Source of the DNA: Leptolyngbyaceae cyanobacterium C42_A2020_001
GTDB lineage: Bacteria > Cyanobacteriota > Cyanobacteriia > Leptolyngbyales > Leptolyngbyaceae
Length of the DNA: 64,000 nt
Direction: 5' to 3'
NCBI GenBank assembly: GCA_015272515.1
Contig: JACYLN010000064.1
Span: forward strand, 62,001 to 126,000
How positions within the stretch are numbered: position 1 is the stretch's first letter; each line of letters starts with the position of its first letter. The notes below the pieces were generated by a model. That model worked only from the letters and a program-made list of their open reading frames with translations. It was not told the origin of the DNA and searched no databases. Positions 1-64,000 of the stretch are shown piece by piece. Both the position numbers and the translations under genes were made by a program.

Positions 1-86
1 GCCAGTAAACCAATGGCAACTAAAACAATTCCCATCCACAGGGGGCTGTTAACTTTGCGGGTGTCGTTTGTCATGTTAGCTGTCAT
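1..86 (-). CDS. Small membrane protein, N-terminal part only
   Basis: The gene runs off the left edge, so only about 28 residues are visible. They read as a polar start followed by a hydrophobic stretch (MGIVLVAIGLLA), which looks like a first transmembrane helix or an uncleaved signal. The start ATG at 86-84 is preceded by an AGGA ribosome site about 8 bases upstream. It lies on the same strand as petJ and the His-rich gene, about 118 bases downstream of the latter, so it may be a third gene of that unit. The family cannot be named from this fragment. Confidence 0.6.
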   Translation of the reverse strand, partial: MTANMTNDTRKVNSPLWMGIVLVAIGLL

Positions 87-204
87 CTCAATTTTCCTAC
101 CTGCATGAATTCACTTCTACAAAGTAGAGAAATTTCATCGCCTGCAATAGCTCCTCAAGATAGATCTGTGTGCAGTCGATTGGGTAGAAATACGACCCTA
201 AGCC

Positions 205-687
205 CTATTGTTTACTCGCCGCAACTTGAACAATTTCCATATCTTGAATTGGTTTGCCCTGAAACACCAAATCATCATGTCCGTTGGTATTGAGCGTTAC
301 CATAATTTTGTTAACACCTGGTTTGAGGCTAGAGTTTGGAATGTGATACCAGGTGCTATACAAACGGGCAACTTTCTGACCGTTGATATACAAATGAGCG
401 TGTCCTTCGTTTGAACGAGCGCTCTTGGTGTTGATTCGTTCAGGCGCAAAGGTGAAATTAGTGACTTTCACTTCTAGATTCCAACCGTTCATTGGGTCAG
501 GATGCACAACCAAATTTACCGTTGGTACTGGTTGCCCTGCCGAAATTTCCACTGCTCTATGTTTGTGGGTTGCGCCAGAATGATGCCGATGATCCGTGCC
601 AGGTTTAGTTTCATGGGCAGCAAGTGATCCGGAGTTGACCACAAGACTGCCAGCGATCGCAGCCGCTCCCAACATAACCATTCTCAT
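205..687 (-). CDS. His-rich exported protein coupled to petJ
   Basis: About 160 residues. A signal peptide (MRMVMLGAAAIAGSLVV, with a likely cut near SLAA-H) is followed by a stretch with six histidines near residues 25-45 (HRHHSGATHKH), then a beta-rich domain with the motif GHAHLYINGQKV. The His-rich segment suggests metal binding, copper being the obvious guess beside petJ, but this is inference; I do not recognise a named family. The ATG at 687-685 shares one base with the petJ stop (TAATG) and has GGGGTGG upstream, so translation is probably coupled to petJ. A GTG at 699 would extend the protein by four residues but fits less well. Confidence 0.8.
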   Translation of the reverse strand: MRMVMLGAAAIAGSLVVNSGSLAAHETKPGTDHRHHSGATHKHRAVEISAGQPVPTVNLVVHPDPMNGWNLEVKVTNFTFAPERINTKSARSNEGHAHLYINGQKVARLYSTWYHIPNSSLKPGVNKIMVTLNTNGHDDLVFQGKPIQDMEIVQVAASKQ

Positions 688-1034
688 TAAGCTTTCCACC
701 CCTGCTCTGATTGATTGAGTACATACTCTGCTACTGCTTGAATTTGTGCATCACTGAGTCTATTTTTGAATGCGGGCATGGCACTTTTTCCATTCGTAAC
801 CTGGTTGATAATCGCATCCAGTGAATCCATCCCATATTGATGTAATACCTCTGCTTTCAGATTTTTGCTGGCATTGATCACATTGTTGCCATTTGCATGA
901 CAGGCAGCACAGTTCGCATTAAATACGTTCGCTCCAGTTGCCAACACATCGGCTGAAGCTTCTGCCCACACTGGACGGATCATTAGCAAAAATAGAGCGA
1001 TCGCGATCGCCAGGGTTGCAAGAACCTTGCTCAT
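687..1034 (-). CDS. petJ: Cytochrome c6
   Basis: Soluble thylakoid-lumen heme protein that carries electrons from cytochrome b6f to photosystem I and replaces plastocyanin when copper is scarce. The 115-residue precursor has a signal peptide (residues 1-24, cut after PVWA), the heme motif CAACH at residues 42-46 and the Met ligand in KSAMPAF. These and GNNVINASKNL closely match PetJ. The start ATG at 1034 has a near-perfect AAGGAGGAG ribosome site; in-frame codons further upstream lack signal-peptide character. It is divergent from a BlaI/BlaR-like pair, consistent with copper control, and is followed without a gap by a coupled His-rich gene. Confidence 0.95.
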   Translation of the reverse strand: MSKVLATLAIAIALFLLMIRPVWAEASADVLATGANVFNANCAACHANGNNVINASKNLKAEVLHQYGMDSLDAIINQVTNGKSAMPAFKNRLSDAQIQAVAEYVLNQSEQGWKA

Positions 1035-1093
1035 ATCTCCTCCTTTCCGGCAGTTTTCTGCTGTTTTCTTTCTAAAAGTCTGTAAAAACCTGT

Positions 1094-1122
1094 CAGGGGC
1101 AATGGTTAAGGTCATGCCCCTG
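1094..1122. promoter_or_regulatory. Inverted repeat upstream of petJ
   Basis: CAGGGGCA (1094-1101) and TGCCCCTG (1115-1122) form perfect 8-base arms around a 13-base spacer. The element lies 60-88 bases upstream of the petJ start and between petJ and petR. It could be an operator or a leader hairpin. No function is proven. Confidence 0.5.
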
Positions 1123-1191
1123 AACCAGGAATAGATGCTTTCGAGAAGCAAACTGTAGATACTGATTATCATGCGGTGAGTGGTTGCCACC

Positions 1192-1212
1192 GTCAAAAGA
1201 CAGACTGTCAAA
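1192..1212. promoter_or_regulatory. Candidate PetR operator
   Basis: GACAG-A-CTGTC (1199-1209) is a perfect interrupted palindrome. It is overlapped by two direct GTCAAA copies (1192-1197 and 1207-1212). It lies in the divergent petJ/petR interval about 80 bases before petR. BlaI/CopY-family repressors bind dyads of broadly this ACA...TGT kind, so it is a reasonable operator for this BlaI-like protein. Assignment is by position and symmetry only. Confidence 0.4.
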
Positions 1213-1288
1213 CTTGGCGTATATAGCCGTTCGCTATCATTCTCGATTTCGCGGTACCCTAATGAGATATTGCTTCCGTCATTACCTC

Positions 1289-1708
1289 ATGGCTGCCTTA
1301 CCGAACCATCGCCCCAAACACCTGTCGCTCGGTCCCTTAGAGCGAGAAATTTTGCACATCGTCTGGGAATTGGGAACCGTTAGCGTCAAAGATGTGCACG
1401 ATCGTATTCTGGCAGATCCCGATCGCGAACTGGCATACACTTCCGTCACAACGGTGTTGAATCGGCTTACGAATAAGGGTTGGCTGGCGCGTGATAAGCA
1501 GAGACGCAGCTTTACCTGGCGATCGCTGATTTCACAGGATCAGGCGAAAGCGCTGGAATCCTATGAGCAGTTGAATCAGTTTTTGGCGGTGAGTAATCCG
1601 GATGTGGTGGCGGCATTTGCCGATAGTTTGGATCAAACCAGTGTGGAGCAACTGGAAGCGATCGCTGCCAAACTCCGCGCCGTTCGCAAAGCTAGGGAGG
1701 CACAGTAA
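1289..1708 (+). CDS. petR: BlaI/CopY-family copper-switch regulator PetR
   Basis: About 139 residues with a BlaI/MecI/CopY winged helix: LSLGPLEREILHIVWELG, then the recognition region YTSVTTVLNRLTNKGWLARD. In Synechocystis sp. PCC 6803 the homologous PetR represses plastocyanin and activates petJ, and its partner protease PetP removes it when copper is present. The divergent position from petJ and the BlaR-type gene overlapping its stop (TAATG) support this identity. The start is uncertain: ATG at 1289 (MAALPNHRPKH) gives the family-like length, while ATG at 1262 and an ATG further upstream are also in frame. No strong ribosome site marks any of them. Confidence 0.8.
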   Translation: MAALPNHRPKHLSLGPLEREILHIVWELGTVSVKDVHDRILADPDRELAYTSVTTVLNRLTNKGWLARDKQRRSFTWRSLISQDQAKALESYEQLNQFLAVSNPDVVAAFADSLDQTSVEQLEAIAAKLRAVRKAREAQ

Positions 1709-2550
1709 TGCATTTCCTAATGATGATTGTAGGACTGGGACTGGCATGGAGTGTTCGTTCTTTTGCCAGTGGCGCAACGGGTAACTTAGCCAAACGCTGG
1801 CAGCAAACATTGGGCTTATTTTTGTTTTCGCCGCTGCTATTGCTGATGACCGCGATCGCCATCCTGTGCATGGGTCCAACCGGGCAAATGCTGGGGCATT
1901 GGGAAGGTTGGTTGAGCTACGATCTGGCGCTGGGGTTTCTGGTGTGGGCGGTTGCCTCTGGCATCAAACTGGCATGGGAAGGACATCAAACCGTTCAACG
2001 ACTTCGCCATAATCCGGTGATTGAAGTTAATGGCAACCCTGCCCGTTTACTGGATACGGCTGAGCTTTATAGCGCTCAGGTGGGCTTCTGGCAACCAGAA
2101 TTGGTTGTGAGTCAGGGCTTGCTGGCGACATTGGATGAGGAACATTTAGCAGCCGTGTTGGTTCACGAACACGCCCACGCCCACTACCACGACACGTTCT
2201 GGTTTTTCTGGCTGGGCTGGCTGCGCCGTCTCACGTGCTGGTTGCCCCATACCGAAGATCTCTGGCAAGATCTGTTGATGCTGCGCGAACTCCGAGCCGA
2301 CCAACACGCGGCAACCCAAGTTGATTCCTTAGTATTGGCAGAATCCTTGCTGTTGGTGGTGAGTGCGCCGTTGATGCAACCGGAGGTTTGTGCCGCGTTC
2401 AGTTGGGCAGCTTCTCGCGATCGCTTGACGGAGCGCATTGATACCCTTCTGGCAGATTCCGCCCCAGCCACGTCCACCAATGGATGGTCAATGACTTGGT
2501 TATTGTTTGTGTTGCTCCCCTTAATGACGATTCCATTTCACGTTGGATGA
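1708..2550 (+). CDS. petP: M56 (BlaR1-like) membrane metalloprotease PetP
   Basis: 280 residues with several hydrophobic helices (about 1-20, 35-56, 70-90 and a C-terminal one near 262-278). The zinc-protease motif is HEHAH at residues 153-157, with a downstream ELRAD motif at 194-198 that probably supplies the third ligand. This is the BlaR1/MecR1 M56 fold without a penicillin-sensor domain. In Synechocystis PetP degrades PetR in response to copper. The ATG shares one base with the petR stop, so the two should be co-translated. Function here is inferred from homology and from petJ next door. Confidence 0.8.
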   Translation: MHFLMMIVGLGLAWSVRSFASGATGNLAKRWQQTLGLFLFSPLLLLMTAIAILCMGPTGQMLGHWEGWLSYDLALGFLVWAVASGIKLAWEGHQTVQRLRHNPVIEVNGNPARLLDTAELYSAQVGFWQPELVVSQGLLATLDEEHLAAVLVHEHAHAHYHDTFWFFWLGWLRRLTCWLPHTEDLWQDLLMLRELRADQHAATQVDSLVLAESLLLVVSAPLMQPEVCAAFSWAASRDRLTERIDTLLADSAPATSTNGWSMTWLLFVLLPLMTIPFHVG

Positions 2551-2551
2551 A

Positions 2552-3217
2552 ATGTCAAACAAAACGCTAGGACTCAGCGATCGCCTTTACAACTACTTGC
2601 TATCTGTTTCCTTACGCGAACCAGATGTTTTGCGGGAACTACGGCAGGAAACTGCCACCCATCCCATGAGCCAGATGCAAATTGCACCAGAGCAGGGACA
2701 ATTCATGGCGTTGTTGGTGCAGTTAATGGGCGCGAAGAAAACGTTGGAAGTGGGAGTCTTTACTGGATACAGTTCATTGGCGGTAGCGTTGGCACTTCCC
2801 CCCGATGGAAAAGTCATTGCCTGTGATGTGAGTGAGGAATACACTGCGATCGCGCGTCGCTATTGGGAAGCAGCCGGAGTCGCTCACAAGATTGATTTAC
2901 GCATTGCTCCTGCTCTGGAAACCTTAGATAGTTTGATCGCCGCTGGACAAATCAACACTTTCGACTTTGCCTTCATTGATGCGGATAAGAGTAATTATGA
3001 GAACTACTATGAGCGATCGCTACAATTAATTCGTCCCGGTGGATTAATCTCGATTGACAATGTACTTTGGTCTGGAGATGTTGCCGACCCCGCAGTGACT
3101 GATAACCGCACCGAAAAAATTCGAGCTTTAAACCAAAAACTGCATCAAGATAAACGCATTACCCTCAGCTTAGTTCCCATTGCTGATGGACTTACTCTTG
3201 CAGTCAAGCATTCCTAA
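2552..3217 (+). CDS. SAM-dependent O-methyltransferase (family 3)
   Basis: 221 residues of the caffeoyl-CoA O-methyltransferase-like family, a class I SAM fold. Visible motifs are EVGVFTGYSSLAVA (SAM-binding glycine loop), the acidic ACDVSEEY, DFAFIDADKSNY (metal and substrate region) and GGLISIDNVLWSG. Bacterial members methylate catechol-type hydroxyls using a divalent metal; the natural substrate is unknown. The gene begins one base after petP ends. I chose ATG at 2552 over TTG at 2543, which would overlap petP. Confidence 0.9.
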   Translation: MSNKTLGLSDRLYNYLLSVSLREPDVLRELRQETATHPMSQMQIAPEQGQFMALLVQLMGAKKTLEVGVFTGYSSLAVALALPPDGKVIACDVSEEYTAIARRYWEAAGVAHKIDLRIAPALETLDSLIAAGQINTFDFAFIDADKSNYENYYERSLQLIRPGGLISIDNVLWSGDVADPAVTDNRTEKIRALNQKLHQDKRITLSLVPIADGLTLAVKHS

Positions 3218-3392
3218 ATCAGACTGTACGATTAATGCTTAACTTAGATCGCATCGTGCACTTGATCAAGTAGTTTATGAGGATGAGCTTTTGCCATCTA
3301 TGCCTTTAGCACTCTTGTATAAGGTATGGCTGAATAGTGCAAACAATTTACTTGAATTGCTTGGGCAAATATGTGGAACTTTTATGGTTGGA

Positions 3393-3455
3393 GAGGTTAA
3401 CCGCACTGCAACTGAAGCTAACAGTAGCGGTAGCTTATCGAGTGCGGTTCAACTC
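3393..3455. terminator. Nested hairpin between convergent genes
   Basis: AACCGCACT (3399-3407) pairs with AGTGCGGTT (3441-3449), extended outward by GAGGTT/AACTC with one bulged base. Inside it AAGCTA pairs with TAGCTT. It lies between the convergent methyltransferase and acetyltransferase genes, which fits transcription termination on both strands. No clear T-run follows, so it may instead be a structured repeat. Confidence 0.4.
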
Positions 3456-3466
3456 GATCGCCGATA

Positions 3467-3949
3467 TCAATCAGCTCGGTTCAGGCGATACACGTCGCAA
3501 TCATCTTCACCAAACCGCCGATGTTCGACCAATTGGAATCCCAGGCGTTCATAGAAACGGTGGGCCCGGGAATTACTGGCAAGCGGATCAACCAGTACCG
3601 CCATCACGGTAGGGTTAGCGAAACATCGGGCAATGACAAGCCGCATGATTTTTGTGCCGTATCCTTTACCTAGATCTTGTTCCTCCCCAATCCAGATATC
3701 AATGGCGCGAAGATTTTCTGTGACATTGCCCCAGTAGTGGCTCTCCTCATGGGCTGGATTAATGATTTGAACGAAACCAATAGGGCGACCTTCAATTTCA
3801 GCAATTAATTGCTCCCGCCAGTCGAGATCTCGATTTAGCTCTACCTCCCAGTGCCAATCATCATTGGGATCGGAGGCAATCACATGGGGTTGCTCATCCC
3901 AATGATGCAGCAGGTCAAGATCGGCGAGTGTGGCAGGGCGTAGGTTCAT
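3467..3949 (-). CDS. GNAT-family N-acetyltransferase
   Basis: About 160 residues. The pattern MNLRPATLADLDLLHHWDEQ, IEGRPIGFVQI, GKGYGTKIMRL (acetyl-CoA loop) and NSRAHRFYERLGF matches the RimJ/RimL and aminoglycoside 6'-N-acetyltransferase-like branch of GNAT. The substrate cannot be told from sequence; drug resistance should not be assumed. ATG at 3949 was preferred to the adjacent TTG at 3952. It ends 14 bases before the gltD stop side and is on the same strand as gltD. Confidence 0.85.
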   Translation of the reverse strand: MNLRPATLADLDLLHHWDEQPHVIASDPNDDWHWEVELNRDLDWREQLIAEIEGRPIGFVQIINPAHEESHYWGNVTENLRAIDIWIGEEQDLGKGYGTKIMRLVIARCFANPTVMAVLVDPLASNSRAHRFYERLGFQLVEHRRFGEDDCDVYRLNRAD

Positions 3950-3963
3950 CAAAGGCTCATTTA

Positions 3964-5442
3964 TCAGGGCAAATCAGAGTGACCCATCAGGTAGCGATCG
4001 CACGCCCGTGCGGCTTCTCGTCCTTCATTGATTGCCCACACCACCAGACTTTGCCCTCGACGACAATCGCCTGCGGCAAACACCTTATCCAGACTGGTAG
4101 CATACTTGCCATACTCAGCTTTGATGTTGCTGCGAACGTCTTTTTCCAGTCCCAGGGCATCGACTAAGGGTTGTTCAGGACCCAGGAAGCCCATCGCCAG
4201 CAACACGAGTTGGGCCGGAACCACCCGCTCTGTTCCGGGAACGTGTTTCGGGATAAATGCCCCTTTCTCGTTCCGCTCCCACTGCACCTCAACTGTATGC
4301 ACCGCTTTCACATTGCCGGTTTCATCGCCTTCAAACTTGGTCGCCGTGGTGATGTAAACACGGGGATCGTCCCCAAACTTCGCCGCAGCCTCTTCTTGCC
4401 CGTAGTCCATCTTGTAAACTTTGGGCCATTCCGGCCAGGGGTTGTCGGCTGCCCGTTGCATCGGCGGTTGAGGCATGATTTCCACCTGGGTCACACTGTT
4501 GCAGCCATGCCGAATCGAGGTGCCCACACAGTCCGTTCCCGTGTCGCCGCCGCCAATAATCACCACATCTTTGCCAGCCGCAGAGAGAGGCGTTTCGGTG
4601 TTGTCCAGCACCGCTTTAGTGTTGGCAGTGAGGAAGTCCATTGCAAAGTGAATCCCCTTTAAATCCCGCCCTTCGATCGGTAAATCACGGGGCTTGGTGG
4701 CTCCGGTACACAGGACGATAGCATCAAAGTCGTTCAGCAATTGTTCCGCCGAAATATCCTTACCAATTTCGGTGTTGCAAACGAATGTTACGCCTTCAGC
4801 TTCCAACACCTTGAGGCGACGCAACACCACCTGTTCCTTATCCAGCTTCATGTTGGGAATGCCATACATCAGCAAACCACCGGGGCGATCGGCGCGTTCA
4901 TACACCGTGACCCAATGACCCGCCGTATTCAGTTGCGCCGCTGCTGACAAACCAGCCGGACCAGAGCCAACCACGGCAATTTTCTTCCCGGTGCGCTTGC
5001 TAGGTGTTTGCGGCTCAATCCAGCCATTCTCCCAACCCTTCTCAATGATGGAATACTCAATGTTCTTAATGGTCACGGGCGGATTATGAATGCCCAATAC
5101 GCACGACCCTTCGCAGGGAGCGGGACACACCCGTCCGGTGAATTCGGGGAAGTTGTTGGTTTTGTGCAGGCGATCGAGGGCTTCTTTCCACAAACCGCGA
5201 TAGACGAGATCATTCCATTCGGGGATTAGGTTATTGATGGGACAACCGCTTGCCATGCCGCTGATTAGGGTTCCAGTGTGGCAGAAAGGTGTGCCGCAGT
5301 CCATGCAGCGTGCGCCCTGATTCCGCAACCGCTCTTCTGGCATGGGGAGGTGAAATTCGTCCCAGTTACGAATGCGAGTCAGCGGTTCTAATTCCGAAGG
5401 AGCTTCGCGCAGAAATTCAATAAAGCCAGTGGGTTTGCCCAT
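3964..5442 (-). CDS. gltD: Glutamate synthase small subunit
   Basis: 492 residues. GltD oxidises NAD(P)H and passes electrons through FAD and Fe-S clusters to the large subunit, which makes glutamate from glutamine and 2-oxoglutarate. The N-terminal cysteines (CMDCGTPFC near 46-54, [15 protein letters not shown]) bind Fe-S clusters. [12 protein letters not shown] is the FAD-binding Rossmann motif and [11 protein letters not shown] the NAD(P)H one. The length is normal and the start has GAGGAA upstream. Its partner gltB is on the same strand about 3.5 kb upstream, separated by an islet of unrelated small genes. Confidence 0.97.
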
Positions 5443-5519
5443 GAGTCGTTCCTCGTGTTGGAGTTAAGCTAGGTAGAAGAAGGGATCGGTTAATTTGGGG
5501 AGATTAAAGAAAGAACGCT

Positions 5520-5801
5520 ATGACAATGCAGGTACCAGAAAATCCAAGCAATAACGACATTCGAGAAGCTTTGATCCAATTAGGTAATCAAGTTAGTCAG
5601 CTAAGTGATAAAGTTGACAGATTTGATGACAAGGTATAGAAACTTGACTACAAGTTTGATACGTGTCAGAAAGGGACAGATGGCATGGTAAGAATGGCGA
5701 CAACGATCATTATTGCTACGGTTTCGGCAGTCATCTTTTCTGGTTTGACTCCTGCGTTTACAGCTATTATCACAGCTTTGTCAGCCTCAAATGCGGGGTA
5801 A
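5520..5801 (+). pseudogene. Small coiled-coil/membrane protein gene with amber stop
   Basis: Reading from ATG at 5520 gives 94 in-frame codons to TAA at 5799-5801, interrupted only by TAG at 5637-5639 (codon 40). The first part is a heptad-like helix (GNQVSQLSDKVDRFDDKV). After the stop the frame continues with KLDYKFD and then one hydrophobic helix (TTIIIATVSAVIFSGL). A helix plus a C-terminal membrane anchor that stays open through the stop strongly suggests a recently broken gene. It lies opposite gltD and the islet genes, inside the gltD upstream region. Family unknown. Confidence 0.75.
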
Positions 5802-5809
5802 AGAATTAT

Positions 5810-6502
5810 CTAGCTCATATCAATGACCTCACGAATTACTAACATTTCATTCCCTCCTTTCTGCAATTCATAATCAACGGGTTGAATCGAGGCATCATAA
5901 CTTTTTTGAAAGTATTGAATCACAGGATCTAGATGGGGCGATCGCTTTAACATTAGCGTCAGTAGTGGGAAAATCCGAACTTCATCAGCAACTCGTAATA
6001 TTTCCTGAATCGATTGAATGTGAAACTCTACATCAAAATGATCAGAATATAGAAACAAGAAATGGGAACAAAGGGCTAAGGGAAATTGCTTTGATTCAAA
6101 TGGGAGAACTGGTAGTTCTGCGGTGATGTAACGTCTTTCTTGTTTACCAATTTCGTAATCTTCTAAAAAAGCTGCTAAAACTTTCTCTCGATTGGCTCTC
6201 AGTTCCGCTGGTGAGCCATGATAAGACCAGATCCAATCATCCGATGTTGCTTCAATCTGAGCAATAATGTCATCTACAACCGCAGCAAATCTGGCTTGAA
6301 TTTCAGCTCCAGTAAATTCATAAATGGGATCAATTGAAGTGATAGTGCAACCGCACTTTGTTCCTTCAGCATTGAAGCTGGCAGGGCCATCTCCCACTCC
6401 TAAAATGGGTTTCGCGAAATCGGTAGCGGTAAGATTAAACATTTTTTGATACTCATCCAGCGATCGCCCAAAGGGCACGACCTTTTCTAATACCATGGCC
6501 AT
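5810..6502 (-). CDS. SAM-methyltransferase-like protein
   Basis: 230 residues with a class I methyltransferase pattern: GVGDGPASFNAEG as glycine loop (about residues 35-47), ITSIDPIY as the acidic end of strand 2, and LALCSHFLFLY as motif IV near residue 150. Substrate unknown. It is the last gene of the minus-strand islet and starts two bases after the DUF4926 gene ends, so the two are probably co-translated. ATG at 6502 is taken as the start; ATG at 6496 is the alternative. Confidence 0.7.
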   Translation of the reverse strand: MAMVLEKVVPFGRSLDEYQKMFNLTATDFAKPILGVGDGPASFNAEGTKCGCTITSIDPIYEFTGAEIQARFAAVVDDIIAQIEATSDDWIWSYHGSPAELRANREKVLAAFLEDYEIGKQERRYITAELPVLPFESKQFPLALCSHFLFLYSDHFDVEFHIQSIQEILRVADEVRIFPLLTLMLKRSPHLDPVIQYFQKSYDASIQPVDYELQKGGNEMLVIREVIDMS

Positions 6503-6504
6503 TG

Positions 6505-6747
6505 TTAATACCTAGAGCGCGATCGCGCTGACAAAACCTGATCCGACTGTAATGCTTGAACCGCAGAAATCGGAACTGTGACAACTGCGATTGTTTCTCC
6601 TACTGCATTAAAAACCTCTAAAATACACCCCTGATCACCACCATTGGGATGAGGTACAAAATCAACAAGTACCGCAATATCTCCTGCCTTTAGCTGTTCT
6701 TCTGGGACATCACGAGTTAGAGTAACTTCCTGATATAGCTCAAGCAT
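6505..6747 (-). CDS. DUF4926 domain protein
   Basis: 80 residues. The pattern LYQEVTLTRDVPEEQLKAGD...GETIAVVTVPISAVQAL matches the small beta-barrel DUF4926 family (ELLxxVxLxxDlPexxLxxGd at the start, VAVVTxP near the end). No activity is established for the family. Its first eight bases overlap the end of the DUF6883 gene (ATGCTTGA), and genes of these two families are found next to each other elsewhere, which suggests a functional pair. A second, diverged DUF4926 gene lies about 1.3 kb upstream in the same islet. Confidence 0.8.
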   Translation of the reverse strand: MLELYQEVTLTRDVPEEQLKAGDIAVLVDFVPHPNGGDQGCILEVFNAVGETIAVVTVPISAVQALQSDQVLSARSRSRY

Positions 6748-7081
6748 TACTATGAGGCTCCCTAAGTGGTTTTAGCGTTACAAACTGAAATTTATTATCA
6801 ATCTTCCGCTGTATCCATATTGTAGCTACTGACAAAGTTGTCTGATTCACTCCATCTAGGTCTCCATCAACACGATAAAATTGACCATACTCATTTTCCC
6901 CATCCTCTACTGCCTCTATTGAACTAACTAAACTTCTGATAGCTGCTTTCAAAGTTTCTGGATTTTTTTCTGTAAAACCTGCTTGAGCTAAAAATTGGGA
7001 CTTGTCATTACGGGACTTAAAAATAAGAAAATACTTTGTAAGTTTTGGATCGAGTATTTCAGCATCCGCAGGAATTTTCAT
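6740..7081 (-). CDS. DUF6883 domain protein
   Basis: 113 residues. The order IPADAEILDPKLTKYFL, then KSQFLAQAGF, YGQFYRVDGDLDGVN and VATIWIQR resembles DUF6883: a conserved (I)DPRKLxxYLL start, a KAxFF region, and a GxxxxVxGxLxGPNG...VxTVW strand pair. Biochemical function is unknown. It overlaps the following DUF4926 gene by eight bases. Pairing with DUF4926 has the look of an effector/partner or toxin/immunity unit, but that is inference from size and arrangement only. Confidence 0.7.
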   Translation of the reverse strand: MKIPADAEILDPKLTKYFLIFKSRNDKSQFLAQAGFTEKNPETLKAAIRSLVSSIEAVEDGENEYGQFYRVDGDLDGVNQTTLSVATIWIQRKIDNKFQFVTLKPLREPHSNA

Positions 7082-7108
7082 ACTGATAAAGTGCGATCGC
7101 TCTTCCTA

Positions 7109-7771
7109 TTAGGTAGCTGCATTCCTCAACTGCTGAATAAAGTCCTTGTAATATTCTTCATAAGACCCTTCAAAATTATCCATCCCTTTTTTGGTTAAAT
7201 AGCCGCTATGTTTAGCTGTCTTTGGATCTTCAATATAGCTATAGATATACTTTGGGTAATCTGGATCTTCATGCCAGGTAATATTAAAAGCTGCAAGTTT
7301 TGGAAAGAATGTCATGTTTGCATAAGCTTTTATATTGTCATGAATCCACCAGGCTAATGCTGTCCAATCATGAGTGCGCTCATAGTATGGAATAAATGAA
7401 GTTACAACAACACAAGCTGTTGCCCCCATGAATCCTTTTGAATCTCGCCGATCCCAAATGTGACCTGCATAATTCTTTTCATTAGCAGCACAGTTATACT
7501 GATTCTTATTTTCTGCACCTTTCTTATTCACTGCACAAGATCGATAAGCCGAACGAATAGTAATTCGACCCAAAGCATCTTGAATGGGTTCAAGAACATT
7601 TTCGCAAAGTTGTTTTCCAACTTTGATAGCTAACCCAGGATCATCAGGAATATTGGGAATTTTTTCAATCTGAGAAATTTCAGAATACAAAAATTCACGC
7701 ATAAAAAAGCTTTTGGAAAGTTGCACTCGCCCAAGCTCTTCTAAGGCTTTTACTGATTCTGGCTTTTTCAT
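7109..7771 (-). CDS. M15-like zinc peptidase (putative)
   Basis: 220 residues without a signal peptide. SKSFFMREFLYSEI near the start and ITIRSAYRSCAVN (about 70-82) resemble the substrate side of VanY/M15 carboxypeptidases. YAGHIWD (H104) and FNITWHEDP (H167) would be two zinc ligands. The usual HxxGxAxD aspartate is not obvious: D107 or C120 (GATAC) may take its place, so catalysis is uncertain. Family members with this pattern are known as uncharacterised cyanobacterial proteins. A cell-wall peptidase inside a cluster of small unknown genes could be an effector. Confidence 0.55.
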   Translation of the reverse strand: MKKPESVKALEELGRVQLSKSFFMREFLYSEISQIEKIPNIPDDPGLAIKVGKQLCENVLEPIQDALGRITIRSAYRSCAVNKKGAENKNQYNCAANEKNYAGHIWDRRDSKGFMGATACVVVTSFIPYYERTHDWTALAWWIHDNIKAYANMTFFPKLAAFNITWHEDPDYPKYIYSYIEDPKTAKHSGYLTKKGMDNFEGSYEEYYKDFIQQLRNAAT

Positions 7772-7783
7772 AGTATTTATTCA

Positions 7784-8044
7784 CTAACTCAATTGAAGCT
7801 CTTGATGGAGAATCAGGAATTCGTTTGCGGCTAAGGTTGCTGTGGCATACTCGCGCCCTTGAACGTCGGCAAACTCGATTAGGTAATGTTCGTTGTCGTT
7901 CTGATGAAAAATATGAACGATCGTTCCCACTAAACCACTGGGTAAGTGATCTACAGAAACAACATTCGTCTCTACCAGCGATAAGCGATCGCTGGGTAAG
8001 TCTTCTAAAAGTTCAACAGTATCTAACAACTTGGGTTGATTCAT
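7784..8044 (-). CDS. DUF4926 domain protein, second copy
   Basis: 86 residues beginning MNQPKLLDTVELLEDLPSD and containing GLVGTIVHIF and YLIEFADVQGREYATATL, which is the DUF4926 pattern with an insertion after the first strand. I start it at ATG 8044, where family members begin. ATG at 8095 is also in frame and would add 17 residues and overlap the upstream gene by 32 bases. It is not a recent duplicate of the copy at 6505: the two share the fold pattern but little identity. Confidence 0.7.
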   Translation of the reverse strand: MNQPKLLDTVELLEDLPSDRLSLVETNVVSVDHLPSGLVGTIVHIFHQNDNEHYLIEFADVQGREYATATLAANEFLILHQELQLS

Positions 8045-8063
8045 CACTTGATAAACGCTACCT

Positions 8064-8429
8064 CTAAAACCTTTGTAAGTATTTGTATTGCTCATCTTCT
8101 ATAGTTTTGCGTAGTTTTTGCAGAGTGGACAAACGATAAATCATCTGCTGATAGTCTGTTTTGGAAGCAATTTCTGATAAGGCTTCTAGAACTAAATCAC
8201 TCTCTTGAACGATCGCATCTCGAAAAAAATCACTAAACTTTCTGCGATAATTTCCCTCAAGCTGAATAACTGGAACTGTTACAGATTCTCCGTCAATTGT
8301 CATATCGTGTTCTTCAGATTTGCCAATTCTGGAAAATTCTGATCGAGCTAACCATTGATAAAACTCGGTAGACACTTCTATACTTTTTACTTCCTCTTTA
8401 TCTTGTGAGAAAAAGATGATATCAATCAT
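8064..8429 (-). CDS. Unknown 121-residue protein
   Basis: I do not recognise a family. The protein starts MIDIIFFSQDKEEVKSIEVS and becomes helical (FYQWLARSEFSRIG, then SDFFRDAIVQESDLVLEAL and a basic, charged C-terminal helix QKLRKTIEDEQYKYLQRF). No signal peptide or membrane segment is visible. The start ATG at 8429 has an excellent GGAGGAG ribosome site, so it is very probably expressed. It sits between the nuclease-like pair and a DUF4926 gene, with gaps under 20 bases. An immunity or partner role for a neighbour is possible but unsupported. Confidence 0.65.
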   Translation of the reverse strand: MIDIIFFSQDKEEVKSIEVSTEFYQWLARSEFSRIGKSEEHDMTIDGESVTVPVIQLEGNYRRKFSDFFRDAIVQESDLVLEALSEIASKTDYQQMIYRLSTLQKLRKTIEDEQYKYLQRF

Positions 8430-8446
8430 GATTTCTCCTCCGTAGC

Positions 8447-8635
8447 TTATGGTTTTATCAGATCCTCTTCAGGAATATTTTCTGCATAGGCAACATCATT
8501 TTCAGTAAGAAATTGTTTAGCTCTATTAGTAATCTTGCCAGTTGTTAAAATGCCTGATGTGGAACCTCTAGCAACAATTTGCCGAACAACTGTTAAACCA
8601 ATTTTTTCACGAGTCTTAATTTCAATGTACGGCAT
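8447..8635 (-). CDS. Small protein resembling the C-terminal half of Mrr-type nucleases
   Basis: 62 residues. IEIKTREKIGLTVVRQIV, then GILTTGKITNRAKQFLTEN and EEDLI, resembles the second half of the Mrr catalytic domain (VQxKxxxxxVGxxVVRxL... GIxVTTxxFTxxAxxFA... LIDGxxL). E5-I6-K7 would be the ExK part of the PD-(D/E)xK site. The first half of such a domain is missing here and may be supplied by the gene immediately upstream, two bases away in another frame. The match is by eye and the protein is unusually short. Confidence 0.55.
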   Translation of the reverse strand: MPYIEIKTREKIGLTVVRQIVARGSTSGILTTGKITNRAKQFLTENDVAYAENIPEEDLIKP

Positions 8636-8637
8636 TA

Positions 8638-8862
8638 CTAGGAATTGTATCTGATGTTAATCTCGCGAATAATCTGTTTAACTCGTGGTTCATCCTCCAA
8701 GTTAGGATAAAAAATATCCCCATTCGCATCATTTCCGATCGTCCGCTGACATGAGACTCCCTCCTTCTCCAAAATACCAATAAGCCAACCAATCAAATCA
8801 CGATGAATTTGATAATGGTGAATCATCTTATCTTCATCGGTTTCCCATTCTTGGTTTGCCAT
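8638..8862 (-). CDS. Small unknown protein, possible N-terminal nuclease half
   Basis: 74 residues: an acidic start, a helix (IHRDLIGWLIGILEKEGV), then a short region TIGNDANGDIFYP and a basic helix. LIGWLIGILEKEGV followed by GDI could correspond to the helix and metal-binding Asp that precede ExK in PD-(D/E)xK nucleases, which would make it the partner of the next gene. This is tentative. The start ATG at 8862 has GAGGT eight bases upstream. It is the first gene of the islet operon, about 100 bases after gltB ends. Confidence 0.55.
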   Translation of the reverse strand: MANQEWETDEDKMIHHYQIHRDLIGWLIGILEKEGVSCQRTIGNDANGDIFYPNLEDEPRVKQIIREINIRYNS

Positions 8863-8893
8863 CTTTGTAACCTCGACTCAATTGTGCAAAGAC

Positions 8894-8951
8894 CTCCGAT
8901 TTTTGTGGTAGCTATTGGGTGATAAAACAAAGCTTCACCAAAAAATCGGAG
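8894..8951 (-). terminator. Large inverted repeat after gltB
   Basis: CTCCGATTTTT (8894-8904) and AAAAATCGGAG (8941-8951) pair perfectly over 11 bases, with a 36-base loop that can itself form a small GGTGA/TCACC stem. It lies directly downstream of the gltB stop and upstream of the islet operon. It may terminate or attenuate gltB transcription. No clear T-run follows on the minus strand. Confidence 0.45.
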
Positions 8952-8964
8952 ATCTGAGGGCAGG

Positions 8965-11900
8965 TTAGCTACCGCCGATGCGGGCGACATCGCGGGCATT
9001 GGCTTCAAAGGCAGCAGAGAGGGCTTCGTCTCCGGTTAAGCCAGAGGCGATCGCATCTTTGATAGCCTGCAACACGCGCTTGTAGTCCTTTGGCATCACC
9101 TTCACGAATTGGGGCAACATGGCATCCCAGTTTGCCAGAACAGCCGCAGCTTTTTCGCTTCCGGTATAGTTCGCGTGGTTCTGGATCAGTTGATGCAGTT
9201 CCGCAATTTCCTCCGGATCATCAACGGTTTCCAAACCGACCATTTGCATGTTGCAACGAGTCGCGAAATCGCCAGCTTCATCCAGGATATAAGCCACGCC
9301 GCCACTCATGCCCGCCGCGAAATTGCGTCCCGTCGTACCGAGAATTACCACTTTGCCACCGGTCATATACTCGCAGCCGTGATCACCCACCGCTTCGACA
9401 ACGGCGTTCACACCGGAATTACGCACGCCAAACCGCTCTCCACCAATGCCGCGAATATAGACCTCGCCAGCGGTGGCACCATACAAGGCAACATTACCGA
9501 CGATGATGTTGTGTTCTGCAACAAAGCTGGAGTTTTTGGGCGGATAAAGGATAAGTTTGCCACCACTTAACCCTTTGCCAAAGTAGTCATTGGCATCGCC
9601 CTCCAGTTCCAGGGTTACGCCTTTTGGCACAAAAGCCCCAAAACTTTGTCCGGCACTGCCCTGGAATTTGAGTTGAACCGTGTCTTCCGGTAAGCCGTGC
9701 CAATGCCGTTTGGTGATTTCGTTGCCGAGGATCGTGCCCACGGTGCGGTTGATGTTTTTGATCGGGAGGGAGGCTGTGACTTTTTCGCCGCGGTCGATCG
9801 CAGGCTGGCACAACTCCAACAACTGGGTGATGTCGAGGGATTTGTCTAACCCATGATCCTGAGCCATCTGGCAGTAGCGTCCCACCGTGGCGGGTACGTC
9901 GGGCTGGTAGAGGATTGGCGAAATGTCCAAACCTTTTGCCTTCCAATGGGCGATCGCTTGCTTTGCCTCTAACACATCGGTACGCCCAACCATTTCGTTC
10001 AATGTCCGGAAGCCGAGTTCTGCCATAATTTCTCGCACTTCCTGGGCAATGAATTTCATGAAGTTGACCGTGTGGTCGGGATCACCGATGAAGTTCTGGC
10101 GGAGGAAAGGATCTTGCGTCGCCACGCCAGCGGGACAGGTATTGAGATGGCAAACCCGCATCATGATGCAGCCCAGGGTGACGAGGGGAGCGGTGGCAAA
10201 GCCAAACTCTTCTGCCCCTAGCAGTGCCGCAATCACCACATCTCGCCCGGTCTTCATTTGTCCGTCAGTTTCCACCACGATGCGCGATCGCAAGTCGTTC
10301 AGCACCAGGGTTTGATGGGTTTCTGCCAAGCCCAATTCCCACGGCAGTCCAGCGTGTTTGATCGAGGTTTGCGGGGATGCGCCCGTGCCCCCATCAAAGC
10401 CAGAAATCAGCACGACATCGGCATGAGCTTTGGCCACCCCTGCCGCCACCGTGCCCACACCGACTTCCGATACCAGCTTGACGCTAATCCGCGCCTCGCG
10501 GTTGGCATTCTTCAAGTCGTGGATTAATTGTGCCAGGTCTTCGATCGAGTAAATGTCGTGGTGGGGTGGGGGCGAAATCAGTCCGACACCGGGAGTCGAG
10601 TGGCGCACTTTGGCAATCCAGGGATACACTTTTTTGCCAGGAAGTTGTCCACCCTCACCAGGTTTTGCCCCCTGTGCCATCTTGATCTGGATTTCCCGCG
10701 CCTGAGACAGGTAGAGGCTCGTCACCCCAAAGCGACCGGATGCCACCTGTTTGATGGCGCTGTTCTTAGAATCACCCTGTTCATTCGTCCAGGTGTACCG
10801 TTCGGGATCTTCGCCGCCTTCGCCCGTATTGGATTTGCCGCCGATGCGGTTCATGGCGATCGCTAAGGCTTCATGCGCTTCCTTCGAGATTGACCCATAA
10901 CTCATGGCTCCGGTTTTGAAGCGGCGCATGATGGCTTCGATCGGCTCTACTTCCTCAATCGGAATCGATTCACGTTGTTTAAATTGAAGTAAGCCGCGTA
11001 ACGTGAAATGTTTCTGATTTTGTTCGTTCACGAGTCCGGCGTAAGTTTTGTAAAACTCATACTTCCCAGTCCGCACTGCTTTTTGCAAGGTGTGAATGGT
11101 TTCGGGGCTAAAGAGGTGTGCTTCTCCCTCCTTGCGCCACTGGTATTCACCACCCACATCCAACGTGTGACCATTCACCTCGCGATCGGGGAAGGCGTGA
11201 CTGTGCCGCAGAATCGCTTCTTGAGCGATTACGTTCAAGTCTGCGCCTTCAATGCGAGAGGCAGTCCAGGTGAAGTATTTGTCTACGACCGTGTGATCCA
11301 GCCCGATCGCCTCAAAAATTTGGGCACCCCGGTAACTCTGAATCGTGGAAATCCCAATCTTAGATGCAACTTTCACCACGCCCTTAGTCGCCGCTTTGAT
11401 GTAGTTCTTCACAGCGGTAGAATGCTCCACGCCAACGAGCAAGCCCTGATCGATCATCTCCCGCATCGACTCAAACGCCAGGTACGGATTGATGGCGCAG
11501 CAACCGTAGCCAATCAACGTCGCAAAATGATGCACCTCACGGGGTTCGCCCGATTCCAGGACAAGTCCGACACGAGTACGAGTGCCATTGCGAATTAAGT
11601 GATGGTGTAGTCCGGCGACTGCCAGTAAAGCCGGGATTGGCGCGTGATCTTTATCCACACCCCGATCGCTCAGGATCAAAATATTCGTCCCAGTTGCGAT
11701 TGCCTCATCTGCCTGAATGCAAATGGCTTGAATCGCCGCCTCTAGTCCTGCAACTCCGGCTTTCGGGTCAAACAAAGATGCGATCGTGACAGACTTAAAC
11801 CCATCCTGATTTAGTCCTTTCAACTGAGCGAGTTCGGCATCGGTGAGAATGGGTGTTTTCAACCGAATCAAATGACAACTTTCTGGTTCCGGTTTGAGTA

Positions 11901-13560
11901 GATTTTTTTCGGCTCCTAATGTAGTTTCTGCTGAAGTAATAATCTCCTCCCGAATCGAGTCGATCGGCGGATTCGTCACCTGGGCAAACAATTGTTGAAA
12001 ATAGTCGTATAGGAGTTTAGGGCGATCGCTCAACACCGCCAGCGGGGTATCTGAACCCATTGATCCCACCGCTTCTACCCCATCTCGCGCCATTGGAGTT
12101 AAAAGGATGCGAAGATCTTCAAAAGTATACCCAAATGCAGTTTGCAGGTTGATAGTGGAGGAGCCGGGGGGCAAGGGCTGAGGATTGAGGGTTGATTCTG
12201 GCAATTGAGACAGATCTACCAAATATTGGTTTAGCCAGTCGCGATAGGGTTCAGCAGTAGCAATCGAGTTTTTAATTTCCTCATCCGCCACAATCCGCCC
12301 TTCTTCCATGTTCACCAGGAACATCCGCCCCGGTTGCAGGCGACCTTTGTAGGCAACTCGTTCTGGCTCGATCGGCAAAACTCCGGCTTCTGATGCCATG
12401 ATCACCAGATCATCTTTGGTGACGTAATAGCGAGAGGGACGCAAACCGTTACGATCGAGGACTGCCCCCATCATCGTGCCATCGGTAAAGGCGATCGAGG
12501 CGGGACCATCCCACGGCTCCATTAGACAAGAGTGATATTCGTAAAAGGCTTTCTTCGCATCACTCATGGATTCGTGCGCTGTCCACGGTTCTGGGATCAT
12601 CATCATCACAGCGTGGGGCAGACTGCGACCTGCCAGCGTCAATAACTCCAGCGCATTGTCAAAAATGAGTGAGTCACTGCCGTCAATATTGATGACGGGT
12701 TGAATCTTTTTGGTGTCTTCGCCAAACAGATCGGACTCAAACAATGATTGGCGGGCGTGCATCCAGTTGATGTTGCCGCGCAGGGTGTTAATTTCGCCGT
12801 TATGGGCAATGTAGCGGTAGGGGTGCGATCGCTCCCAACTGGGAAACGTGTTGGTACTGAAGCGGGAATGCACCAGCGCCAGAGCCGATTCCATGTCAGG
12901 ATCATGCAAATCGGGATAATACTGCCCCACTTGCACGGGCATCAGCATCCCCTTGTAAACGATCGTGCGGCAAGAAATGCTGGCGGGATACCAGTAGGGA
13001 TCAATTTGCGGCACCCGGATGGCGTTGTGCGATCGCTTGCGAATCACATATAGCTTCCGTTCAAACGCCAGGTCATCTACCAGTTCAGGGCTACGTTGAA
13101 TAAATACCTGCTGCATGAAGGGTTCGCTGGATTTTGCCGTATTCCCCAGCGAAGAATGATCTGTTGGCACATTCCGCCAACCCAGCAGTTTCAAACCTTC
13201 CTCTGCCACTACCTGCTCAAAAGCTCGTCGTCCGGCTTCTCGTTGACTGGCATCAGGGGATGAGTAAACCATTCCCACCCCATACTGCCCCAGTTCAGGC
13301 AGGGTGATGTTTTCTGCCGCTGTTACTTTCTGCAAAAATTTGTGGGGGATCTGCATCAAAATGCCCGCACCATCCCCTGTATTGACCTCAGCACCCACGG
13401 CTCCGCGATGGTCAATGTTCAGCAGAATTGTTAGACCTTGCTCTACGATGTCGTGCGATTTATTTCCTTTCATATGCACGATGAACCCAACCCCGCAGGC
13501 ATCGTGCTCAAATTGTGGATCGTATAAACCCTGTTTGGTTGGCAATAGATGGTTGTTCAT
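8965..13560 (-). CDS. gltB: NAD(P)H-dependent glutamate synthase large subunit
   Basis: 1531 residues. Makes two glutamates from glutamine and 2-oxoglutarate with electrons from GltD. An N-terminal class II amidotransferase domain begins at Cys22 ([11 protein letters not shown]), exposed after removal of a short propeptide. FMN-barrel motifs include [23 protein letters not shown] and [16 protein letters not shown]. The 3Fe-4S cysteines lie in [15 protein letters not shown], and a glycine-rich beta-helix closes the protein. The region after GGEDP is about 17 residues shorter than in the second GOGAT in this window, so it lacks the ferredoxin loop and fits the pyridine-nucleotide type paired with gltD. 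Confidence 0.97.
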
Positions 13561-14127
13561 TGTGGTGCCTAAAAATGGCGAAAGGAAGAGAGCAACTGAA
13601 AAAATAAAAGGCTATAAATTAGACCTTTTTACAGAAATCGAATTTCATGACAAAAAGTGACCTTTCGATTTCGATCTTACAAAAAGCAATAGGTCTACTC
13701 TAGCTAGTTTGAATTTTCCATCAATCCACCGTTGATGGGGGTTGTCTTAAGGAAAATGTCAGATCTAACCTGGGAGCAACTCCATTCTGATTCTAGAAAT
13801 CAAGAATGCCTTTAGCTCTTCTTATTAAATACGAGCTAAAAATGTCTCTATTTCATAACATTTGAAAAACAATCAAAAACGCAGTGCAATCGCTTTATAG
13901 GCTAGTTTAACGAAACTTACTCAGCACAAAAACTCTCACCTAAACTAAGGATGAGAGGTTGTATAGCAATTCTCATTTAAGTGATATATAACCGCTTGAG
14001 CCAAGTGATAAGAGATGGATCCCCCTCGTCTTGTCCAGAATCGCTACATATCTTAGTAAAACGTTGACAATAGTTTTGTTGCTTGCAGTTTTGATTGATT
14101 CAATTTCAACCCTGATTCATTGAATGG
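13561..14127. other. 567-base interval upstream of gltB
   Basis: No gene is evident. The interval is AT-rich and should hold the gltB promoter and the 3' end of the 71-residue gene, both on the minus strand. A hairpin is visible at 13811-13840 (TTTAGCTC/GAGCTAAA, perfect 8-base arms, 14-base loop). I found no clear GTA-N8-TAC NtcA site. Confidence 0.5.
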
Positions 14128-14343
14128 TTAGTAGCTGTCGTCTGTACTACCAACCGATCGCATACCAAGCAAATGATTTGCTTCTGTCAACCGATCTGCG
14201 ATCGCTTGTCGCCAGCGTAAACTTACTTTAGAGTCCGCCAATACGTCTTGAGCAAGTTGCCGATAAAATGCACTACTGACGATATCAACACTCTCAAGCA
14301 AGCGGAGATTATCGTAAGCCGTTTGGGGAGAAATTGTCATCAT
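14128..14343 (-). CDS. Unknown 71-residue cyanobacterial-type protein
   Basis: No family recognised. It is mostly helical (AYDNLRLLESVDIVSSAFYR, then AIADRLTEANHLLG), with no signal or membrane segment. A GAGGA ribosome site lies 9 bases before ATG 14343; the next codon is also ATG. The gene stands alone between gltB and another small unknown gene on the same strand. Confidence 0.65.
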   Translation of the reverse strand: MMTISPQTAYDNLRLLESVDIVSSAFYRQLAQDVLADSKVSLRWRQAIADRLTEANHLLGMRSVGSTDDSY

Positions 14344-14562
14344 GGTTCTATCCTCGAAGCATTTTGCATGGGAAATTTGAACAAAGTTTCAATCCCACTG
14401 CTCTCATGATTGCCACACAACTGGTGATCAAACTCTCAGCTTTACAGTTTGTGTTAGTTCTTTGCACCAATTTAAGAACACCTACATTTGTTGGCAAAAC
14501 TTTCGTGCTTAATAGCGCATACCATACCGATTGTTCTGGCAATGCTGATTTTTGTTATCAGG

Positions 14563-14844
14563 TTAAAAACAACGTTGGGTAATCTGTAGTAGCGATTGAA
14601 TCAAACTCTGGTATTCCAATGTATGGATTGAGCCTTTATGACACAGTTCAGAAAGACAGTGGTCAAGGGCATAAAAGGCGGTTTCTGCACTAACCCAACA
14701 TCTACCGTGATAAAGCGCTTGTTCTGGAGTGTCGTAATTATCAATCGAGGTGACAGAGACTCCAACTGGAAGAATTACCTGCCACTTCCAGCGATCGCTT
14801 AGCGCAACAGACAAAATCTGAATACCGTAGTAGTCACCGACCAT
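14563..14844 (-). CDS. Unknown 93-residue protein
   Basis: Not assigned to a family. It has alternating hydrophobic and charged strands near the N terminus (YYGIQILSVALSDRWKWQV) and a helical C-terminal half with three Cys/His-containing segments (HGRCW, DHCLSELCHKG). ATG at 14844 is taken as the start; GTG at 14856 would add four residues. It is on the same strand as the preceding 71-residue gene, about 220 bases away. Confidence 0.6.
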   Translation of the reverse strand: MVGDYYGIQILSVALSDRWKWQVILPVGVSVTSIDNYDTPEQALYHGRCWVSAETAFYALDHCLSELCHKGSIHTLEYQSLIQSLLQITQRCF

Positions 14845-14990
14845 AAAGCTGCCCACAGAAGTTAAGATTATCTTAAAGTTTGCCGGGCAACTTTTTCTTA
14901 AAAGATTACACCACTTTGCTTTGAAAGCACGACAGATAGAACTCCTTCCAACCCAACCCTGGCAAGGATGGGCTGAAATATATAGCTTTG

Positions 14991-15098
14991 GTCAGAACGC
15001 TTAGGATAGGAAAAAGTGGCAAAGCCAATGCTGGGTAGGCGTTCTGACTCGCCATAGCCACGTTACAGATGGCTACGGCTATACCAGTGTTATCCTAA
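14991..15098. ncRNA. Structured intergenic element, pseudoknot topology
   Basis: Two perfect inverted repeats interleave: GTCAGAACGC (14991-15000) with GCGTTCTGAC (15039-15048), and TTAGGATA (15001-15008) with TATCCTAA (15091-15098). Between them is a small stem TAGCCA (15055-15060)/TGGCTA (15070-15075). The A-B-A'-B' order is a pseudoknot arrangement. It lies between the psaB terminator and the unknown gene at 14844, so on the minus strand it could be that gene's leader. It could also be a decayed mobile repeat. Transcription is unproven. Confidence 0.4.
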
Positions 15099-15125
15099 TT
15101 GCCAAAGTGTAAAGTTTTCTCAAAC

Positions 15126-15158
15126 AAAAATCCCCCTACCTCGCGGCGGGGGATTTTT
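15126..15158 (-). terminator. Rho-independent terminator of psaAB
   Basis: AAAAATCCCCC (15126-15136) pairs with GGGGGATTTTT (15148-15158): an 11-base stem, GC-rich at its core, ending in a T-run in either direction. It lies about 20 bases after the psaB stop. Confidence 0.9.
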
Positions 15159-15179
15159 AGTGAGCTAATTCGTTCAGAC

Positions 15180-17408
15180 TTAACCGAACTTACCAGCGGT
15201 TGAAGCAATCACAAACGCAGCGTAAGTCAACACATATCCAACCGTAAAGTGAACCAATCCAACGAGACGACCCTGAACGATCGACATCGCAACGGGTTTG
15301 TCTTTCCAGCGGATCAGGTTAGCCAACGGAGTACGTTCGTGTGCCCAAACCAGGGTTTCGATCAACTCTTGCCAGTAACCTCTCCAGGAGATCAAGAACA
15401 TGAATCCAGTTGCCCAAACCAGGTGTCCAAACAGGAACATCCAAGCCCAGACAGACAGGTTATTCACGCCGTAAGGGTTATAACCGTTGATCAGCGGAGC
15501 GGAATACAGCCAGAGGTAATCGCGTAACCAACCCATCAGGTAGGTTGAGCTTTCATTGAACTGAGATACGTTACCCGACCAGATACCCAGATGCTTCCAG
15601 TGCCAGTAGAAGGTGACCCAACCAATGGTGTTCAGCATCCAGAACATGGAGAGGTAGAAGGAGTCCCAAGCGGAGATGTCGCAAGTACCGCCTCGACCGG
15701 GACCATCGCAAGGGAAGGCAAAGCCGAAGTCCTTCTTATCGGGCATCAGCTTGGAGCCGCGTGCATCCAGAGCACCTTTGACCAGAATCAAGGTGGTGGT
15801 GTGCAGACCCAGCGCGATCGCGTGGTGTACCAGGAAGTCTCCAGGACCAATAGTCAAGAACAAGGAGTTGGTACCGCTGTTGATCGCATCCAGCCAGCCA
15901 GGTAGCCAAACGTTACCGTAGTTAGGCCAAGCAGTGGTGGCAATACTGTCAGGATTCGACAGCAGTGCATTCATGCCGTAGACCAACTTGCCATGAGAGG
16001 CTTGGATGAACTGGGCAAACACAGGCTCAACCAGGATTTGCTTCTCAGGTGTGCCGAAAGCCACCACAACATCGTTGTGAACGTACAGACCAAGCGTGTG
16101 GAAACCGAGGAACAAAGAAACCCAGCTCAAGTGAGAGATGATGGCTTCCTTGTGGTTCAACACTCGATCTAACACATTGCCCTTATTCAGCTCTGGGTCG
16201 TAATCACGTACCCAGAAGATGGCACCGTGAGCAAACGCACCCACCATCAAGAATCCAGCAATATACTGGTGATGGGTGTAGAGCGCTGCTTGTGTGGTGA
16301 AGTCTTTTGCCATGAAGGCGTAGGGAGGCAATGCATACATATGCTGTGCCACCAGAGAGGTGACAACACCCAGGGCTGCCAGGTGGAAGCCCAACTGGAA
16401 GTGCAAAGAGTTGTTGTAGGTTTCGTACAAGCCTTGGTGAGGCAAGTTGAACTGCCCTTCGCTACGTCCACCCACCAATCCAGCTTTGCTATCCAGCATT
16501 TCTTTGATGCTGTGACCGATGCCGAAGTTTGTGCGGTACATATGACCAGCCACAATGAACAGCACCGCGATCGCCAGGTGGTGGTGAGCCATATCCGTCA
16601 ACCAGAGAGACTCGGTTTGAGGATGGAAGCCGCCCAGAAACGTCAGAATCGCAGTCCCAGAACCCGTTGCAGTGCCAAAGATATGACCAGCCGTATCTGG
16701 GTTCTCAGCATACACACCCCAGTTCCCCGTAAAGAACGGAGCCAAACCAGCAGGGTGAGGCATGGTGGACAGGAAGTTGTCCCAACCCACGTGCTGACCA
16801 CGAGACTCAGGAATTGCCACGTGAATCAGGTGTCCAGCCCAAGCCAAAGAGCTAACCCCAAACAAACCAGCCAGGTGGTGATTGAGCCGAGACTCAGCGT
16901 TCTTAAACCAGGACAGACTGGGACGGAACTTGGGTTGCAGGTGCAGCCAGCCAGCAAACAGGAAGATAGCAGACAGAATCAGCAGAAAGATTGCGCCGCT
17001 GTAGAGATCGCCGCTGGAGCGCATCCCAATCGTGTACCACCAGTGGTAAACACCGGAGTAAGAGATGTCTACGGGGTAATTTGCGCCGCCTTGAGTAAAG
17101 GCATCGATCGCAGACTTACCAAATTGAGGGTCCCAAATCGCGTGAGCAATGGGACGGGTGTTCAGCGGATCTTTCGTCCACTGTTCAAAGTTGCCTTGCC
17201 AAGCTACATGAAACAGGAGTCCAGAAGTCCACAGAAAGATGATGGCAACATGCCCAAAGTGGGAGGAGAAAATCTTTTGGTAAAGATTCTCTTCTGTCAT
17301 GCCGTCATGGCTTTCAAAGTCGTGGGCTGTAGCTATCCCGTACCAGATCCGACGAGTTGTTGGATCTTGAGCGAGGTCTTGGCTAAATTTAGGGAATTTA
17401 GTTGCCAT
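15180..17408 (-). CDS. psaB: Photosystem I core protein PsaB
   Basis: 742 residues, full length. One of the two large chlorophyll-binding subunits of photosystem I, which hold P700, A0, A1 and the shared 4Fe-4S cluster [15 protein letters not shown] carries the two FX cysteines. Many His residues in hydrophobic helices ([21 protein letters not shown]) ligate chlorophyll. It follows psaA by 20 bases on the same strand and is closed by a strong terminator, giving a psaAB unit. Confidence 0.99.
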
Positions 17409-17428
17409 TTTTTATTTGTTCTCCTCGC

Positions 17429-19687
17429 TTAACCCAGTGACAATGTCCGAGCCAGGAAGAATGCCCAGGTCGTGGCAATGCCTCCCAGGAGATAGTGAGC
17501 CACACCAACTGCCCGACCCTGAATGATACTCAGAGCGCGAGGCTGGATGGCAGGAGCCACTTTCAGCTTATTGTGTGCCCAAACAATCGACTCAATCAAC
17601 TCTTGCCAGTAGCCACGACCGCTGAACAGGAACATGAGGCTGAAGGCCCAAACAAAGTGAGCACCCAGGAACATGAGACCGTAAGCAGACAAGGCAGAAC
17701 CGTAAGAGGTAATCACTTGAGTTGCCTGTGCCCACAGGAAGTCACGCAGCCAACCGTTGATGGTGATGGCGCTTTGGGCAAAGTTACCTGCCGTGATGTG
17801 AGCCACAGAGCCGTCTGGATTCACCGTGCCCCATACATCCGACTGCATCTTCCATGAGAAGTGGAAAATGACAACCGAAATGGAGTTGTACATCCAAAAC
17901 AGTCCCAAGAAAACGTGATCCCAACCAGAAACCTGGCAGGTGCCGCCGCGTCCAGGACCGTCGCAAGGGAAGCGGAAACCGAGATTAGCCTTGTCTGGAA
18001 TCAGACGAGAACTACGAGCAAACAGCACGCCTTTCAGCAGAATCAGCACAGTAACGTGGATTGTGAAAGCGTGAATGTGGTGAACCATGAAATCAGCGGT
18101 TCCCAGCGCAATGGGCATCATCGCAACTTTACCGCCCACTGCGACAACATCACCACCAAATGCGAAGCTGGCAGGAGCCAGAGCATTGGGAGCGGTGCCG
18201 CCGGGAGCTAGAGTATGCAGGTTTTGCACCCATTGAGCAAAGATCGGCTGAAGCTGGATCGCTGTATCGGAAAACATATCCTGAGGACGACCTAATGCCC
18301 GCATGGTGTCGTTGTGAACGTACAGACCAAAGCTGTGGAAGCCCAGGAAAATGCAGACCCAGTTCAAGTGGGAAATGATGGTATCTCTGTGGCGTAATAC
18401 GTTATCCAAAACGTTGCCACGATTTACCGCGGGATCATAGTCACGCACCATGTAAATGGCTCCGTGTGCTGCGCCACCCACGATGAAGAAGCCTCCGAGC
18501 CACATATGGTGGGTAAACAGAGACAGTTGGGTTGCGTAATCGGTTGCCATGTAGGGATAAGGTGGCATGGCATACATATGCTGGGCAACGATAATGCTCA
18601 AAGAGCCAACCATTGCCAGGTTAATTGCCAACTGAGCGTGCCAGGAAGTCGTGAGAACTTCATAAAGTCCCTTATGACCTTCACCAGTAATGATGATGGG
18701 ATCCTTGTGAGCTTCCAAGATTTCTTTGATGCTGTGACCAATGCCCCAGTTGGTACGGTACATATGACCAGCGATCAGGAACAGAACTGCGATCGCCAGG
18801 TGATGGTGAGCTGTATCAGACAGCCATAAACCACCAGTCACAGGGTTCAAACCACCCTTGAAGGTCAGAAAGTCTGAGTACACACCCCAGTTCAGCGTAA
18901 AGAACGGCAGCAAACCTTGCTTGAAGCTGGGATACAAGTCCGCCATCAACTGCTTGTTAAGGATGAACTCATGCGGCAGAGGAATATCCTTAGGAGCCAC
19001 ACCAGCATCCAGCAGCTTATTTACAGGCAGAGATACATGAATCTGGTGACCAGCCCAGGATAGAGAACCCAGTCCTAGCAAGCCAGCCAGATGGTGGTTG
19101 AGCATAGACTCAGCATTCTGGAACCACTCCAACTTGGGTGCCCGCTTGTGGTAATGGAACCAGCCTGCGAACAGCATCAAGCCTGCCATCACCAGACCAC
19201 CGATCGCGGTGCAGTAGAGCTGATAGCTGTTTGTAAAGCCAGAAGCGCGCCACAGGTAAAACAATCCAGATGTAATCTGAATTCCGTGGAAACCGCCACC
19301 AACATCCGCATTCAAAATTTCTTGACCAACAATGGGCCAGACAACCTGAGCGCTTGGTTTAATTGCGGTCGGGTTAGCCAGCCAGGCTTCATAGTTTGAA
19401 AACTTCGCGCCGTGGAAATACATACCACTCAGCCAGATGAAAACAACGGCTAAGTGACCAAAGTGAGCGCTGAAGATCTTACGAGATACGTCTTCTAAGT
19501 CAGAAGTATGGCTATCAAAGTCGTGGGCGAGAGCATGAAGGTTCCAAATCCAGGTGGTGGTTTTGGGACCTCTCGCGAGGCTGCGGTCAAAGTGCCCTGG
19601 TTGCGACCACTTCTCAAACGAAGTAGGAACCGGGTCCTTATCGACGACAACCCTCACGGGTGCTTCCCGCTGTGGGGTAGTTGTCAT
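17429..19687 (-). CDS. psaA: Photosystem I core protein PsaA
   Basis: 752 residues from [12 protein letters not shown]. Partner of PsaB in the photosystem I heterodimer; [13 protein letters not shown] gives its two FX ligands, and His-rich helices such as NHHLAGLLG and [12 protein letters not shown] bind chlorophyll. I start at ATG 19687, which has a GAGAGGAGAG ribosome site and matches the usual PsaA length; an upstream in-frame codon at 19711 would add eight residues with no support. A long untranslated upstream region suggests regulated expression. Confidence 0.98.
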
Positions 19688-20529
19688 TGAGACTCTCCTC
19701 TCTCTAGACAAGGAACGAGGAATCCCCCCTACGCAGACCCACTCCGAAATAGTTAGATGTTCCCTCCAAAAGGCATCACAGCAGAGTATGAAAACAAATG
19801 GGATGAGTCCAGACTTGCTGCATCGCGGAGAGAACCGTCCAATGCCCTTTTTAGGGAATCAGGAGATCGGAGTGACCGCAACCATCAAAACCGTGAAAAG
19901 TCTCAAAGGAGCGACAGAAGCCTGATCGGGGTTCTCATCGTGACATTATAGGATCGCTTCACACCTGTTTGAGATGGATTAACAATAATTAAAAACCGCT
20001 GAATTGAAGGTGTGGCTTAGGTTGCGAACCCATGCCACCCGGTAAAAGTCAAGACTTTATCTATCCAAATCAACAAAACGCAACAATATAGAACATTACA
20101 AAACACTTAAGGAGCGGATATCAAGAAATTAAGGCTTAAAAGATTGAATTTTGCCGATTTCGTATTAGTTAAATCTCTATGCGAACCGCTTGAGCGGTTG
20201 TGAATACACACAACGGGCGCGATCGCCCATTGGAAAAAAGATCTTCAACCCTTTAAATCGTTAAAACTTGTTAAGCAAAATCTTGTTGGTTTTGTTATTA
20301 AAAGTGACGGCATAGAGATTTTTATATTAAGTAGTATCAAAAATTTTGATTGCAAGATGGAGGCAATACCGACATCACAATCAACAGACGGGCTTTTCTC
20401 TATAAACGACGGTCTATTGTTCCTAGCAATTCAGCGCAATGTGAATGACAACAATTATGAGATCCATCACGTGTGACCCAATGATTCCGCTATAGTTCCC
20501 TATGGATAGCCGAAAGGAGTGTATAGCTG
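19688..20529. other. psaA leader and divergent upstream region
   Basis: About 840 bases without a convincing gene. It must hold the psaA promoter on the minus strand and that of the proline-rich protein on the plus strand. Visible elements are a TATAAT-like sequence for psaA (19945-19950), a palindrome AACCGCTTGAGCGGTT (20184-20199) and a GGGCG-CGAT-CGCCC dyad containing HIP1 (20216-20229). I found no convincing tandem HLR1 motif. Confidence 0.5.
19945..19950 (-). promoter_or_regulatory. Possible psaA -10 element
   Basis: Read on the minus strand this is TATAAT, about 258 bases upstream of the psaA start. A weak -35 candidate (CTCAAA) lies 17 bases further upstream. A start site here would give a leader of roughly 250 bases. 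Confidence 0.35.
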
Positions 20530-22503
20530 GTGCTTGGAACGATGGATTGGTGCAAAATTGCGAAAGTTTCAACCGCGACCTTATTAGTGCTGCTACTCAC
20601 TTTCAACCCGATCGCGACGAATAAAGCACTGGCAGCGCGCGGCAAAAAGCGGACAGATGAAGTAGCTCCACCGACTAAAGTCTCCGGCAAACTCACAGAG
20701 GTGGCTCCGCCCGCCGTAATTCAGGAGTTGCGTCAGGAATTTGACGACAATAAACCTCAGGTTAGTATTTTGAGTCCACGCCCCAATGAGGTTTTGTCGG
20801 ACGATACTGTCTCAATTCAGTTTCAAGTCAAAGATTTGCCTCTGTTTAAGGACAGTACTTTAGGGCTGGGTCCACACCTCCACGTTTTTTTGGATAACCA
20901 GCCCTATCAAGCCGTTTACGATCCTACGAAACCGCTTGTTCTCGAAAAGCTAGCACCAGGTACCCATACCATTCGCGCCTTTGCGTCTCGCCCCTGGCAC
21001 GAAAGCTTCAAAAATGAAGGGGCTTACGCCCAAACCACCTTCCACATCTATACAAAAACTGGCGACAACAGCCCCAATCCTGATTTGCCCCTGCTTACCT
21101 ACAGCCGTCCTCAGATGACCTACGGAGCAGAGCCAATCATGCTGGATTTTTATCTGACTAATGCGCCCCTCCACCTGGTTGCAAGGGAAGACAAAAAAGA
21201 TGACATTCCTGATTGGAGAATTCGCTGCACTGTCAACGGCGATAGTTTTGTACTGGATCAATGGCAACCGATCTATCTCAAAGGCTTCAAACCAGGAAAA
21301 AACTGGGTGCAACTTGAGTTTTTGGATGAAAACGGCAATTCTATCAAGAATGTTTTTAACAACACCGTTCGAGTGATTAACTATGAACCTGGTGGTAAAG
21401 ATACGTTGTCTAAACTGGTGCGGGGAGATATAAGTGCGAACGATGCTCGCGGCATTGTGGATGCCACTTACAAGCCCCCCGCGCCTGCGCCTACGCCCAG
21501 CCCTTCATCCGCTGCCAGCCCGATCGCGAAGCCCACTCCCAGTTCTACACCTGTTCCATTACCTGTGGTACCCAGGGTAAAAGCGACTCCTACTCCCACC
21601 CCTTCTATCAGCCCTGTGCCACTGGTAAAACAGTCACCAGAAAGTAAACCTAGCCCCAGCCCATCGCCAAAACCAGTTGAAAGCCCGCAGGTGGTTGAGA
21701 GTCCAAAGCCGGAAGCCTCTCCTACATCAAAGGCGATCGCGCCCACACCCACACCCGCACCCCAAGTTGAGACAAAACCTGCCAAATCTCCGGTCAAAGA
21801 CTTCTTGAATCGGTTCCAGGGCAAGAAGCCGGAAAAGCCAACTCGTGTAACGTCTCCCACCCCTGCGGTTACGCCTTCAGCCAGTCCTACACCTAAACCG
21901 GTTGCATCTCCCTCTCCCGTTGCCCTGCCAAAAACTGTGGAGATTGTTCCCAAACCGGATGCGGTAGAGCGTCCCAAGCCTGTGGAGTCACCTAAAGCCG
22001 TTTCACCGCTGCCAGTAAAGCCAGAACCTGCACTAAGTCCCAGACCAACCATTACCCCGAAAGTGATTCCGGCTCCAGTTCCGCCAAAAATTACCCCAGA
22101 ACCAACGGCTAGCCCGGTTGAACCGAGTCCAGTTGTGAAGCCCAGCCCGACCGCAAAAGATGTGCAGACTCAGGGAACGGAGAAAACCGACCAATTGAAA
22201 ACTAGAGTCACGTCTCAATTTGATAAGCTCCGCGATCGCTTCCGGCAGGCAACCACCCCCAAGCCAGTTCCATCGCCTCAGCCCAAACCTGTTGTGATGC
22301 CACAGGTAAAATCTACTCCTACGCCCTTTGCACCGCCTAAGCCTGTTGTGGAAGCGCCATCGGCGCGATCGCCCATCTCTGCTCCAACCGTTTCCCCCCA
22401 ACCAGAGGTCACAACCAAGCTACCGAAGCCAGAGCCTGAGAAACCTTTAACGCCTGCCGAGCAGTACTACAAGCGAATTCGGGCAGGAGAGAGTGGGGAG
22501 TAA
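20530..22503 (+). CDS. Exported proline-rich protein
   Basis: 657 residues. A signal peptide or anchor (VSTATLLVLLLTFNP, ending near ALAAR) is followed by a folded region to about residue 300 with motifs GLGPHLHVFLDNQPYQAVYD, LAPGTHTIRAFASRPW and GFKPGKNWVQLEFLD. After that comes a roughly 340-residue low-complexity part rich in Pro, Ser, Thr and Lys (repeats of PTPSPS, SPKP, PKPV). Two short charged segments (DFLNRFQGKK and QFDKLRDRFRQA) interrupt it. The first part recalls exported Ig-like domains; I do not name a family. GTG at 20530 is 10 bases from GGAG; ATG at 20542 is the alternative start. Confidence 0.75.
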   Translation: MLGTMDWCKIAKVSTATLLVLLLTFNPIATNKALAARGKKRTDEVAPPTKVSGKLTEVAPPAVIQELRQEFDDNKPQVSILSPRPNEVLSDDTVSIQFQVKDLPLFKDSTLGLGPHLHVFLDNQPYQAVYDPTKPLVLEKLAPGTHTIRAFASRPWHESFKNEGAYAQTTFHIYTKTGDNSPNPDLPLLTYSRPQMTYGAEPIMLDFYLTNAPLHLVAREDKKDDIPDWRIRCTVNGDSFVLDQWQPIYLKGFKPGKNWVQLEFLDENGNSIKNVFNNTVRVINYEPGGKDTLSKLVRGDISANDARGIVDATYKPPAPAPTPSPSSAASPIAKPTPSSTPVPLPVVPRVKATPTPTPSISPVPLVKQSPESKPSPSPSPKPVESPQVVESPKPEASPTSKAIAPTPTPAPQVETKPAKSPVKDFLNRFQGKKPEKPTRVTSPTPAVTPSASPTPKPVASPSPVALPKTVEIVPKPDAVERPKPVESPKAVSPLPVKPEPALSPRPTITPKVIPAPVPPKITPEPTASPVEPSPVVKPSPTAKDVQTQGTEKTDQLKTRVTSQFDKLRDRFRQATTPKPVPSPQPKPVVMPQVKSTPTPFAPPKPVVEAPSARSPISAPTVSPQPEVTTKLPKPEPEKPLTPAEQYYKRIRAGESGE

Positions 22504-22671
22504 GGGGAGGTGGGGAAGCGGAGGGAAGTCAGAAGTCAGGAGCCAGAAGCATCTGAGATTGCAGATTTTGGATTGGAGCTTCCCCAGCCTCTCCATCTCC
22601 CTCATCCCCAAACCCTATACGTCATTCACCTTTTCTTGGCTTCTGTCTCCTGGCTCCTTTTCTGCCTCTTC
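22504..22671. repeat. Cyanobacterial intergenic palindromic simple repeat
   Basis: A purine-rich first half (GGGGAAGC, GAAGTCAGAAGTCAGGAGCCAGAAG) faces its approximate complement (GCTTCCCC, GGCTTCTG, CTCCTGGCTCC). The result is a long imperfect hairpin between two convergent genes. Such repeats are common in filamentous cyanobacteria. It may also act as a bidirectional terminator. Confidence 0.6.
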
Positions 22672-23730
22672 TTAAGAAACCGGCTTTGTCGCTCCTGCAC
22701 ATTCCTCTTCTGTTGGTTCAAACTTAATTTCTAACGGAAATGCCTGGGGGTTTTTGTTATCTGGTTCCAGATTATTTTGCTTGGCAATCTCGCCCCATTG
22801 CTTTTCAACAAATTGGCGGGCGGACTCATCTAACCCCTTAAAACCCGACGATTTCAGCATTACTACAGTATCAGCCAGGGTGCCATCCGGTTGATACACC
22901 ACAACAAACCCTGTAGTTCCTTGAATGGGTTTGCCTTCATGCTGAAACTGACAGGCATCTTTGGGGTAAGCCGCGCGAACTGCGATCGGTTTTTTCCAAT
23001 CTCGAACGTTGAATGTTTCCGCAATTTTGTCTCCAGCAGCTTTCATGTTGTCGCTAATGTCTTGGCTGGAGGTGCCTGCTGCGTTGTAGGCAAACAGCTT
23101 TTGCAGAACCGCTAGTTTGTCCTGATCATCTCTGCTTTTACTGTAGCCTTTGCCATCGGGAGAGGTCAGATCTCCTGCACGATTAGAGGCTCCCTCTGGC
23201 TGAGTCTCGTCTGCATCCTCAGTTTTATCCGGTTTTTTAGTTTGATTTTCAGTTTTCTTAGAATCTGTCCCGGTTCTCTTAGTTTGGTCCGGCTTGGAGC
23301 GGGTGCTAGAAGTGTCACTCGTGCTACCAGTGGTGAAGTCTGTGTTGGAAGTATCTGGAATTTGATAGTAAGTATTGGGATCAACCAGCGTGGGATCGAG
23401 GGGAACCATTGGAACACTCGAAGCCGTTGAATTTGAGGATTTTGAAGAGTTGGGTTTAGGTGACAGGTTAAAGGGCTGATTGGGAGATGTTTGCGGTAAG
23501 CGGGCAGCCTGTTCCAGCGGGCTGAGTTCTACCACGCTTAAGGTTCGCTGCTCTGGCTGTTTGGCGCTGGATGAGGGCAATAGCGGTAACCCAAACCACA
23601 GCAATGTGTGAACTCCCAGGGATGCTAAAACCGCTAGAGAAAAGGGCTGGCGTAGGGCCTTCCAAAGGGTTTCAGCCGATTGGTTTTGCAGGATGGGTGG
23701 CACATTCTTGAGTGGCGGAAAGTTCGACAT
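22672..23730 (-). CDS. TonB-like energy-transducer family protein
   Basis: 352 residues: a cytoplasmic start, one membrane helix (LAVLASLGVHTLLWFGLPLL, about 32-51), a long Ser/Thr/Lys/Asp-rich linker to about residue 200, then a folded C-terminal domain. The segment TTGFVVVYQPDGTLADTVVMLKSSGF and the ARQFVEKQW helix resemble TonB C-terminal domains. Such proteins link the inner membrane to outer-membrane receptors, but no ExbB/ExbD or receptor is visible here, so energy coupling is not shown. It converges on the proline-rich exported protein. Confidence 0.7.
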   Translation of the reverse strand: MSNFPPLKNVPPILQNQSAETLWKALRQPFSLAVLASLGVHTLLWFGLPLLPSSSAKQPEQRTLSVVELSPLEQAARLPQTSPNQPFNLSPKPNSSKSSNSTASSVPMVPLDPTLVDPNTYYQIPDTSNTDFTTGSTSDTSSTRSKPDQTKRTGTDSKKTENQTKKPDKTEDADETQPEGASNRAGDLTSPDGKGYSKSRDDQDKLAVLQKLFAYNAAGTSSQDISDNMKAAGDKIAETFNVRDWKKPIAVRAAYPKDACQFQHEGKPIQGTTGFVVVYQPDGTLADTVVMLKSSGFKGLDESARQFVEKQWGEIAKQNNLEPDNKNPQAFPLEIKFEPTEEECAGATKPVS

Positions 23731-23934
23731 GGTGCAAATCAGTAGTGGAGGCGGAGGAATCCGGCTGGGTTAAAAAATGGTTTAGCACAATCTTAGTCAA
23801 CGCAACAGGAAACGTGGTGGCAAAGGGTTACACTTTTGCTCAGATGCGATGAGGCTAGTCACTTTTTCCCTTCAGACGGGTGAATACCCGGAAAGTTGCG
23901 CGATCGCACGGCTTACTCTGCACCACACAACTCT

Positions 23935-24699
23935 TTAACCGACTGTAGACGTATGGGGTGGAAGTTCACAGGAGAGATCGGGCAGCGGTGAAGTTGTCAC
24001 ATTCACAATCAGTAAGGAAAAATAGGGCAACTTTAAGTCGGGTTGCTCCTGCAAATTCCGATGAATTCTCTGATGCGGCAACGTTGCCCACTCCACTACA
24101 TAGCTGCGCTCCAGCACCTCATACTGCTTGAGCAACGACCACACCTGCGAATAAACGGAACTTACCTTCATCAACACCACCACATCCGCCCATGCCAGCA
24201 CGGTTTCCAATTCTTCTGGTTGATAGAGTGCTGGTAACACAACCAGCCGTTGGTGCCGAATTGTCAGTGGCAACCCTAATGCGGCGGCGGATGCTAGAGG
24301 CGAACAGACTCCCGGGACTGCTTCTACTGGGACTTCAGGATGCAGTTCCAACAGCGTTTGAGCCAGGTAGGTGAAGGTGCTGTAAAAGCTGACATCGCCT
24401 TCCGAGGCAAACACCACATCCTGTCCCTGGGCTAAGTATTGCCAAACTGTTTCTGCCGCTGCTTTCCAGGCATTTTCCAAACAATCCTGGTCTTGCACGT
24501 AGGGAAAGGCTAGGGACAACCGGGTTTGGGCTGGAGACAGCCATTGGGCAATAATGTGTTCTGCAAAGCCGGGCTTGTCGCGAATCCCAGCCGGATAGGC
24601 GACGACGGGTGAATGTTGCAGCAGTCGCACGGCTTTCATCGTCAACAGTTCTGGATCACCTGGACCCGCGCTAATTCCGTAAAGAGTCCCAATTGACAC
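23935..24699 (-). CDS. cobI: Precorrin-2 C20-methyltransferase
   Basis: About 254 residues. Methylates C-20 of precorrin-2 with SAM in cobalamin synthesis. GTLYGISAGPGDPELLTMKA is the family's N-terminal signature; ASEGDVSFYSTF, VPGVCSPLASAAALGLPL and VVLMKVSS are the conserved tetrapyrrole-methylase motifs. I start at GTG 24699 (VSIGTLYG), where family members begin. A GTG at 24765 would add 22 residues with no family match and is the alternative. It is divergent from the lipase-like gene. No cobalamin riboswitch was recognised. Confidence 0.9.
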   Translation of the reverse strand: MSIGTLYGISAGPGDPELLTMKAVRLLQHSPVVAYPAGIRDKPGFAEHIIAQWLSPAQTRLSLAFPYVQDQDCLENAWKAAAETVWQYLAQGQDVVFASEGDVSFYSTFTYLAQTLLELHPEVPVEAVPGVCSPLASAAALGLPLTIRHQRLVVLPALYQPEELETVLAWADVVVLMKVSSVYSQVWSLLKQYEVLERSYVVEWATLPHQRIHRNLQEQPDLKLPYFSLLIVNVTTSPLPDLSCELPPHTSTVG

Positions 24700-24782
24700 G
24701 ATCGCAGCGTTTAACCCCCAGTACTCAATCCAGTGCTTTACGATTCTAAATGGATTACCAATCACCTTTCTGAGCGATCGCC

Positions 24783-25484
24783 ATGACGTTACCCTCCGTC
24801 ATTCTTCCGGGTTACCTTGCAGGTGCGATCGAGTATCGTGCTTTAGAACAAAGGTTAAACCAACTCGGCATTCCAGCCACAACCGTCCCAATCCACTGGC
24901 AAGACTGGGTTCCGACCATTGGTGGACGTTCCGTTTCACCAATTATTCGCAAAATCGATGCCACCGTTCAGCAGATTCGGCAACAAACAGGTGCAAGCAA
25001 AATTAACTTAATTGGACATTCCGCAGGCGGTTGGTTGGCACGGATCTACCTGGGAGAAAAACCCTACTGCGTTCATGCGGTTGATTCCGCAAACTGTGCC
25101 TGGCATGCCCGCCCCTTCATCCAAACCCTCGTGACGCTGGGCACTCCCCATACCAGTCTGGAACGTTGGACGCGCAAAAACCTCGACTTTGTGAATCAGA
25201 CCTATCCCGGTGCGTTTTACCTGACCGACGTGAAGTATGTGTGTGTGGCAGGTAAAGCGATTTTCGGCAAACGCCAACCGGGAAGCTGGTTGGCTTACAG
25301 CAGCTACAAGATGACCTGTGGACGGGGTGACACCTGGGGCGACGGCATTACCCCGATTGAGTCTGCTCACCTGGAAGGAGCCGAAAACCTGATCATTGAA
25401 GGAGCCACTCACGCCCCCAAAGCTAATCGCCTCTGGTATGGCTCACCGGGAATGCTGGAACAATGGGTGAGTTATCTGAGGTGA
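24783..25484 (+). CDS. Lipase-like alpha/beta hydrolase
   Basis: 233 residues. VILPGYLAGAIEYRAL at the start and the nucleophile elbow INLIGHSAGGWLARIYLG are typical of the alpha/beta hydrolase fold; TLGTPHTS and GATHAP near the end supply the supporting loop and probable catalytic His. No signal peptide is seen, so it is probably cytoplasmic or membrane-associated. The substrate is unknown. Confidence 0.85.
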   Translation: MTLPSVILPGYLAGAIEYRALEQRLNQLGIPATTVPIHWQDWVPTIGGRSVSPIIRKIDATVQQIRQQTGASKINLIGHSAGGWLARIYLGEKPYCVHAVDSANCAWHARPFIQTLVTLGTPHTSLERWTRKNLDFVNQTYPGAFYLTDVKYVCVAGKAIFGKRQPGSWLAYSSYKMTCGRGDTWGDGITPIESAHLEGAENLIIEGATHAPKANRLWYGSPGMLEQWVSYLR

Positions 25485-25493
25485 GGAGCAGCT

Positions 25494-25844
25494 TTACCAG
25501 GGAAGGTAGAGAACTTGACCTTCCAATTCTCCTTCATGGCTGCACTCTGCAAGTACAAAAATATCTTCAATCACTTGCCCAATAGGAGCGTCTAGACTGG
25601 CTTTAACAACACCAGGCATTGCTTGTCCCTGCTTGACTCGATCATATGCATAGCGAGTGATTGTAGAAACATCATGAGTTAGTAGAATGCGCCTTTCTTA
25701 AGCAGCCCAATCCAGAACCGTTGGATCGTCTCTCCTAGATAGTCCAACATCTTGTACCCTCACGATGTCAATAGTTGGACGAAGGCGAAAGAGTCCTCTA
25801 ATGATGGTGTTGTCAAAGTTTTCATCGGCAAGAAACTTCAACAT
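25494..25844 (-). pseudogene. DUF5615 PIN-like toxin with internal stop
   Basis: Read from ATG 25844, the frame gives 117 codons ending at TAA 25496-25494, interrupted only by TAA at 25700-25698 (codon 49). Before the stop: MLKFLADENFDNTIIRGL, then IVRVQDVGLSRRDDPTVLDWAA. After it: RRILLTHDVSTITRYAY and PGVVKASLD. This is the PIN-like DUF5615 (COG4634) nuclease family: DEN and THD carry the acidic metal-binding residues. The second acidic cluster lies after the stop, so the product would be inactive unless the stop is read through or the base is a sequencing error. The start overlaps the DUF433 antitoxin stop (ATGTTGA). Confidence 0.85.
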
Positions 25845-26176
25845 GCTTCTTGTGGTGCTTTGCGAGCAAGCAAGCGATCGCGCAAGCCCTGAGAATCGAA
25901 CCGTGCTTGATTCACAATACGAACGTCCTCAGATTGCTGTTGTCGCTGTTGTAAGTAAGTTTCTACTTCTGACTGGTGACTGAGATAGAAGGCGATTGTA
26001 GCGTAAACCTCAGCTAACGTTAGCGATGGGAGGCGATAGACAATTTCCTCTGCTGTTGCACCGTGTTTGAAAATCGCAACTACAGTGTCTAATGTGACGC
26101 GAGTTTTACCAACAAGGACAACTCCATTTTCATTAATCCTCAATGGGGCGAGTTCAGCAGTAATCGCTAACGTCAT
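25838..26176 (-). CDS. DUF433 antitoxin-type protein
   Basis: 112 residues. LRINENGVVLVGKTRVTLDTVV and IFKHGATAEEIVYRLPSLTLAEVYATIAFYL match DUF433, a small winged-helix-like family commonly encoded next to DUF5615 PIN-like toxins as the presumed antitoxin. The reading frame is intact, whereas its overlapping partner carries a stop codon. The extra C-terminal helix (QQRQQQSEDVRI) probably contacts the toxin. Confidence 0.85.
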   Translation of the reverse strand: MTLAITAELAPLRINENGVVLVGKTRVTLDTVVAIFKHGATAEEIVYRLPSLTLAEVYATIAFYLSHQSEVETYLQQRQQQSEDVRIVNQARFDSQGLRDRLLARKAPQEAC

Positions 26177-26362
26177 AAGCGTATCTAATTCGTTGTTTTG
26201 ATAGTAGCAAGACTGGAAATGATCGCCTCAGTCAAGCAACTGATTCTCGTGAATCGCTGACTCGCAATAGGTCTGGTTATGCCAATCTCTAATCGCTCAA
26301 TTGAGTATGGAATGTAATTTCAGCACAATTTTTACCAAGATCCCGTAAAGCATCGACATTTG

Positions 26363-26391
26363 CCCCATTCCCAATTCCCAATTCCCCATTC
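26363..26391. repeat. Short tandem repeat of the ATTCCC type
   Basis: Consecutive CCCATTCCCAATTCCCAATTCCCCATTCC units, ending exactly at the stop of the lipoprotein gene. This simple intergenic repeat recurs widely in filamentous cyanobacteria. No function is apparent. Confidence 0.6.
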
Positions 26392-26793
26392 CTACTCCTG
26401 CTGCACATAAACCGAACCCAACTCCTGATTGTTGATGGAAATGCTTTGATAGCGAAGCGTGCCTTTCACCACAACTTCTTCTCCAGTGTTGGGAGGTGGT
26501 TGTTGAGTCAGCACCCAAATTTCGCCTGTGGAGTCTTGCAACTTGTAAACCGTTCCGCCGAGGAGAGGGACGCGATCGCCCACTTTTCCCTTTAGGTACA
26601 CCGTTGACGCTTGCTTGGGCAACTTCAACAACACTTCAATTGGCGTAGTTTGCACCGTGGGTGACGGCTTCTGCGGCTCCGAACCAGATAAACTACCACA
26701 CCCCACCAGCAGCATCACCCCCAGCAGGAGGATGGCATGAGTCCGATGGGGGGACGTGAGCCAAATTGAGTTAACCCATTTGCTAGAAAGCAT
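26392..26793 (-). CDS. Lipoprotein with OB-fold domain
   Basis: About 133 residues from ATG 26793. A basic start and hydrophobic helix end in a lipobox (LVGCGS), so Cys is probably lipidated. A short Pro/Thr linker leads to a small beta-barrel: TVYLKGKVGDRVPLLGGTVY, LQDSTGEIWVL, GEEVVVKGTLRYQSI, a pattern resembling small OB-fold nucleotide- or ligand-binding domains in exported proteins. Role unknown. It is divergent from folD. Earlier in-frame codons up to 26880 are not used because the lipobox would then be too far from the start. Confidence 0.75.
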   Translation of the reverse strand: MLSSKWVNSIWLTSPHRTHAILLLGVMLLVGCGSLSGSEPQKPSPTVQTTPIEVLLKLPKQASTVYLKGKVGDRVPLLGGTVYKLQDSTGEIWVLTQQPPPNTGEEVVVKGTLRYQSISINNQELGSVYVQQE

Positions 26794-26888
26794 CACCGAA
26801 TTCAATCTGAAAAAGTGTCCTTGACAGCCGCTCGCAGTGATAGCATAGATCGCCCGCCTGCCAAACGTCATCTCACCCAAACACGGAT

Positions 26889-27758
26889 ATGTCTACCCAA
26901 ACTGCTCAACTGCTGGATGGAAAAGCCCTTGCCCAACGAATGCAAGCAGAATTGGCTGAGCAAATCCAGACAATTCAAGGTCAAAAAGGTCGCGCCCCTG
27001 GTTTAGCCGTATTAATGGTGGGCGACAATCCCGCCAGCGCTGCCTACGTGCGAAATAAAGAACGCGCCTGCGAACGGGTGGGCATTGCGTCTTTTGGTAA
27101 ACACTACTCGGCAGACGTTTCTCAGGCAGAGCTAGAGGCAGATATTGAGGCATTGAACCAGGACGATCGCGTTGATGGCATTTTGGTGCAGTTACCCCTC
27201 CCTGACCATTTAGATTCTGTGGCGCTGCTCAACAAAATTCACCCCGATAAAGATGCAGATGGTTTGCATCCGGTGAATTTGGGGCGATTAGTGCGGGGAG
27301 AAGCCGGACTGCGAAGCTGTACCCCCGCTGGCGTGATGCGAATTTTGCAAGATTACCAGATTGACTCCAAAGGCAAGCACGCCGTTGTGATTGGGCGCAG
27401 CATTTTGGTTGGCAAACCCCAAGCCCTGCTATTGCTAGAAGCCGATGCCACCGTCACTATCGCTCACTCTAAAACCGCAAATTTAAACGAAATCACTCGC
27501 TCCGCCGATATTTTGATTGCCGCGATCGGTCGTCCCGATTTTATCAAAGCTGACATGGTGAAACCTGGTGCCACGGTGATCGATGTGGGCATTAACCGGA
27601 TTATTGATTACGAGGGTAAATCTCGTCTGGTGGGGGATGTGGATTTTGAAGCGGTGAGGGCGATCGCAGCCTATCTCACCCCGGTTCCCGGCGGCGTAGG
27701 TCCCATGACCGTCACCATGTTGTTGCAAAACACCTTTCAAAGTTATCAAGCTTTCTGA
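26889..27758 (+). CDS. folD: Methylene-THF dehydrogenase / methenyl-THF cyclohydrolase
   Basis: 289 residues, normal length. Interconverts 5,10-methylene-THF and 10-formyl-THF for purine and formyl-Met synthesis. [14 protein letters not shown] holds the catalytic Lys region, [12 protein letters not shown] and [16 protein letters not shown] the folate site, and [20 protein letters not shown] the NADP site; [14 protein letters not shown] closes it. Cytoplasmic. crtE follows after 116 bases on the same strand. Confidence 0.97.
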
Positions 27759-27874
27759 CCAAAACGATACTTTATGACGCAGGTGTACAGAAAGCTCCGT
27801 AAAATGGTTGAGAATACAAACCTGGATAACAGGATTGAATCAATCAACGGATAAGAAACTGGGAGGCTACAGGC

Positions 27875-28801
27875 ATGGTAATGACGGGCGACTTACGGGC
27901 GACCCAACGGGAGTTCCAATTTGACCTGGCAACCTATTTAGCAGAGCGTCAAGCCCAAGTAGAAGCAGCCCTTGATCGCTCCCTGCCAGTCATTTACCCA
28001 GAGAAGATTTACGAAGCGATGCGCTACTCGCTGATGGCAGGCGGTAAGCGGCTTCGCCCAATCTTATGCCTCGCCACCTGCGAGTTGACCGGCGGCACAG
28101 TTGAAATGGCAATGCCAACCGCATGTGCCCTGGAAATGATCCATACTATGTCGCTGATTCACGACGATCTGCCCGCAATGGATAACGACGATTATCGTCG
28201 CGGCAAACTTACGAATCACAAAGTGTTTGGAGAAGATGTGGCAATTTTGGCAGGCGATGGCTTGCTTGCCTATGCTTTTGAACACGTCGCGATCGAAACC
28301 AAAGGGGTTGCGGCTGAACAACTACTGAAAGTGGTTGCCATGCTAGGGCGGGCAGTAGGAGCTGCCGGGCTGGTCGGCGGACAAGTCGTCGATTTAGAGT
28401 GCGAAGGTAAATCTGATGTTTCCTTAGAAACGCTCAATTTCATCCACAATCACAAGACGGCTGCTCTGTTAGAAGCATCGGTAACCTCCGGAGCCGTACT
28501 TTCAGGGGCACCCGATGACGATGTGCAACGATTGCTGCGCTACGCCCAAAACATTGGCTTAGCATTTCAAATCGTGGATGATATTTTGGATATTACTGCC
28601 ACTCAAGAAGAGCTTGGCAAAACGGCTGGCAAGGATTTAACCGCGCAAAAGGCGACCTATCCCAGCATCTGGGGGTTGGAGGAATCGCGGCAGCAGGCTG
28701 ATAAATTAATCAGCAATGCCAAGTTAGAGCTAGCTCCATTTGGAGAGAAGGCGATCGCGCTGGTGGCGATCGCAGACTTCATCACTTCTCGAACTCACTA
28801 A
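27875..28801 (+). CDS. crtE: Geranylgeranyl diphosphate synthase
   Basis: 308 residues. A trans-prenyltransferase that makes the C20 precursor of carotenoids, phytol and quinones. The two aspartate-rich metal motifs are visible: [10 protein letters not shown] (first) and DDILD (second). [12 protein letters not shown] and the short MVMTGDLR start fit cyanobacterial CrtE. GGGAGG lies eight bases before the ATG. It is between folD and a DUF212 membrane protein, an order seen in other cyanobacteria. Confidence 0.95.
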
Positions 28802-28881
28802 CTTTTTCCAGTCTGGTTGTTGAATCGCTCACACCACCGTTTTCTATTCTCGGCACACCTACTCTCACCCACCCAAACAAC

Positions 28882-29337
28882 ATGCAGGACTTTGGCAACA
28901 TTCTCAACAACCAGGTGCTGCTGGTTGCTATTGCAGCCTGTCTAATAGCTCAAGTATTCAAAGTGTTTGTTGAGCTAGCTAAGAACGGGAAAGTCAACGT
29001 TCGCTCCTTAGTTGAAACCGGAGGAATGCCCAGCGCCCATTCGGCGTTTGTCACGGCTCTCGCCAGTGGAGTGGGTCAGGCGCTTGGTTGGGCAAGCCCA
29101 GAGTTTGCCATGGCGGCGGTGTTTGCCGGAATTGTCATGTACGATGCGGCAGGGGTACGGCAAGCGGCCGGAAAGCAGGCCCGCGTCCTCAACCAGATCA
29201 TTGATGAGTTCTTTCAAGGTGATCACCATTTCAACGAAGACCGCCTCAAAGAGCTTCTAGGTCACACTCCCTTTCAAGTAATTGCAGGCTCTCTCCTCGG
29301 TGTCGCCATCTCCTGGGCTGCTGAACTCGCTTACTGA
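28882..29337 (+). CDS. Divergent PAP2 (DUF212) membrane protein
   Basis: 151 residues. ETGGMPSAHSAFVTALASGVG carries the PSAHS signature of the divergent PAP2/acid-phosphatase-related family; several hydrophobic helices (about 10-28, 50-70, 73-90 and the C terminus) place it in the membrane. A phosphatase role is suspected from the fold; the substrate is unknown. It follows crtE by 80 bases on the same strand, so a prenyl-phosphate substrate is an attractive guess. Confidence 0.9.
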   Translation: MQDFGNILNNQVLLVAIAACLIAQVFKVFVELAKNGKVNVRSLVETGGMPSAHSAFVTALASGVGQALGWASPEFAMAAVFAGIVMYDAAGVRQAAGKQARVLNQIIDEFFQGDHHFNEDRLKELLGHTPFQVIAGSLLGVAISWAAELAY

Positions 29338-29398
29338 AAGTAGGAATTCCATTGCGCCGCTTGTAAATGAATTAAAACTTTTTTATAAGATCATGCAA

Positions 29399-30034
29399 TT
29401 AGGGATGACAGTAGTAGAAGTCATGCCGTTTCAACCTATCTTGATAAACTTCATGGCGAACAGGATTCCAGCGAAGCTTAATCTCTGCAACGAGTTGTTT
29501 ATCAACAATAGTCGTAGCAAAGCCATTCTCTGTTGTTGATGGTTGGTAAGCGCCAGTCTCATAACACTCCAAAATAGCTGACAGCATTGATGTGAGGCTA
29601 TTGTAGACTTGGATTTCGCTATGATAAACAAAATAAATAGGTGCAGTGTCTAGCTTCTCACGACGGCAACGAGCACCGTAGAATTCGCCATTACAACTAA
29701 ATAGAGGGAGCAATTCTGGGACAATCGTGGGATCGTCATCGCCAAGCACTCTCCAATTAATGTTCATTTTGCGCTCTTCAAGGGCTTTGTGTAATGGAAG
29801 AAAATAGTGGTAGTGAAATAGAAAATCATTTTGTGCGTCAAGCTCCATGCCATCCCGCCACTGATACAACTCTTCAACTTCTCTGGGTAAGCGGAATGGA
29901 AAAGTACGAGTTTTTTCCTTAATCTGCGTTTTCGATAGTCCTTTGCGTAAACTTGCTCTAAGTCGAGGATTAACCCTGGCTGTGTGATTGAGAATTTGGC
30001 TCAAGGTTTTGGCGATTGTCAAAGGTTCATTCAT
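29399..30034 (-). CDS. SMI1/KNR4 (SUKH) family protein
   Basis: 211 residues. TFPFRLPREVEELYQWRDGMEL is the SUKH N-terminal pattern, and LFSCNGEFYGARC followed by VYHSEIQVYNSLTSMLSAIL fits the middle and end. In bacteria many SUKH proteins are immunity proteins to secreted nuclease or deaminase toxins; others are housekeeping. No toxin gene is adjacent, so a specific role is not assigned. It ends close to the DUF212 gene in convergent orientation. Confidence 0.75.
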   Translation of the reverse strand: MNEPLTIAKTLSQILNHTARVNPRLRASLRKGLSKTQIKEKTRTFPFRLPREVEELYQWRDGMELDAQNDFLFHYHYFLPLHKALEERKMNINWRVLGDDDPTIVPELLPLFSCNGEFYGARCRREKLDTAPIYFVYHSEIQVYNSLTSMLSAILECYETGAYQPSTTENGFATTIVDKQLVAEIKLRWNPVRHEVYQDRLKRHDFYYCHP

Positions 30035-30059
30035 AGAGTGCTCAAAAACTTTGTCTGGC

Positions 30060-31097
30060 TTATATTTTTCCCTTGATTTGACTCACAATCTGTTGAGTTG
30101 CGATCGTCGGTTCTTCTGCCTGCATAATTGCCCGCACGACGGCAACTCGATCGGCTCCAGCGGCTAACACGTCCGGCATATTGGTTGTATCAATGCCACC
30201 GATCGCAAACCAGGGAATCGTCGCGTGTTCTGCGGCATACCGAACATAATCCAATCCAGCGGCAGCTCGACCTGCTTTGGTGGGCGTTTCGTAAACGGGA
30301 CCGACTCCAATGTAATCTGCCCCTTCTTGAATCGCACGATGCATTTCATCCGGGTTTTTAGTAGAGCGTCCAATAATGCGCTGTGAACCCAGCAATTGTC
30401 GTGCCAGGGGTAGTGGCAAATCTTGTTGCCCCAAATGCACACCATCAGCTCCCACCGCCAGGGCAATATCGACGCGATCGTTGACGATAAACAGCGCACC
30501 ATACCGATGACAGAGTTGGCACAGTTGATCAGCAGTTGCCAACCGGATCTCATCATCTGCCTCCTTGTCCCGATGCTGCACCAACGTTAAACCGCCTTGC
30601 AAAGCCGCTTCGACCGTGGCGAATAGCTTTTCTGACGGAGACGTGACCAGATACAACCATGCCGTCTGGAGTTTTTGGCGATGCTCGTACCGAATCAGTT
30701 GGCTTTCCAGCGTATACACCCGATAGCGCATTTGCTTGCAGGCGATGCCCATATCAGATCGATACACTTTGCCGTACTCTTCCAAGACTCGCAAGGCTTC
30801 TTGAACTCGGCACAAATTTGCCTGAAGCACTTGCTGAATATCTGTCCGTTGCTCTTCACCAGGATGAGTTAGCTCGGTTCCGGCATCCCCAGGAGTATCC
30901 CTTGCTGCTCGCAGTTCTGAAGTATGCCATCGAGCTAATTCCTGGCGTAATGTCTTGCATTCTTCGGTCAGGTGCGCGTTGTCCAAGCCAAAGCGGCACC
31001 ACTCTTCAATAATCCGTAGCCCTTCTCGTGCCCGATCCAAATTGGCATCCAAAATACGATACAGCGATGGTTGAATAAAGCGATTTCGGCTATGCAT
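30060..31097 (-). CDS. thiE: Thiamine-phosphate synthase with N-terminal extension
   Basis: 345 residues, about 140 more than a minimal ThiE. The C-terminal TIM barrel holds LVQHRDKEADD, DGVHLGQQDLP, ADYIGVGPVYETPTKAG and FAIGGID, which bind the pyrimidine diphosphate and the thiazole phosphate. The N-terminal region (LYRILDANLDRAREGLRIIEEW and EALRVLEEYGKV, two related helical halves) is the extension found in cyanobacterial ThiE proteins and has no firmly assigned function. I see no TPP riboswitch upstream. Confidence 0.92.
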   Translation of the reverse strand: MHSRNRFIQPSLYRILDANLDRAREGLRIIEEWCRFGLDNAHLTEECKTLRQELARWHTSELRAARDTPGDAGTELTHPGEEQRTDIQQVLQANLCRVQEALRVLEEYGKVYRSDMGIACKQMRYRVYTLESQLIRYEHRQKLQTAWLYLVTSPSEKLFATVEAALQGGLTLVQHRDKEADDEIRLATADQLCQLCHRYGALFIVNDRVDIALAVGADGVHLGQQDLPLPLARQLLGSQRIIGRSTKNPDEMHRAIQEGADYIGVGPVYETPTKAGRAAAGLDYVRYAAEHATIPWFAIGGIDTTNMPDVLAAGADRVAVVRAIMQAEEPTIATQQIVSQIKGKI

Positions 31098-31299
31098 TAC
31101 GCCCGTTTAAACAGTTTCAACTTTTTAAGCATACTGAGCGCAGCGCCTGGTTGAACGGCTAACTAATCGCAAAAATTAGTGGTTCATCTGCTCTGAAATG
31201 AAGTACAACGTTTGAGTTATTCTCGTTCAAGCCCATCGCTACCGAAGCGGTTTTATCAGGGCTGAGATGTTCAACATTATGAGTGCTAGGAGAAGGGCG

Positions 31300-33450
31300 A
31301 TGAAATCTATCACTCCACAGAATCGTCATCCTAATGGTATTGATCAAGCGCTCGGTGTTCTCACCTTATGGTCTTCCGGTTGGCTCAGTGCAGGATTGGT
31401 TCTACTGCTGACAATTGGATTGAAACCTGAGCCAGCGATCGCTCAATCCCAAATATCACAGCAGTTTTCAACAGCTCAAACAAGCAATTCGGAGGCTGCA
31501 ACCGTCCTTTATGTCAATCCCACCAATGGTGACGACACCACCGCCGATGGAAGCGATCTGGCTCCCTTCAAAACCATCACTCGTGCCCTCGAAGTTGCCC
31601 AACCCAATACGACTATTCAACTTGCTCCTGGCACTTATAGCACTCAAACTGGAGAAAGTTTCCCAATCGCCCTGAAACCAAGAGTAACGCTGCAAGGCAA
31701 TGCTGATAATCGTGGGCAGGATGTAGTAATTCAAGGGGGTGGCACATTTGCCAGTCCCAATCTGCCTCGCCAAACCATCACCATTTTGGGGGGCGCAAAT
31801 CACGCGGCGCTGATTGGCATTACCATCACAAACCCCAATCCAGATGGTTATGGCATACAAATCGAATCCAGCAATCCCACCATTGCTAGTAGCACATTTA
31901 CAGGAAACGGTCGTGGTGGCATTATTCTCGCTGGTAGCAGTGACTCGCTCATTCGCAACAACTTCTTTTATCAAAATGGTGCGAATGGTATTAGCGTCAA
32001 CGGCACAGCACGTTCCACAATTCAAGAAAACATCTTTGAGCAAACGGAGATTGGCATTGTCGTGGATGATAGCGCCTCGCCTCTGATTGAGAACAACCGA
32101 ATTACCCAAAATAAAACGGGTGTGATGGTACAAGGCAAGGGACAGCCAAGACTTCGCAACAATTCGGTTGAAAATAATGCTGATTATGGGCTACGAGCGA
32201 TCGCAAAATCGCAGCCTGATGTTGCCTCCTCTGGTGCCGATGCAAACTTCTTCCGCAATAATGGCAAGCAAGACATCTCCAGAGAATCAGCAGTCACCGG
32301 TACTCCAGAGAAAAAAGGAGAACGTTCTGTCGAAACAGCAGAAAAAAACACGGCTGAAACAAAACCCGCATCTCCTGCTTCGCTTCAGCCAGAAACTCCA
32401 AAGCCTAGATCAGTTGGCAACGTCGTTGTTCCAGTTGTTCCCATTGCCCAGCCTGCGGTCTCGCCTGGCGGGAGGAGCGATCGCCCACCTGCCATTCCTC
32501 CTCGTCAGCCCCTCGCCCCCTCAACAGAACCAAAATTATCAGCAAAGCCTGACCAGCCTTTCCCCTCAGCCAGCATTGCTAGTAGAATTTCATCGGCAGC
32601 ATTTCCAACGCCTACAGCATTGTCTAATCGCGACTCAAGCTTGCAGCCTGTGAAGCCAATTCAAGTTGTACGAATGGAGCAGCCACCCGCCGATCTGCCC
32701 TCAGCATCAAATGAAGCTCCAGATAGTGTTGAGGTGAATCGAAGTCCGCAAACACAACCAATTCTGCGCCCAGTTCCTTCCGTTGCCAGCCAGCTCAGAA
32801 ATGAGCAGACCCCAAGAACCATGCCTCAACGCCCGCTGCTATTGCCCGTTCCACCAGCAGCCTCCCCCGATGACATTCCTGCTCCACCGCCAATTTCGCG
32901 TAAAGCAACGATCCCATCAGCTCAACTCATTTCGCCTCAACCTGCTTTATCTCGGAGAGCGATCGCGCCAGTATCAAGCCGTTCAATTCCTATTCCAGTA
33001 CCACCACCTGAGACTGTACAAATGGTGCCAGCTTCTAAGGTTGCACCTCCGCAACTCGTTCCACTTCCTATCTCGTCCCAACCTAAAACACTGGATACTC
33101 AATCAGTTACTAGATTAGGGAGTCTCCTTCCAGTACCAAATTCAGACATCCCTCTGGGTAACATCGGAGATATGCCCAGCGTTTATTCAGCTCAGGGTGG
33201 TTTGAATCAGAGCAGGTCTGGATGGGGAACAAACAATGTTGGCGTAGCTAAATATCGGGTAATTGTAGTAGCAACCGACAATATCCAGCAGGAACAAACC
33301 CGTTCCCTTGTGCCCAACGCCTTCCCAGTGATTTATCGAGGGCAAAGGGTTATGCAAGCGGGAGCGTTTGGTGATCGCACAAAAGCAGAACAACTTGTTG
33401 CCGCACTTAGCGATCAAGGGCTTCAAGCTGTTGTTGAGCCGTTGCGGTAG
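31300..33450 (+). CDS. Exported beta-helix (DUF1565) protein with SPOR-like C terminus
   Basis: 716 residues. One hydrophobic segment (WLSAGLVLLLTIGL) is followed by a right-handed beta-helix domain, about residues 70-320: YVNPTNGDDTTADGSD, PFKTITRALEVAQPNTTIQLAPG, then repeated IQ/NN-rich rungs (NPTIASSTFTGNG, RNNFFYQNGANGISV). A Pro/Ser-rich linker of about 300 residues leads to a C-terminal unit (RGQRVMQAGAFGDRTKAEQL) that resembles SPOR peptidoglycan-binding domains. I use ATG 31300, which has AGGAGAAGGG upstream; upstream in-frame codons at 31267 and 31279 are less likely. Probably cell-envelope; role unknown. Confidence 0.8.
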   Translation: MKSITPQNRHPNGIDQALGVLTLWSSGWLSAGLVLLLTIGLKPEPAIAQSQISQQFSTAQTSNSEAATVLYVNPTNGDDTTADGSDLAPFKTITRALEVAQPNTTIQLAPGTYSTQTGESFPIALKPRVTLQGNADNRGQDVVIQGGGTFASPNLPRQTITILGGANHAALIGITITNPNPDGYGIQIESSNPTIASSTFTGNGRGGIILAGSSDSLIRNNFFYQNGANGISVNGTARSTIQENIFEQTEIGIVVDDSASPLIENNRITQNKTGVMVQGKGQPRLRNNSVENNADYGLRAIAKSQPDVASSGADANFFRNNGKQDISRESAVTGTPEKKGERSVETAEKNTAETKPASPASLQPETPKPRSVGNVVVPVVPIAQPAVSPGGRSDRPPAIPPRQPLAPSTEPKLSAKPDQPFPSASIASRISSAAFPTPTALSNRDSSLQPVKPIQVVRMEQPPADLPSASNEAPDSVEVNRSPQTQPILRPVPSVASQLRNEQTPRTMPQRPLLLPVPPAASPDDIPAPPPISRKATIPSAQLISPQPALSRRAIAPVSSRSIPIPVPPPETVQMVPASKVAPPQLVPLPISSQPKTLDTQSVTRLGSLLPVPNSDIPLGNIGDMPSVYSAQGGLNQSRSGWGTNNVGVAKYRVIVVATDNIQQEQTRSLVPNAFPVIYRGQRVMQAGAFGDRTKAEQLVAALSDQGLQAVVEPLR

Positions 33451-33464
33451 GGAATTTCAAACAA

Positions 33465-33498
33465 TTAAGCCTCCAAGAATCAGTTTCTGGAGGCTTAA
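33465..33498 (-). terminator. Hairpin terminator between rpsJ and the beta-helix gene
   Basis: TTAAGCCTCCA (33465-33475) and TGGAGGCTTAA (33488-33498) form a perfect 11-base stem around 12 bases. Both genes converge on it. On the minus strand TTAATTGTTTG follows, a weak T-run, so it probably ends the str operon and may act on both strands. Confidence 0.75.
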
Positions 33499-33523
33499 CT
33501 CAACCCAAAATGACCAACTAAAC

Positions 33524-33841
33524 TTACAGCTTCACTTCAATATCAACTCCGGCAGGGAGGTCTAGTTTCATCAACGCATCAATTGTCTTGGATGATGGCT
33601 GATAAATGTCGATAATGCGATGGTGGGTACGGGTTTCAAAGTGCTCTCGCGAATCTTTATCGACGTGAGGAGAACGCAGGACGCAGTAAATTCTACGCCG
33701 TGTAGGAAGAGGGATTGGACCAATCGCCGTAGCATTGGTGCGATTGGCAGTATCTACAATCTTTTCGCAGGATGTATCCAAAAGGCGACGATCAAACGCC
33801 TTAAGCCGAATCCGAATCTTTTGTTGCTGAATAGTTGCCAT
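33524..33841 (-). CDS. rpsJ: 30S ribosomal protein S10
   Basis: 105 residues, full length, with [15 protein letters not shown] and [22 protein letters not shown] characteristic of S10 (also NusE). Here it closes the str operon after tufA, an arrangement seen in cyanobacteria. A 163-base gap with a strong hairpin separates it from tufA. Confidence 0.98.
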
Positions 33842-33944
33842 TAAATTTACCAGTTAAGTTGTCAAGGTTCAGAAAAACAAAGCGAAAGGTATTGAGACAT
33901 CAATACTCGAAGCTAATCTCCACAACCTTTGCTAAACAGACTAT

Positions 33945-33983
33945 GAAGCTATTAGCAATCTCTGTATGAGTGCTAATAGCTTC
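33945..33983 (-). promoter_or_regulatory. Perfect 13-bp inverted repeat between tufA and rpsJ
   Basis: GAAGCTATTAGCA (33945-33957) and TGCTAATAGCTTC (33971-33983) form a perfect 13-base stem with a 13-base loop, 22 bases after the tufA stop. No T-run follows, so it is more likely an attenuator or RNA-processing/stability hairpin than a simple terminator. Confidence 0.6.
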
Positions 33984-34004
33984 AAACACCGAAGTACAGT
34001 GGTA

Positions 34005-35234
34005 CTACTTCAGGATTTTGGAAACAACCCCTGCACCAACAGTCCGACCACCTTCCCGGATTGCGAAGCGCATTCCCTGCTCGATCGCGATCGGGTTGAT
34101 CAGCTCTACAGTCATCTTGATGCGATCTCCAGGCATCACCATTTCAGCCTCGCTACCTTCGTCACTGGTGAAGTTGCTGATAGTTCCTGTCACATCTGTA
34201 GTCCGTACATAAAACTGGGGCTTATAACCAGGGAAGAAAGGAGTATGGCGACCACCTTCCTCTTTCTTCAAAATGTACACTTCAGACTCAAATTGAGTGT
34301 GGGGAGTAATGGAACCAGGTTTTGCCAGCACCATTCCACGCTCAATATCAGCCTTTTGAACACCTCGGAGAAGAATACCAGCGTTGTCGCCTGCCATCCC
34401 CTCATCCAGTTGTTTTTTAAACATTTCAATCCCCGTGACCACAGTCTTACGGGTAGGCTTGATCCCAACGATTTCAATTTCATCTTGGATCTTCACCTTT
34501 CCACGTTCAATTCTGCCAGTCGCAACCGTACCACGACCTGTGATCGAGAACACGTCTTCAACTGCCATCAAGAAAGGCTTATCAACTTCCCGCTCAGGAG
34601 TAGGAATGTAATCGTCCACAGAATCCATGAGTTCATAAATCTTGTCTACCCATTCGTTTTCACCACGCTGGGTTTTAGGATTTGCGGTCATGGTTTCCAG
34701 AGCTTGCAAGGCAGAACCAGCGGTGATAGGAATATCATCACCTGGGAAGTCATAGGAACTCAACAACTCGCGAACTTCCAGTTCCACCAGTTCCAGAAGT
34801 TCATCGTCATCAACCATGTCCTTCTTATTCAAGAACACAACCAGGCGAGGCACCCCAACCTGACGAGCAAGCAGAATGTGCTCACGAGTTTGGGGCATTG
34901 GTCCATCTGCAGCAGAAACGACTAGGATCGCACCGTCCATCTGAGCAGCACCCGTAATCATGTTCTTCACATAGTCAGCGTGACCGGGACAATCTACGTG
35001 AGCATAGTGACGATTCTGAGTTTCATACTCTACGTGAGCTGTGTTAATCGTGATACCACGAGCCTTTTCCTCAGGTGCAGCATCGATTTCGTCGTATTTT
35101 CTAGCCTGAGCTTGACCATTGGCTGCCAAAGTCATGGTGATTGCAGCAGTCAACGTGGTTTTGCCGTGGTCAACGTGACCAATCGTGCCGATGTTAACGT
35201 GGGGTTTAGTTCGTTCAAACTTTGCGCGTGCCAT
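34005..35234 (-). CDS. tufA: Elongation factor Tu
   Basis: 409 residues. Delivers aminoacyl-tRNA to the ribosome as a GTP complex. [10 protein letters not shown] is the P-loop, [13 protein letters not shown] the switch II region and NKKD the guanine-specificity motif. Length and start are normal. It is 24 bases after fusA in the str operon. Confidence 0.99.
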
Positions 35235-35258
35235 TGATCTATGCGTTCCTTTTCCTGA

Positions 35259-37379
35259 TTATGCGTTCCCTTTACTCTTTGCGATGATTGCCTCAGCTTC
35301 ATTCCGAGGGACTTCGTCGTAGTTACTAAACTCCATCGAGAAGACCCCCCGTCCCTGAGTCTTTGTTCGGATATCTGTAGCATATCCAAACATGTTTGCC
35401 AATGGAACTTTTGCAGTTACCTTAGCAATTCCGTTGGTATTGTCTTGACCTTCAATCTGTCCTCTACGAGAGTTCAGGTCTCCGATCACATTACCAACAA
35501 AATCGTCCGGAACTTCAACTTCCACCTTCATCATCGGCTCCAACAAAACCGGAGCTGCCTTCATAACGGCTTCCTTAATTGCTATTGAACCAGCAATCTT
35601 GAATGCCATTTCCGAAGAATCGACCTCGTGGTAAGACCCATCAACCAGGGTAACCTTGAGGTCAATGACTGGATAACCAGCCACAATACCCGATTCGCAG
35701 GCTTCTTTCATCCCTTGTTCAGCGGGCGAAACGTATTCTTTAGGAACCGTCCCACCCACAATTTTAGAGACAAACTCGAATCCGCTACCAGGTTCCCCAG
35801 GCTCCAGTTCAATCACGACGTGACCATACTGTCCCTTACCACCACTTTGTCGAACAAACTTGCCCTCAGCCTTGACAGGTTTACGAATTGTTTCACGGTA
35901 TGCCACCTGAGGTGCACCGACGTTCGCTTCAACCTTAAATTCCCGCTTCATTCGGTCTACAAGAATATCCAGGTGCAGCTCACCCATCCCGGAGATGACC
36001 GTCTGATTCGTTTCTTGATCAACATGAACACGGAAGGTCGGGTCTTCTTCTGAAAGCGACTGGAGTGCCTTAGAAAGCTTCTCCATATCCTGCTTAGTTT
36101 TGGGTTCGACCGCCACGGAGATGACAGGCTCTGGAATAAAGAGGGACTCTAGAATGACTGGAGCATTTTCATCACAGAGGGTATCTCCCGTGAAGGTATC
36201 CTTAAGACCGAGGGCAGCGCCCAAGTCACCTGCACGAAGTTCATCCACTTCAATGCGGTCGTCCGCTTTCAACACAATGAGGCGAGAAATTCGTTCCTTC
36301 TTGTTTTTTGCTGAGTTCAAAACATAACTACCCTTACGAAGCACTCCTGAGTAAACTCGAACAAAAGTAAGTCGCCCGTATGGATCTGCCATGATTTTGA
36401 ACGCCAGTGCTGCCAAAGGCTGTTCATCATCTGCGACTCGTTCTACCGTTTCACCCTGAGGGGTAGTTCCCTGGATAGCTGGCACATCGATTGGAGCAGG
36501 TAGATAATCAATCACAGCGTCCAGAAGCAGTTGGACACCTTTGTTCTTGAAAGCAGAGCCACACAGCATCGGAACAATTGTTCCTTCTAGCGTTCCTTTC
36601 CGAAGAGCCGCTTTAATTTCGGCTTCTGTTAGCTCTTCTCCCTCAAGATATTTTTCAGTTAAGGCATCATCTGTTTCGGCGACAAATTCAAGCAGTTTGA
36701 GCCGATATTCTTCAGCTAATTCAGCTATCTCTTCAGGAATTTCAGCATCTTGAATATCGGTTCCCAGGTCATTTGCGTAAATGTAAGCTCGCATCCGAAC
36801 GAGGTCAACGATTCCTCGAAGATTATCCTCGCTGCCAATCGGGATTTGAATCGGCACGGCATTAGCTCGTAGGCGATCGCGAACCTGCTCATATACTTTA
36901 AAGAAATTCGCTCCCGTCCTGTCCATCTTATTGACAAAAACAATTCGAGGAACTCTATAACGGTCAGCTTGACGCCAAACTGTTTCGGTTTGAGGCTGAA
37001 CACCCCCTACCGAGCACAAAACTGTAATCACCCCATCCAACACCCGCATAGAACGTTCAACTTCGATTGTGAAGTCCACGTGTCCCGGAGTATCAATAAT
37101 ATTGATCTTATATTCCGGCTCTCCTGCCAAAGGTTGAGTTGGGTTGCTTGGGTCACGTCGAGTCCACGCCGTACTAATCGCCGCCGCCGTAATTGTAATG
37201 CCTCGCTCCCTCTCTTGCTCCATCCAATCCGTCACAGCAGTCCCTTCATGGACCTCACCCATTTTGTGAACGACACCTGAATAGAACAAAATTCGCTCGG
37301 TTGTAGTGGTCTTACCAGCATCAATATGCGCTGCAATACCAATATTTCTTACTCTTTCGAGCGGAACTGTACGTGGCAC
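35259..37379 (-). CDS. fusA: Elongation factor G
   Basis: About 706 residues. Drives ribosomal translocation; [14 protein letters not shown] is the P-loop, [12 protein letters not shown] switch II and [10 protein letters not shown] the guanine motif, followed by the usual domains II-V ([18 protein letters not shown]). I start at GTG 37379 ([15 protein letters not shown]), which has AAGGAGG seven bases upstream and matches EF-G N termini; the longer frame to 37430 is not supported. Confidence 0.98.
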
Positions 37380-37485
37380 AGCTACCTCCTTAGTCTCTGC
37401 CGTAAAAAGACAGATAGTTTCTATCTCCACACTGTTAAGATTTTATACTTTTTATCGTTAAACAGTTTGAAGTTCCATAATCCGC

Positions 37486-37956
37486 CTAGTAGCGGTAGTG
37501 AGCAAACGCCTTGTTTGCCTCAGCCATGCGGTGGGTCTCTTCACGCTTGCGAATTGCACTACCAGTCTGATTAGAGGCATCCATCAGTTCATTCGCTAAC
37601 TTACTAGACATTGTTTTTCCTGTTCGCTGGCGAGCAAACTGAATTAGCCAGCGCAACGCCAGTGCAGTCCCCCTGTCAGAACGAACTTCTACCGGAACCT
37701 GATATGTTGCACCACCAACCCGACGAGCCTTAACTTCAACCAACGGAGTTGCGTTTTTTACCGCTTGTTCAAACACACCAATCGGATCAGAACCTGTACG
37801 CTGCTCGATTGTTTTAAAGGCATCGTAGATGATATGGGAGGCAAGCGATTTTTTGCCACTTCTCATCAAGCGTCTTGCCATCATCGTAACAAGACGAGAG
37901 TTGTAAACCGAATCAGGCGGAATAGGACGTTTCTGGATAACAGTACGACGAGACAT
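37486..37956 (-). CDS. rpsG: 30S ribosomal protein S7
   Basis: 156 residues. The start [21 protein letters not shown] and [17 protein letters not shown] match S7, which nucleates assembly of the 30S head. Second gene of the str operon; 106 bases before fusA. Confidence 0.98.
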
Positions 37957-38119
37957 AAGTAACCTTTGCGACAGAGACAGTGTTTAAGACACTCAAACAA
38001 ACTTAGAAAAATAAATCGCCTTGACAAACGAAGGGCTAATCGCCACGAAACTTTAGCTTTGCGCTGCTTAGATTCCAGACACCAAAGATAAAAACCAAGA
38101 GTTGAAAGTAATCAGGATT

Positions 38120-38491
38120 TTACTTAGGACGTTTAGCTCCGTACTTAGAGCGACCTTGCTTACGATCCTTCACACCAGCAGTATCTAAGGTTCCACGAAT
38201 AATGTGATAACGCACACCGGGTAGATCCTTCACACGACCACCGCGAATCATCACAACAGAGTGTTCTTGAAGATTATGTCCAATACCTGGAATGTATGCT
38301 GTAACCTCAAATCCAGAAGTCAAACGAACCCTGGCAACCTTACGGAGCGCTGAGTTTGGCTTCTTGGGAGTAGTTGTATAAACTCTTGTACAAACTCCAC
38401 GACGCTGTGGACAGCTTTTCAGAGCTGGCGACTTAGTCTTCTTGGTTAATTTCTGACGTTCACTGCGAATGAGTTGTTGAATTGTGGGCAT
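38120..38491 (-). CDS. rpsL: 30S ribosomal protein S12
   Basis: 123 residues. [14 protein letters not shown] and the decoding loop [17 protein letters not shown] (with the streptomycin-related Lys) are visible, as is the second conserved loop region [12 protein letters not shown]. It is the first ribosomal gene of the str operon, preceded by a HesB-like gene on the same strand. Confidence 0.98.
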
Positions 38492-38637
38492 GTTCTAATG
38501 TGTGCGGCAATCTCGCTTCTCAACATTTTCCAAATTAACACAGTACCAACTCTTCCTGCATGGTGTCAACTTATTGATTGGGACGTTGATATCAAAGTCC
38601 AGAAAGGATTTAGTAAAAAGGTATCAGGAGGAGCCTT

Positions 38638-38979
38638 TTAATCATCCTGAACAGAAAAGGAATTACCACATCCACAAACATGAACTGCTTTAGGGTTATA
38701 GAATCTAAAGCCGCCGCCCATCATGTCTTCGGAATAATCTACGACTAGACCGTCGAGGTACTGCAAATTTACGGTATCAACAACGACCTCAAGACTTTCA
38801 TCATACTGAGAAGAGTAAATTAGGTCATTAAGTTGAGAGGAGTCGTCAAATGCTAATTTGTAGGAGAAACTATGGCATCCGCTCGATGAGACAGAGATGC
38901 GAAGTTTGGAGGAGCGGGAAGGATGTCTTGAACGAAGACGTAGGATCTCGTGGACTGCTGCCTGACTAAGCTGAATCAT
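38638..38979 (-). CDS. HesB/IscA-type iron-sulfur assembly protein
   Basis: 113 residues from ATG 38979 (MIQLSQAAVHEILRL). The three family cysteines are visible in SSSGCHSFSY and VHVCGCGNSF, which hold an Fe-S cluster or iron for transfer to target proteins (A-type carrier). The neighbouring region is the str operon, so co-regulation is possible but a 146-base gap separates them. I omit the in-frame N-terminal extension to 39027, which matches nothing. Distinguishing IscA from SufA is not possible here. Confidence 0.88.
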   Translation of the reverse strand: MIQLSQAAVHEILRLRSRHPSRSSKLRISVSSSGCHSFSYKLAFDDSSQLNDLIYSSQYDESLEVVVDTVNLQYLDGLVVDYSEDMMGGGFRFYNPKAVHVCGCGNSFSVQDD

Positions 38980-39111
38980 GATTTTTCGACTCCATTGGTA
39001 GGCGACTTTCGTTACTCTTAAGTTCAAGCTTTGAAGGGTATGAACTTAGAGACCTAACCAGACGAATAACACAAAGAGGTGACTACTCTCACAAGTTCAG
39101 CTTAAGCAGGG

Positions 39112-39534
39112 TCAGGAAGCAGGTGTACGAGCGTAGTCATCTTGAAATCGAATGATGTCATCCTCGCCGAGATATTCGCCATTTTGCACTTCAATGAGCA
39201 CCAGGGGGATCACGCCAGGATTTTCTAGCCGATGACGAGTGCACTGAGGGACGTAGGTGGATTGATTCGCGTGCAGAATGCTTTCAACTTCATTGCAGGT
39301 GACTTTAGCAGTTCCAGATACCACAATCCAATGTTCACTGCGATGGTGGTGCATCTGCAAACTTAAACGATGCCCTGGTTTCACCTCAATTCGTTTAATT
39401 TTGTACCCCCGTCCTTCTTCAAGAATCGTGAATGAACCCCAAGGACGTAGCTCAGTTGATGCGATGGTTCCGATCGCTACTGAATTTGCTAAGGCAACGG
39501 TTGTTACCTGTTGAGCTTCCTGAGATGAAGCCAT
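39112..39534 (-). CDS. Mannose-6-phosphate isomerase-type cupin
   Basis: 140 residues. ELRPWGSFTILEEGRGYKIKRIEVKPG and SLQMHHHRSEHWIVVSGTAKVT are the cupin signature of type II phosphomannose isomerase, the domain that is C-terminal in ManC-type bifunctional enzymes; here it stands alone. The metal-binding His (MHHHRSEHW) and YVPQCTRHRLENP are intact, so activity is likely. It should supply mannose-6-phosphate for nucleotide-sugar and polysaccharide synthesis. The ATG has AGGAGG upstream. Confidence 0.88.
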   Translation of the reverse strand: MASSQEAQQVTTVALANSVAIGTIASTELRPWGSFTILEEGRGYKIKRIEVKPGHRLSLQMHHHRSEHWIVVSGTAKVTCNEVESILHANQSTYVPQCTRHRLENPGVIPLVLIEVQNGEYLGEDDIIRFQDDYARTPAS

Positions 39535-39741
39535 AATTACTCCTCCTTGATGTCACTCATCGTCCTTCTATGCAGTCTGGGGAGATATAGCCGAAGTCTC
39601 CGGGGTTACCATAGCAAATTTGTGAATGCAAATGCCATCTGGAGTTGGGCGAGGTTTATCGAGATTACACGCAAGACTGTTGATTGCTCAACTGAGCTTT
39701 ATACAAACTTTATTTGGGCTGTAAAAGATGTTTGAGGCAGT

Positions 39742-41649
39742 TTATGGGTTTGTTTTGAGAAAGATACCGATGCCACTATGAACTCGTGCTGCTGTGCGGG
39801 GTGGTCGATCCAGAATTTGACCTCCGAGGTAGAGGGTGGTAGAGCTTCCGCCGTCCAGGTTTAGGGCGTTGATTACTCCAAATTGCTGAAGCAGTTGAGC
39901 GAATTCTGGAAGTGTTAGGCTAGTACCGTCTAAACGGGTATGGGTGGCAATCAGAAGCAGGGAGCCATCCGCTTGTTGGACGATCGCGCTACGGGAAGCA
40001 GACTCAATTGCAAACGCATTACTAAACGATTCGGCTTTAGCATCCAGCACTGGTTGGCGATTTTGAATCAGCAGCGGACCTGCCGCAATGATCTGGGGAT
40101 AAGTATTGAAATCTGGCGGGTCAGTCAGGCTTTCAAGTTGTAGAGCAGTACCTGCAATAAACGCTGTAGCCGCCGAGCGAATCGATCGCAGCACTAGAAT
40201 GTAACCGTTGAGTGGGATCTGAACCGCAGCCGTTCCAGCTTTTTCAACCGTTTGTTGTCCAACAATCTGATTGTTTTGAACAAACACAATAATTTCGCCA
40301 TCTGATAGGGATGTGTAAGTTGATCCCCAGTCGGGCGTATAGCGAGCGATCCCAGCTTGGATATAGCCGCTGTTGAGATGGGTAAGTGGAAACCGTTGAC
40401 CCGTTTGGGTGGTAACCGTTTCTCGCAAGGTAAGCCGACCGAATTTGACGTTTCCGGCAGCATCCCAGGCGATCGCGCCTCGATTCAAAATTGGACCCGA
40501 TAACCAGCGACCATTCAGGCGGATCGCACCCAGCGGCAACTGGCGATTGCGATTGAAAAACCCGCCATTAATCGCGGCAGCGACCTGTGCTTGCTGAGCC
40601 GTTTGCGCCAGGGGAGCCGTACCCAGCATAGTGCCTGGGTTGGGCACAATCGGCTGAAGCGTGAGTCCAGGTTGCCTGGGATTGACTTCTAACCAAACAA
40701 CTGGAACCTTTGTATTGCCTGAAGGCAGCAGTTGCTGTCGCCAGCGGAGTCCGGGTGCCCAGAGAATATTTTGTTCGACCAGGCTATCTGGACGGGTATC
40801 GATCACGATGCGATTTGGAGCCGATACGCTCCAAATGCGACTGCGGACTGTTGAGGACAGGGTCAATCGGAGACGAGTTTGATTCGCACTTGATTCGGCT
40901 TGAATGGACTGAATATAGTTGCCAGGAGAGGGTTTGAATTGTTGCAGCACAGCGGCATCAATTTGAGCGTCTAATGTTACGGCTAGCTCTTGAGATGATT
41001 GCTCAGACTGCCAGGGAGTGGGACGATCCAGTTCAATCACCAGGCGATCGCCCCAGGGTTGTTTCCCTTGCCGCAAACCCAACACCCGCGCCATTGGTGT
41101 TGAAAGTTGGAGAACAGAGCCACGGGTGCTGAGTTGCCAACCAAACTGCCGCACCAGATCGGCAATATCCAGGTAACGCAGGGTACTCGTGAGTTGAGTT
41201 GGCAATGACAGGGTTTGATTAGTTGGAGTGAACCACTGAACAGGTTGGAGCGTAACAGTGTTGGAGTTCAAGAGTTGCAGTCCAGTGGTTCGTATGAGTC
41301 CGACATCGCTGATCCCAATCCGGCTCCCATTTGCAGTTTGCCATTGCTGCCACGGTGCCGAGAAGATGCGACCGTTCAGTTGAATTTGCGTTCCTTGTTG
41401 AACCGTCACTGAAACCGAATTTTGTTGGCTAAGCTGGAGGGGTGAGGGACTGGATGCAATAGGATTCGCGAAGGCGAGAGTGGGGCAAAATGCCGCGATC
41501 GCGCCCAGTGTCGCTCCACCGAACAAACTCAATCCATACATTCGTGGAGCAACGGTGTGGGGTTGCTGTTGCAACGAGATTGTGGATTGATCAGAACCTA
41601 CAGCCTGCACACCCTGGGAAGCCTGAAAAATTGGGTCAGCTCGTTTCAT
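39742..41649 (-). CDS. Phosphodiester glycosidase family exported protein
   Basis: 635 residues. A hydrophobic segment (YGLSLFGGATLGAIAAFCPTL) serves as signal or anchor. The middle region (RLVIELDRPTPW, RIWSVSAPNRIVIDT) looks like an AMIN-type domain. The C-terminal third holds the NAGPA/DUF2233 signature: AAINGGFFNRNRQLPLGAI and NALNLDGGSSTTLYLGG. NAGPA proteins remove phosphodiester-linked sugars; the bacterial substrate is unknown. Its AMIN-like part suggests a cell-wall location. Confidence 0.85.
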   Translation of the reverse strand: MKRADPIFQASQGVQAVGSDQSTISLQQQPHTVAPRMYGLSLFGGATLGAIAAFCPTLAFANPIASSPSPLQLSQQNSVSVTVQQGTQIQLNGRIFSAPWQQWQTANGSRIGISDVGLIRTTGLQLLNSNTVTLQPVQWFTPTNQTLSLPTQLTSTLRYLDIADLVRQFGWQLSTRGSVLQLSTPMARVLGLRQGKQPWGDRLVIELDRPTPWQSEQSSQELAVTLDAQIDAAVLQQFKPSPGNYIQSIQAESSANQTRLRLTLSSTVRSRIWSVSAPNRIVIDTRPDSLVEQNILWAPGLRWRQQLLPSGNTKVPVVWLEVNPRQPGLTLQPIVPNPGTMLGTAPLAQTAQQAQVAAAINGGFFNRNRQLPLGAIRLNGRWLSGPILNRGAIAWDAAGNVKFGRLTLRETVTTQTGQRFPLTHLNSGYIQAGIARYTPDWGSTYTSLSDGEIIVFVQNNQIVGQQTVEKAGTAAVQIPLNGYILVLRSIRSAATAFIAGTALQLESLTDPPDFNTYPQIIAAGPLLIQNRQPVLDAKAESFSNAFAIESASRSAIVQQADGSLLLIATHTRLDGTSLTLPEFAQLLQQFGVINALNLDGGSSTTLYLGGQILDRPPRTAARVHSGIGIFLKTNP

Positions 41650-42046
41650 TGGTTGGCATCCTTACCCAAACCCACACATTATCCGCTCACACTTTATGAC
41701 AATCCGCTCAAGCATTGTCAAGTTTCATCACTTTCCACTACGATCTGTATCTCCAGGTTTAAGCCCCGTCGGCAACCTTAACAGTGTCTTGATTGAAGGC
41801 AAGCAGGTTAGATTTGCGACTGATAAGTCGCGCTTTTGGTGCCCGCTGTACTTTTCAAATGCTGCTTTGCCGATAGTGTGGATGAGTCTGCTCTAGTTTT
41901 TTTCAGTTCATCCCTCTTAATATCTAGTTGGAATCACGTCTCCCAGGTAACCTGCAAGGCACCCAGCACTTCCTTGTCCTGAGGATCTAAACAGAGGTCG
42001 CATCTGTAATTCACCGAGGAGCTTGTCATATTTTCGACCGTAATCA
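41650..42046. other. Divergent intergenic region upstream of glsF
   Basis: 397 bases with no gene. It should hold the promoters of glsF (plus) and the phosphodiester glycosidase (minus). I found no clear NtcA (GTA-N8-TAC) site or strong hairpin. An isolated GAGGAG at 42016-42021 is too far from the glsF ATG to be its ribosome site. Confidence 0.4.
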
Positions 42047-45000
42047 ATGAACGACGCACGTTATCTCATGGGTAAAACAACAGTGAATCGGGACAGCTAT
42101 CAATCAAATCCATCTATTGGCTACGAGGGGCAGCGCTGGTTAGTAGAAGAGCGAGATGCCTGTGGGGTTGGGTTCATTGCAGACCAACAGGGTAGAGCCA
42201 GCCACGACCTGGTGCAAAAATCGTTGGGTGCTGTGACCTGCCTGGAGCACCGGGGCGGGTGCAGCGCTGATTATGACTCTGGTGATGGGGCTGGGTTGAT
42301 GACTGCCATTCCGTGGGATTTGTTCAGCCAGTGGTTTTCTGCCAACGATATCCCCATGCCTGCCACAGAACATTTGGCCGTTGGCATGGTGTTTTTACCC
42401 CGTGAACCGGAAGTTGCCGCGATCGCTCGGCGAATTTTAGAGCAGGTGGCAACCGAAGAAGGCGTTAAACTCCTGGGTTGGCGAATTGTTCCCATTCAGC
42501 CTGATTGTTTGGGTGTTCAGGCGAAAGAGAATCAACCCCAGATTGAGCAAGTGTTTGTTCAGTCTGAGCAACAGGGCGAAGACCTGGAACGCCAACTTTA
42601 TTTAATTCGGAAACGGGTATTACAGGTTGCGGCTGCGGAGGCTAGCAAACTTGGAGATGCCAACGCCTTCGATAACTTTTATATGTGCTCCTTCTCCAAT
42701 CGCACAATTGTTTATAAGGGGATGGTGCGATCGGTGGTTCTGGGAGAGTTTTATCAAGATTTTCAACAACCGGAGTATAAAAGTGCCTTTGCCATCTACC
42801 ATCGCCGCTTCAGCACCAACACCCTACCCAGGTGGCCCCTCGCTCAACCGATGCGGTTGTTGGGGCACAACGGCGAAATCAACACGCTGCTGGGCAACAT
42901 TAATTGGATGATGGCGAAGCAGGCAGATTTAAGCCATGAATGTTGGGGCGATCGCTTGCCAGATTTGATGCCCACCGTTCGCATGGAAAACAGCGACTCC
43001 GCCAACCTGGATAACGTGTTTGAGTTGCTGGTGCGTTCTGGCCGGAGTCCGCAAGAAACCCTGATGTTAATGGTGCCAGAAGCATACAAAAATCAGCCTG
43101 ACCTGACAGACCATCCTGAAATCATTGATTTTTATGAGTACTACAGCGGTATTCAGGAACCCTGGGATGGCCCGGCGTTACTCGTTTTCAGCGATGGCAA
43201 GATAGTGGGCGCAACGCTCGACCGAAACGGGCTGCGTCCGGCTCGCTTTGTTGTCACACGGGATGGCTACATTGTAGTGGCTTCGGAAGCAGGAGTTGTG
43301 GACATTCCCGAAGCCGACATTGTGGAGAAAGGACGGTTGGGTCCGGGGCAGATGATTGCCGTCAACCTGGAAACCCACGAACTGCTGAAGAATTGGGAGA
43401 TCAAGCAGCGAATTGCTAGTGCTAAGCCCTACGGAGAGTGGCTGAAGCAGTTCCGCCAGGAATTGAAGCCGCAGGCTACCGATGAAACGCCTTATCTTTC
43501 TGGTATGGACTTGTTGCGGCACCAAACTGCCTTTGGCTACACGGCAGAAGATGTGGAGATGACCATTCAAGAAATGGCAGCGCAGGGCAAAGAGCCAACC
43601 TTCTGCATGGGAGACGACATTCCGCTGGCAGTTCTGTCTGAGAAGCCCCATTTACTCTACGACTACTTTAAGCAGCGCTTTGCCCAGGTGACCAACCCAG
43701 CGATCGACCCTTACCGGGAGCGGTTGGTGATGTCGTTAGCGATGCAGTTGGGTAAGCGCGGAAACTTGCTGGAAGAAAAGCCGGAATATGCTCATCTGTT
43801 TAAGTTGGAATCTCCGGTATTGAATGATGGTGAACTCGATCAAATCCGCACCTCTGGGTTTGAAACTGCTGATCTCTCTACTTTGTTTGAGATTGCGTTG
43901 GGTCCGGCTGGGTTGCAAAAGGCAGTGAACGACCTGTGTCAAAAAGCCACCGAAGCGGTTCGTGCTGGAAAAACAATTTTGATCTTGAGCGATCGCCGAG
44001 GCAGTGATGGCACCCTGACAAACTTGACAGCAGACCACACCTACATTCCGCCAATGCTGGCAGTGGGAGCCGTGCACCATCATCTGATGCGGCAAGGTTT
44101 GCGGATGAAAGCCTCCTTAGTGGTGGATACCGCGCAGTGCTGGAGCACGCATCACTTTGCCTGCTTGATTGGGTATGGAGCCAGTGCTGTTTGTCCTTAC
44201 CTGGCGCTGGAAACGGTGCGGCAGTGGTGGCTCGATCCCAAAACCCAAAGCTTCATGGAACGCGGCAAGCTGAAGGCGATTACTCTGTCCACTGCTGAAA
44301 CCAACTTCCGTAAAGCGATTGAAGACGGGCTGCTGAAAATTCTCTCCAAAATGGGCATCTCATTGTTGTCCAGCTATCACGGAGCACAGATTTTTGAGGC
44401 GATCGGCATCGGCGGTGATTTGCTCCATCTGGGTTTTGCTGGCACAACCTCTCGTTTGGGCGGGTTGACCACTCAAGACCTGGCAAATGAAGTCCTCTCG
44501 CTTCAACGCCGTGCCTTCCCGGAGTTAACTATCAAGAAACTGGAGAATTTTGGTTTTGTTAACTACCGTCCTGGTGGGGAGTACCACATCAACAGTCCGG
44601 AGATGGCAAAGTACCTGCATAAAGCCGTAGATGAAAAGTCCTATGACCACTACGAACTGTATAAGAAGTACCTGGGTAACCGCCCACTCACAGCGTTGCG
44701 AGATTTGCTCGACTTCAAGAGCGATCGCCCTTCCATTCCAATTGAACAGGTAGAATCCGCCACTGAAATTGTCAAACGCTTCTGCACGGGTGGAATGTCG
44801 CTGGGGGCACTATCGCGGGAGGCGCACGAAACCCTGGCGATCGCCATGAACCGGATTGGCGGTAAGTCCAATTCTGGCGAGGGCGGTGAAGATCCGATCC
44901 GCTTCCGACCATTGAGTGACGTAACCGCAGATGGGCAATCCGCCACTTTCCCTCATTTGAAAGGCTTGAAAAATGGGGACTCTGTCAGTTCTGCGATTAA

Positions 45001-46732
45001 GCAAATTGCCTCTGGACGGTTTGGCGTTACGCCTGAGTATCTGATGAATGCCAAACAGCTAGAAATTAAGTTGGCGCAAGGGGCAAAACCAGGTGAAGGT
45101 GGGCAACTTCCTGGTAACAAGGTGAGTCCATACATTGCTATGTTGCGTCGCTCTAAGCCAGGTGTGACGCTAATTTCGCCTCCTCCGCACCACGATATTT
45201 ACTCGATTGAAGATCTAGCGCAACTTATTTTTGACTTGCACCAAATTAATCCAAAAGCTCAGGTATCCGTAAAACTGGTGGCTGAGATTGGAATTGGCAC
45301 GATCGCCGCTGGGGTCGCCAAAGCGAACGCCGATATTATTCAAATTTCCGGGCACGAAGGCGGAACCGGGGCATCGCCCTTGAGTTCTATCAAACACGCT
45401 GGTAGCCCCTGGGAGCTGGGGTTGACGGAGGTTCACCGAGTGCTGATGCAGAATCAACTGCGCGATCGCGTCACCTTGCGAGTGGATGGTGGCTTGCGAA
45501 CGGGCTGGGATGTGTTGATGGCAGCATTGATGGGTGGCGAAGAATTTGGTTTTGGCTCCATTGCCATGATTGCGGAAGGCTGCATCATGGCCCGGATTTG
45601 CCACACGAATAACTGCCCTGTGGGTGTTGCCAGCCAAAAAGAAGAACTGCGGAAGCGGTTTACGGGCATTCCCGAACACGTTGTCAACTTCTTCCTGTTT
45701 GTGGCGGAAGAGGTGCGATCGCTGTTGGCACGGTTGGGCTATAGCTCACTAAGCGAGGTGATTGGGCGGGCTGATTTGCTGAAAATGCGCGACGACGTAA
45801 AGCTGACCAAAACCCAAAGCCTTAAACTGGATTGTTTGATTAAGCTGCCGGATACCCGCAGCGATCGTGCCTGGTTGGTGCATGAGGAGGTTCACTCCAA
45901 CGGTGCCGTATTGGATGACGAACTCTTGGCAGATCCCGTTATTCAAGCGGCGATCGCCCATCAGGGCACCGTCGCCAAATCCGTCACCGTTGTCAACACC
46001 GATCGCACAGTGGGCGCACGGCTAGCCGGAGCGATCGCGCTTCAGCATGGCAACAGCGGCTTTTCGGGACAAATCACACTCAACATCACAGGCGCAGTCG
46101 GTCAAAGCTTTGGAGCCTTTAATCTCCCTGGCATGACTTTGAACTTGAAGGGAGAAGCCAACGACTACGTGGGTAAAGGGATGCACGGTGGCGAAATTAT
46201 CATCGCGCCTCCCGCTGAAGCCACCTACAACCCCTCTGAAAATGTGATCATCGGCAACACCTGCTTGTATGGTGCAACCGGGGGCACGTTGTATGCGCTG
46301 GGGCAAGCCGGAGAGCGGTTTGGAGTCCGCAACTCCTATGCCAAAGCGGTGATTGAGGGCGCGGGGGATCACTGCTGCGAATACATGACGGGCGGCGTGA
46401 TTGTGGTGTTGGGTAGAACTGGACGAAATGTGGGCGCAGGAATGACAGGTGGACTCGCCTACTTCCTGGACGAAGACAACAGTTTCTTAGAAAAAGTCAA
46501 CCCTGAAATTGTCAAACCGCAGCGGATCGCATCGTCTGTGGGCGAACAGCAGTTGAAAGAGTTGATTCAGGCACACGCAGATAAAACAGGCAGCCCGAAG
46601 GCAAAACAAATTCTCGATCGCTGGACAGAATACTTACCCAAATTCTGGCAGGTGGTACCTCCCTCCGAAAAGGATGCGCCGGAAGTCAACCCCGAAGCGG
46701 CGGCGGATAAGGTGTTGACTCCTGTTCCATAG
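42047..46732 (+). CDS. glsF: Ferredoxin-dependent glutamate synthase
   Basis: 1561 residues. Uses photosynthetically reduced ferredoxin to make glutamate; it needs no small subunit. The class II amidotransferase Cys39 lies in [12 protein letters not shown]. Between GGEDPIRF and SSAIKQIA (about residues 948-980) sits an insertion of roughly 17 residues ([10 protein letters not shown]...[10 protein letters not shown]) absent from GltB; this ferredoxin loop identifies the type. The 3Fe-4S cysteines are in [15 protein letters not shown]. The start is weakly marked; ATG 42068 is an alternative. Confidence 0.95.
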
Positions 46733-46841
46733 CCTGACTTACAGCGATTTTCGGATCAGTTCAGCCCTAGCCCGCGAGTTGGAGTGTAGGGAAAGGTTGT
46801 GGTTGATGCAAATGAAAATGGCTGTCAATTTGCTGCGATCA

Positions 46842-46876
46842 CCCAAAGTTTAGGGAGAAATCCCTGCCCCTTTGGG
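46842..46876 (+). terminator. Terminator-like nested hairpin after glsF
   Basis: CCCAAAG (46842-46848) pairs with CTTTGGG (46870-46876), and inside AGGGA (46852-46856) pairs with TCCCT (46861-46865) around a GAAA tetraloop. It separates the convergent glsF and LuxR-type genes. No long T-run follows. Confidence 0.6.
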
Positions 46877-46898
46877 CGCTCAGGCATCTTTTGATAAC

Positions 46899-47336
46899 CT
46901 ACTGAGCTTTTGCCATATCCCTCAATAAATTCTCTTCCATCAATCGAGCCACCATCGCCGCCCTCGACGTAACACCTAACTTGACGAAAATTCGTCGTAG
47001 ATGGGTCGATACGGTGCAGGGGCTAATTTTCAAGACGCTACCAATGCATTTGTTCGGTAAGCCTTGAGCAATTAAACCAGCAATCTCCAGTTCTCGCGGA
47101 CTCAAACTCACCTGCTGACATTTAGGACGGCAACGTACAAGCTGATATTGAAGCCCATTGATGCAAGATTCAAACATCACTTGATCTTCTATCAAATCAA
47201 AGCCTTGCGGTTTTTTTGCGTCAATTGCAGCATCCACTCGTTCTACTAGCTGTTTGAGTAACCTTTCCGCCTCAGGAATGAAAACACCCTGATAGCTGAG
47301 CGAGGCAGTGAGATCGGTACTATTTGGGGGCATCAT
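46899..47336 (-). CDS. LuxR-type HTH regulator
   Basis: 145 residues. The C-terminal half is a LuxR/NarL winged helix: LSPRELEIAGLIAQGLPNKCIG, then SPCTVSTHLRRIFVKLGVTSRAAMVA. The N-terminal half (helical, PEAERLLKQLVERVDAAI) lacks a receiver domain with the phosphorylated Asp, so it is not a normal response regulator. AGAGGA lies about seven bases before the ATG. It is divergent from the trypsin-like protease gene across 860 bases, making that gene a possible target. Confidence 0.85.
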   Translation of the reverse strand: MMPPNSTDLTASLSYQGVFIPEAERLLKQLVERVDAAIDAKKPQGFDLIEDQVMFESCINGLQYQLVRCRPKCQQVSLSPRELEIAGLIAQGLPNKCIGSVLKISPCTVSTHLRRIFVKLGVTSRAAMVARLMEENLLRDMAKAQ

Positions 47337-48198
47337 AATAGTCCTCTAACTGTAAAAATCGCTTCATCACTGTAGCTTTACCAAGTCATCTACTTGGATA
47401 TTTTCAAAATAAAACAAGCCAAAAACAACCATTAAAAAATCACACCTTCTGCTTTAACTTAAACCACAAAAATATTGAATAACGTCCAAAGTCCTATTGA
47501 GCGATTTTCAAGCCAATTTGCACAATCTTCTTTTCACAGATTGGTTTAATTCACCTAAATCTGCACTACACAATAGCCTTAATTTAATTGATGCTGACTA
47601 AAGCTTTATCACCCTTAAGGGTACTTTGCTAGGTTAGGTTAATTCTCCTTCAAGACGATGGTTAAATTAAAAGCTTCTTTGTTACCAGAGAAAGGCAAAT
47701 AATTCGGTGAATCTAATTAGGTTCCTGTCCCTGGCTAAATCTTCAGTTCTTCCTTAGCAAAGCCTCCAGCTTCTGAGTTGGACAGGGTTGATTTACAAAC
47801 TGGATTAGCAATGCACAATGGATGTAGCTGGGAGTGATACATCAAGGCTGCAAAGGGCATATTACCTTAATCGCATCGGCTTGCTGCGTTCCAACACTAG
47901 TGTAATAACACAATTTAACCAAGCCATTACGGGAATATTTAACACATTCTTTTTTATGACAGTGCTTGTAGGTTAAGTTAATCTATTTCACGTTGACTAA
48001 ACAGGATTTATGCAGATTTCTATAGCGCGAATTAAACACAATTGCAGTCATACAAATAATTGACATGCAGATGAATTACTTCTTCTAAATGACTTAAATT
48101 GTGCGACTGTTGCATCATTTTTCCTTCGCATAAGTTGGTTGAAGTAGGTTATTAAACCTCAGTCAATCAAAAACGAAACTAGTGAAGGAGCCACAATT
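47337..48198. other. 862-base AT-rich intergenic region
   Basis: Divergent promoters of the LuxR-type gene and the protease should lie here. No convincing gene is present; a 53-codon frame at 47818-47976 has no ribosome site. I saw no clear long repeat or tRNA. GAAGGAGCC just before 48199 is the protease ribosome site. Confidence 0.5.
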
Positions 48199-49533
48199 AT
48201 GCCTACAGCATCGGCAAACAGAGTGAACGTTACCTATAAGGATGAGTTCGATTCTGACCAACCTTTGCAGGGTAAATCGTTTGAGAGCTTGAGTGCCGCT
48301 CAAATGAATGGTGAAGCAGCAGCTACCGAGGAAGTTATTGATGAAGTTTCTAGCCCCAGCGATGCGGTTGAAACAGAAACGAGTGAAGCAGGCGAAGAAA
48401 CCACAGAAGCTCAAGAGGCAGACAATCATGTCTCAGTAAGTAATCCACCTGTGGTGATGCTGCCGACCAAAAAAGATGAATTCGACGAGGCGGCTGATGC
48501 CGAATCGCTGTTTGAAACGGTACCAGGCTGGGATGAAAGCCAACCCACAGAGTCTACTGGGGAAGAGACGCTAATTGAAGCGTATTATGCTGACGCTGAA
48601 GCGAGTGAGGAGTTTTTCCCTGCGATCGCGGCGATCGCAGCGCCCCTGTTGAAAGCAGCACTTCCTGCCCTGGCAAGTGCCGTTGCCCAGCAAGGGGTCG
48701 CCAAGCTCAGCCCTAGACTGCGTGCAATTCTCGGTCGCCTGAAAGGCTTGGGCATCAAACCGACCCGCCGCAAGGAAACAGGTGAAGAAACCGACGAGGC
48801 AATTGATGAAGCTGTATTGGCTGAACTGGAACAACAACTAGAGTCTTTAGAGGTTGTGATTGGGACAGACGATCGCGTTCGGGTAATGAATACTAAAGTC
48901 ATTCCCATGAAGCGCATTTGCCATCTGAAGATTCAAGCTGCCAATGGCAAATCTTATTTAGGTACTGGATTCTTTGTTGGTCCCCGCACAATCATCACCG
49001 CTGGTCACTGTGTATATATTCATGGTCAAGGCGGTTGGGCGCGGCAGATCGTGGTTACCCCCGGTCGCAACGAAAAGGAGGAGCCGTTTAAGTCGTTCAC
49101 GGCAACTTCTTTCCGCTCAGTCAAAGGTTGGGTGAATAGCAAGTCGCGTAACTATGACTACGGGGCAATTATTCTGCCCAAGAGTGCAGCCGTTTCTTCT
49201 GAAATTGGCGCATTTGGTTTCGCCTCTTACTCTAATGCCTCGCTGTTGAATAAGAAACTCAACACTGCCGGATATCCTGGGGATAAACCAGCCGGAACAA
49301 TGTGGTTCCACGGACGCAAGGCGAAATCAGTTCAACCCCGCACTATTACCTACGATATCGATACCGCTGGCGGACAAAGTGGTTCACCGGTTTGGGTGCG
49401 CGGCAATGATAACAAGCGGATTGTGGTGGGGATTCACACCAATGGCTCTCTCACTGGCAATTCTGCAACTCGGATTACGCAGCCTGTGTTCAATAACTTG
49501 AAGCGCTGGCGTGCTGAAGGTGGTTTAGTCTAA
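48199..49533 (+). CDS. Trypsin/V8-like serine protease with acidic N-terminal region
   Basis: 444 residues. The catalytic domain (about 235-444) has all three triad residues: H270 in ITAGHCV, D320 in NYDYGAI and S394 in GGQSGSPVW. It resembles the glutamyl-endopeptidase (V8-like) branch of S1 proteases. Residues 1-135 are acidic and low complexity (many Glu and Thr), followed by a hydrophobic amphipathic-looking segment near 138-172 (FFPAIAAIAAPLLKAALPAL). There is no N-terminal Sec signal, which is odd for this class; the N-terminal part may be a propeptide or delivery region. A small beta-sandwich gene follows after 83 bases. Confidence 0.85.
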   Translation: MPTASANRVNVTYKDEFDSDQPLQGKSFESLSAAQMNGEAAATEEVIDEVSSPSDAVETETSEAGEETTEAQEADNHVSVSNPPVVMLPTKKDEFDEAADAESLFETVPGWDESQPTESTGEETLIEAYYADAEASEEFFPAIAAIAAPLLKAALPALASAVAQQGVAKLSPRLRAILGRLKGLGIKPTRRKETGEETDEAIDEAVLAELEQQLESLEVVIGTDDRVRVMNTKVIPMKRICHLKIQAANGKSYLGTGFFVGPRTIITAGHCVYIHGQGGWARQIVVTPGRNEKEEPFKSFTATSFRSVKGWVNSKSRNYDYGAIILPKSAAVSSEIGAFGFASYSNASLLNKKLNTAGYPGDKPAGTMWFHGRKAKSVQPRTITYDIDTAGGQSGSPVWVRGNDNKRIVVGIHTNGSLTGNSATRITQPVFNNLKRWRAEGGLV

Positions 49534-49616
49534 CCTCGCACGCACTAGACTAGGGCCGAGGATTACGAGTGAATCCCCGGCTCTCTAGTTCCCAATCGGA
49601 CTCAGGAGTATGCACC

Positions 49617-49919
49617 ATGAAATCAACCGGCTCTATTGAAGGAATTATTCGAGACACAGCCCAAAGCCCTCTAGCAGAGGTCAACGTTATGATTGTGAGC
49701 GGGTTAACCCATGCCGATATTGCTGCTATTACCGACACAACTGGCACCTTTGGATTCGGCAATCTACGTCCAGGGTTCTACAGCCTTAAGGCATTCGGCA
49801 ACGCAGTAGAAAGCGATCGCATCTCGGTTCAGGTTCTTCCTGGCAAAGTGGCGTTTGTTGAAATTATTCTAGAAACAGACTCTGCCTGTTGCGAAGATCA
49901 AGTCGTGGATGAAATTTGA
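49617..49919 (+). CDS. Carboxypeptidase-regulatory-like (SdrD-B type) beta-sandwich protein
   Basis: 100 residues from ATG 49617, which has AGGAG nine bases upstream. GSIEGIIRDTAQSPLAEVNVMIV, DTTGTFGFGNLRPGFYSLKAFG and VLPGKVAFVEIIL form the strand pattern of CarboxypepD_reg domains, seven-stranded sandwiches usually fused to exported proteins. Here the domain is free-standing and lacks a signal peptide. Its position 83 bases after the protease suggests the two act together, for example as binding partner or structural component. Two Cys (ACCE) lie near the C terminus. Confidence 0.7.
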   Translation: MKSTGSIEGIIRDTAQSPLAEVNVMIVSGLTHADIAAITDTTGTFGFGNLRPGFYSLKAFGNAVESDRISVQVLPGKVAFVEIILETDSACCEDQVVDEI

Positions 49920-49953
49920 ACCTTGCCGGATTTTGCAGGTTGGATGGGTTTAG

Positions 49954-52164
49954 TTAGCTCAACAGTTGCAGTGCTCGCCTTGCCAAACTCTCAGGAGTAA
50001 TGCCATTGAGCGCCATCAATTCTCCAGGGCTGGCTGTGGTTTCACCCCGCTTCCAGGCAAAGGTATCACGCTTAGCGTTACTGCGAAGCATAATTGGCTC
50101 CAGCATCGCACTGGCTCCCCCCGTTACCCCAATCAGGGCATCTCCCCCGAAGCAGCGATCGAACCCAGCCTCATCCAAGAAACCACTATCAGCTTCACTA
50201 CAAATCTCCCAGGCAACATCGGTGGGGCGATACAGGCGACGAGGGCTAATCACAGAAACCACGCGAACACCAAACTCTTGAGCTTCCAACTGTTTTGCCG
50301 CTTCAAAGACCGGATTTAAAACCATGTCCCCAATCACCGCAAACACAATGGTTTGACTACCCTGGCTTTCGTGCAATACCAAACAACCGTCTCTCAGCGC
50401 CTGCCGAGTTTGCTCAAAGGTAGTGCGAATCGGCAATGGCGACTTACTGGCTGTAATCACGATGCCTTTATTTTGGGTGCTCAAGCCCCACTCATAACAG
50501 ACCTGAATGCTGTTGGCATCGGGTGGAAATAGGGGAAATACATTCCCGTTTCGTGTCATTGCCGCAAAGTAGGCTTCAATTTCTGGGCGCTGGTGTGTCC
50601 AACCGTTGCGTCCTTGCTCCAACGCCCCTGCTGTAAAGAGGGTAATGGTGGAGGGAGTGGGGCGGCGCAGTTCTGCCATTGCCTGGGTCACGGTTTGCCA
50701 GATGGGTAAGCCGTTGATAGCGAAGGATTCGTAGGAACACCAGAGCGTGCGGGAACCGAATAGTGCCAGTCCAGCCGCCAATCCAGCACAGGCATCTTCG
50801 CTCAGCGGTTCATACACTTGTCCGCCTGGTTTCTGGTTATACAGGGGATCTTCAACGGGGTGGATGATTTTTAATGCTTGGTTGATATTGGCAATCCCTG
50901 AGGCTTCGTTACCATCGGCATTGGTGACCACATAGCCAGGGTCGGTTTGCCCCACGTAGGCGACGAGTTTGCCCATGGCGGTGGTGGAAACTTTAGGGTC
51001 GCCGCCCACGGCGTATTCTTCCAGCGGTAATGTTCCCAGATCGGGCAGGGGCAGCACGAATTCGGTGACAACGGTTTTGCTAGCGGGTCCACCATTGGCG
51101 CGATCGCAATTGGTGCGAACCAGTTCCCAGGCTGCGGGAGGCAAGGCGCGAGCTTTGAGGGCGTTAACGATATCGGGGTTATCCAGGGTGTGGTGTCCAT
51201 ACAGGTTATGGGATTTTGCTCCCCGCGCATGAACGCCAGCACCTTTAAGTTGTTTGATGATGAAGACGGTGAGTTTGCCGCCCAACGCCGATCGCGCCGC
51301 TTTGTCTGCTGCAACTAGAACGGCTTTAGTAAATTCCAACCGTTGATTAAAGGAAAAGGCAGTACTGTCTACAAAATCGCCAGGTTGGTTCTGGTCATCG
51401 AAATCTTTGGCATTGATCAATACCACTTCTTCAAAGCCATTGCCGCGCCAGTAAGCGATCATCTGCTCATTCGACAGAATAGACACCATGCTGTGGTGTT
51501 CCTGGGAGTAGCCGTTCCAGACCAGGACGGGCAAAAAGTTGGTGACATCGGGATAGGCAGTATGAAAGTGCCCAAAGGCACTCATGATGTAGGGTTCGCC
51601 CAACCCACCATCGCCTACGGTGAAGGGAAATAATTTATCAGGGTGGAGTTTAGCACCTGCCATCGCAAAATGCTGCCCCTGTCCTAAAGGTCCGGCAGGA
51701 GCGAGTAAACCAGGGATTTGTCCAGAGAGGTGACCGAGTAAACCGTGGCGTTCCCGGAAGCGATCGCGCATTTGCTGCACCGTCTCAATGCCCATATCTT
51801 CCAGGGAGCGATCGAGAAACATGGCGCTGTAGAAACCTGGTGCGTGGTGCCCCACTTCCGTGACAAAATTCTTATGTCCCAACATTACCAGCGCTGCATA
51901 AGCTTCTGCCTGGCTGGCAAATCCGCCCGGATGCCCGGATGCCTTGCTGCCTGTGATTTGTAGCGTCAGGTAACGCAGAGCATCGGCATAGAGTAGGGTT
52001 TGGTAAGCGGCAGAGGGATCGGTTGGGTCTGCGATCGCGGTTTCGCCTTCTGCAATCACCGGAGCTTTACCGTACTGATCAAACTCTGGAAAGGAGTCGC
52101 CAAAATACTGAATCCCGTCGCAGAACGCTGGAGCGGATGTGGGGTTGGAAGTAACTGCGGTCAT
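49954..52164 (-). CDS. Phosphoketolase/transketolase-like ThDP enzyme
   Basis: About 736 residues from ATG 52164 (MTAVTSNPTSAPAF). The ThDP motif is FTVGDGGLGEPY followed by FLPVLVWNGYS; HHAPGFYSAMF and QEHHSMVSIL belong to the phosphoketolase/transketolase fold. Its overall pattern fits the second, diverged phosphoketolase-like protein of cyanobacteria (Sll0529 type) rather than classical Xpk. Such enzymes cleave xylulose- or fructose-phosphate to acetyl-phosphate, but activity of this branch is less certain. It is on the same strand as glgX and 132 bases downstream. Confidence 0.8.
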   Translation of the reverse strand: MTAVTSNPTSAPAFCDGIQYFGDSFPEFDQYGKAPVIAEGETAIADPTDPSAAYQTLLYADALRYLTLQITGSKASGHPGGFASQAEAYAALVMLGHKNFVTEVGHHAPGFYSAMFLDRSLEDMGIETVQQMRDRFRERHGLLGHLSGQIPGLLAPAGPLGQGQHFAMAGAKLHPDKLFPFTVGDGGLGEPYIMSAFGHFHTAYPDVTNFLPVLVWNGYSQEHHSMVSILSNEQMIAYWRGNGFEEVVLINAKDFDDQNQPGDFVDSTAFSFNQRLEFTKAVLVAADKAARSALGGKLTVFIIKQLKGAGVHARGAKSHNLYGHHTLDNPDIVNALKARALPPAAWELVRTNCDRANGGPASKTVVTEFVLPLPDLGTLPLEEYAVGGDPKVSTTAMGKLVAYVGQTDPGYVVTNADGNEASGIANINQALKIIHPVEDPLYNQKPGGQVYEPLSEDACAGLAAGLALFGSRTLWCSYESFAINGLPIWQTVTQAMAELRRPTPSTITLFTAGALEQGRNGWTHQRPEIEAYFAAMTRNGNVFPLFPPDANSIQVCYEWGLSTQNKGIVITASKSPLPIRTTFEQTRQALRDGCLVLHESQGSQTIVFAVIGDMVLNPVFEAAKQLEAQEFGVRVVSVISPRRLYRPTDVAWEICSEADSGFLDEAGFDRCFGGDALIGVTGGASAMLEPIMLRSNAKRDTFAWKRGETTASPGELMALNGITPESLARRALQLLS

Positions 52165-52296
52165 GCTGAGATACCTGGTGCAAGGATGAGAAGGCGACGT
52201 GATGTTGCCATCGCTCAATCTATAGTACACAGCGAAGGCAGCAAAAAAATTGATAGGACGAATACGATTCTCCCGACAAAATCCATTGATTTGTGC

Positions 52297-54399
52297 TTAT
52301 GCCTTGCGAGGTGGGTAGGCCATCAGCACCACTGAGGAGCGATCGCTGACCAAATAGCTACTGCCTCGTACCCGTGGCGCTTCAGCCGTAGGACAAAAAT
52401 CTTCTGGAGTTGGGAGGCTGGTATCCACAATTCGATGCCAGGCAGTTCCCCGCTTCAAACTGGGCAGTTCAAATTTGAGAGACCCCCAATAGGCATTAAG
52501 AATAATGTGCAGATGCTCCTTCGCATCCGGGTGGTAGAGGCTAAATGCCAGGCTGTGGGAATGGTAGCTCCAATCGGGTTGGTTTAGCTTGACTCCGTGC
52601 CAGACAACGTAAGGCTTGTGAGCGCTGTAGGAGCGAGTGGGGCTGGTATCAAACACTTCCAATAATTCTTCGTGCTGAAACAGTTCCAGGGATTGCACAA
52701 ACCGAATCATTTCGGTGACAAACCGCCGCAGATCTTGATGCTTGTCCACCAGGCTCCAGTCAAACCAGCTAATTTCGTTATCTTGACAGTAGGCGTTGTT
52801 GTTGCCAAACTGCGATCGCCGCACCTCATCCCCCATTAACAACATCGGTGTGCCCTGAGAAAATAGTAGTGTCGTCAACAGGTTTTTAATTTGCTTTTCG
52901 CGCAGGGTATTGATGGTTGGATCAGACGTTTCGCCTTCTACGCCACAATTCCAACTGTAGTTATCGTTGGCTCCATCACGGCTGGCTTCCCCGTTGTCTT
53001 CGTTGTGTTTCTCGTTGTAAGACACCAAATCATTTAGCGTGAAGCCATCATGGCAGGTGACAAAATTGATGCTGCGATTGGGTTCGCGATCAGGTTGCTT
53101 GTAAATATCGGGGCTGCCCAAAATACGGGCTGCCAGTTCATCTACCATGCCAGGATCACCCTTGACGAAGCGCCGAATATCGTCTCGAAACGGACCATTC
53201 CACTCGGCAAAGCGATCGCCAATAAACGACCCCACCTGATACAAACCACCTGCATCCCAGGCTTCCGCAATGATCTTGATACCTGCCAGCACTGGATCCG
53301 ACTCAATGGACCAGAGTAACGGCGGATCTTCCATCGGGTGTCCCGTCTTGCCCCGCGATAGGCACGATGCCAGGTCAAACCGGAACCCATCCACGTGCAT
53401 CACATCCACCCAATAACGTAGACAATCCAGAATTAGCCGCGCCACCACCTCATGGTTTGCCTTCACTGTGTTGCCGCAACCGCTGTAGTTGCTGTAATGC
53501 GCCGGATTTTTCTCCAGAATGTAATACGCCCGATTCTCCAGTCCCCTAAATGACAAAGTTGGACCTTCGTGATTTCCTTCCGCTGTATGGTTAAACACCA
53601 CATCTAAAATCACTTCAATTCCAGCTTTGTGAAACGCCTTTACCATGTCGCGAAACTCATCTACCGCGCCTAGGGGACACTTGGACGAACTATAAGCCCG
53701 GTGCGGCGCAAAAAACGCCAGCGTGCTGTAACCCCAATAGTTTTTGAGTCCGGGGCGGGCATCCTGCTCATCAAATTCGTGAATGGGCATTAGCTCCACG
53801 GCGGTAATGCCTAATTGCTTCAAGTAAGGAATTTTTTCAATTAAGCCCGCATAGGTGCCACGTTTCGTGGCTTCCACGCCAGAGTTGGGATGGCGCGTGA
53901 AGCCTGCGACGTGCATTTCATAAATCACGGTTTTGGAGTAGGGCAGGCAGAGGGGGGTGTCGTCTTCCCAGTCGTAGGTGGTGGGGTCAAGCACGACACT
54001 ACGGAGTGCTTGCGGGCAGTTATCGCCGGGGAAAATGGCTGCCTCCCGACTGTAGTGCTCCCAGCCTACGACCGCTCTGGCGTAGGGGTCGAGTAATACC
54101 TTACTGCCATCAAATCGATGCCCTTTTTCTGGGGCAAAGGGACCATACACCCGGTAAGCGTACACCTGTCCGGCTTGAAGACCAGGGACAAAGATATGCC
54201 AGTAGTAAAAGGTGCGATTGCGTTTGGGGTCGAGGCGGATAACCCGACTGGGCTTGGGGTCATCGGCAGCCTCAAACAGCAATAGTTCTACGGCTTCACC
54301 ACTTTTTGAGTAGATGCAGAAGTTTACGCCCTCCGGGGAAACTGTTGCCCCTAGCGGAAAACTTCGACCCGGTTGAATGTCTTTACCAGGTTTTCCCAT
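52297..54399 (-). CDS. glgX: Glycogen debranching enzyme
   Basis: 700 residues. An isoamylase-type enzyme hydrolysing alpha-1,6 branch points. N-terminal CBM48-like region (PLGATVSPEGVNFCIYS) precedes the GH13 barrel. The nucleophile Asp lies in HVDGFRFDLASC, the acid Glu in IIAEAWDAGG, and the transition-state His-Asp pair in FVTCHDGF; DVVFNHTAEG is the first conserved GH13 region. GGAG lies before the ATG. It is upstream of a phosphoketolase-like gene on the same strand. Confidence 0.95.
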   Translation of the reverse strand: MGKPGKDIQPGRSFPLGATVSPEGVNFCIYSKSGEAVELLLFEAADDPKPSRVIRLDPKRNRTFYYWHIFVPGLQAGQVYAYRVYGPFAPEKGHRFDGSKVLLDPYARAVVGWEHYSREAAIFPGDNCPQALRSVVLDPTTYDWEDDTPLCLPYSKTVIYEMHVAGFTRHPNSGVEATKRGTYAGLIEKIPYLKQLGITAVELMPIHEFDEQDARPGLKNYWGYSTLAFFAPHRAYSSSKCPLGAVDEFRDMVKAFHKAGIEVILDVVFNHTAEGNHEGPTLSFRGLENRAYYILEKNPAHYSNYSGCGNTVKANHEVVARLILDCLRYWVDVMHVDGFRFDLASCLSRGKTGHPMEDPPLLWSIESDPVLAGIKIIAEAWDAGGLYQVGSFIGDRFAEWNGPFRDDIRRFVKGDPGMVDELAARILGSPDIYKQPDREPNRSINFVTCHDGFTLNDLVSYNEKHNEDNGEASRDGANDNYSWNCGVEGETSDPTINTLREKQIKNLLTTLLFSQGTPMLLMGDEVRRSQFGNNNAYCQDNEISWFDWSLVDKHQDLRRFVTEMIRFVQSLELFQHEELLEVFDTSPTRSYSAHKPYVVWHGVKLNQPDWSYHSHSLAFSLYHPDAKEHLHIILNAYWGSLKFELPSLKRGTAWHRIVDTSLPTPEDFCPTAEAPRVRGSSYLVSDRSSVVLMAYPPRKA

Positions 54400-54495
54400 T
54401 GTTTCGATTCTCCAGAGGGAGTGACCATCTGCTGTTTATGATGCCCAGTATGTAGATTGGAAGGGGCGTTCTGCATTAATTCTTGAGACATGGGG

Positions 54496-54948
54496 TTAGT
54501 TGCGTTCGAGCCACCACTCGCGATCGGTGAGAATGCGGGCGGTACCAATGCCGATCGCGATCGCGCCCACACTAAACAAGGTCTTCACGGCGCTTTCCAA
54601 CCCGCCTAACGTATCTCCCTGGCTAAAATACACCAACACTTTGTATGCCGGAATACCAGGGATCATAGGCAAAATTCCCGCAATAGCAAACAAAATCATG
54701 GGCAATTGTAGCCGCCGAGCAGGCAATGCCCCAACCAAGCCGACGAACAACGCCCCAAAGAAGGTTGCCCCACTATCGTTTAACCCAATTTCTTGCAGCA
54801 GGAGCCGCAGCAAGTGACCACCCGCCCCAATTAAGCCGCAAATCCAGAGTGCCCGTTTGGGAACGTTGTAAAGCATAGCAAAGCCGACGGTTGCTACAAA
54901 ACTGAGAATTGCCTGGTACACAAAGCTGATTAAAGGAGGCATCAACAT
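54496..54948 (-). CDS. ThrE-type threonine/serine exporter, C-terminal domain protein
   Basis: 150 residues, four or so hydrophobic helices (ISFVYQAILSFVATVGFAMLY, GATFFGALFVGLVGALPA, MILFAIAGILPMIPGI, AVKTLFSVGAIAIGIG). This is the ThrE_2/DUF3815 half. The N-terminal half is encoded two bases upstream as a separate gene. Together they should form one inner-membrane exporter for threonine and serine or related solutes; substrate not shown. Confidence 0.85.
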   Translation of the reverse strand: MLMPPLISFVYQAILSFVATVGFAMLYNVPKRALWICGLIGAGGHLLRLLLQEIGLNDSGATFFGALFVGLVGALPARRLQLPMILFAIAGILPMIPGIPAYKVLVYFSQGDTLGGLESAVKTLFSVGAIAIGIGTARILTDREWWLERN

Positions 54949-54950
54949 AG

Positions 54951-55766
54951 TTACATGATGGAGAAGTTGACCAGTGCACCCGCTGTGATAATGCCAGCGG
55001 CAAGGCTAAAGATTAAGATCAAGGCGTAGGTGATTCTAGAAATACCCGACAATAAATCAAACCGAATTAGGTCGAGGGCGGCTGTGACGAGAGGAGCACC
55101 GGGCACTTGAAACAACACCGACGATACGTAACCGTACTGAGCATAAGTCGTCGGCTGCCCAACCATTGCGAACCCTTGCACAACCAGGTAACACAGGAGC
55201 GTGGCGATCGCAGCACACACTACGGTTGTTGGAACCAAATTCAGCTTTAGCGATCGCAGGTAAACTCGAACAGTCTGCCCAACCCCTGCCCCCACCGCGG
55301 CTCCCACAAATTCCACCAAGCCGCCGCCTTGGAGTAAAGCAAACGCACCACAAGCGATCGCCACTGCCAGCAACACCAGCGGCAACGGATACACTGCCGG
55401 AATTTGCTCAATTTTGTCGAGGAGCGCCATCAATTTTGAGGGTGAGGCATCGGCAGGTAGGTGCAGCGACAAAAACTCCACCGCTCCCACTCGGTTCATA
55501 TCTACTCCCACACTGCTAACCCGCGCAATTTGGGTGTAATGCTGATTGCCACGATGCACTGAAGCTGTAATTCCTGTGAATGTCACATAGGCATCCAGTC
55601 GTTCTGCACCCAGTCCCAGCGCAACCCGCTGCATTGCCTGCTCCACCCGAAAACTCACCGTCCCAGCCTGCAACATCAGCACCCCAACTCGCATCACTAC
55701 CTGCATGATGTCTGCCAGTTCACAAACTGCTTGAGGTTGCAGCGAGTCCTGAAAAGATTTAGACAT
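54951..55766 (-). CDS. ThrE-type threonine/serine exporter, N-terminal domain protein
   Basis: 271 residues of the ThrE/DUF1212 family. A soluble first part (VMRVGVLMLQAGTVSFRVEQAM, VTFTGITASVHRG) precedes about five membrane helices (LPLVLLAVAIACGAFALL, FVGAAVGAGVGQTVRVYL, TVVCAAIATLLCYLVV). The stop is followed two bases later by the C-terminal-domain gene, so the exporter is made as two coupled chains; in ThrE itself both are one chain. Confidence 0.87.
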   Translation of the reverse strand: MSKSFQDSLQPQAVCELADIMQVVMRVGVLMLQAGTVSFRVEQAMQRVALGLGAERLDAYVTFTGITASVHRGNQHYTQIARVSSVGVDMNRVGAVEFLSLHLPADASPSKLMALLDKIEQIPAVYPLPLVLLAVAIACGAFALLQGGGLVEFVGAAVGAGVGQTVRVYLRSLKLNLVPTTVVCAAIATLLCYLVVQGFAMVGQPTTYAQYGYVSSVLFQVPGAPLVTAALDLIRFDLLSGISRITYALILIFSLAAGIITAGALVNFSIM

Positions 55767-55832
55767 TCACAAACGCGAAAATTCTCCACTCACAGTTTGC
55801 GGTCTTTTGTCACTGGTGAAGCATTCAGAGCC

Positions 55833-57455
55833 TCACCAGCTACGTTTGCCGTTTGGTCGCACCGTTAAAAAGTTTGTTCGTGCCATTGCCAGTTGTTCTT
55901 CAGTCAGCCGTGCCCCCGACAGGTTAGCCCCGCATAGGTTTGTTCCTCGCAGGTTGGCATTTAGGAGATAGGCACCGCTTAGATCCGCACCTCTCAAATC
56001 GGCTCCTTCCAGGTCGGCATAACTAAGATAGGCTTTGCTCAGGTTGGCATCCCTGAGGTTTGCATTCGTTAAGCTAGCTCGTCCAAAATCGGCGTTATGC
56101 AAGTTTGCGCCTTGCAGATTGATCTTGCCCAGATTAGATTGATGAAAATTTGCACCAGCTAGATTAGCTTTGGGTAAAGATAGCGATCGCAAATCATGGC
56201 TGGCAAAATCCCGCTTGCCTTTGATGTAATAATTTTGCAAACCTTCTGCATCAAGCCAGGTTGGCAACTTCTTCTTCTCGTCGCCTCCATCTTTTGTCCG
56301 CCCAGCAGAATTTCTGCCCCGTGAAGCAATGCCTCCACTGAGCCTGCCAGAATCTACCATGCGACCCCGACTCCAACTGGGTTGAAACGTCGATGAATCA
56401 ATCCGGGTTTGCTGCCGGGTTCGAATTTGCATTGCCAGCCGCGCTGCCGGAGAAGAGGGCGTTCCACCTGTGTCGGGTCCACGGAAGTCAGTCCCTTTAC
56501 GAGCAGCGGCGCTATTTCTGGCTTCCACATTGTTCATGCCTTCTGCCAAAGCGTCCACATGATCTACCAGGTCAACCGCGTGATAAACCTCCTGGGCAGT
56601 CTTATAACGCTGCTTCACAGAGATTTCCAGCATCTTGGCAAGCACTTTAATGAACTGCGGGCTAGCGTGGACGTGCTTCTCCCAAATCAGTTCGCCCGTA
56701 GTGGGGTCGTAATCCAGTTCTTTCGGAGATTTACCTGTAATCAAGTAAATACAGCTAACTCCAAGCGCATAAATGTCGCTGGCGGGAACTGGACGCATGG
56801 ACATTTGTTCGGGTGGCGCAAAGCCTGGAGTTCCGATCGCGTAGGAAGTTAGTGCCGTTTGATCCGATGCTGTCGATTGCTGGGCGTTCTGATACTTGAC
56901 TGCGCCAAAGTCAATCAAGACTAGTTTTTGATCCTGCGCCCGGCGGATCATATTGGCCGGCTTGATATCTCGATGAATAACACGATTCTGGTGAATATAA
57001 TCTAGAACGGGCAAAATTTCGCCTAAAAAGCGTTTAACCTGAAGTTCACTGAGGGGTCCGTCTCGCTTCACCTCTTGTTGGAGTGTAGAACCGCTGACAT
57101 ATTCCTGCACTAGAAAAAAGGTTTCATTTTCTTCAAAATAATCCAACAATGACGGAATTTGGGGATGCGTCCCAATTCGCCCTAGCGTCTCTGCTTCCCG
57201 CTTAAACAATTCCCGCGCCATGTCCATCACATGAGGGGCGTTGGCATTGGGGCGGAGTTGCTTAATTACACAACTAGGTTGACCAGGCAAACTTTCATTC
57301 ACTGCCAGAAAGGTGGCACCAAACCCCCCTTGACCTAGTGCTTGAATAATGCGGTAGCGATCGCGCAACAGCAACTTAGAACCACAAGCCTGACAGAGTT
57401 CGGTGTGGGTAAGATTTTGGGGATTTTGACAGGCTGGATTCAAGCAGTAGCTCAT
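55833..57455 (-). CDS. SpkB-like Ser/Thr protein kinase with pentapeptide repeats
   Basis: 540 residues in three parts. An N-terminal cysteine motif (C4, C9, C21, C24: CLNPACQ and CQACG) resembles the redox-sensitive zinc-finger-like region of Synechocystis SpkB. The kinase domain (about 33-300) has GQGGFGATF, VIKQL, VIHRDIKPANM, LIDFGAVK and FAPPEQM. After a variable linker, pentapeptide repeats (about 430-525) alternate A(D/N)LXX: ANLAGANFHQ, ADLEGADLRGADL, ANLRGTNLCGANL. SpkB in Synechocystis is needed for oxidative stress resistance; the same role here is inference. Confidence 0.88.
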   Translation of the reverse strand: MSYCLNPACQNPQNLTHTELCQACGSKLLLRDRYRIIQALGQGGFGATFLAVNESLPGQPSCVIKQLRPNANAPHVMDMARELFKREAETLGRIGTHPQIPSLLDYFEENETFFLVQEYVSGSTLQQEVKRDGPLSELQVKRFLGEILPVLDYIHQNRVIHRDIKPANMIRRAQDQKLVLIDFGAVKYQNAQQSTASDQTALTSYAIGTPGFAPPEQMSMRPVPASDIYALGVSCIYLITGKSPKELDYDPTTGELIWEKHVHASPQFIKVLAKMLEISVKQRYKTAQEVYHAVDLVDHVDALAEGMNNVEARNSAAARKGTDFRGPDTGGTPSSPAARLAMQIRTRQQTRIDSSTFQPSWSRGRMVDSGRLSGGIASRGRNSAGRTKDGGDEKKKLPTWLDAEGLQNYYIKGKRDFASHDLRSLSLPKANLAGANFHQSNLGKINLQGANLHNADFGRASLTNANLRDANLSKAYLSYADLEGADLRGADLSGAYLLNANLRGTNLCGANLSGARLTEEQLAMARTNFLTVRPNGKRSW

Positions 57456-58041
57456 TCAGCTTCACTCGCTCTTGGGTCAATGGCTGAAAACACTAAACGT
57501 TCTGTTCTTATTATCCAAACAGAATCGCCAAGTTAGGGTGCTATTCCTGCGGGAAGTCGTTTGAAGAATTACTAAAGCTGCAACAGCATTCAGTTCAAGG
57601 AATTATAAATACCCATACATTTACGGATTACCGCTACCCGTTAGGATACACCCTTATAACTAACGTGCCCCAAAACAGAACCGACCTAACAGGAAATTAC
57701 CTCTAATCCTATCCAAACTCACCCATTTGTACAGTGCAAGATTAAAGAATATTTCTACACGTAAGGCATCAAGGGGGAGAGAGATGGGGCATGAAGGTAG
57801 AAGCCGGAAGTCAAACGGCAAGTTTCATGGATTTAACCACCTCAAATTCTTGGGTAGGATGTGCCAGCACAGCGTAACGGATCGCTGTCAAGGGGTAGAC
57901 GTGTTACACCTACCGTCTAATACAGCCCATAAAGTTCAATGTTGCTGTAAGTTGCGGTTCTAAGAGAGGTAAGGAAGCAAAAATCAAGAGCCAGGAGAAG
58001 GATAGAATAGGTGGGCTGACGTAGTTAGGCGAAAGGCATTC
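57456..58041. other. 586-base intergenic region before pheT
   Basis: Separates the divergently transcribed kinase (minus) and pheT (plus) genes and holds their promoters. A small TAGACG/CGTCTA dyad lies near 57897-57920. No supported gene, tRNA or clear riboswitch was recognised. Confidence 0.45.
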
Positions 58042-60486
58042 ATGCGTATTTCTTTAAACTGGTTGCGAGAACTGGTTGATATTAATCTGTCGGCAGAAGA
58101 GTTGGCAGAGATGCTAACAATGGCAGGGTTTGAAGTCGAAGACATTGAAGATCGTCGCACCTGGGCAGATGGTGTGGTGGTCGGCAAAGTGTTGGAGCGG
58201 GAACAACACCCCAACGCCGACAAATTGAGCGTCTGTCAGGTAGATATTGGCACAGAAACCCCTTCTACCATTGTTTGTGGTGCCGCCAATGTGAAAGCGG
58301 GGTTGTATGTCCCTGTTGCCACACTGGGCACGTTTTTGCCAAAAGTGGGCGATGCTGGCTTGAAAATTAAGCCTGCTAAACTGCGCGGTGTTGCTTCAGA
58401 AGGGATGATTTGTTCCCTGGCAGAGTTGGGATTAGCAAAAGAATCGGCTGGGATTCACAGTTTTGAGCAAGTGGGCTTAAAACCTGGCATGGATGCCCGT
58501 CCGTTGTTGGGGCTGGATGATGTGATTTTAGACCTGACCTCTACGGCAAACCGGGCAGATGCCTTGAGCATGGTGGGGATTGCACGGGAGATTACAGCAC
58601 TGACGGGGGCGGAACTGCGATTGCCTCAGCCTCCCAAACTGGCAATTGAATCAAATCCAAAAGCCTTGACCCTAAAAATTTCGGAACCGCAGGCGTGCCC
58701 AACTTACATTGGCACCGTGCTCGAAAATGTGACGATCGCCCCCTCGCCGCTTTGGCTCCAACAGCGCTTGCAGGCTTCCGGCATTCGTCCGATTAACAAC
58801 GTGGTGGATATCACGAACTACATCTTGCTGGAATGGGGGCAGCCACTCCACGCCTTTGATCGCGATCGCCTCCAGGCAGTTAGCAACAGCAAAGCTCTGC
58901 AACTTGGGGTGCGCTTTGCCGAAGCGGGAGAAACCTTGAAAACGTTGGATGGACAAACGCGATCGCTGACCGAACAAGCCTTGCTAATCACCGCTAATAA
59001 TCAACCCGTGGCGCTGGCAGGGGTGATGGGCGGCGAAGACACGGAAGTTCACGCTGCAACCACCAACCTGATGCTGGAAGCAGCTCTGTTTGACTCTGCC
59101 GCCATTCGTCGTTCCGCGCGATCGCAGGGGTTGCGAACCGAAGCCTCTGCCCGGTACGAACGAGGGATTAACCAGGCAGAATTGGATGTCGCCTGTCGTC
59201 GTGCCCTAGGATTAATCACGGAGTTTGCAGGCGGCGCGATCGTCGCTCAAGAAGTTGCTGATACCCGCAGCAGTGTGGGCACCACGCGATCGATTGAACT
59301 ACGGATCGATCGGGTTAACCAAATTCTGGGACCTGTGACGATTGGGGATGATGTGGGCGATCTGCAACCCGCCGAAGTCGAACGTATTCTCAAAGCGTTG
59401 GGTTGCGAAGTTTCGCCCCTCAAAAATGGTGACGTTTGGAGTGTAACTGTTCCTCCCTACCGCTATCGTGACCTGGAACGAGAAATTGATTTAATCGAAG
59501 AAATTGCTCGACTTTACGGCTACAACAATTTTTGCGAAACCTTACCCGACAAAACCGAACCGGGCTATTTGTCCGTTGAACAATCCCTGACTCGCAAACT
59601 GCGGGAAGTATTTCGAGCGATCGGCTTAACGGAACTGTCTCACTACTCCCTGGTGAAGCCCGGACAGGATCGCCAGATTGTTCTGAGAAACCCCCTCTTC
59701 CCCGATTATTCTGCCCTGCGGACGGATTTGCTCAGCGGGTTAATCGATGCCTTCCAATTCAACCTGGAACAGGGCAACGGGACACTCAACGGCTTTGAGA
59801 TTGGGCATATTTTCTGGCTGGAAGAAGATGGGCTGAGTGAAGCGGAAGCGATCGCAGGCATTTTAGGCGGCGACCCTACTCAGGGTAAATGGGCGCAGAA
59901 TGGACGCGACCAACCCATGACCTGGTTTGAAGCGAAAGGTTTGTTAGAAAGTGCCTTCCATCGCCTGGGTCTGGTCGTTGAATACCAGCCCGATCTCCGC
60001 GATGAACGGCTCCACCCCGGTCGAACGGCTTCTTTGTGGCTGCGGGGCAATCGCCTCGGTACCTTTGGTCAACTCCATCCCCAACTGCGGCTAGAACGTG
60101 GTTTCCCCGATGAAGTCTACGCCTTTGAGTTGGATATGAACGTGCTCTTGAGCGAACTGGATCAGGATAACATTCTTGTCCCTACGTTCAAGCCTTATTC
60201 TGCCTACCCTGCATCCGATCGCGACATTGCCTTCTTCATCCCTATCCAGTATTCCGTTGCCGAAATCGACCGCTCGATTCGCAAAGCGGCAGGCACCCTG
60301 CTGGAGTCGGTTGAATTGTTTGATGAATATCGCGGCAACAATGTCCCGGAAGGGCAACGCAGTCTGGCGTTTCGCTTAGTCTACCGAGCCAGCGATCGCA
60401 CCCTCAAAGATGAAGACATCGAACCTGTGCATCAAAAAGTGCGCGAAACCCTGGTCGAAAAATTCCGTGTTGATCTAAGAAGTTAA
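58042..60486 (+). CDS. pheT: Phenylalanyl-tRNA synthetase beta subunit
   Basis: 814 residues. Half of the alpha2-beta2 synthetase; it reads tRNA-Phe and edits mischarged tyrosine. In order: an EMAP-type tRNA-binding domain ([21 protein letters not shown], about 45-150), the B3/4 editing region, B5 (DRVNQILG, about 410-480), the synthetase-like core, and a ferredoxin-fold anticodon-binding domain at the C terminus ([18 protein letters not shown]). pheS is not in this window. YciI follows two bases later. Confidence 0.97.
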
Positions 60487-60488
60487 CT

Positions 60489-60758
60489 ATGCCGAAATAC
60501 ATTATGTTGGGCAGTTATTGCGACGATGTGCTGGAAAAACGTGCCCCCTATCGCCAGGCGCATCTGGATGGACTCGCCAAACAAAAAGAGTCAGGGGTTT
60601 TAATTACCATTGGACCAACCAAAGACCTGACTCAGTGTTTTGGTATTTACGAAGCCGATACTGAATCAACTGTTCGTGAACTGGTTGAATCTGATCCTTA
60701 TTGGCAAAATGGCATCTGGACAGAGTACGAAGTGAAGGAGTGGATTCAGGCAATTTGA
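60489..60758 (+). CDS. YciI-family protein
   Basis: 89 residues. KYIMLGSYCDDVLEKRAPYRQAH and ESGVLITIGPTKD fit the YciI/YCII fold, a small dimeric ferredoxin-like domain with a His-Asp-type pair (here D and H near RQAHLDG). The E. coli relative is associated with stress; the reaction is unclear. It starts two bases after pheT stops, so it is probably co-expressed. Confidence 0.85.
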   Translation: MPKYIMLGSYCDDVLEKRAPYRQAHLDGLAKQKESGVLITIGPTKDLTQCFGIYEADTESTVRELVESDPYWQNGIWTEYEVKEWIQAI

Positions 60759-60822
60759 GCAGTCGCGATCGCGCTCCTTCAAGCAACGATCCAGCCCACC
60801 CGCCAGATCAATCAGAGTCAGG

Positions 60823-61317
60823 TTATTGCCTGATTACTAACCCAGTTCCAGAATTAGACAAGCCGGAGTAGAGTTCTGGAATATGGTGCGGGTATAGAAA
60901 ATAGCCCAAATCATAGGGAATAGCGAAATCCAGAGTGAGGCGATGCCAGAAATAAGAAAAAATCATTCCTGTGTCAATCCCGTCTCCTTGAACGGTGTGT
61001 TTCCAACTATCCGGTGTGGCATAACTTGCTTCCAATAAGTAGCAATGGCGCTGTGAAATTAGCTTTCGTGGTTGGCACCAGCAAATCTCAGCCACCCCAA
61101 GTTTGCGAATCACCCTGAGATGCTTCAAGCCAGACTCTTCCCAAATTTCTCGGTGCAATGCTTGTTCCAATGACTCTCCTGGATCAACTCCACCCCCTGG
61201 AATTTGCAGCGGTGCTTCTGGACAGTCGGGATGGCGAAACAGCAGCAATTGGTAATCGCCTTCAACACGTTTGCGGATGATATAAGCACCGACCCGAACG
61301 GTAGTGAGTAAATCCAT
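60823..61317 (-). CDS. NUDIX hydrolase
   Basis: About 164 residues from ATG 61317 (MDLLTTVRVGAYIIRKR). The Nudix box is complete: GGGVDPGESLEQALHREIWE followed by ESGL, with the catalytic REIWEE glutamates. It hydrolyses a nucleoside diphosphate linked to another group; the substrate cannot be predicted. The in-frame extension to 61374 has no matching sequence and was not used. Confidence 0.88.
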   Translation of the reverse strand: MDLLTTVRVGAYIIRKRVEGDYQLLLFRHPDCPEAPLQIPGGGVDPGESLEQALHREIWEESGLKHLRVIRKLGVAEICWCQPRKLISQRHCYLLEASYATPDSWKHTVQGDGIDTGMIFSYFWHRLTLDFAIPYDLGYFLYPHHIPELYSGLSNSGTGLVIRQ

Positions 61318-61491
61318 TATGGGTTTCGCAGATAGTTGAAATCGGTTTGGTTGTTTAACATCACATCTGGTCAACGATATTTCGGATTTGCAAACGGTTT
61401 ACCTGCACCAATTTGTCGTGAGTGTTCTCTGGTTATCATTCACAGTGACTGTTCTCTCGCTATCATCATCCATACATCAAGAGGTTTTATC

Positions 61492-62607
61492 GTGCACGAT
61501 TCACTCAAACTACTGGAGTCAGTTCAGCTTGGGCCTTACACGCTCAAAAATCGCATGGTGATGGCACCCCTGACGCGCAATCGGGCGGGCGCAGGCAATG
61601 TTCCCCATTCATTAAATGCTGAGTATTACAAACAGCGGGCCTCTGCTGGGTTAATTATTACGGAGGCAACGCAGATCTCACCTCAGGGGCAAGGCTACCC
61701 CAGCACGCCAGGCATTCATTCTGTTGAGCAAGTGGAAGGCTGGAAGTTAATCACTCAAGCGGTACATGATCATCAGGGCGTGATTTTTCAACAACTCTGG
61801 CACGTGGGTAGGATTTCCCATCCATCGTTACAGCCCAATGGCGAATTGCCTGTGGCTCCCAGCGCGCTCGCTCCAGAGGGTGAAGCCAGTACGTTTTCCG
61901 GTCCGCAACCGTTTGTCACACCCCGCGCCCTGGAAACTGAGGAAATCCCAGCAGTGGTGGAACAATATCGTCAGGCAGCCAAAAATGCGTTAGTAGCCGG
62001 ATTTGATGGGGTTGAAATTCATGGAGCCAATGGATACCTGGTTGATCAGTTTTTGCATGATGGCTCCAACCACCGCAGCGATCGCTATGGTGGGTCAATT
62101 GCCAATCGAGTACGCTTTTTGTTGGAAGTCGTTGAAGCCGTGATTGAGGTGTGGGGCAGCGATCGCGTGGGGCTGCGACTTTCGCCCAGTGGCACCTTTG
62201 GTAGCATGGCTGACTCTGACCCTAAAGCCCTATTCACCTATGTAGTGGAGGCGTTGAATCCCTTTAATCTGGCGTACTTGCACCTGGTAGAACCACGGGT
62301 GCAGGGTAATCGGGACGAAGAAAATCCTGACATGGCCCTTAGTACTCACTATTTCCGCACAATTTACAATGGACTGTTGATCAGTGCTGGTGGGCACGAT
62401 CGCGAGACAGGTGAAGCAACCTTGCAGGCAGGAGATGCCGACCTGATCGCCTACGGCAGACTGTTCATCTCCAACCCAGATTTGCCCAAACGCTTTCCTC
62501 TGGATGCACCCCTCACTCCCTACGATCGCGACACATTTTATGGCGGCAACGAGCGTGGCTACACCGATTATCCATTCCTTGAAATGCAAACCGCGGAAGC
62601 ATCATGA
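61492..62607 (+). CDS. Old yellow enzyme family oxidoreductase
   Basis: 371 residues. FMN-dependent NAD(P)H:flavin oxidoreductase/alkene reductase. KNRMVMAPLTRNRAGAGN begins the barrel; QLWHVGRISH, VEIHGANGYLVDQFLHD (with the substrate-activating His/Asn pair) and RSDRYGGSIANR are family hallmarks. I start at GTG 61492 (VHDSLKLLESVQL), which has AGAGG seven bases upstream; codons back to 61336 are in frame but read as unlikely protein. Its stop overlaps the start of a glutathione S-transferase gene, so the two probably handle the same electrophiles. Confidence 0.92.
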   Translation: MHDSLKLLESVQLGPYTLKNRMVMAPLTRNRAGAGNVPHSLNAEYYKQRASAGLIITEATQISPQGQGYPSTPGIHSVEQVEGWKLITQAVHDHQGVIFQQLWHVGRISHPSLQPNGELPVAPSALAPEGEASTFSGPQPFVTPRALETEEIPAVVEQYRQAAKNALVAGFDGVEIHGANGYLVDQFLHDGSNHRSDRYGGSIANRVRFLLEVVEAVIEVWGSDRVGLRLSPSGTFGSMADSDPKALFTYVVEALNPFNLAYLHLVEPRVQGNRDEENPDMALSTHYFRTIYNGLLISAGGHDRETGEATLQAGDADLIAYGRLFISNPDLPKRFPLDAPLTPYDRDTFYGGNERGYTDYPFLEMQTAEAS

Positions 62608-63308
62608 TTGAGCTTTATTATTGGCCCACACCGAACGGTCACAAAGTTACCATTTTTTTGGAAGAAACTGAGTTAGAGTACCGCATCGTGCCGATCGATA
62701 TTGGTGTAGGGGATCAGTTCAAGCCTGAGTTTCTCAAGATTGCGCCAAACAACAGAATGCCTGCCATTGTGGATTTGGCTCCTGTGGATGGTGGAGAACC
62801 AATTTCCGTGTTTGAGTCGGGGGCAATTCTGCTGTATCTGGCGGAAAAAACCGGAAAATTCTTGCCAACCACTCTGCGCGATCGCAAAACGGTGATGGAG
62901 TGGCTGTTCTGGCAGATGGGTGGATTAGGTCCAATGGCAGGGCAAAATCACCACTTTACTCAGTACGCGCCCGAAAAAATTCCCTATGCCATTGAGCGCT
63001 ATGTGAACGAAACCAACCGACTTTACGGCGTGTTAAACCGCCAGCTAGAGGGACGGGATTACATCGCCGGAGCCTATTCCATTGCAGACATAGCGTGTTA
63101 CCCGTGGATTGTGCCTTACGAGCGGCAGCAGCAGCAGCTAGAGGATTTTCCCAATTTGCAACGCTGGTTTGAAAGGATGCGCGATCGCCCAGCGGTAGTT
63201 TGCGCCTACGCAAAAGGGCAACCTTTCAGCAATCGCCCAACTGTGAATGAGGAAAGCCGAAAGATCCTGTTTGGGCAAACGGCAGCCTCCGTTTCACCTC
63301 AACCCTAA
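62604..63308 (+). CDS. Glutathione S-transferase
   Basis: 234 residues with an N-terminal thioredoxin fold (ELYYWPTPNGHKVTIFLEE, APNNRMPAIVD, FESGAILLYLAE) and a helical C-terminal domain (WLFWQMGGLGPMAGQN, SIADIACYPWI). The NNRMPAI cis-Pro and ESGAI glutathione-gamma-Glu motifs are intact; the pattern resembles YfcG/YghU-type enzymes. It overlaps the preceding oxidoreductase by four bases (ATGA), so they form a detoxification pair. Confidence 0.93.
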   Translation: MIELYYWPTPNGHKVTIFLEETELEYRIVPIDIGVGDQFKPEFLKIAPNNRMPAIVDLAPVDGGEPISVFESGAILLYLAEKTGKFLPTTLRDRKTVMEWLFWQMGGLGPMAGQNHHFTQYAPEKIPYAIERYVNETNRLYGVLNRQLEGRDYIAGAYSIADIACYPWIVPYERQQQQLEDFPNLQRWFERMRDRPAVVCAYAKGQPFSNRPTVNEESRKILFGQTAASVSPQP

Positions 63309-63312
63309 ATTC

Positions 63313-63687
63313 CTATTTACCTGTCTCCATCTGCCGCTTCATTTGTTGTCGGGCAGTTTGCAGAATCGTCCGCAAGGTGGCTTTTTGCTGGTCATCCAGC
63401 TTAAACGAGGAGAACGTTTGACGGACGGTATCAGTGCGGCGCTGCGACTCTACCCGGTCAATCTTTTTGGGATCGAGTCCGTTAGCGATCAGGTCTTCCA
63501 TTTGATCCAGGGCAAACTCACCGATCGCTTCAATGGCTCTGCGCTGCTGAGGGTTGAGCTTAAAATCGAACCCTGCGACAGAATTTTCAGCAGGTGAAGC
63601 AGATTGAGCCATGACAGCCGTTGAGGGTGCACAGGTAAAACCAAGCGCGATCGCACCAGAAAACAGCAAGGTTGATTTTAGCTTCAT
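63313..63687 (-). CDS. Small exported helical protein, Spy-like
   Basis: About 124 residues from ATG 63687. A signal peptide (MKLKSTLLFSGAIALGFTC...AVMA-QSA) is followed by a short linker and a mostly helical, charged domain: LNPQQRRAIEAIGEFALDQ and LDDQQKATLRTILQTARQQM, with two LxxxQ-type motifs like those of Spy/CpxP periplasmic chaperones. The similarity is in pattern only. The longer frame to 63816 is not used because the signal peptide fixes the start. Confidence 0.7.
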   Translation of the reverse strand: MKLKSTLLFSGAIALGFTCAPSTAVMAQSASPAENSVAGFDFKLNPQQRRAIEAIGEFALDQMEDLIANGLDPKKIDRVESQRRTDTVRQTFSSFKLDDQQKATLRTILQTARQQMKRQMETGK

Positions 63688-63815
63688 AGGAATATCCGCT
63701 TCATAATGAGAAGTCACTTGCAAAGATGCATTTGTAGACTTTTTTACCGCAAAAAAGTTGCATCTGTCCGTAGCGATCGCGATAAAAATTGAATGATGCC
63801 GATTGGAGAAACCCA

Positions 63816-64000
63816 TTGTCTTTACAAGCCATCACCCTTCCCCCTGCCCACAACCAGCCTGCCAAAGGGTTAATCGTTCTGCTGCATGGCTGGGGCGCAA
63901 ATTTTCAGGATTTGCCCCCAATTGCAGAATGCATGAATTTGTCTGAGTATCAACTTGTTTTTCCCGATGCGCCCTTTCCCCATCCCTACAATCCCACTGG
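63816..64000 (+). CDS. Carboxylesterase/alpha-beta hydrolase, N-terminal part
   Basis: Runs off the right edge; 61 residues visible. LIVLLHGWGANFQDL carries the oxyanion HGWG motif and LVFPDAPFPHPYNPTG the next conserved strand of the carboxylesterase/phospholipase (Abhydrolase_2) family. The start is TTG 63816, seven bases after GGAG; no closer ATG is in frame before it. Divergent from the small helical gene. Confidence 0.75.
   Translation, partial: MSLQAITLPPAHNQPAKGLIVLLHGWGANFQDLPPIAECMNLSEYQLVFPDAPFPHPYNPT

Follow-up and report, generated by a model that had tools for sequence, protein, structure and literature searches.

Two adjacent small genes, A and B, most likely encode a natively split PD-(D/E)xK nuclease that is neither a member of the Mrr_cat family nor the product of a broken gene. 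We consider it likely that the two proteins each supply half of a single PD-(D/E)xK phosphodiesterase domain, that they are translated separately and co-fold, and that the active site forms on their assembly. PD-(D/E)xK nucleases normally hold motifs II and III in one chain; as judged from the alignments, motif II (x-D-x-x-x) would here lie in A and motif III ((D/E)-x-K) in B. The genes were found in a stretch of 64,000 nucleotides from the Leptolyngbyaceae cyanobacterium C42_A2020_001 (contig JACYLN010000064.1), hereafter the window, and together with a third gene, C, they form a conserved linked cassette:

Gene A, 8638-8862, minus strand: 74 aa; predicted to supply the nuclease domain's N-terminal half, with predicted helix 1, strands 1-2 bearing the motif N-D-x-x-G-D-I (Asp49) and an extra helix; equivalent of residues 1-74 in the modelled fusion from locus L035.
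Gene B, 8447-8635, minus strand: 62 aa; predicted to supply the nuclease domain's C-terminal half, with a predicted I-E-I-K strand (Glu5, Lys7) followed by helix-strand-helix-strand; equivalent of about residues 91-153 in the modelled fusion.
Gene C, 8064-8429, minus strand: 121 aa; the cassette's constant third member.

A closes with a stop codon whose last base is 8638, and B opens with an ATG at 8635, leaving a gap of two bases between genes in differing frames, and a TAA closes the frame of B eight codons 5' of its ATG. This arrangement of two tiny open reading frames is as the original prediction described it, and all of the motifs named there are present (NDANGDI in A; IEIK, TVVRQIV, GILTTGKIT and EEDL in B); in an independent homologue search the open frame around the 62-residue B came to 69 codons. 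In the window sequence a GGAGGAG box is found 5' of C and a weaker GAGG 5' of A, with no site resembling a ribosome-binding site visible 5' of B, a combination which would fit translation of B being coupled to that of A. Homologues from other genera (best E 3e-30 for A and 4e-16 for B), together with dN/dS values of 0.06-0.54 among relatives (11 A pairs and 8 B pairs, some with few changes; two further B pairs were saturated, and the window copy is in no pair), argue that A and B are not chance open reading frames. The B of the window is without the acidic tail, of the type ESEAQEEG, which ends B in many of the split relatives.

Among 292 sampled cyanobacterial genomes, A was found by profile in 12 (nine with a single-sequence query), B in 12 and C, again by profile, in 10. 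A and B occur together in 11 of these genomes and are adjacent in 11 of 11 (A being truncated in the L008 genome), so the linkage of homologues on which the original prediction depended is present; C was never found without B in any of the 292. The exceptions are decayed: the L019 genome has a truncated A alone, and the L011 genome remnants of B and C alone. A scan of contigs from GTDB r220 species, which used the fixed A pattern T..(N/D)D..GDI and so misses relatives without it, yielded 18 loci, all 18 with the order A-B-C on one strand; 16 are cyanobacterial, one is in a MAG assigned to Thiomargarita (L034) and one in a MAG assigned to Litorilinea, Chloroflexota (L037). The cassettes of L034 and L037 were possibly transferred or mis-binned. 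No relative of A was found on viral contigs in a pattern-based scan, plasmids gave no match to the fusion of locus L009 and phages none to the window A; NucS_C loci from the phylum of Litorilinea were weak and were set aside.

With L003 and L022 taken as one contig (length and positions identical) and counted once, there are 26 intact loci, namely the window, eight loci from the genome search (L002, L004-L007, L009, L010 and L012) and 17 from the scan (L022-L025 and L027-L039). Outside these 26 stand the decayed loci L008, L011, L019 and L026, the last with one in-frame stop in B. The third gene of L010 and L012 is named C by its position and a weak likeness, and the C profile (A4) misses both at E 0.001.

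Of the 26 intact loci, 23 have A and B as two genes. In the other three, L009, L035 (Kamptonema) and L036 (Microcoleaceae), A and B share one open frame of 151-153 codons; these are the fused homologues that the original prediction had proposed to look for. L009 and L035 are very alike, so the fusions may represent few events or one. A tree of C was rooted with L010/L012, a distant outgroup of uncertain homology to C. In it the fusions cluster together in the midst of split loci, the one other member of their group being the second C copy of the split locus L006; given this grouping, the split layout looks ancestral in this sample. These results bear directly on whether the window simply holds a frameshift remnant of a broken single-chain nuclease gene. 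Such a view could draw on the existence of single-frame versions and on the decay seen in some relatives, but the prevalence of the two-gene layout, the purifying selection among pairs of relatives and the placement of the fusions inside the split loci render it extremely improbable, and the earlier claim that this is no simple frameshift of one gene holds.

The most conserved positions of both proteins include those of catalytic type. Ile4, Lys7 and Glu52 of B are invariant in all 27 B sequences, and at position 5 a single sequence has Asp where the other 26 have Glu, so that (E/D)-x-K is kept in 27 of 27. Among the 27 A sequences His20, Thr41, Gly48 and Asp49 are invariant and Asp45 is present in 26; the scan pattern fixed Thr41, Asp45, Gly48 and Asp49 by construction in 18 of these rows, and because it held G-D-I the conservation on the A side amounts to fewer independent rows than 27. 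Gly48-Asp49 is nevertheless kept in all nine A rows from outside the scan and in L022, which was also found pattern-free as L003, and His20 and all of the B positions lie outside the scan pattern.

The fold was predicted from alignment A5, in which the L035 fusion stands first, followed by L036, 16 B rows and 10 A rows. A first joint alignment (A3) set B rows onto A; the row subset was then chosen, before any fold, for correct placement by MAFFT (IEIK on IEIK, GDI on GDI), with five of 15 A rows dropped (L022, L023, L028, L029 and L034), and the A rows of L033 and L039 never entered. The AlphaFold2 model has a mean pLDDT of 89.5 and a pTM of 0.84, the modelled chain being the fusion of a relative and not the two chains of the window. 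Its elements are helix 9-33, strand 38-40, strand 50-52, helix 55-72, strand 93-97, helix 104-112, strand 115-120, helix 126-134 and strand 138-140, and this order (a-b-b-a-b-a-b-a-b) is the PD-(D/E)xK order of elements with an extra helix after strand 2; the predicted fold of the A-B fusion is that of PD-(D/E)xK. The original prediction assigned the first helix and an Asp to A, and in the fusion model A would provide these as well as the first two strands and the extra helix. By fusion numbering Asp49 adjoins strand 50-52, and Glu95 and Lys97 lie within strand 93-97, so that in the predicted model the motif II Asp falls by strand 2 and the motif III (D/E)-x-K in strand 3, as in the PD-(D/E)xK superfamily; the 46 residues from Asp49 to Glu95 accommodate the extra helix and a linker between the two motifs.

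Structural comparison by VIA-align 2 gave AF1548 as the best match (3.1 A over 96 aligned residues) with Z 8.1, a value near 8 being not decisive alone, as it may mean just a common arrangement. EndoMS came second (Z 7.3 and 6.8; 3.4 A and 102 aligned residues for the best), and the first 14 rows are made up of AF1548, EndoMS, VC1899 (Z 6.6), Cdn1 (6.4 and 5.7) and RNA polymerase chains E (RPB5; from 5.8); VC1899, Cdn1 and RPB5 we take to have the PD-(D/E)xK fold. MspJI (5.2), Avs4 and Hjc (5.0) follow at Z 5.2-5.0. The first rows outside the fold are presumably HcgD (5.3) and MJ0927 (5.0), and chaperonin, glutamate dehydrogenase and other rows are below 5. The entry 5gke, which we take to be EndoMS of Thermococcus kodakarensis, aligns through residues 125-240 to residues 9-150 of the model, across both halves. 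The catalytic residues of this enzyme are D165, E179 and K181 (PMC7343888), and D165 and the model Asp49 are each 40 residues into the aligned range.

Foldseek searches with the fusion model were less selective. Nothing in the PDB fell below E 0.001; the best match, MspJI (0.023), was tied with a TRiC chain, and the list was mixed, including chaperonin apical domains and glutamate dehydrogenases, to which the beta-alpha-beta part of B is common. Against BFVD the best match (E 0.0025) is unnamed, and six of the first 11 carry a functional name, four of them restriction endonuclease (best E 0.0055), one an Mrr-domain protein and one a Holliday junction resolvase; UMP synthase and deaminases are among the lower rows. 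The frequency of RPB5 chains among the structural matches, and the likeness of B alone to plain beta-alpha-beta domains, raise the question of whether A-B has a restriction-endonuclease-like fold serving as a non-enzymatic binding or structural module, as in RPB5, within a regulatory cassette. We regard this as unlikely, since the catalytic-type positions are among the most conserved in A and B, and since B, in which the scan pattern fixed no position, varies at these positions only from Glu to Asp across its 27 rows, as metal-dependent catalysis predicts.

Sequence profiles were compared with those of Mrr. A profile of cyanobacterial Mrr sequences itself finds MspJI (E 3e-6) and AF1548 (8e-5) in the PDB, and weakly Hjc (0.24) and RPB5 (0.46), so that the fold and sequence lists converge. 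A first hhalign test used 30 narrow Mrr domains: B scored 19.7, above all 100 shuffles (maximum 16.3), whereas A-B joined (AB) scored 20.6, below the shuffle maximum of 23.8, and A scored 11.8, near the shuffle mean; with this set the reversed Mrr profile gave 22.1 for AB and 23.2 for A, more than the true profile. The second test was a second attempt, with a diverse Mrr set of 20 newly fetched domains and 10 of the first 30. In it A aligned to the Mrr part from helix 1 to strand 2 over 29 columns, with Asp49 on the Mrr Asp (score 20.5, probability 13%), and B to the part from strand 4 into the following helix over 18 columns, short of I-E-I-K (21.8, 25%). A, B and AB each exceeded 100 of 100 shuffles of the Mrr profile, and A and B exceeded 150 of 150 shuffles of their own columns; the reversed profile of this set gave A 17.2, B 13.0 and AB 14.2, and for six unrelated families the highest scores were 16.4 with A, 14.8 with B and 17.0 overall. 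A and B thus appear, weakly and on aligned profiles, to fall on complementary parts of Mrr.

The possibility that A and B are independent interacting subunits, for example a toxin and its control protein, sharing no domain and simply tethered in the fusions, has in its favor that two-gene operons of small proteins are common and that neither half belongs to a known family. We hold it to be distinctly improbable: the fusion yields one confident model (by its pTM), the VIA-align matches run through both halves, and the halves align in order to the complementary Mrr parts. The original proposal of a nuclease split over two genes is largely supported by linked homologues, by the three fused loci and by matches to the PD-(D/E)xK fold in the model, in BFVD and in the second hhalign test.

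The label "Mrr-type" that it attached to the pair survives as a description of the nearest look and fails as a family assignment. Scores of 20.5-22.6 (probability 12-25%) against Mrr compare with 100.0 (99%) between two true Mrr sets, so the profile similarity seen between true Mrr subfamilies is lacking here, and separate profile comparisons put the probability at 11% for B and 0.9% for A; such low probabilities place the relation to Mrr at superfamily level. Pfam Mrr_cat (PF04471) has no match at E up to 1 to A, B or the L009 fusion, and NCBIfam NucS gives just E 0.1 for B (11.6 bits against a cut-off of 216) and nothing for A. The window A, B and C have no significant match in Pfam, NCBIfam or PADLOC; in PADLOC-DB 2023 there is none at E up to 1 for these three or for the L009 fusion, and HMMER profiles of alignments A5 and A2 found nothing convincing among PDB sequences. 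Matches below cut-off were set aside, namely wHTH-PRTase_assc (B), Peptidase_S24 (A) and SeqA_N (C), as was a sub-threshold Pfam match of the L010 B to Cpn60_TCP1 (E 0.003), which is better than any Pfam Mrr match. We infer that A-B works like a split nuclease of Mrr/NucS type; by the tests run, it is a member of neither Mrr_cat nor NucS.

Gene C gave a confident model (pLDDT 91.6), which has no fold match beyond helical hairpins and no known family. C, like the AAA+ gene that some relatives carry, did not figure in the original prediction. Locus L006 has tandem copies of C (1710-2078 and 2119-2484), the second of which clusters with C from the fused locus L036, apart from its neighbor. An AAA+ ATPase is encoded directly upstream of A in eight of the 26 intact loci (L002, L005, L010, L012, L024, L028 of Dolichospermum, L029 and L031). 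The two that were scanned, from L005 and L010, match PADLOC IetA (E 2e-19 and 3e-27) and TRIP13 (E 5e-16 and 3e-17), part of this likeness being common to AAA+ proteins in general. The known partners are a protease for IetA and HORMA proteins for TRIP13; in contrast, the optional AAA+ here goes with A-B-C. A search for it at E 1e-20 in 18 cassette genomes (L036 left out) gave only four matches, all linked to the cassette and all in genomes among the AAA+ model's own rows; the window genome has no such AAA+ gene at this threshold.

A purA-like gene precedes the cassette in 13 loci, some of them decayed (L006-L009, L011, L025, L026, L030, L033, L035, L036, L038 and L039), and a bL25-like gene is on the other side in 10 of these 13; both gene names are our presumption, read off the sequences. 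Its stable place beside purA speaks against recent mobility at those loci, whereas the patchy occurrence, the decayed copies and the two occurrences outside cyanobacteria point the other way. Ten neighbors, picked by hand and with no background set, include some that resemble defense or toxin-antitoxin genes, such as a cytosine methylase (L031), an HNH protein (L022), a RelB-like antitoxin (L028) and an AAA_21 ATPase about 2.4 kb away (L024); such neighbors hint at defense or toxin-antitoxin surroundings. In the window, two DUF4926 genes (7784-8095 and 6505-7081, both minus strand) lie 3' of the cassette on its strand, one of them adjoining a DUF6883 gene, and the frame at 7109-7771 (minus strand, 220 aa) has a weak match to Peptidase M15_3 (E 0.009, below cut-off).

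As a natively split nuclease, the pair would work as follows. The A and B chains would fold together into a single domain, a heterodimer in the split form, with an active site complete on assembly alone. A would contribute Asp49 of G-D-I as a metal ligand, and perhaps also His20, the residue of helix 1 that never varies, and B would give Glu5 and Lys7 (I-E-I-K); the product is presumed to cleave nucleic acid, and the two-base gap between the genes may help equal output of the halves. C would be a constant partner, most likely a subunit for substrate recognition or control, and the AAA+ protein, upstream in about a third of the intact loci and lacking in the window genome, might remodel or load the complex. 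A role in defense or genome maintenance is a guess, which leans to defense on account of the patchy occurrence with decayed copies. More tentatively, and short of what we would call probable, C (with AAA+ where present) could act as an assembly switch that controls the joining of A and B, so that a signal, for example infection, would permit cleavage; if so, this would be an uncatalogued immune or genome-surveillance cassette of cyanobacteria. A lineage with motifs II and III stably divided over proteins of ~60-75 residues would offer a ready-made split nuclease, with natural fusions as an internal pointer to how the halves join, in a small A-B-C(-AAA+) cassette for whose proteins A, B and C the Pfam, NCBIfam and PADLOC libraries gave no family.

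Searches of the open-licence literature yielded no description of a PD-(D/E)xK domain or nuclease that is natively split. Comparison is made here with three known systems. Like Mrr-type nucleases (PF04471; AF1548, 1y88; MspJI, 4f0p), A-B has the same order of elements, an Asp motif after strand 1 and an LTTG-x-(I/F)-T-x-x-AK segment after strand 4, and AF1548 is its best structural match; Mrr, however, is a single chain whose motif reads Q-x-K, without exception in the 12 sequences of Mrr alignment A7, whereas A-B consists of two chains, reads E-x-K and has an additional helix after strand 2 and before strand 3. NucS, a single-chain enzyme that forms homodimers, has a DNA-binding domain at its N terminus, and A-B has nothing resembling that domain. 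The C-terminal domain of EndoMS/NucS is close to A-B, with the Z of 7.3, a D...E-x-K triad and, by the residues given in PMC7343888, an identical offset of the Asp.

The third system is T7 endonuclease I, a PD-(D/E)xK enzyme that forms a domain-swapped homodimer, in which residues of both subunits complete each active site. A "domain-swapped region of 1fzr" is named in PMC1913061. T7 endonuclease I is a homodimer of one gene product, whereas the domain proposed here would be assembled from two different proteins, A and B.
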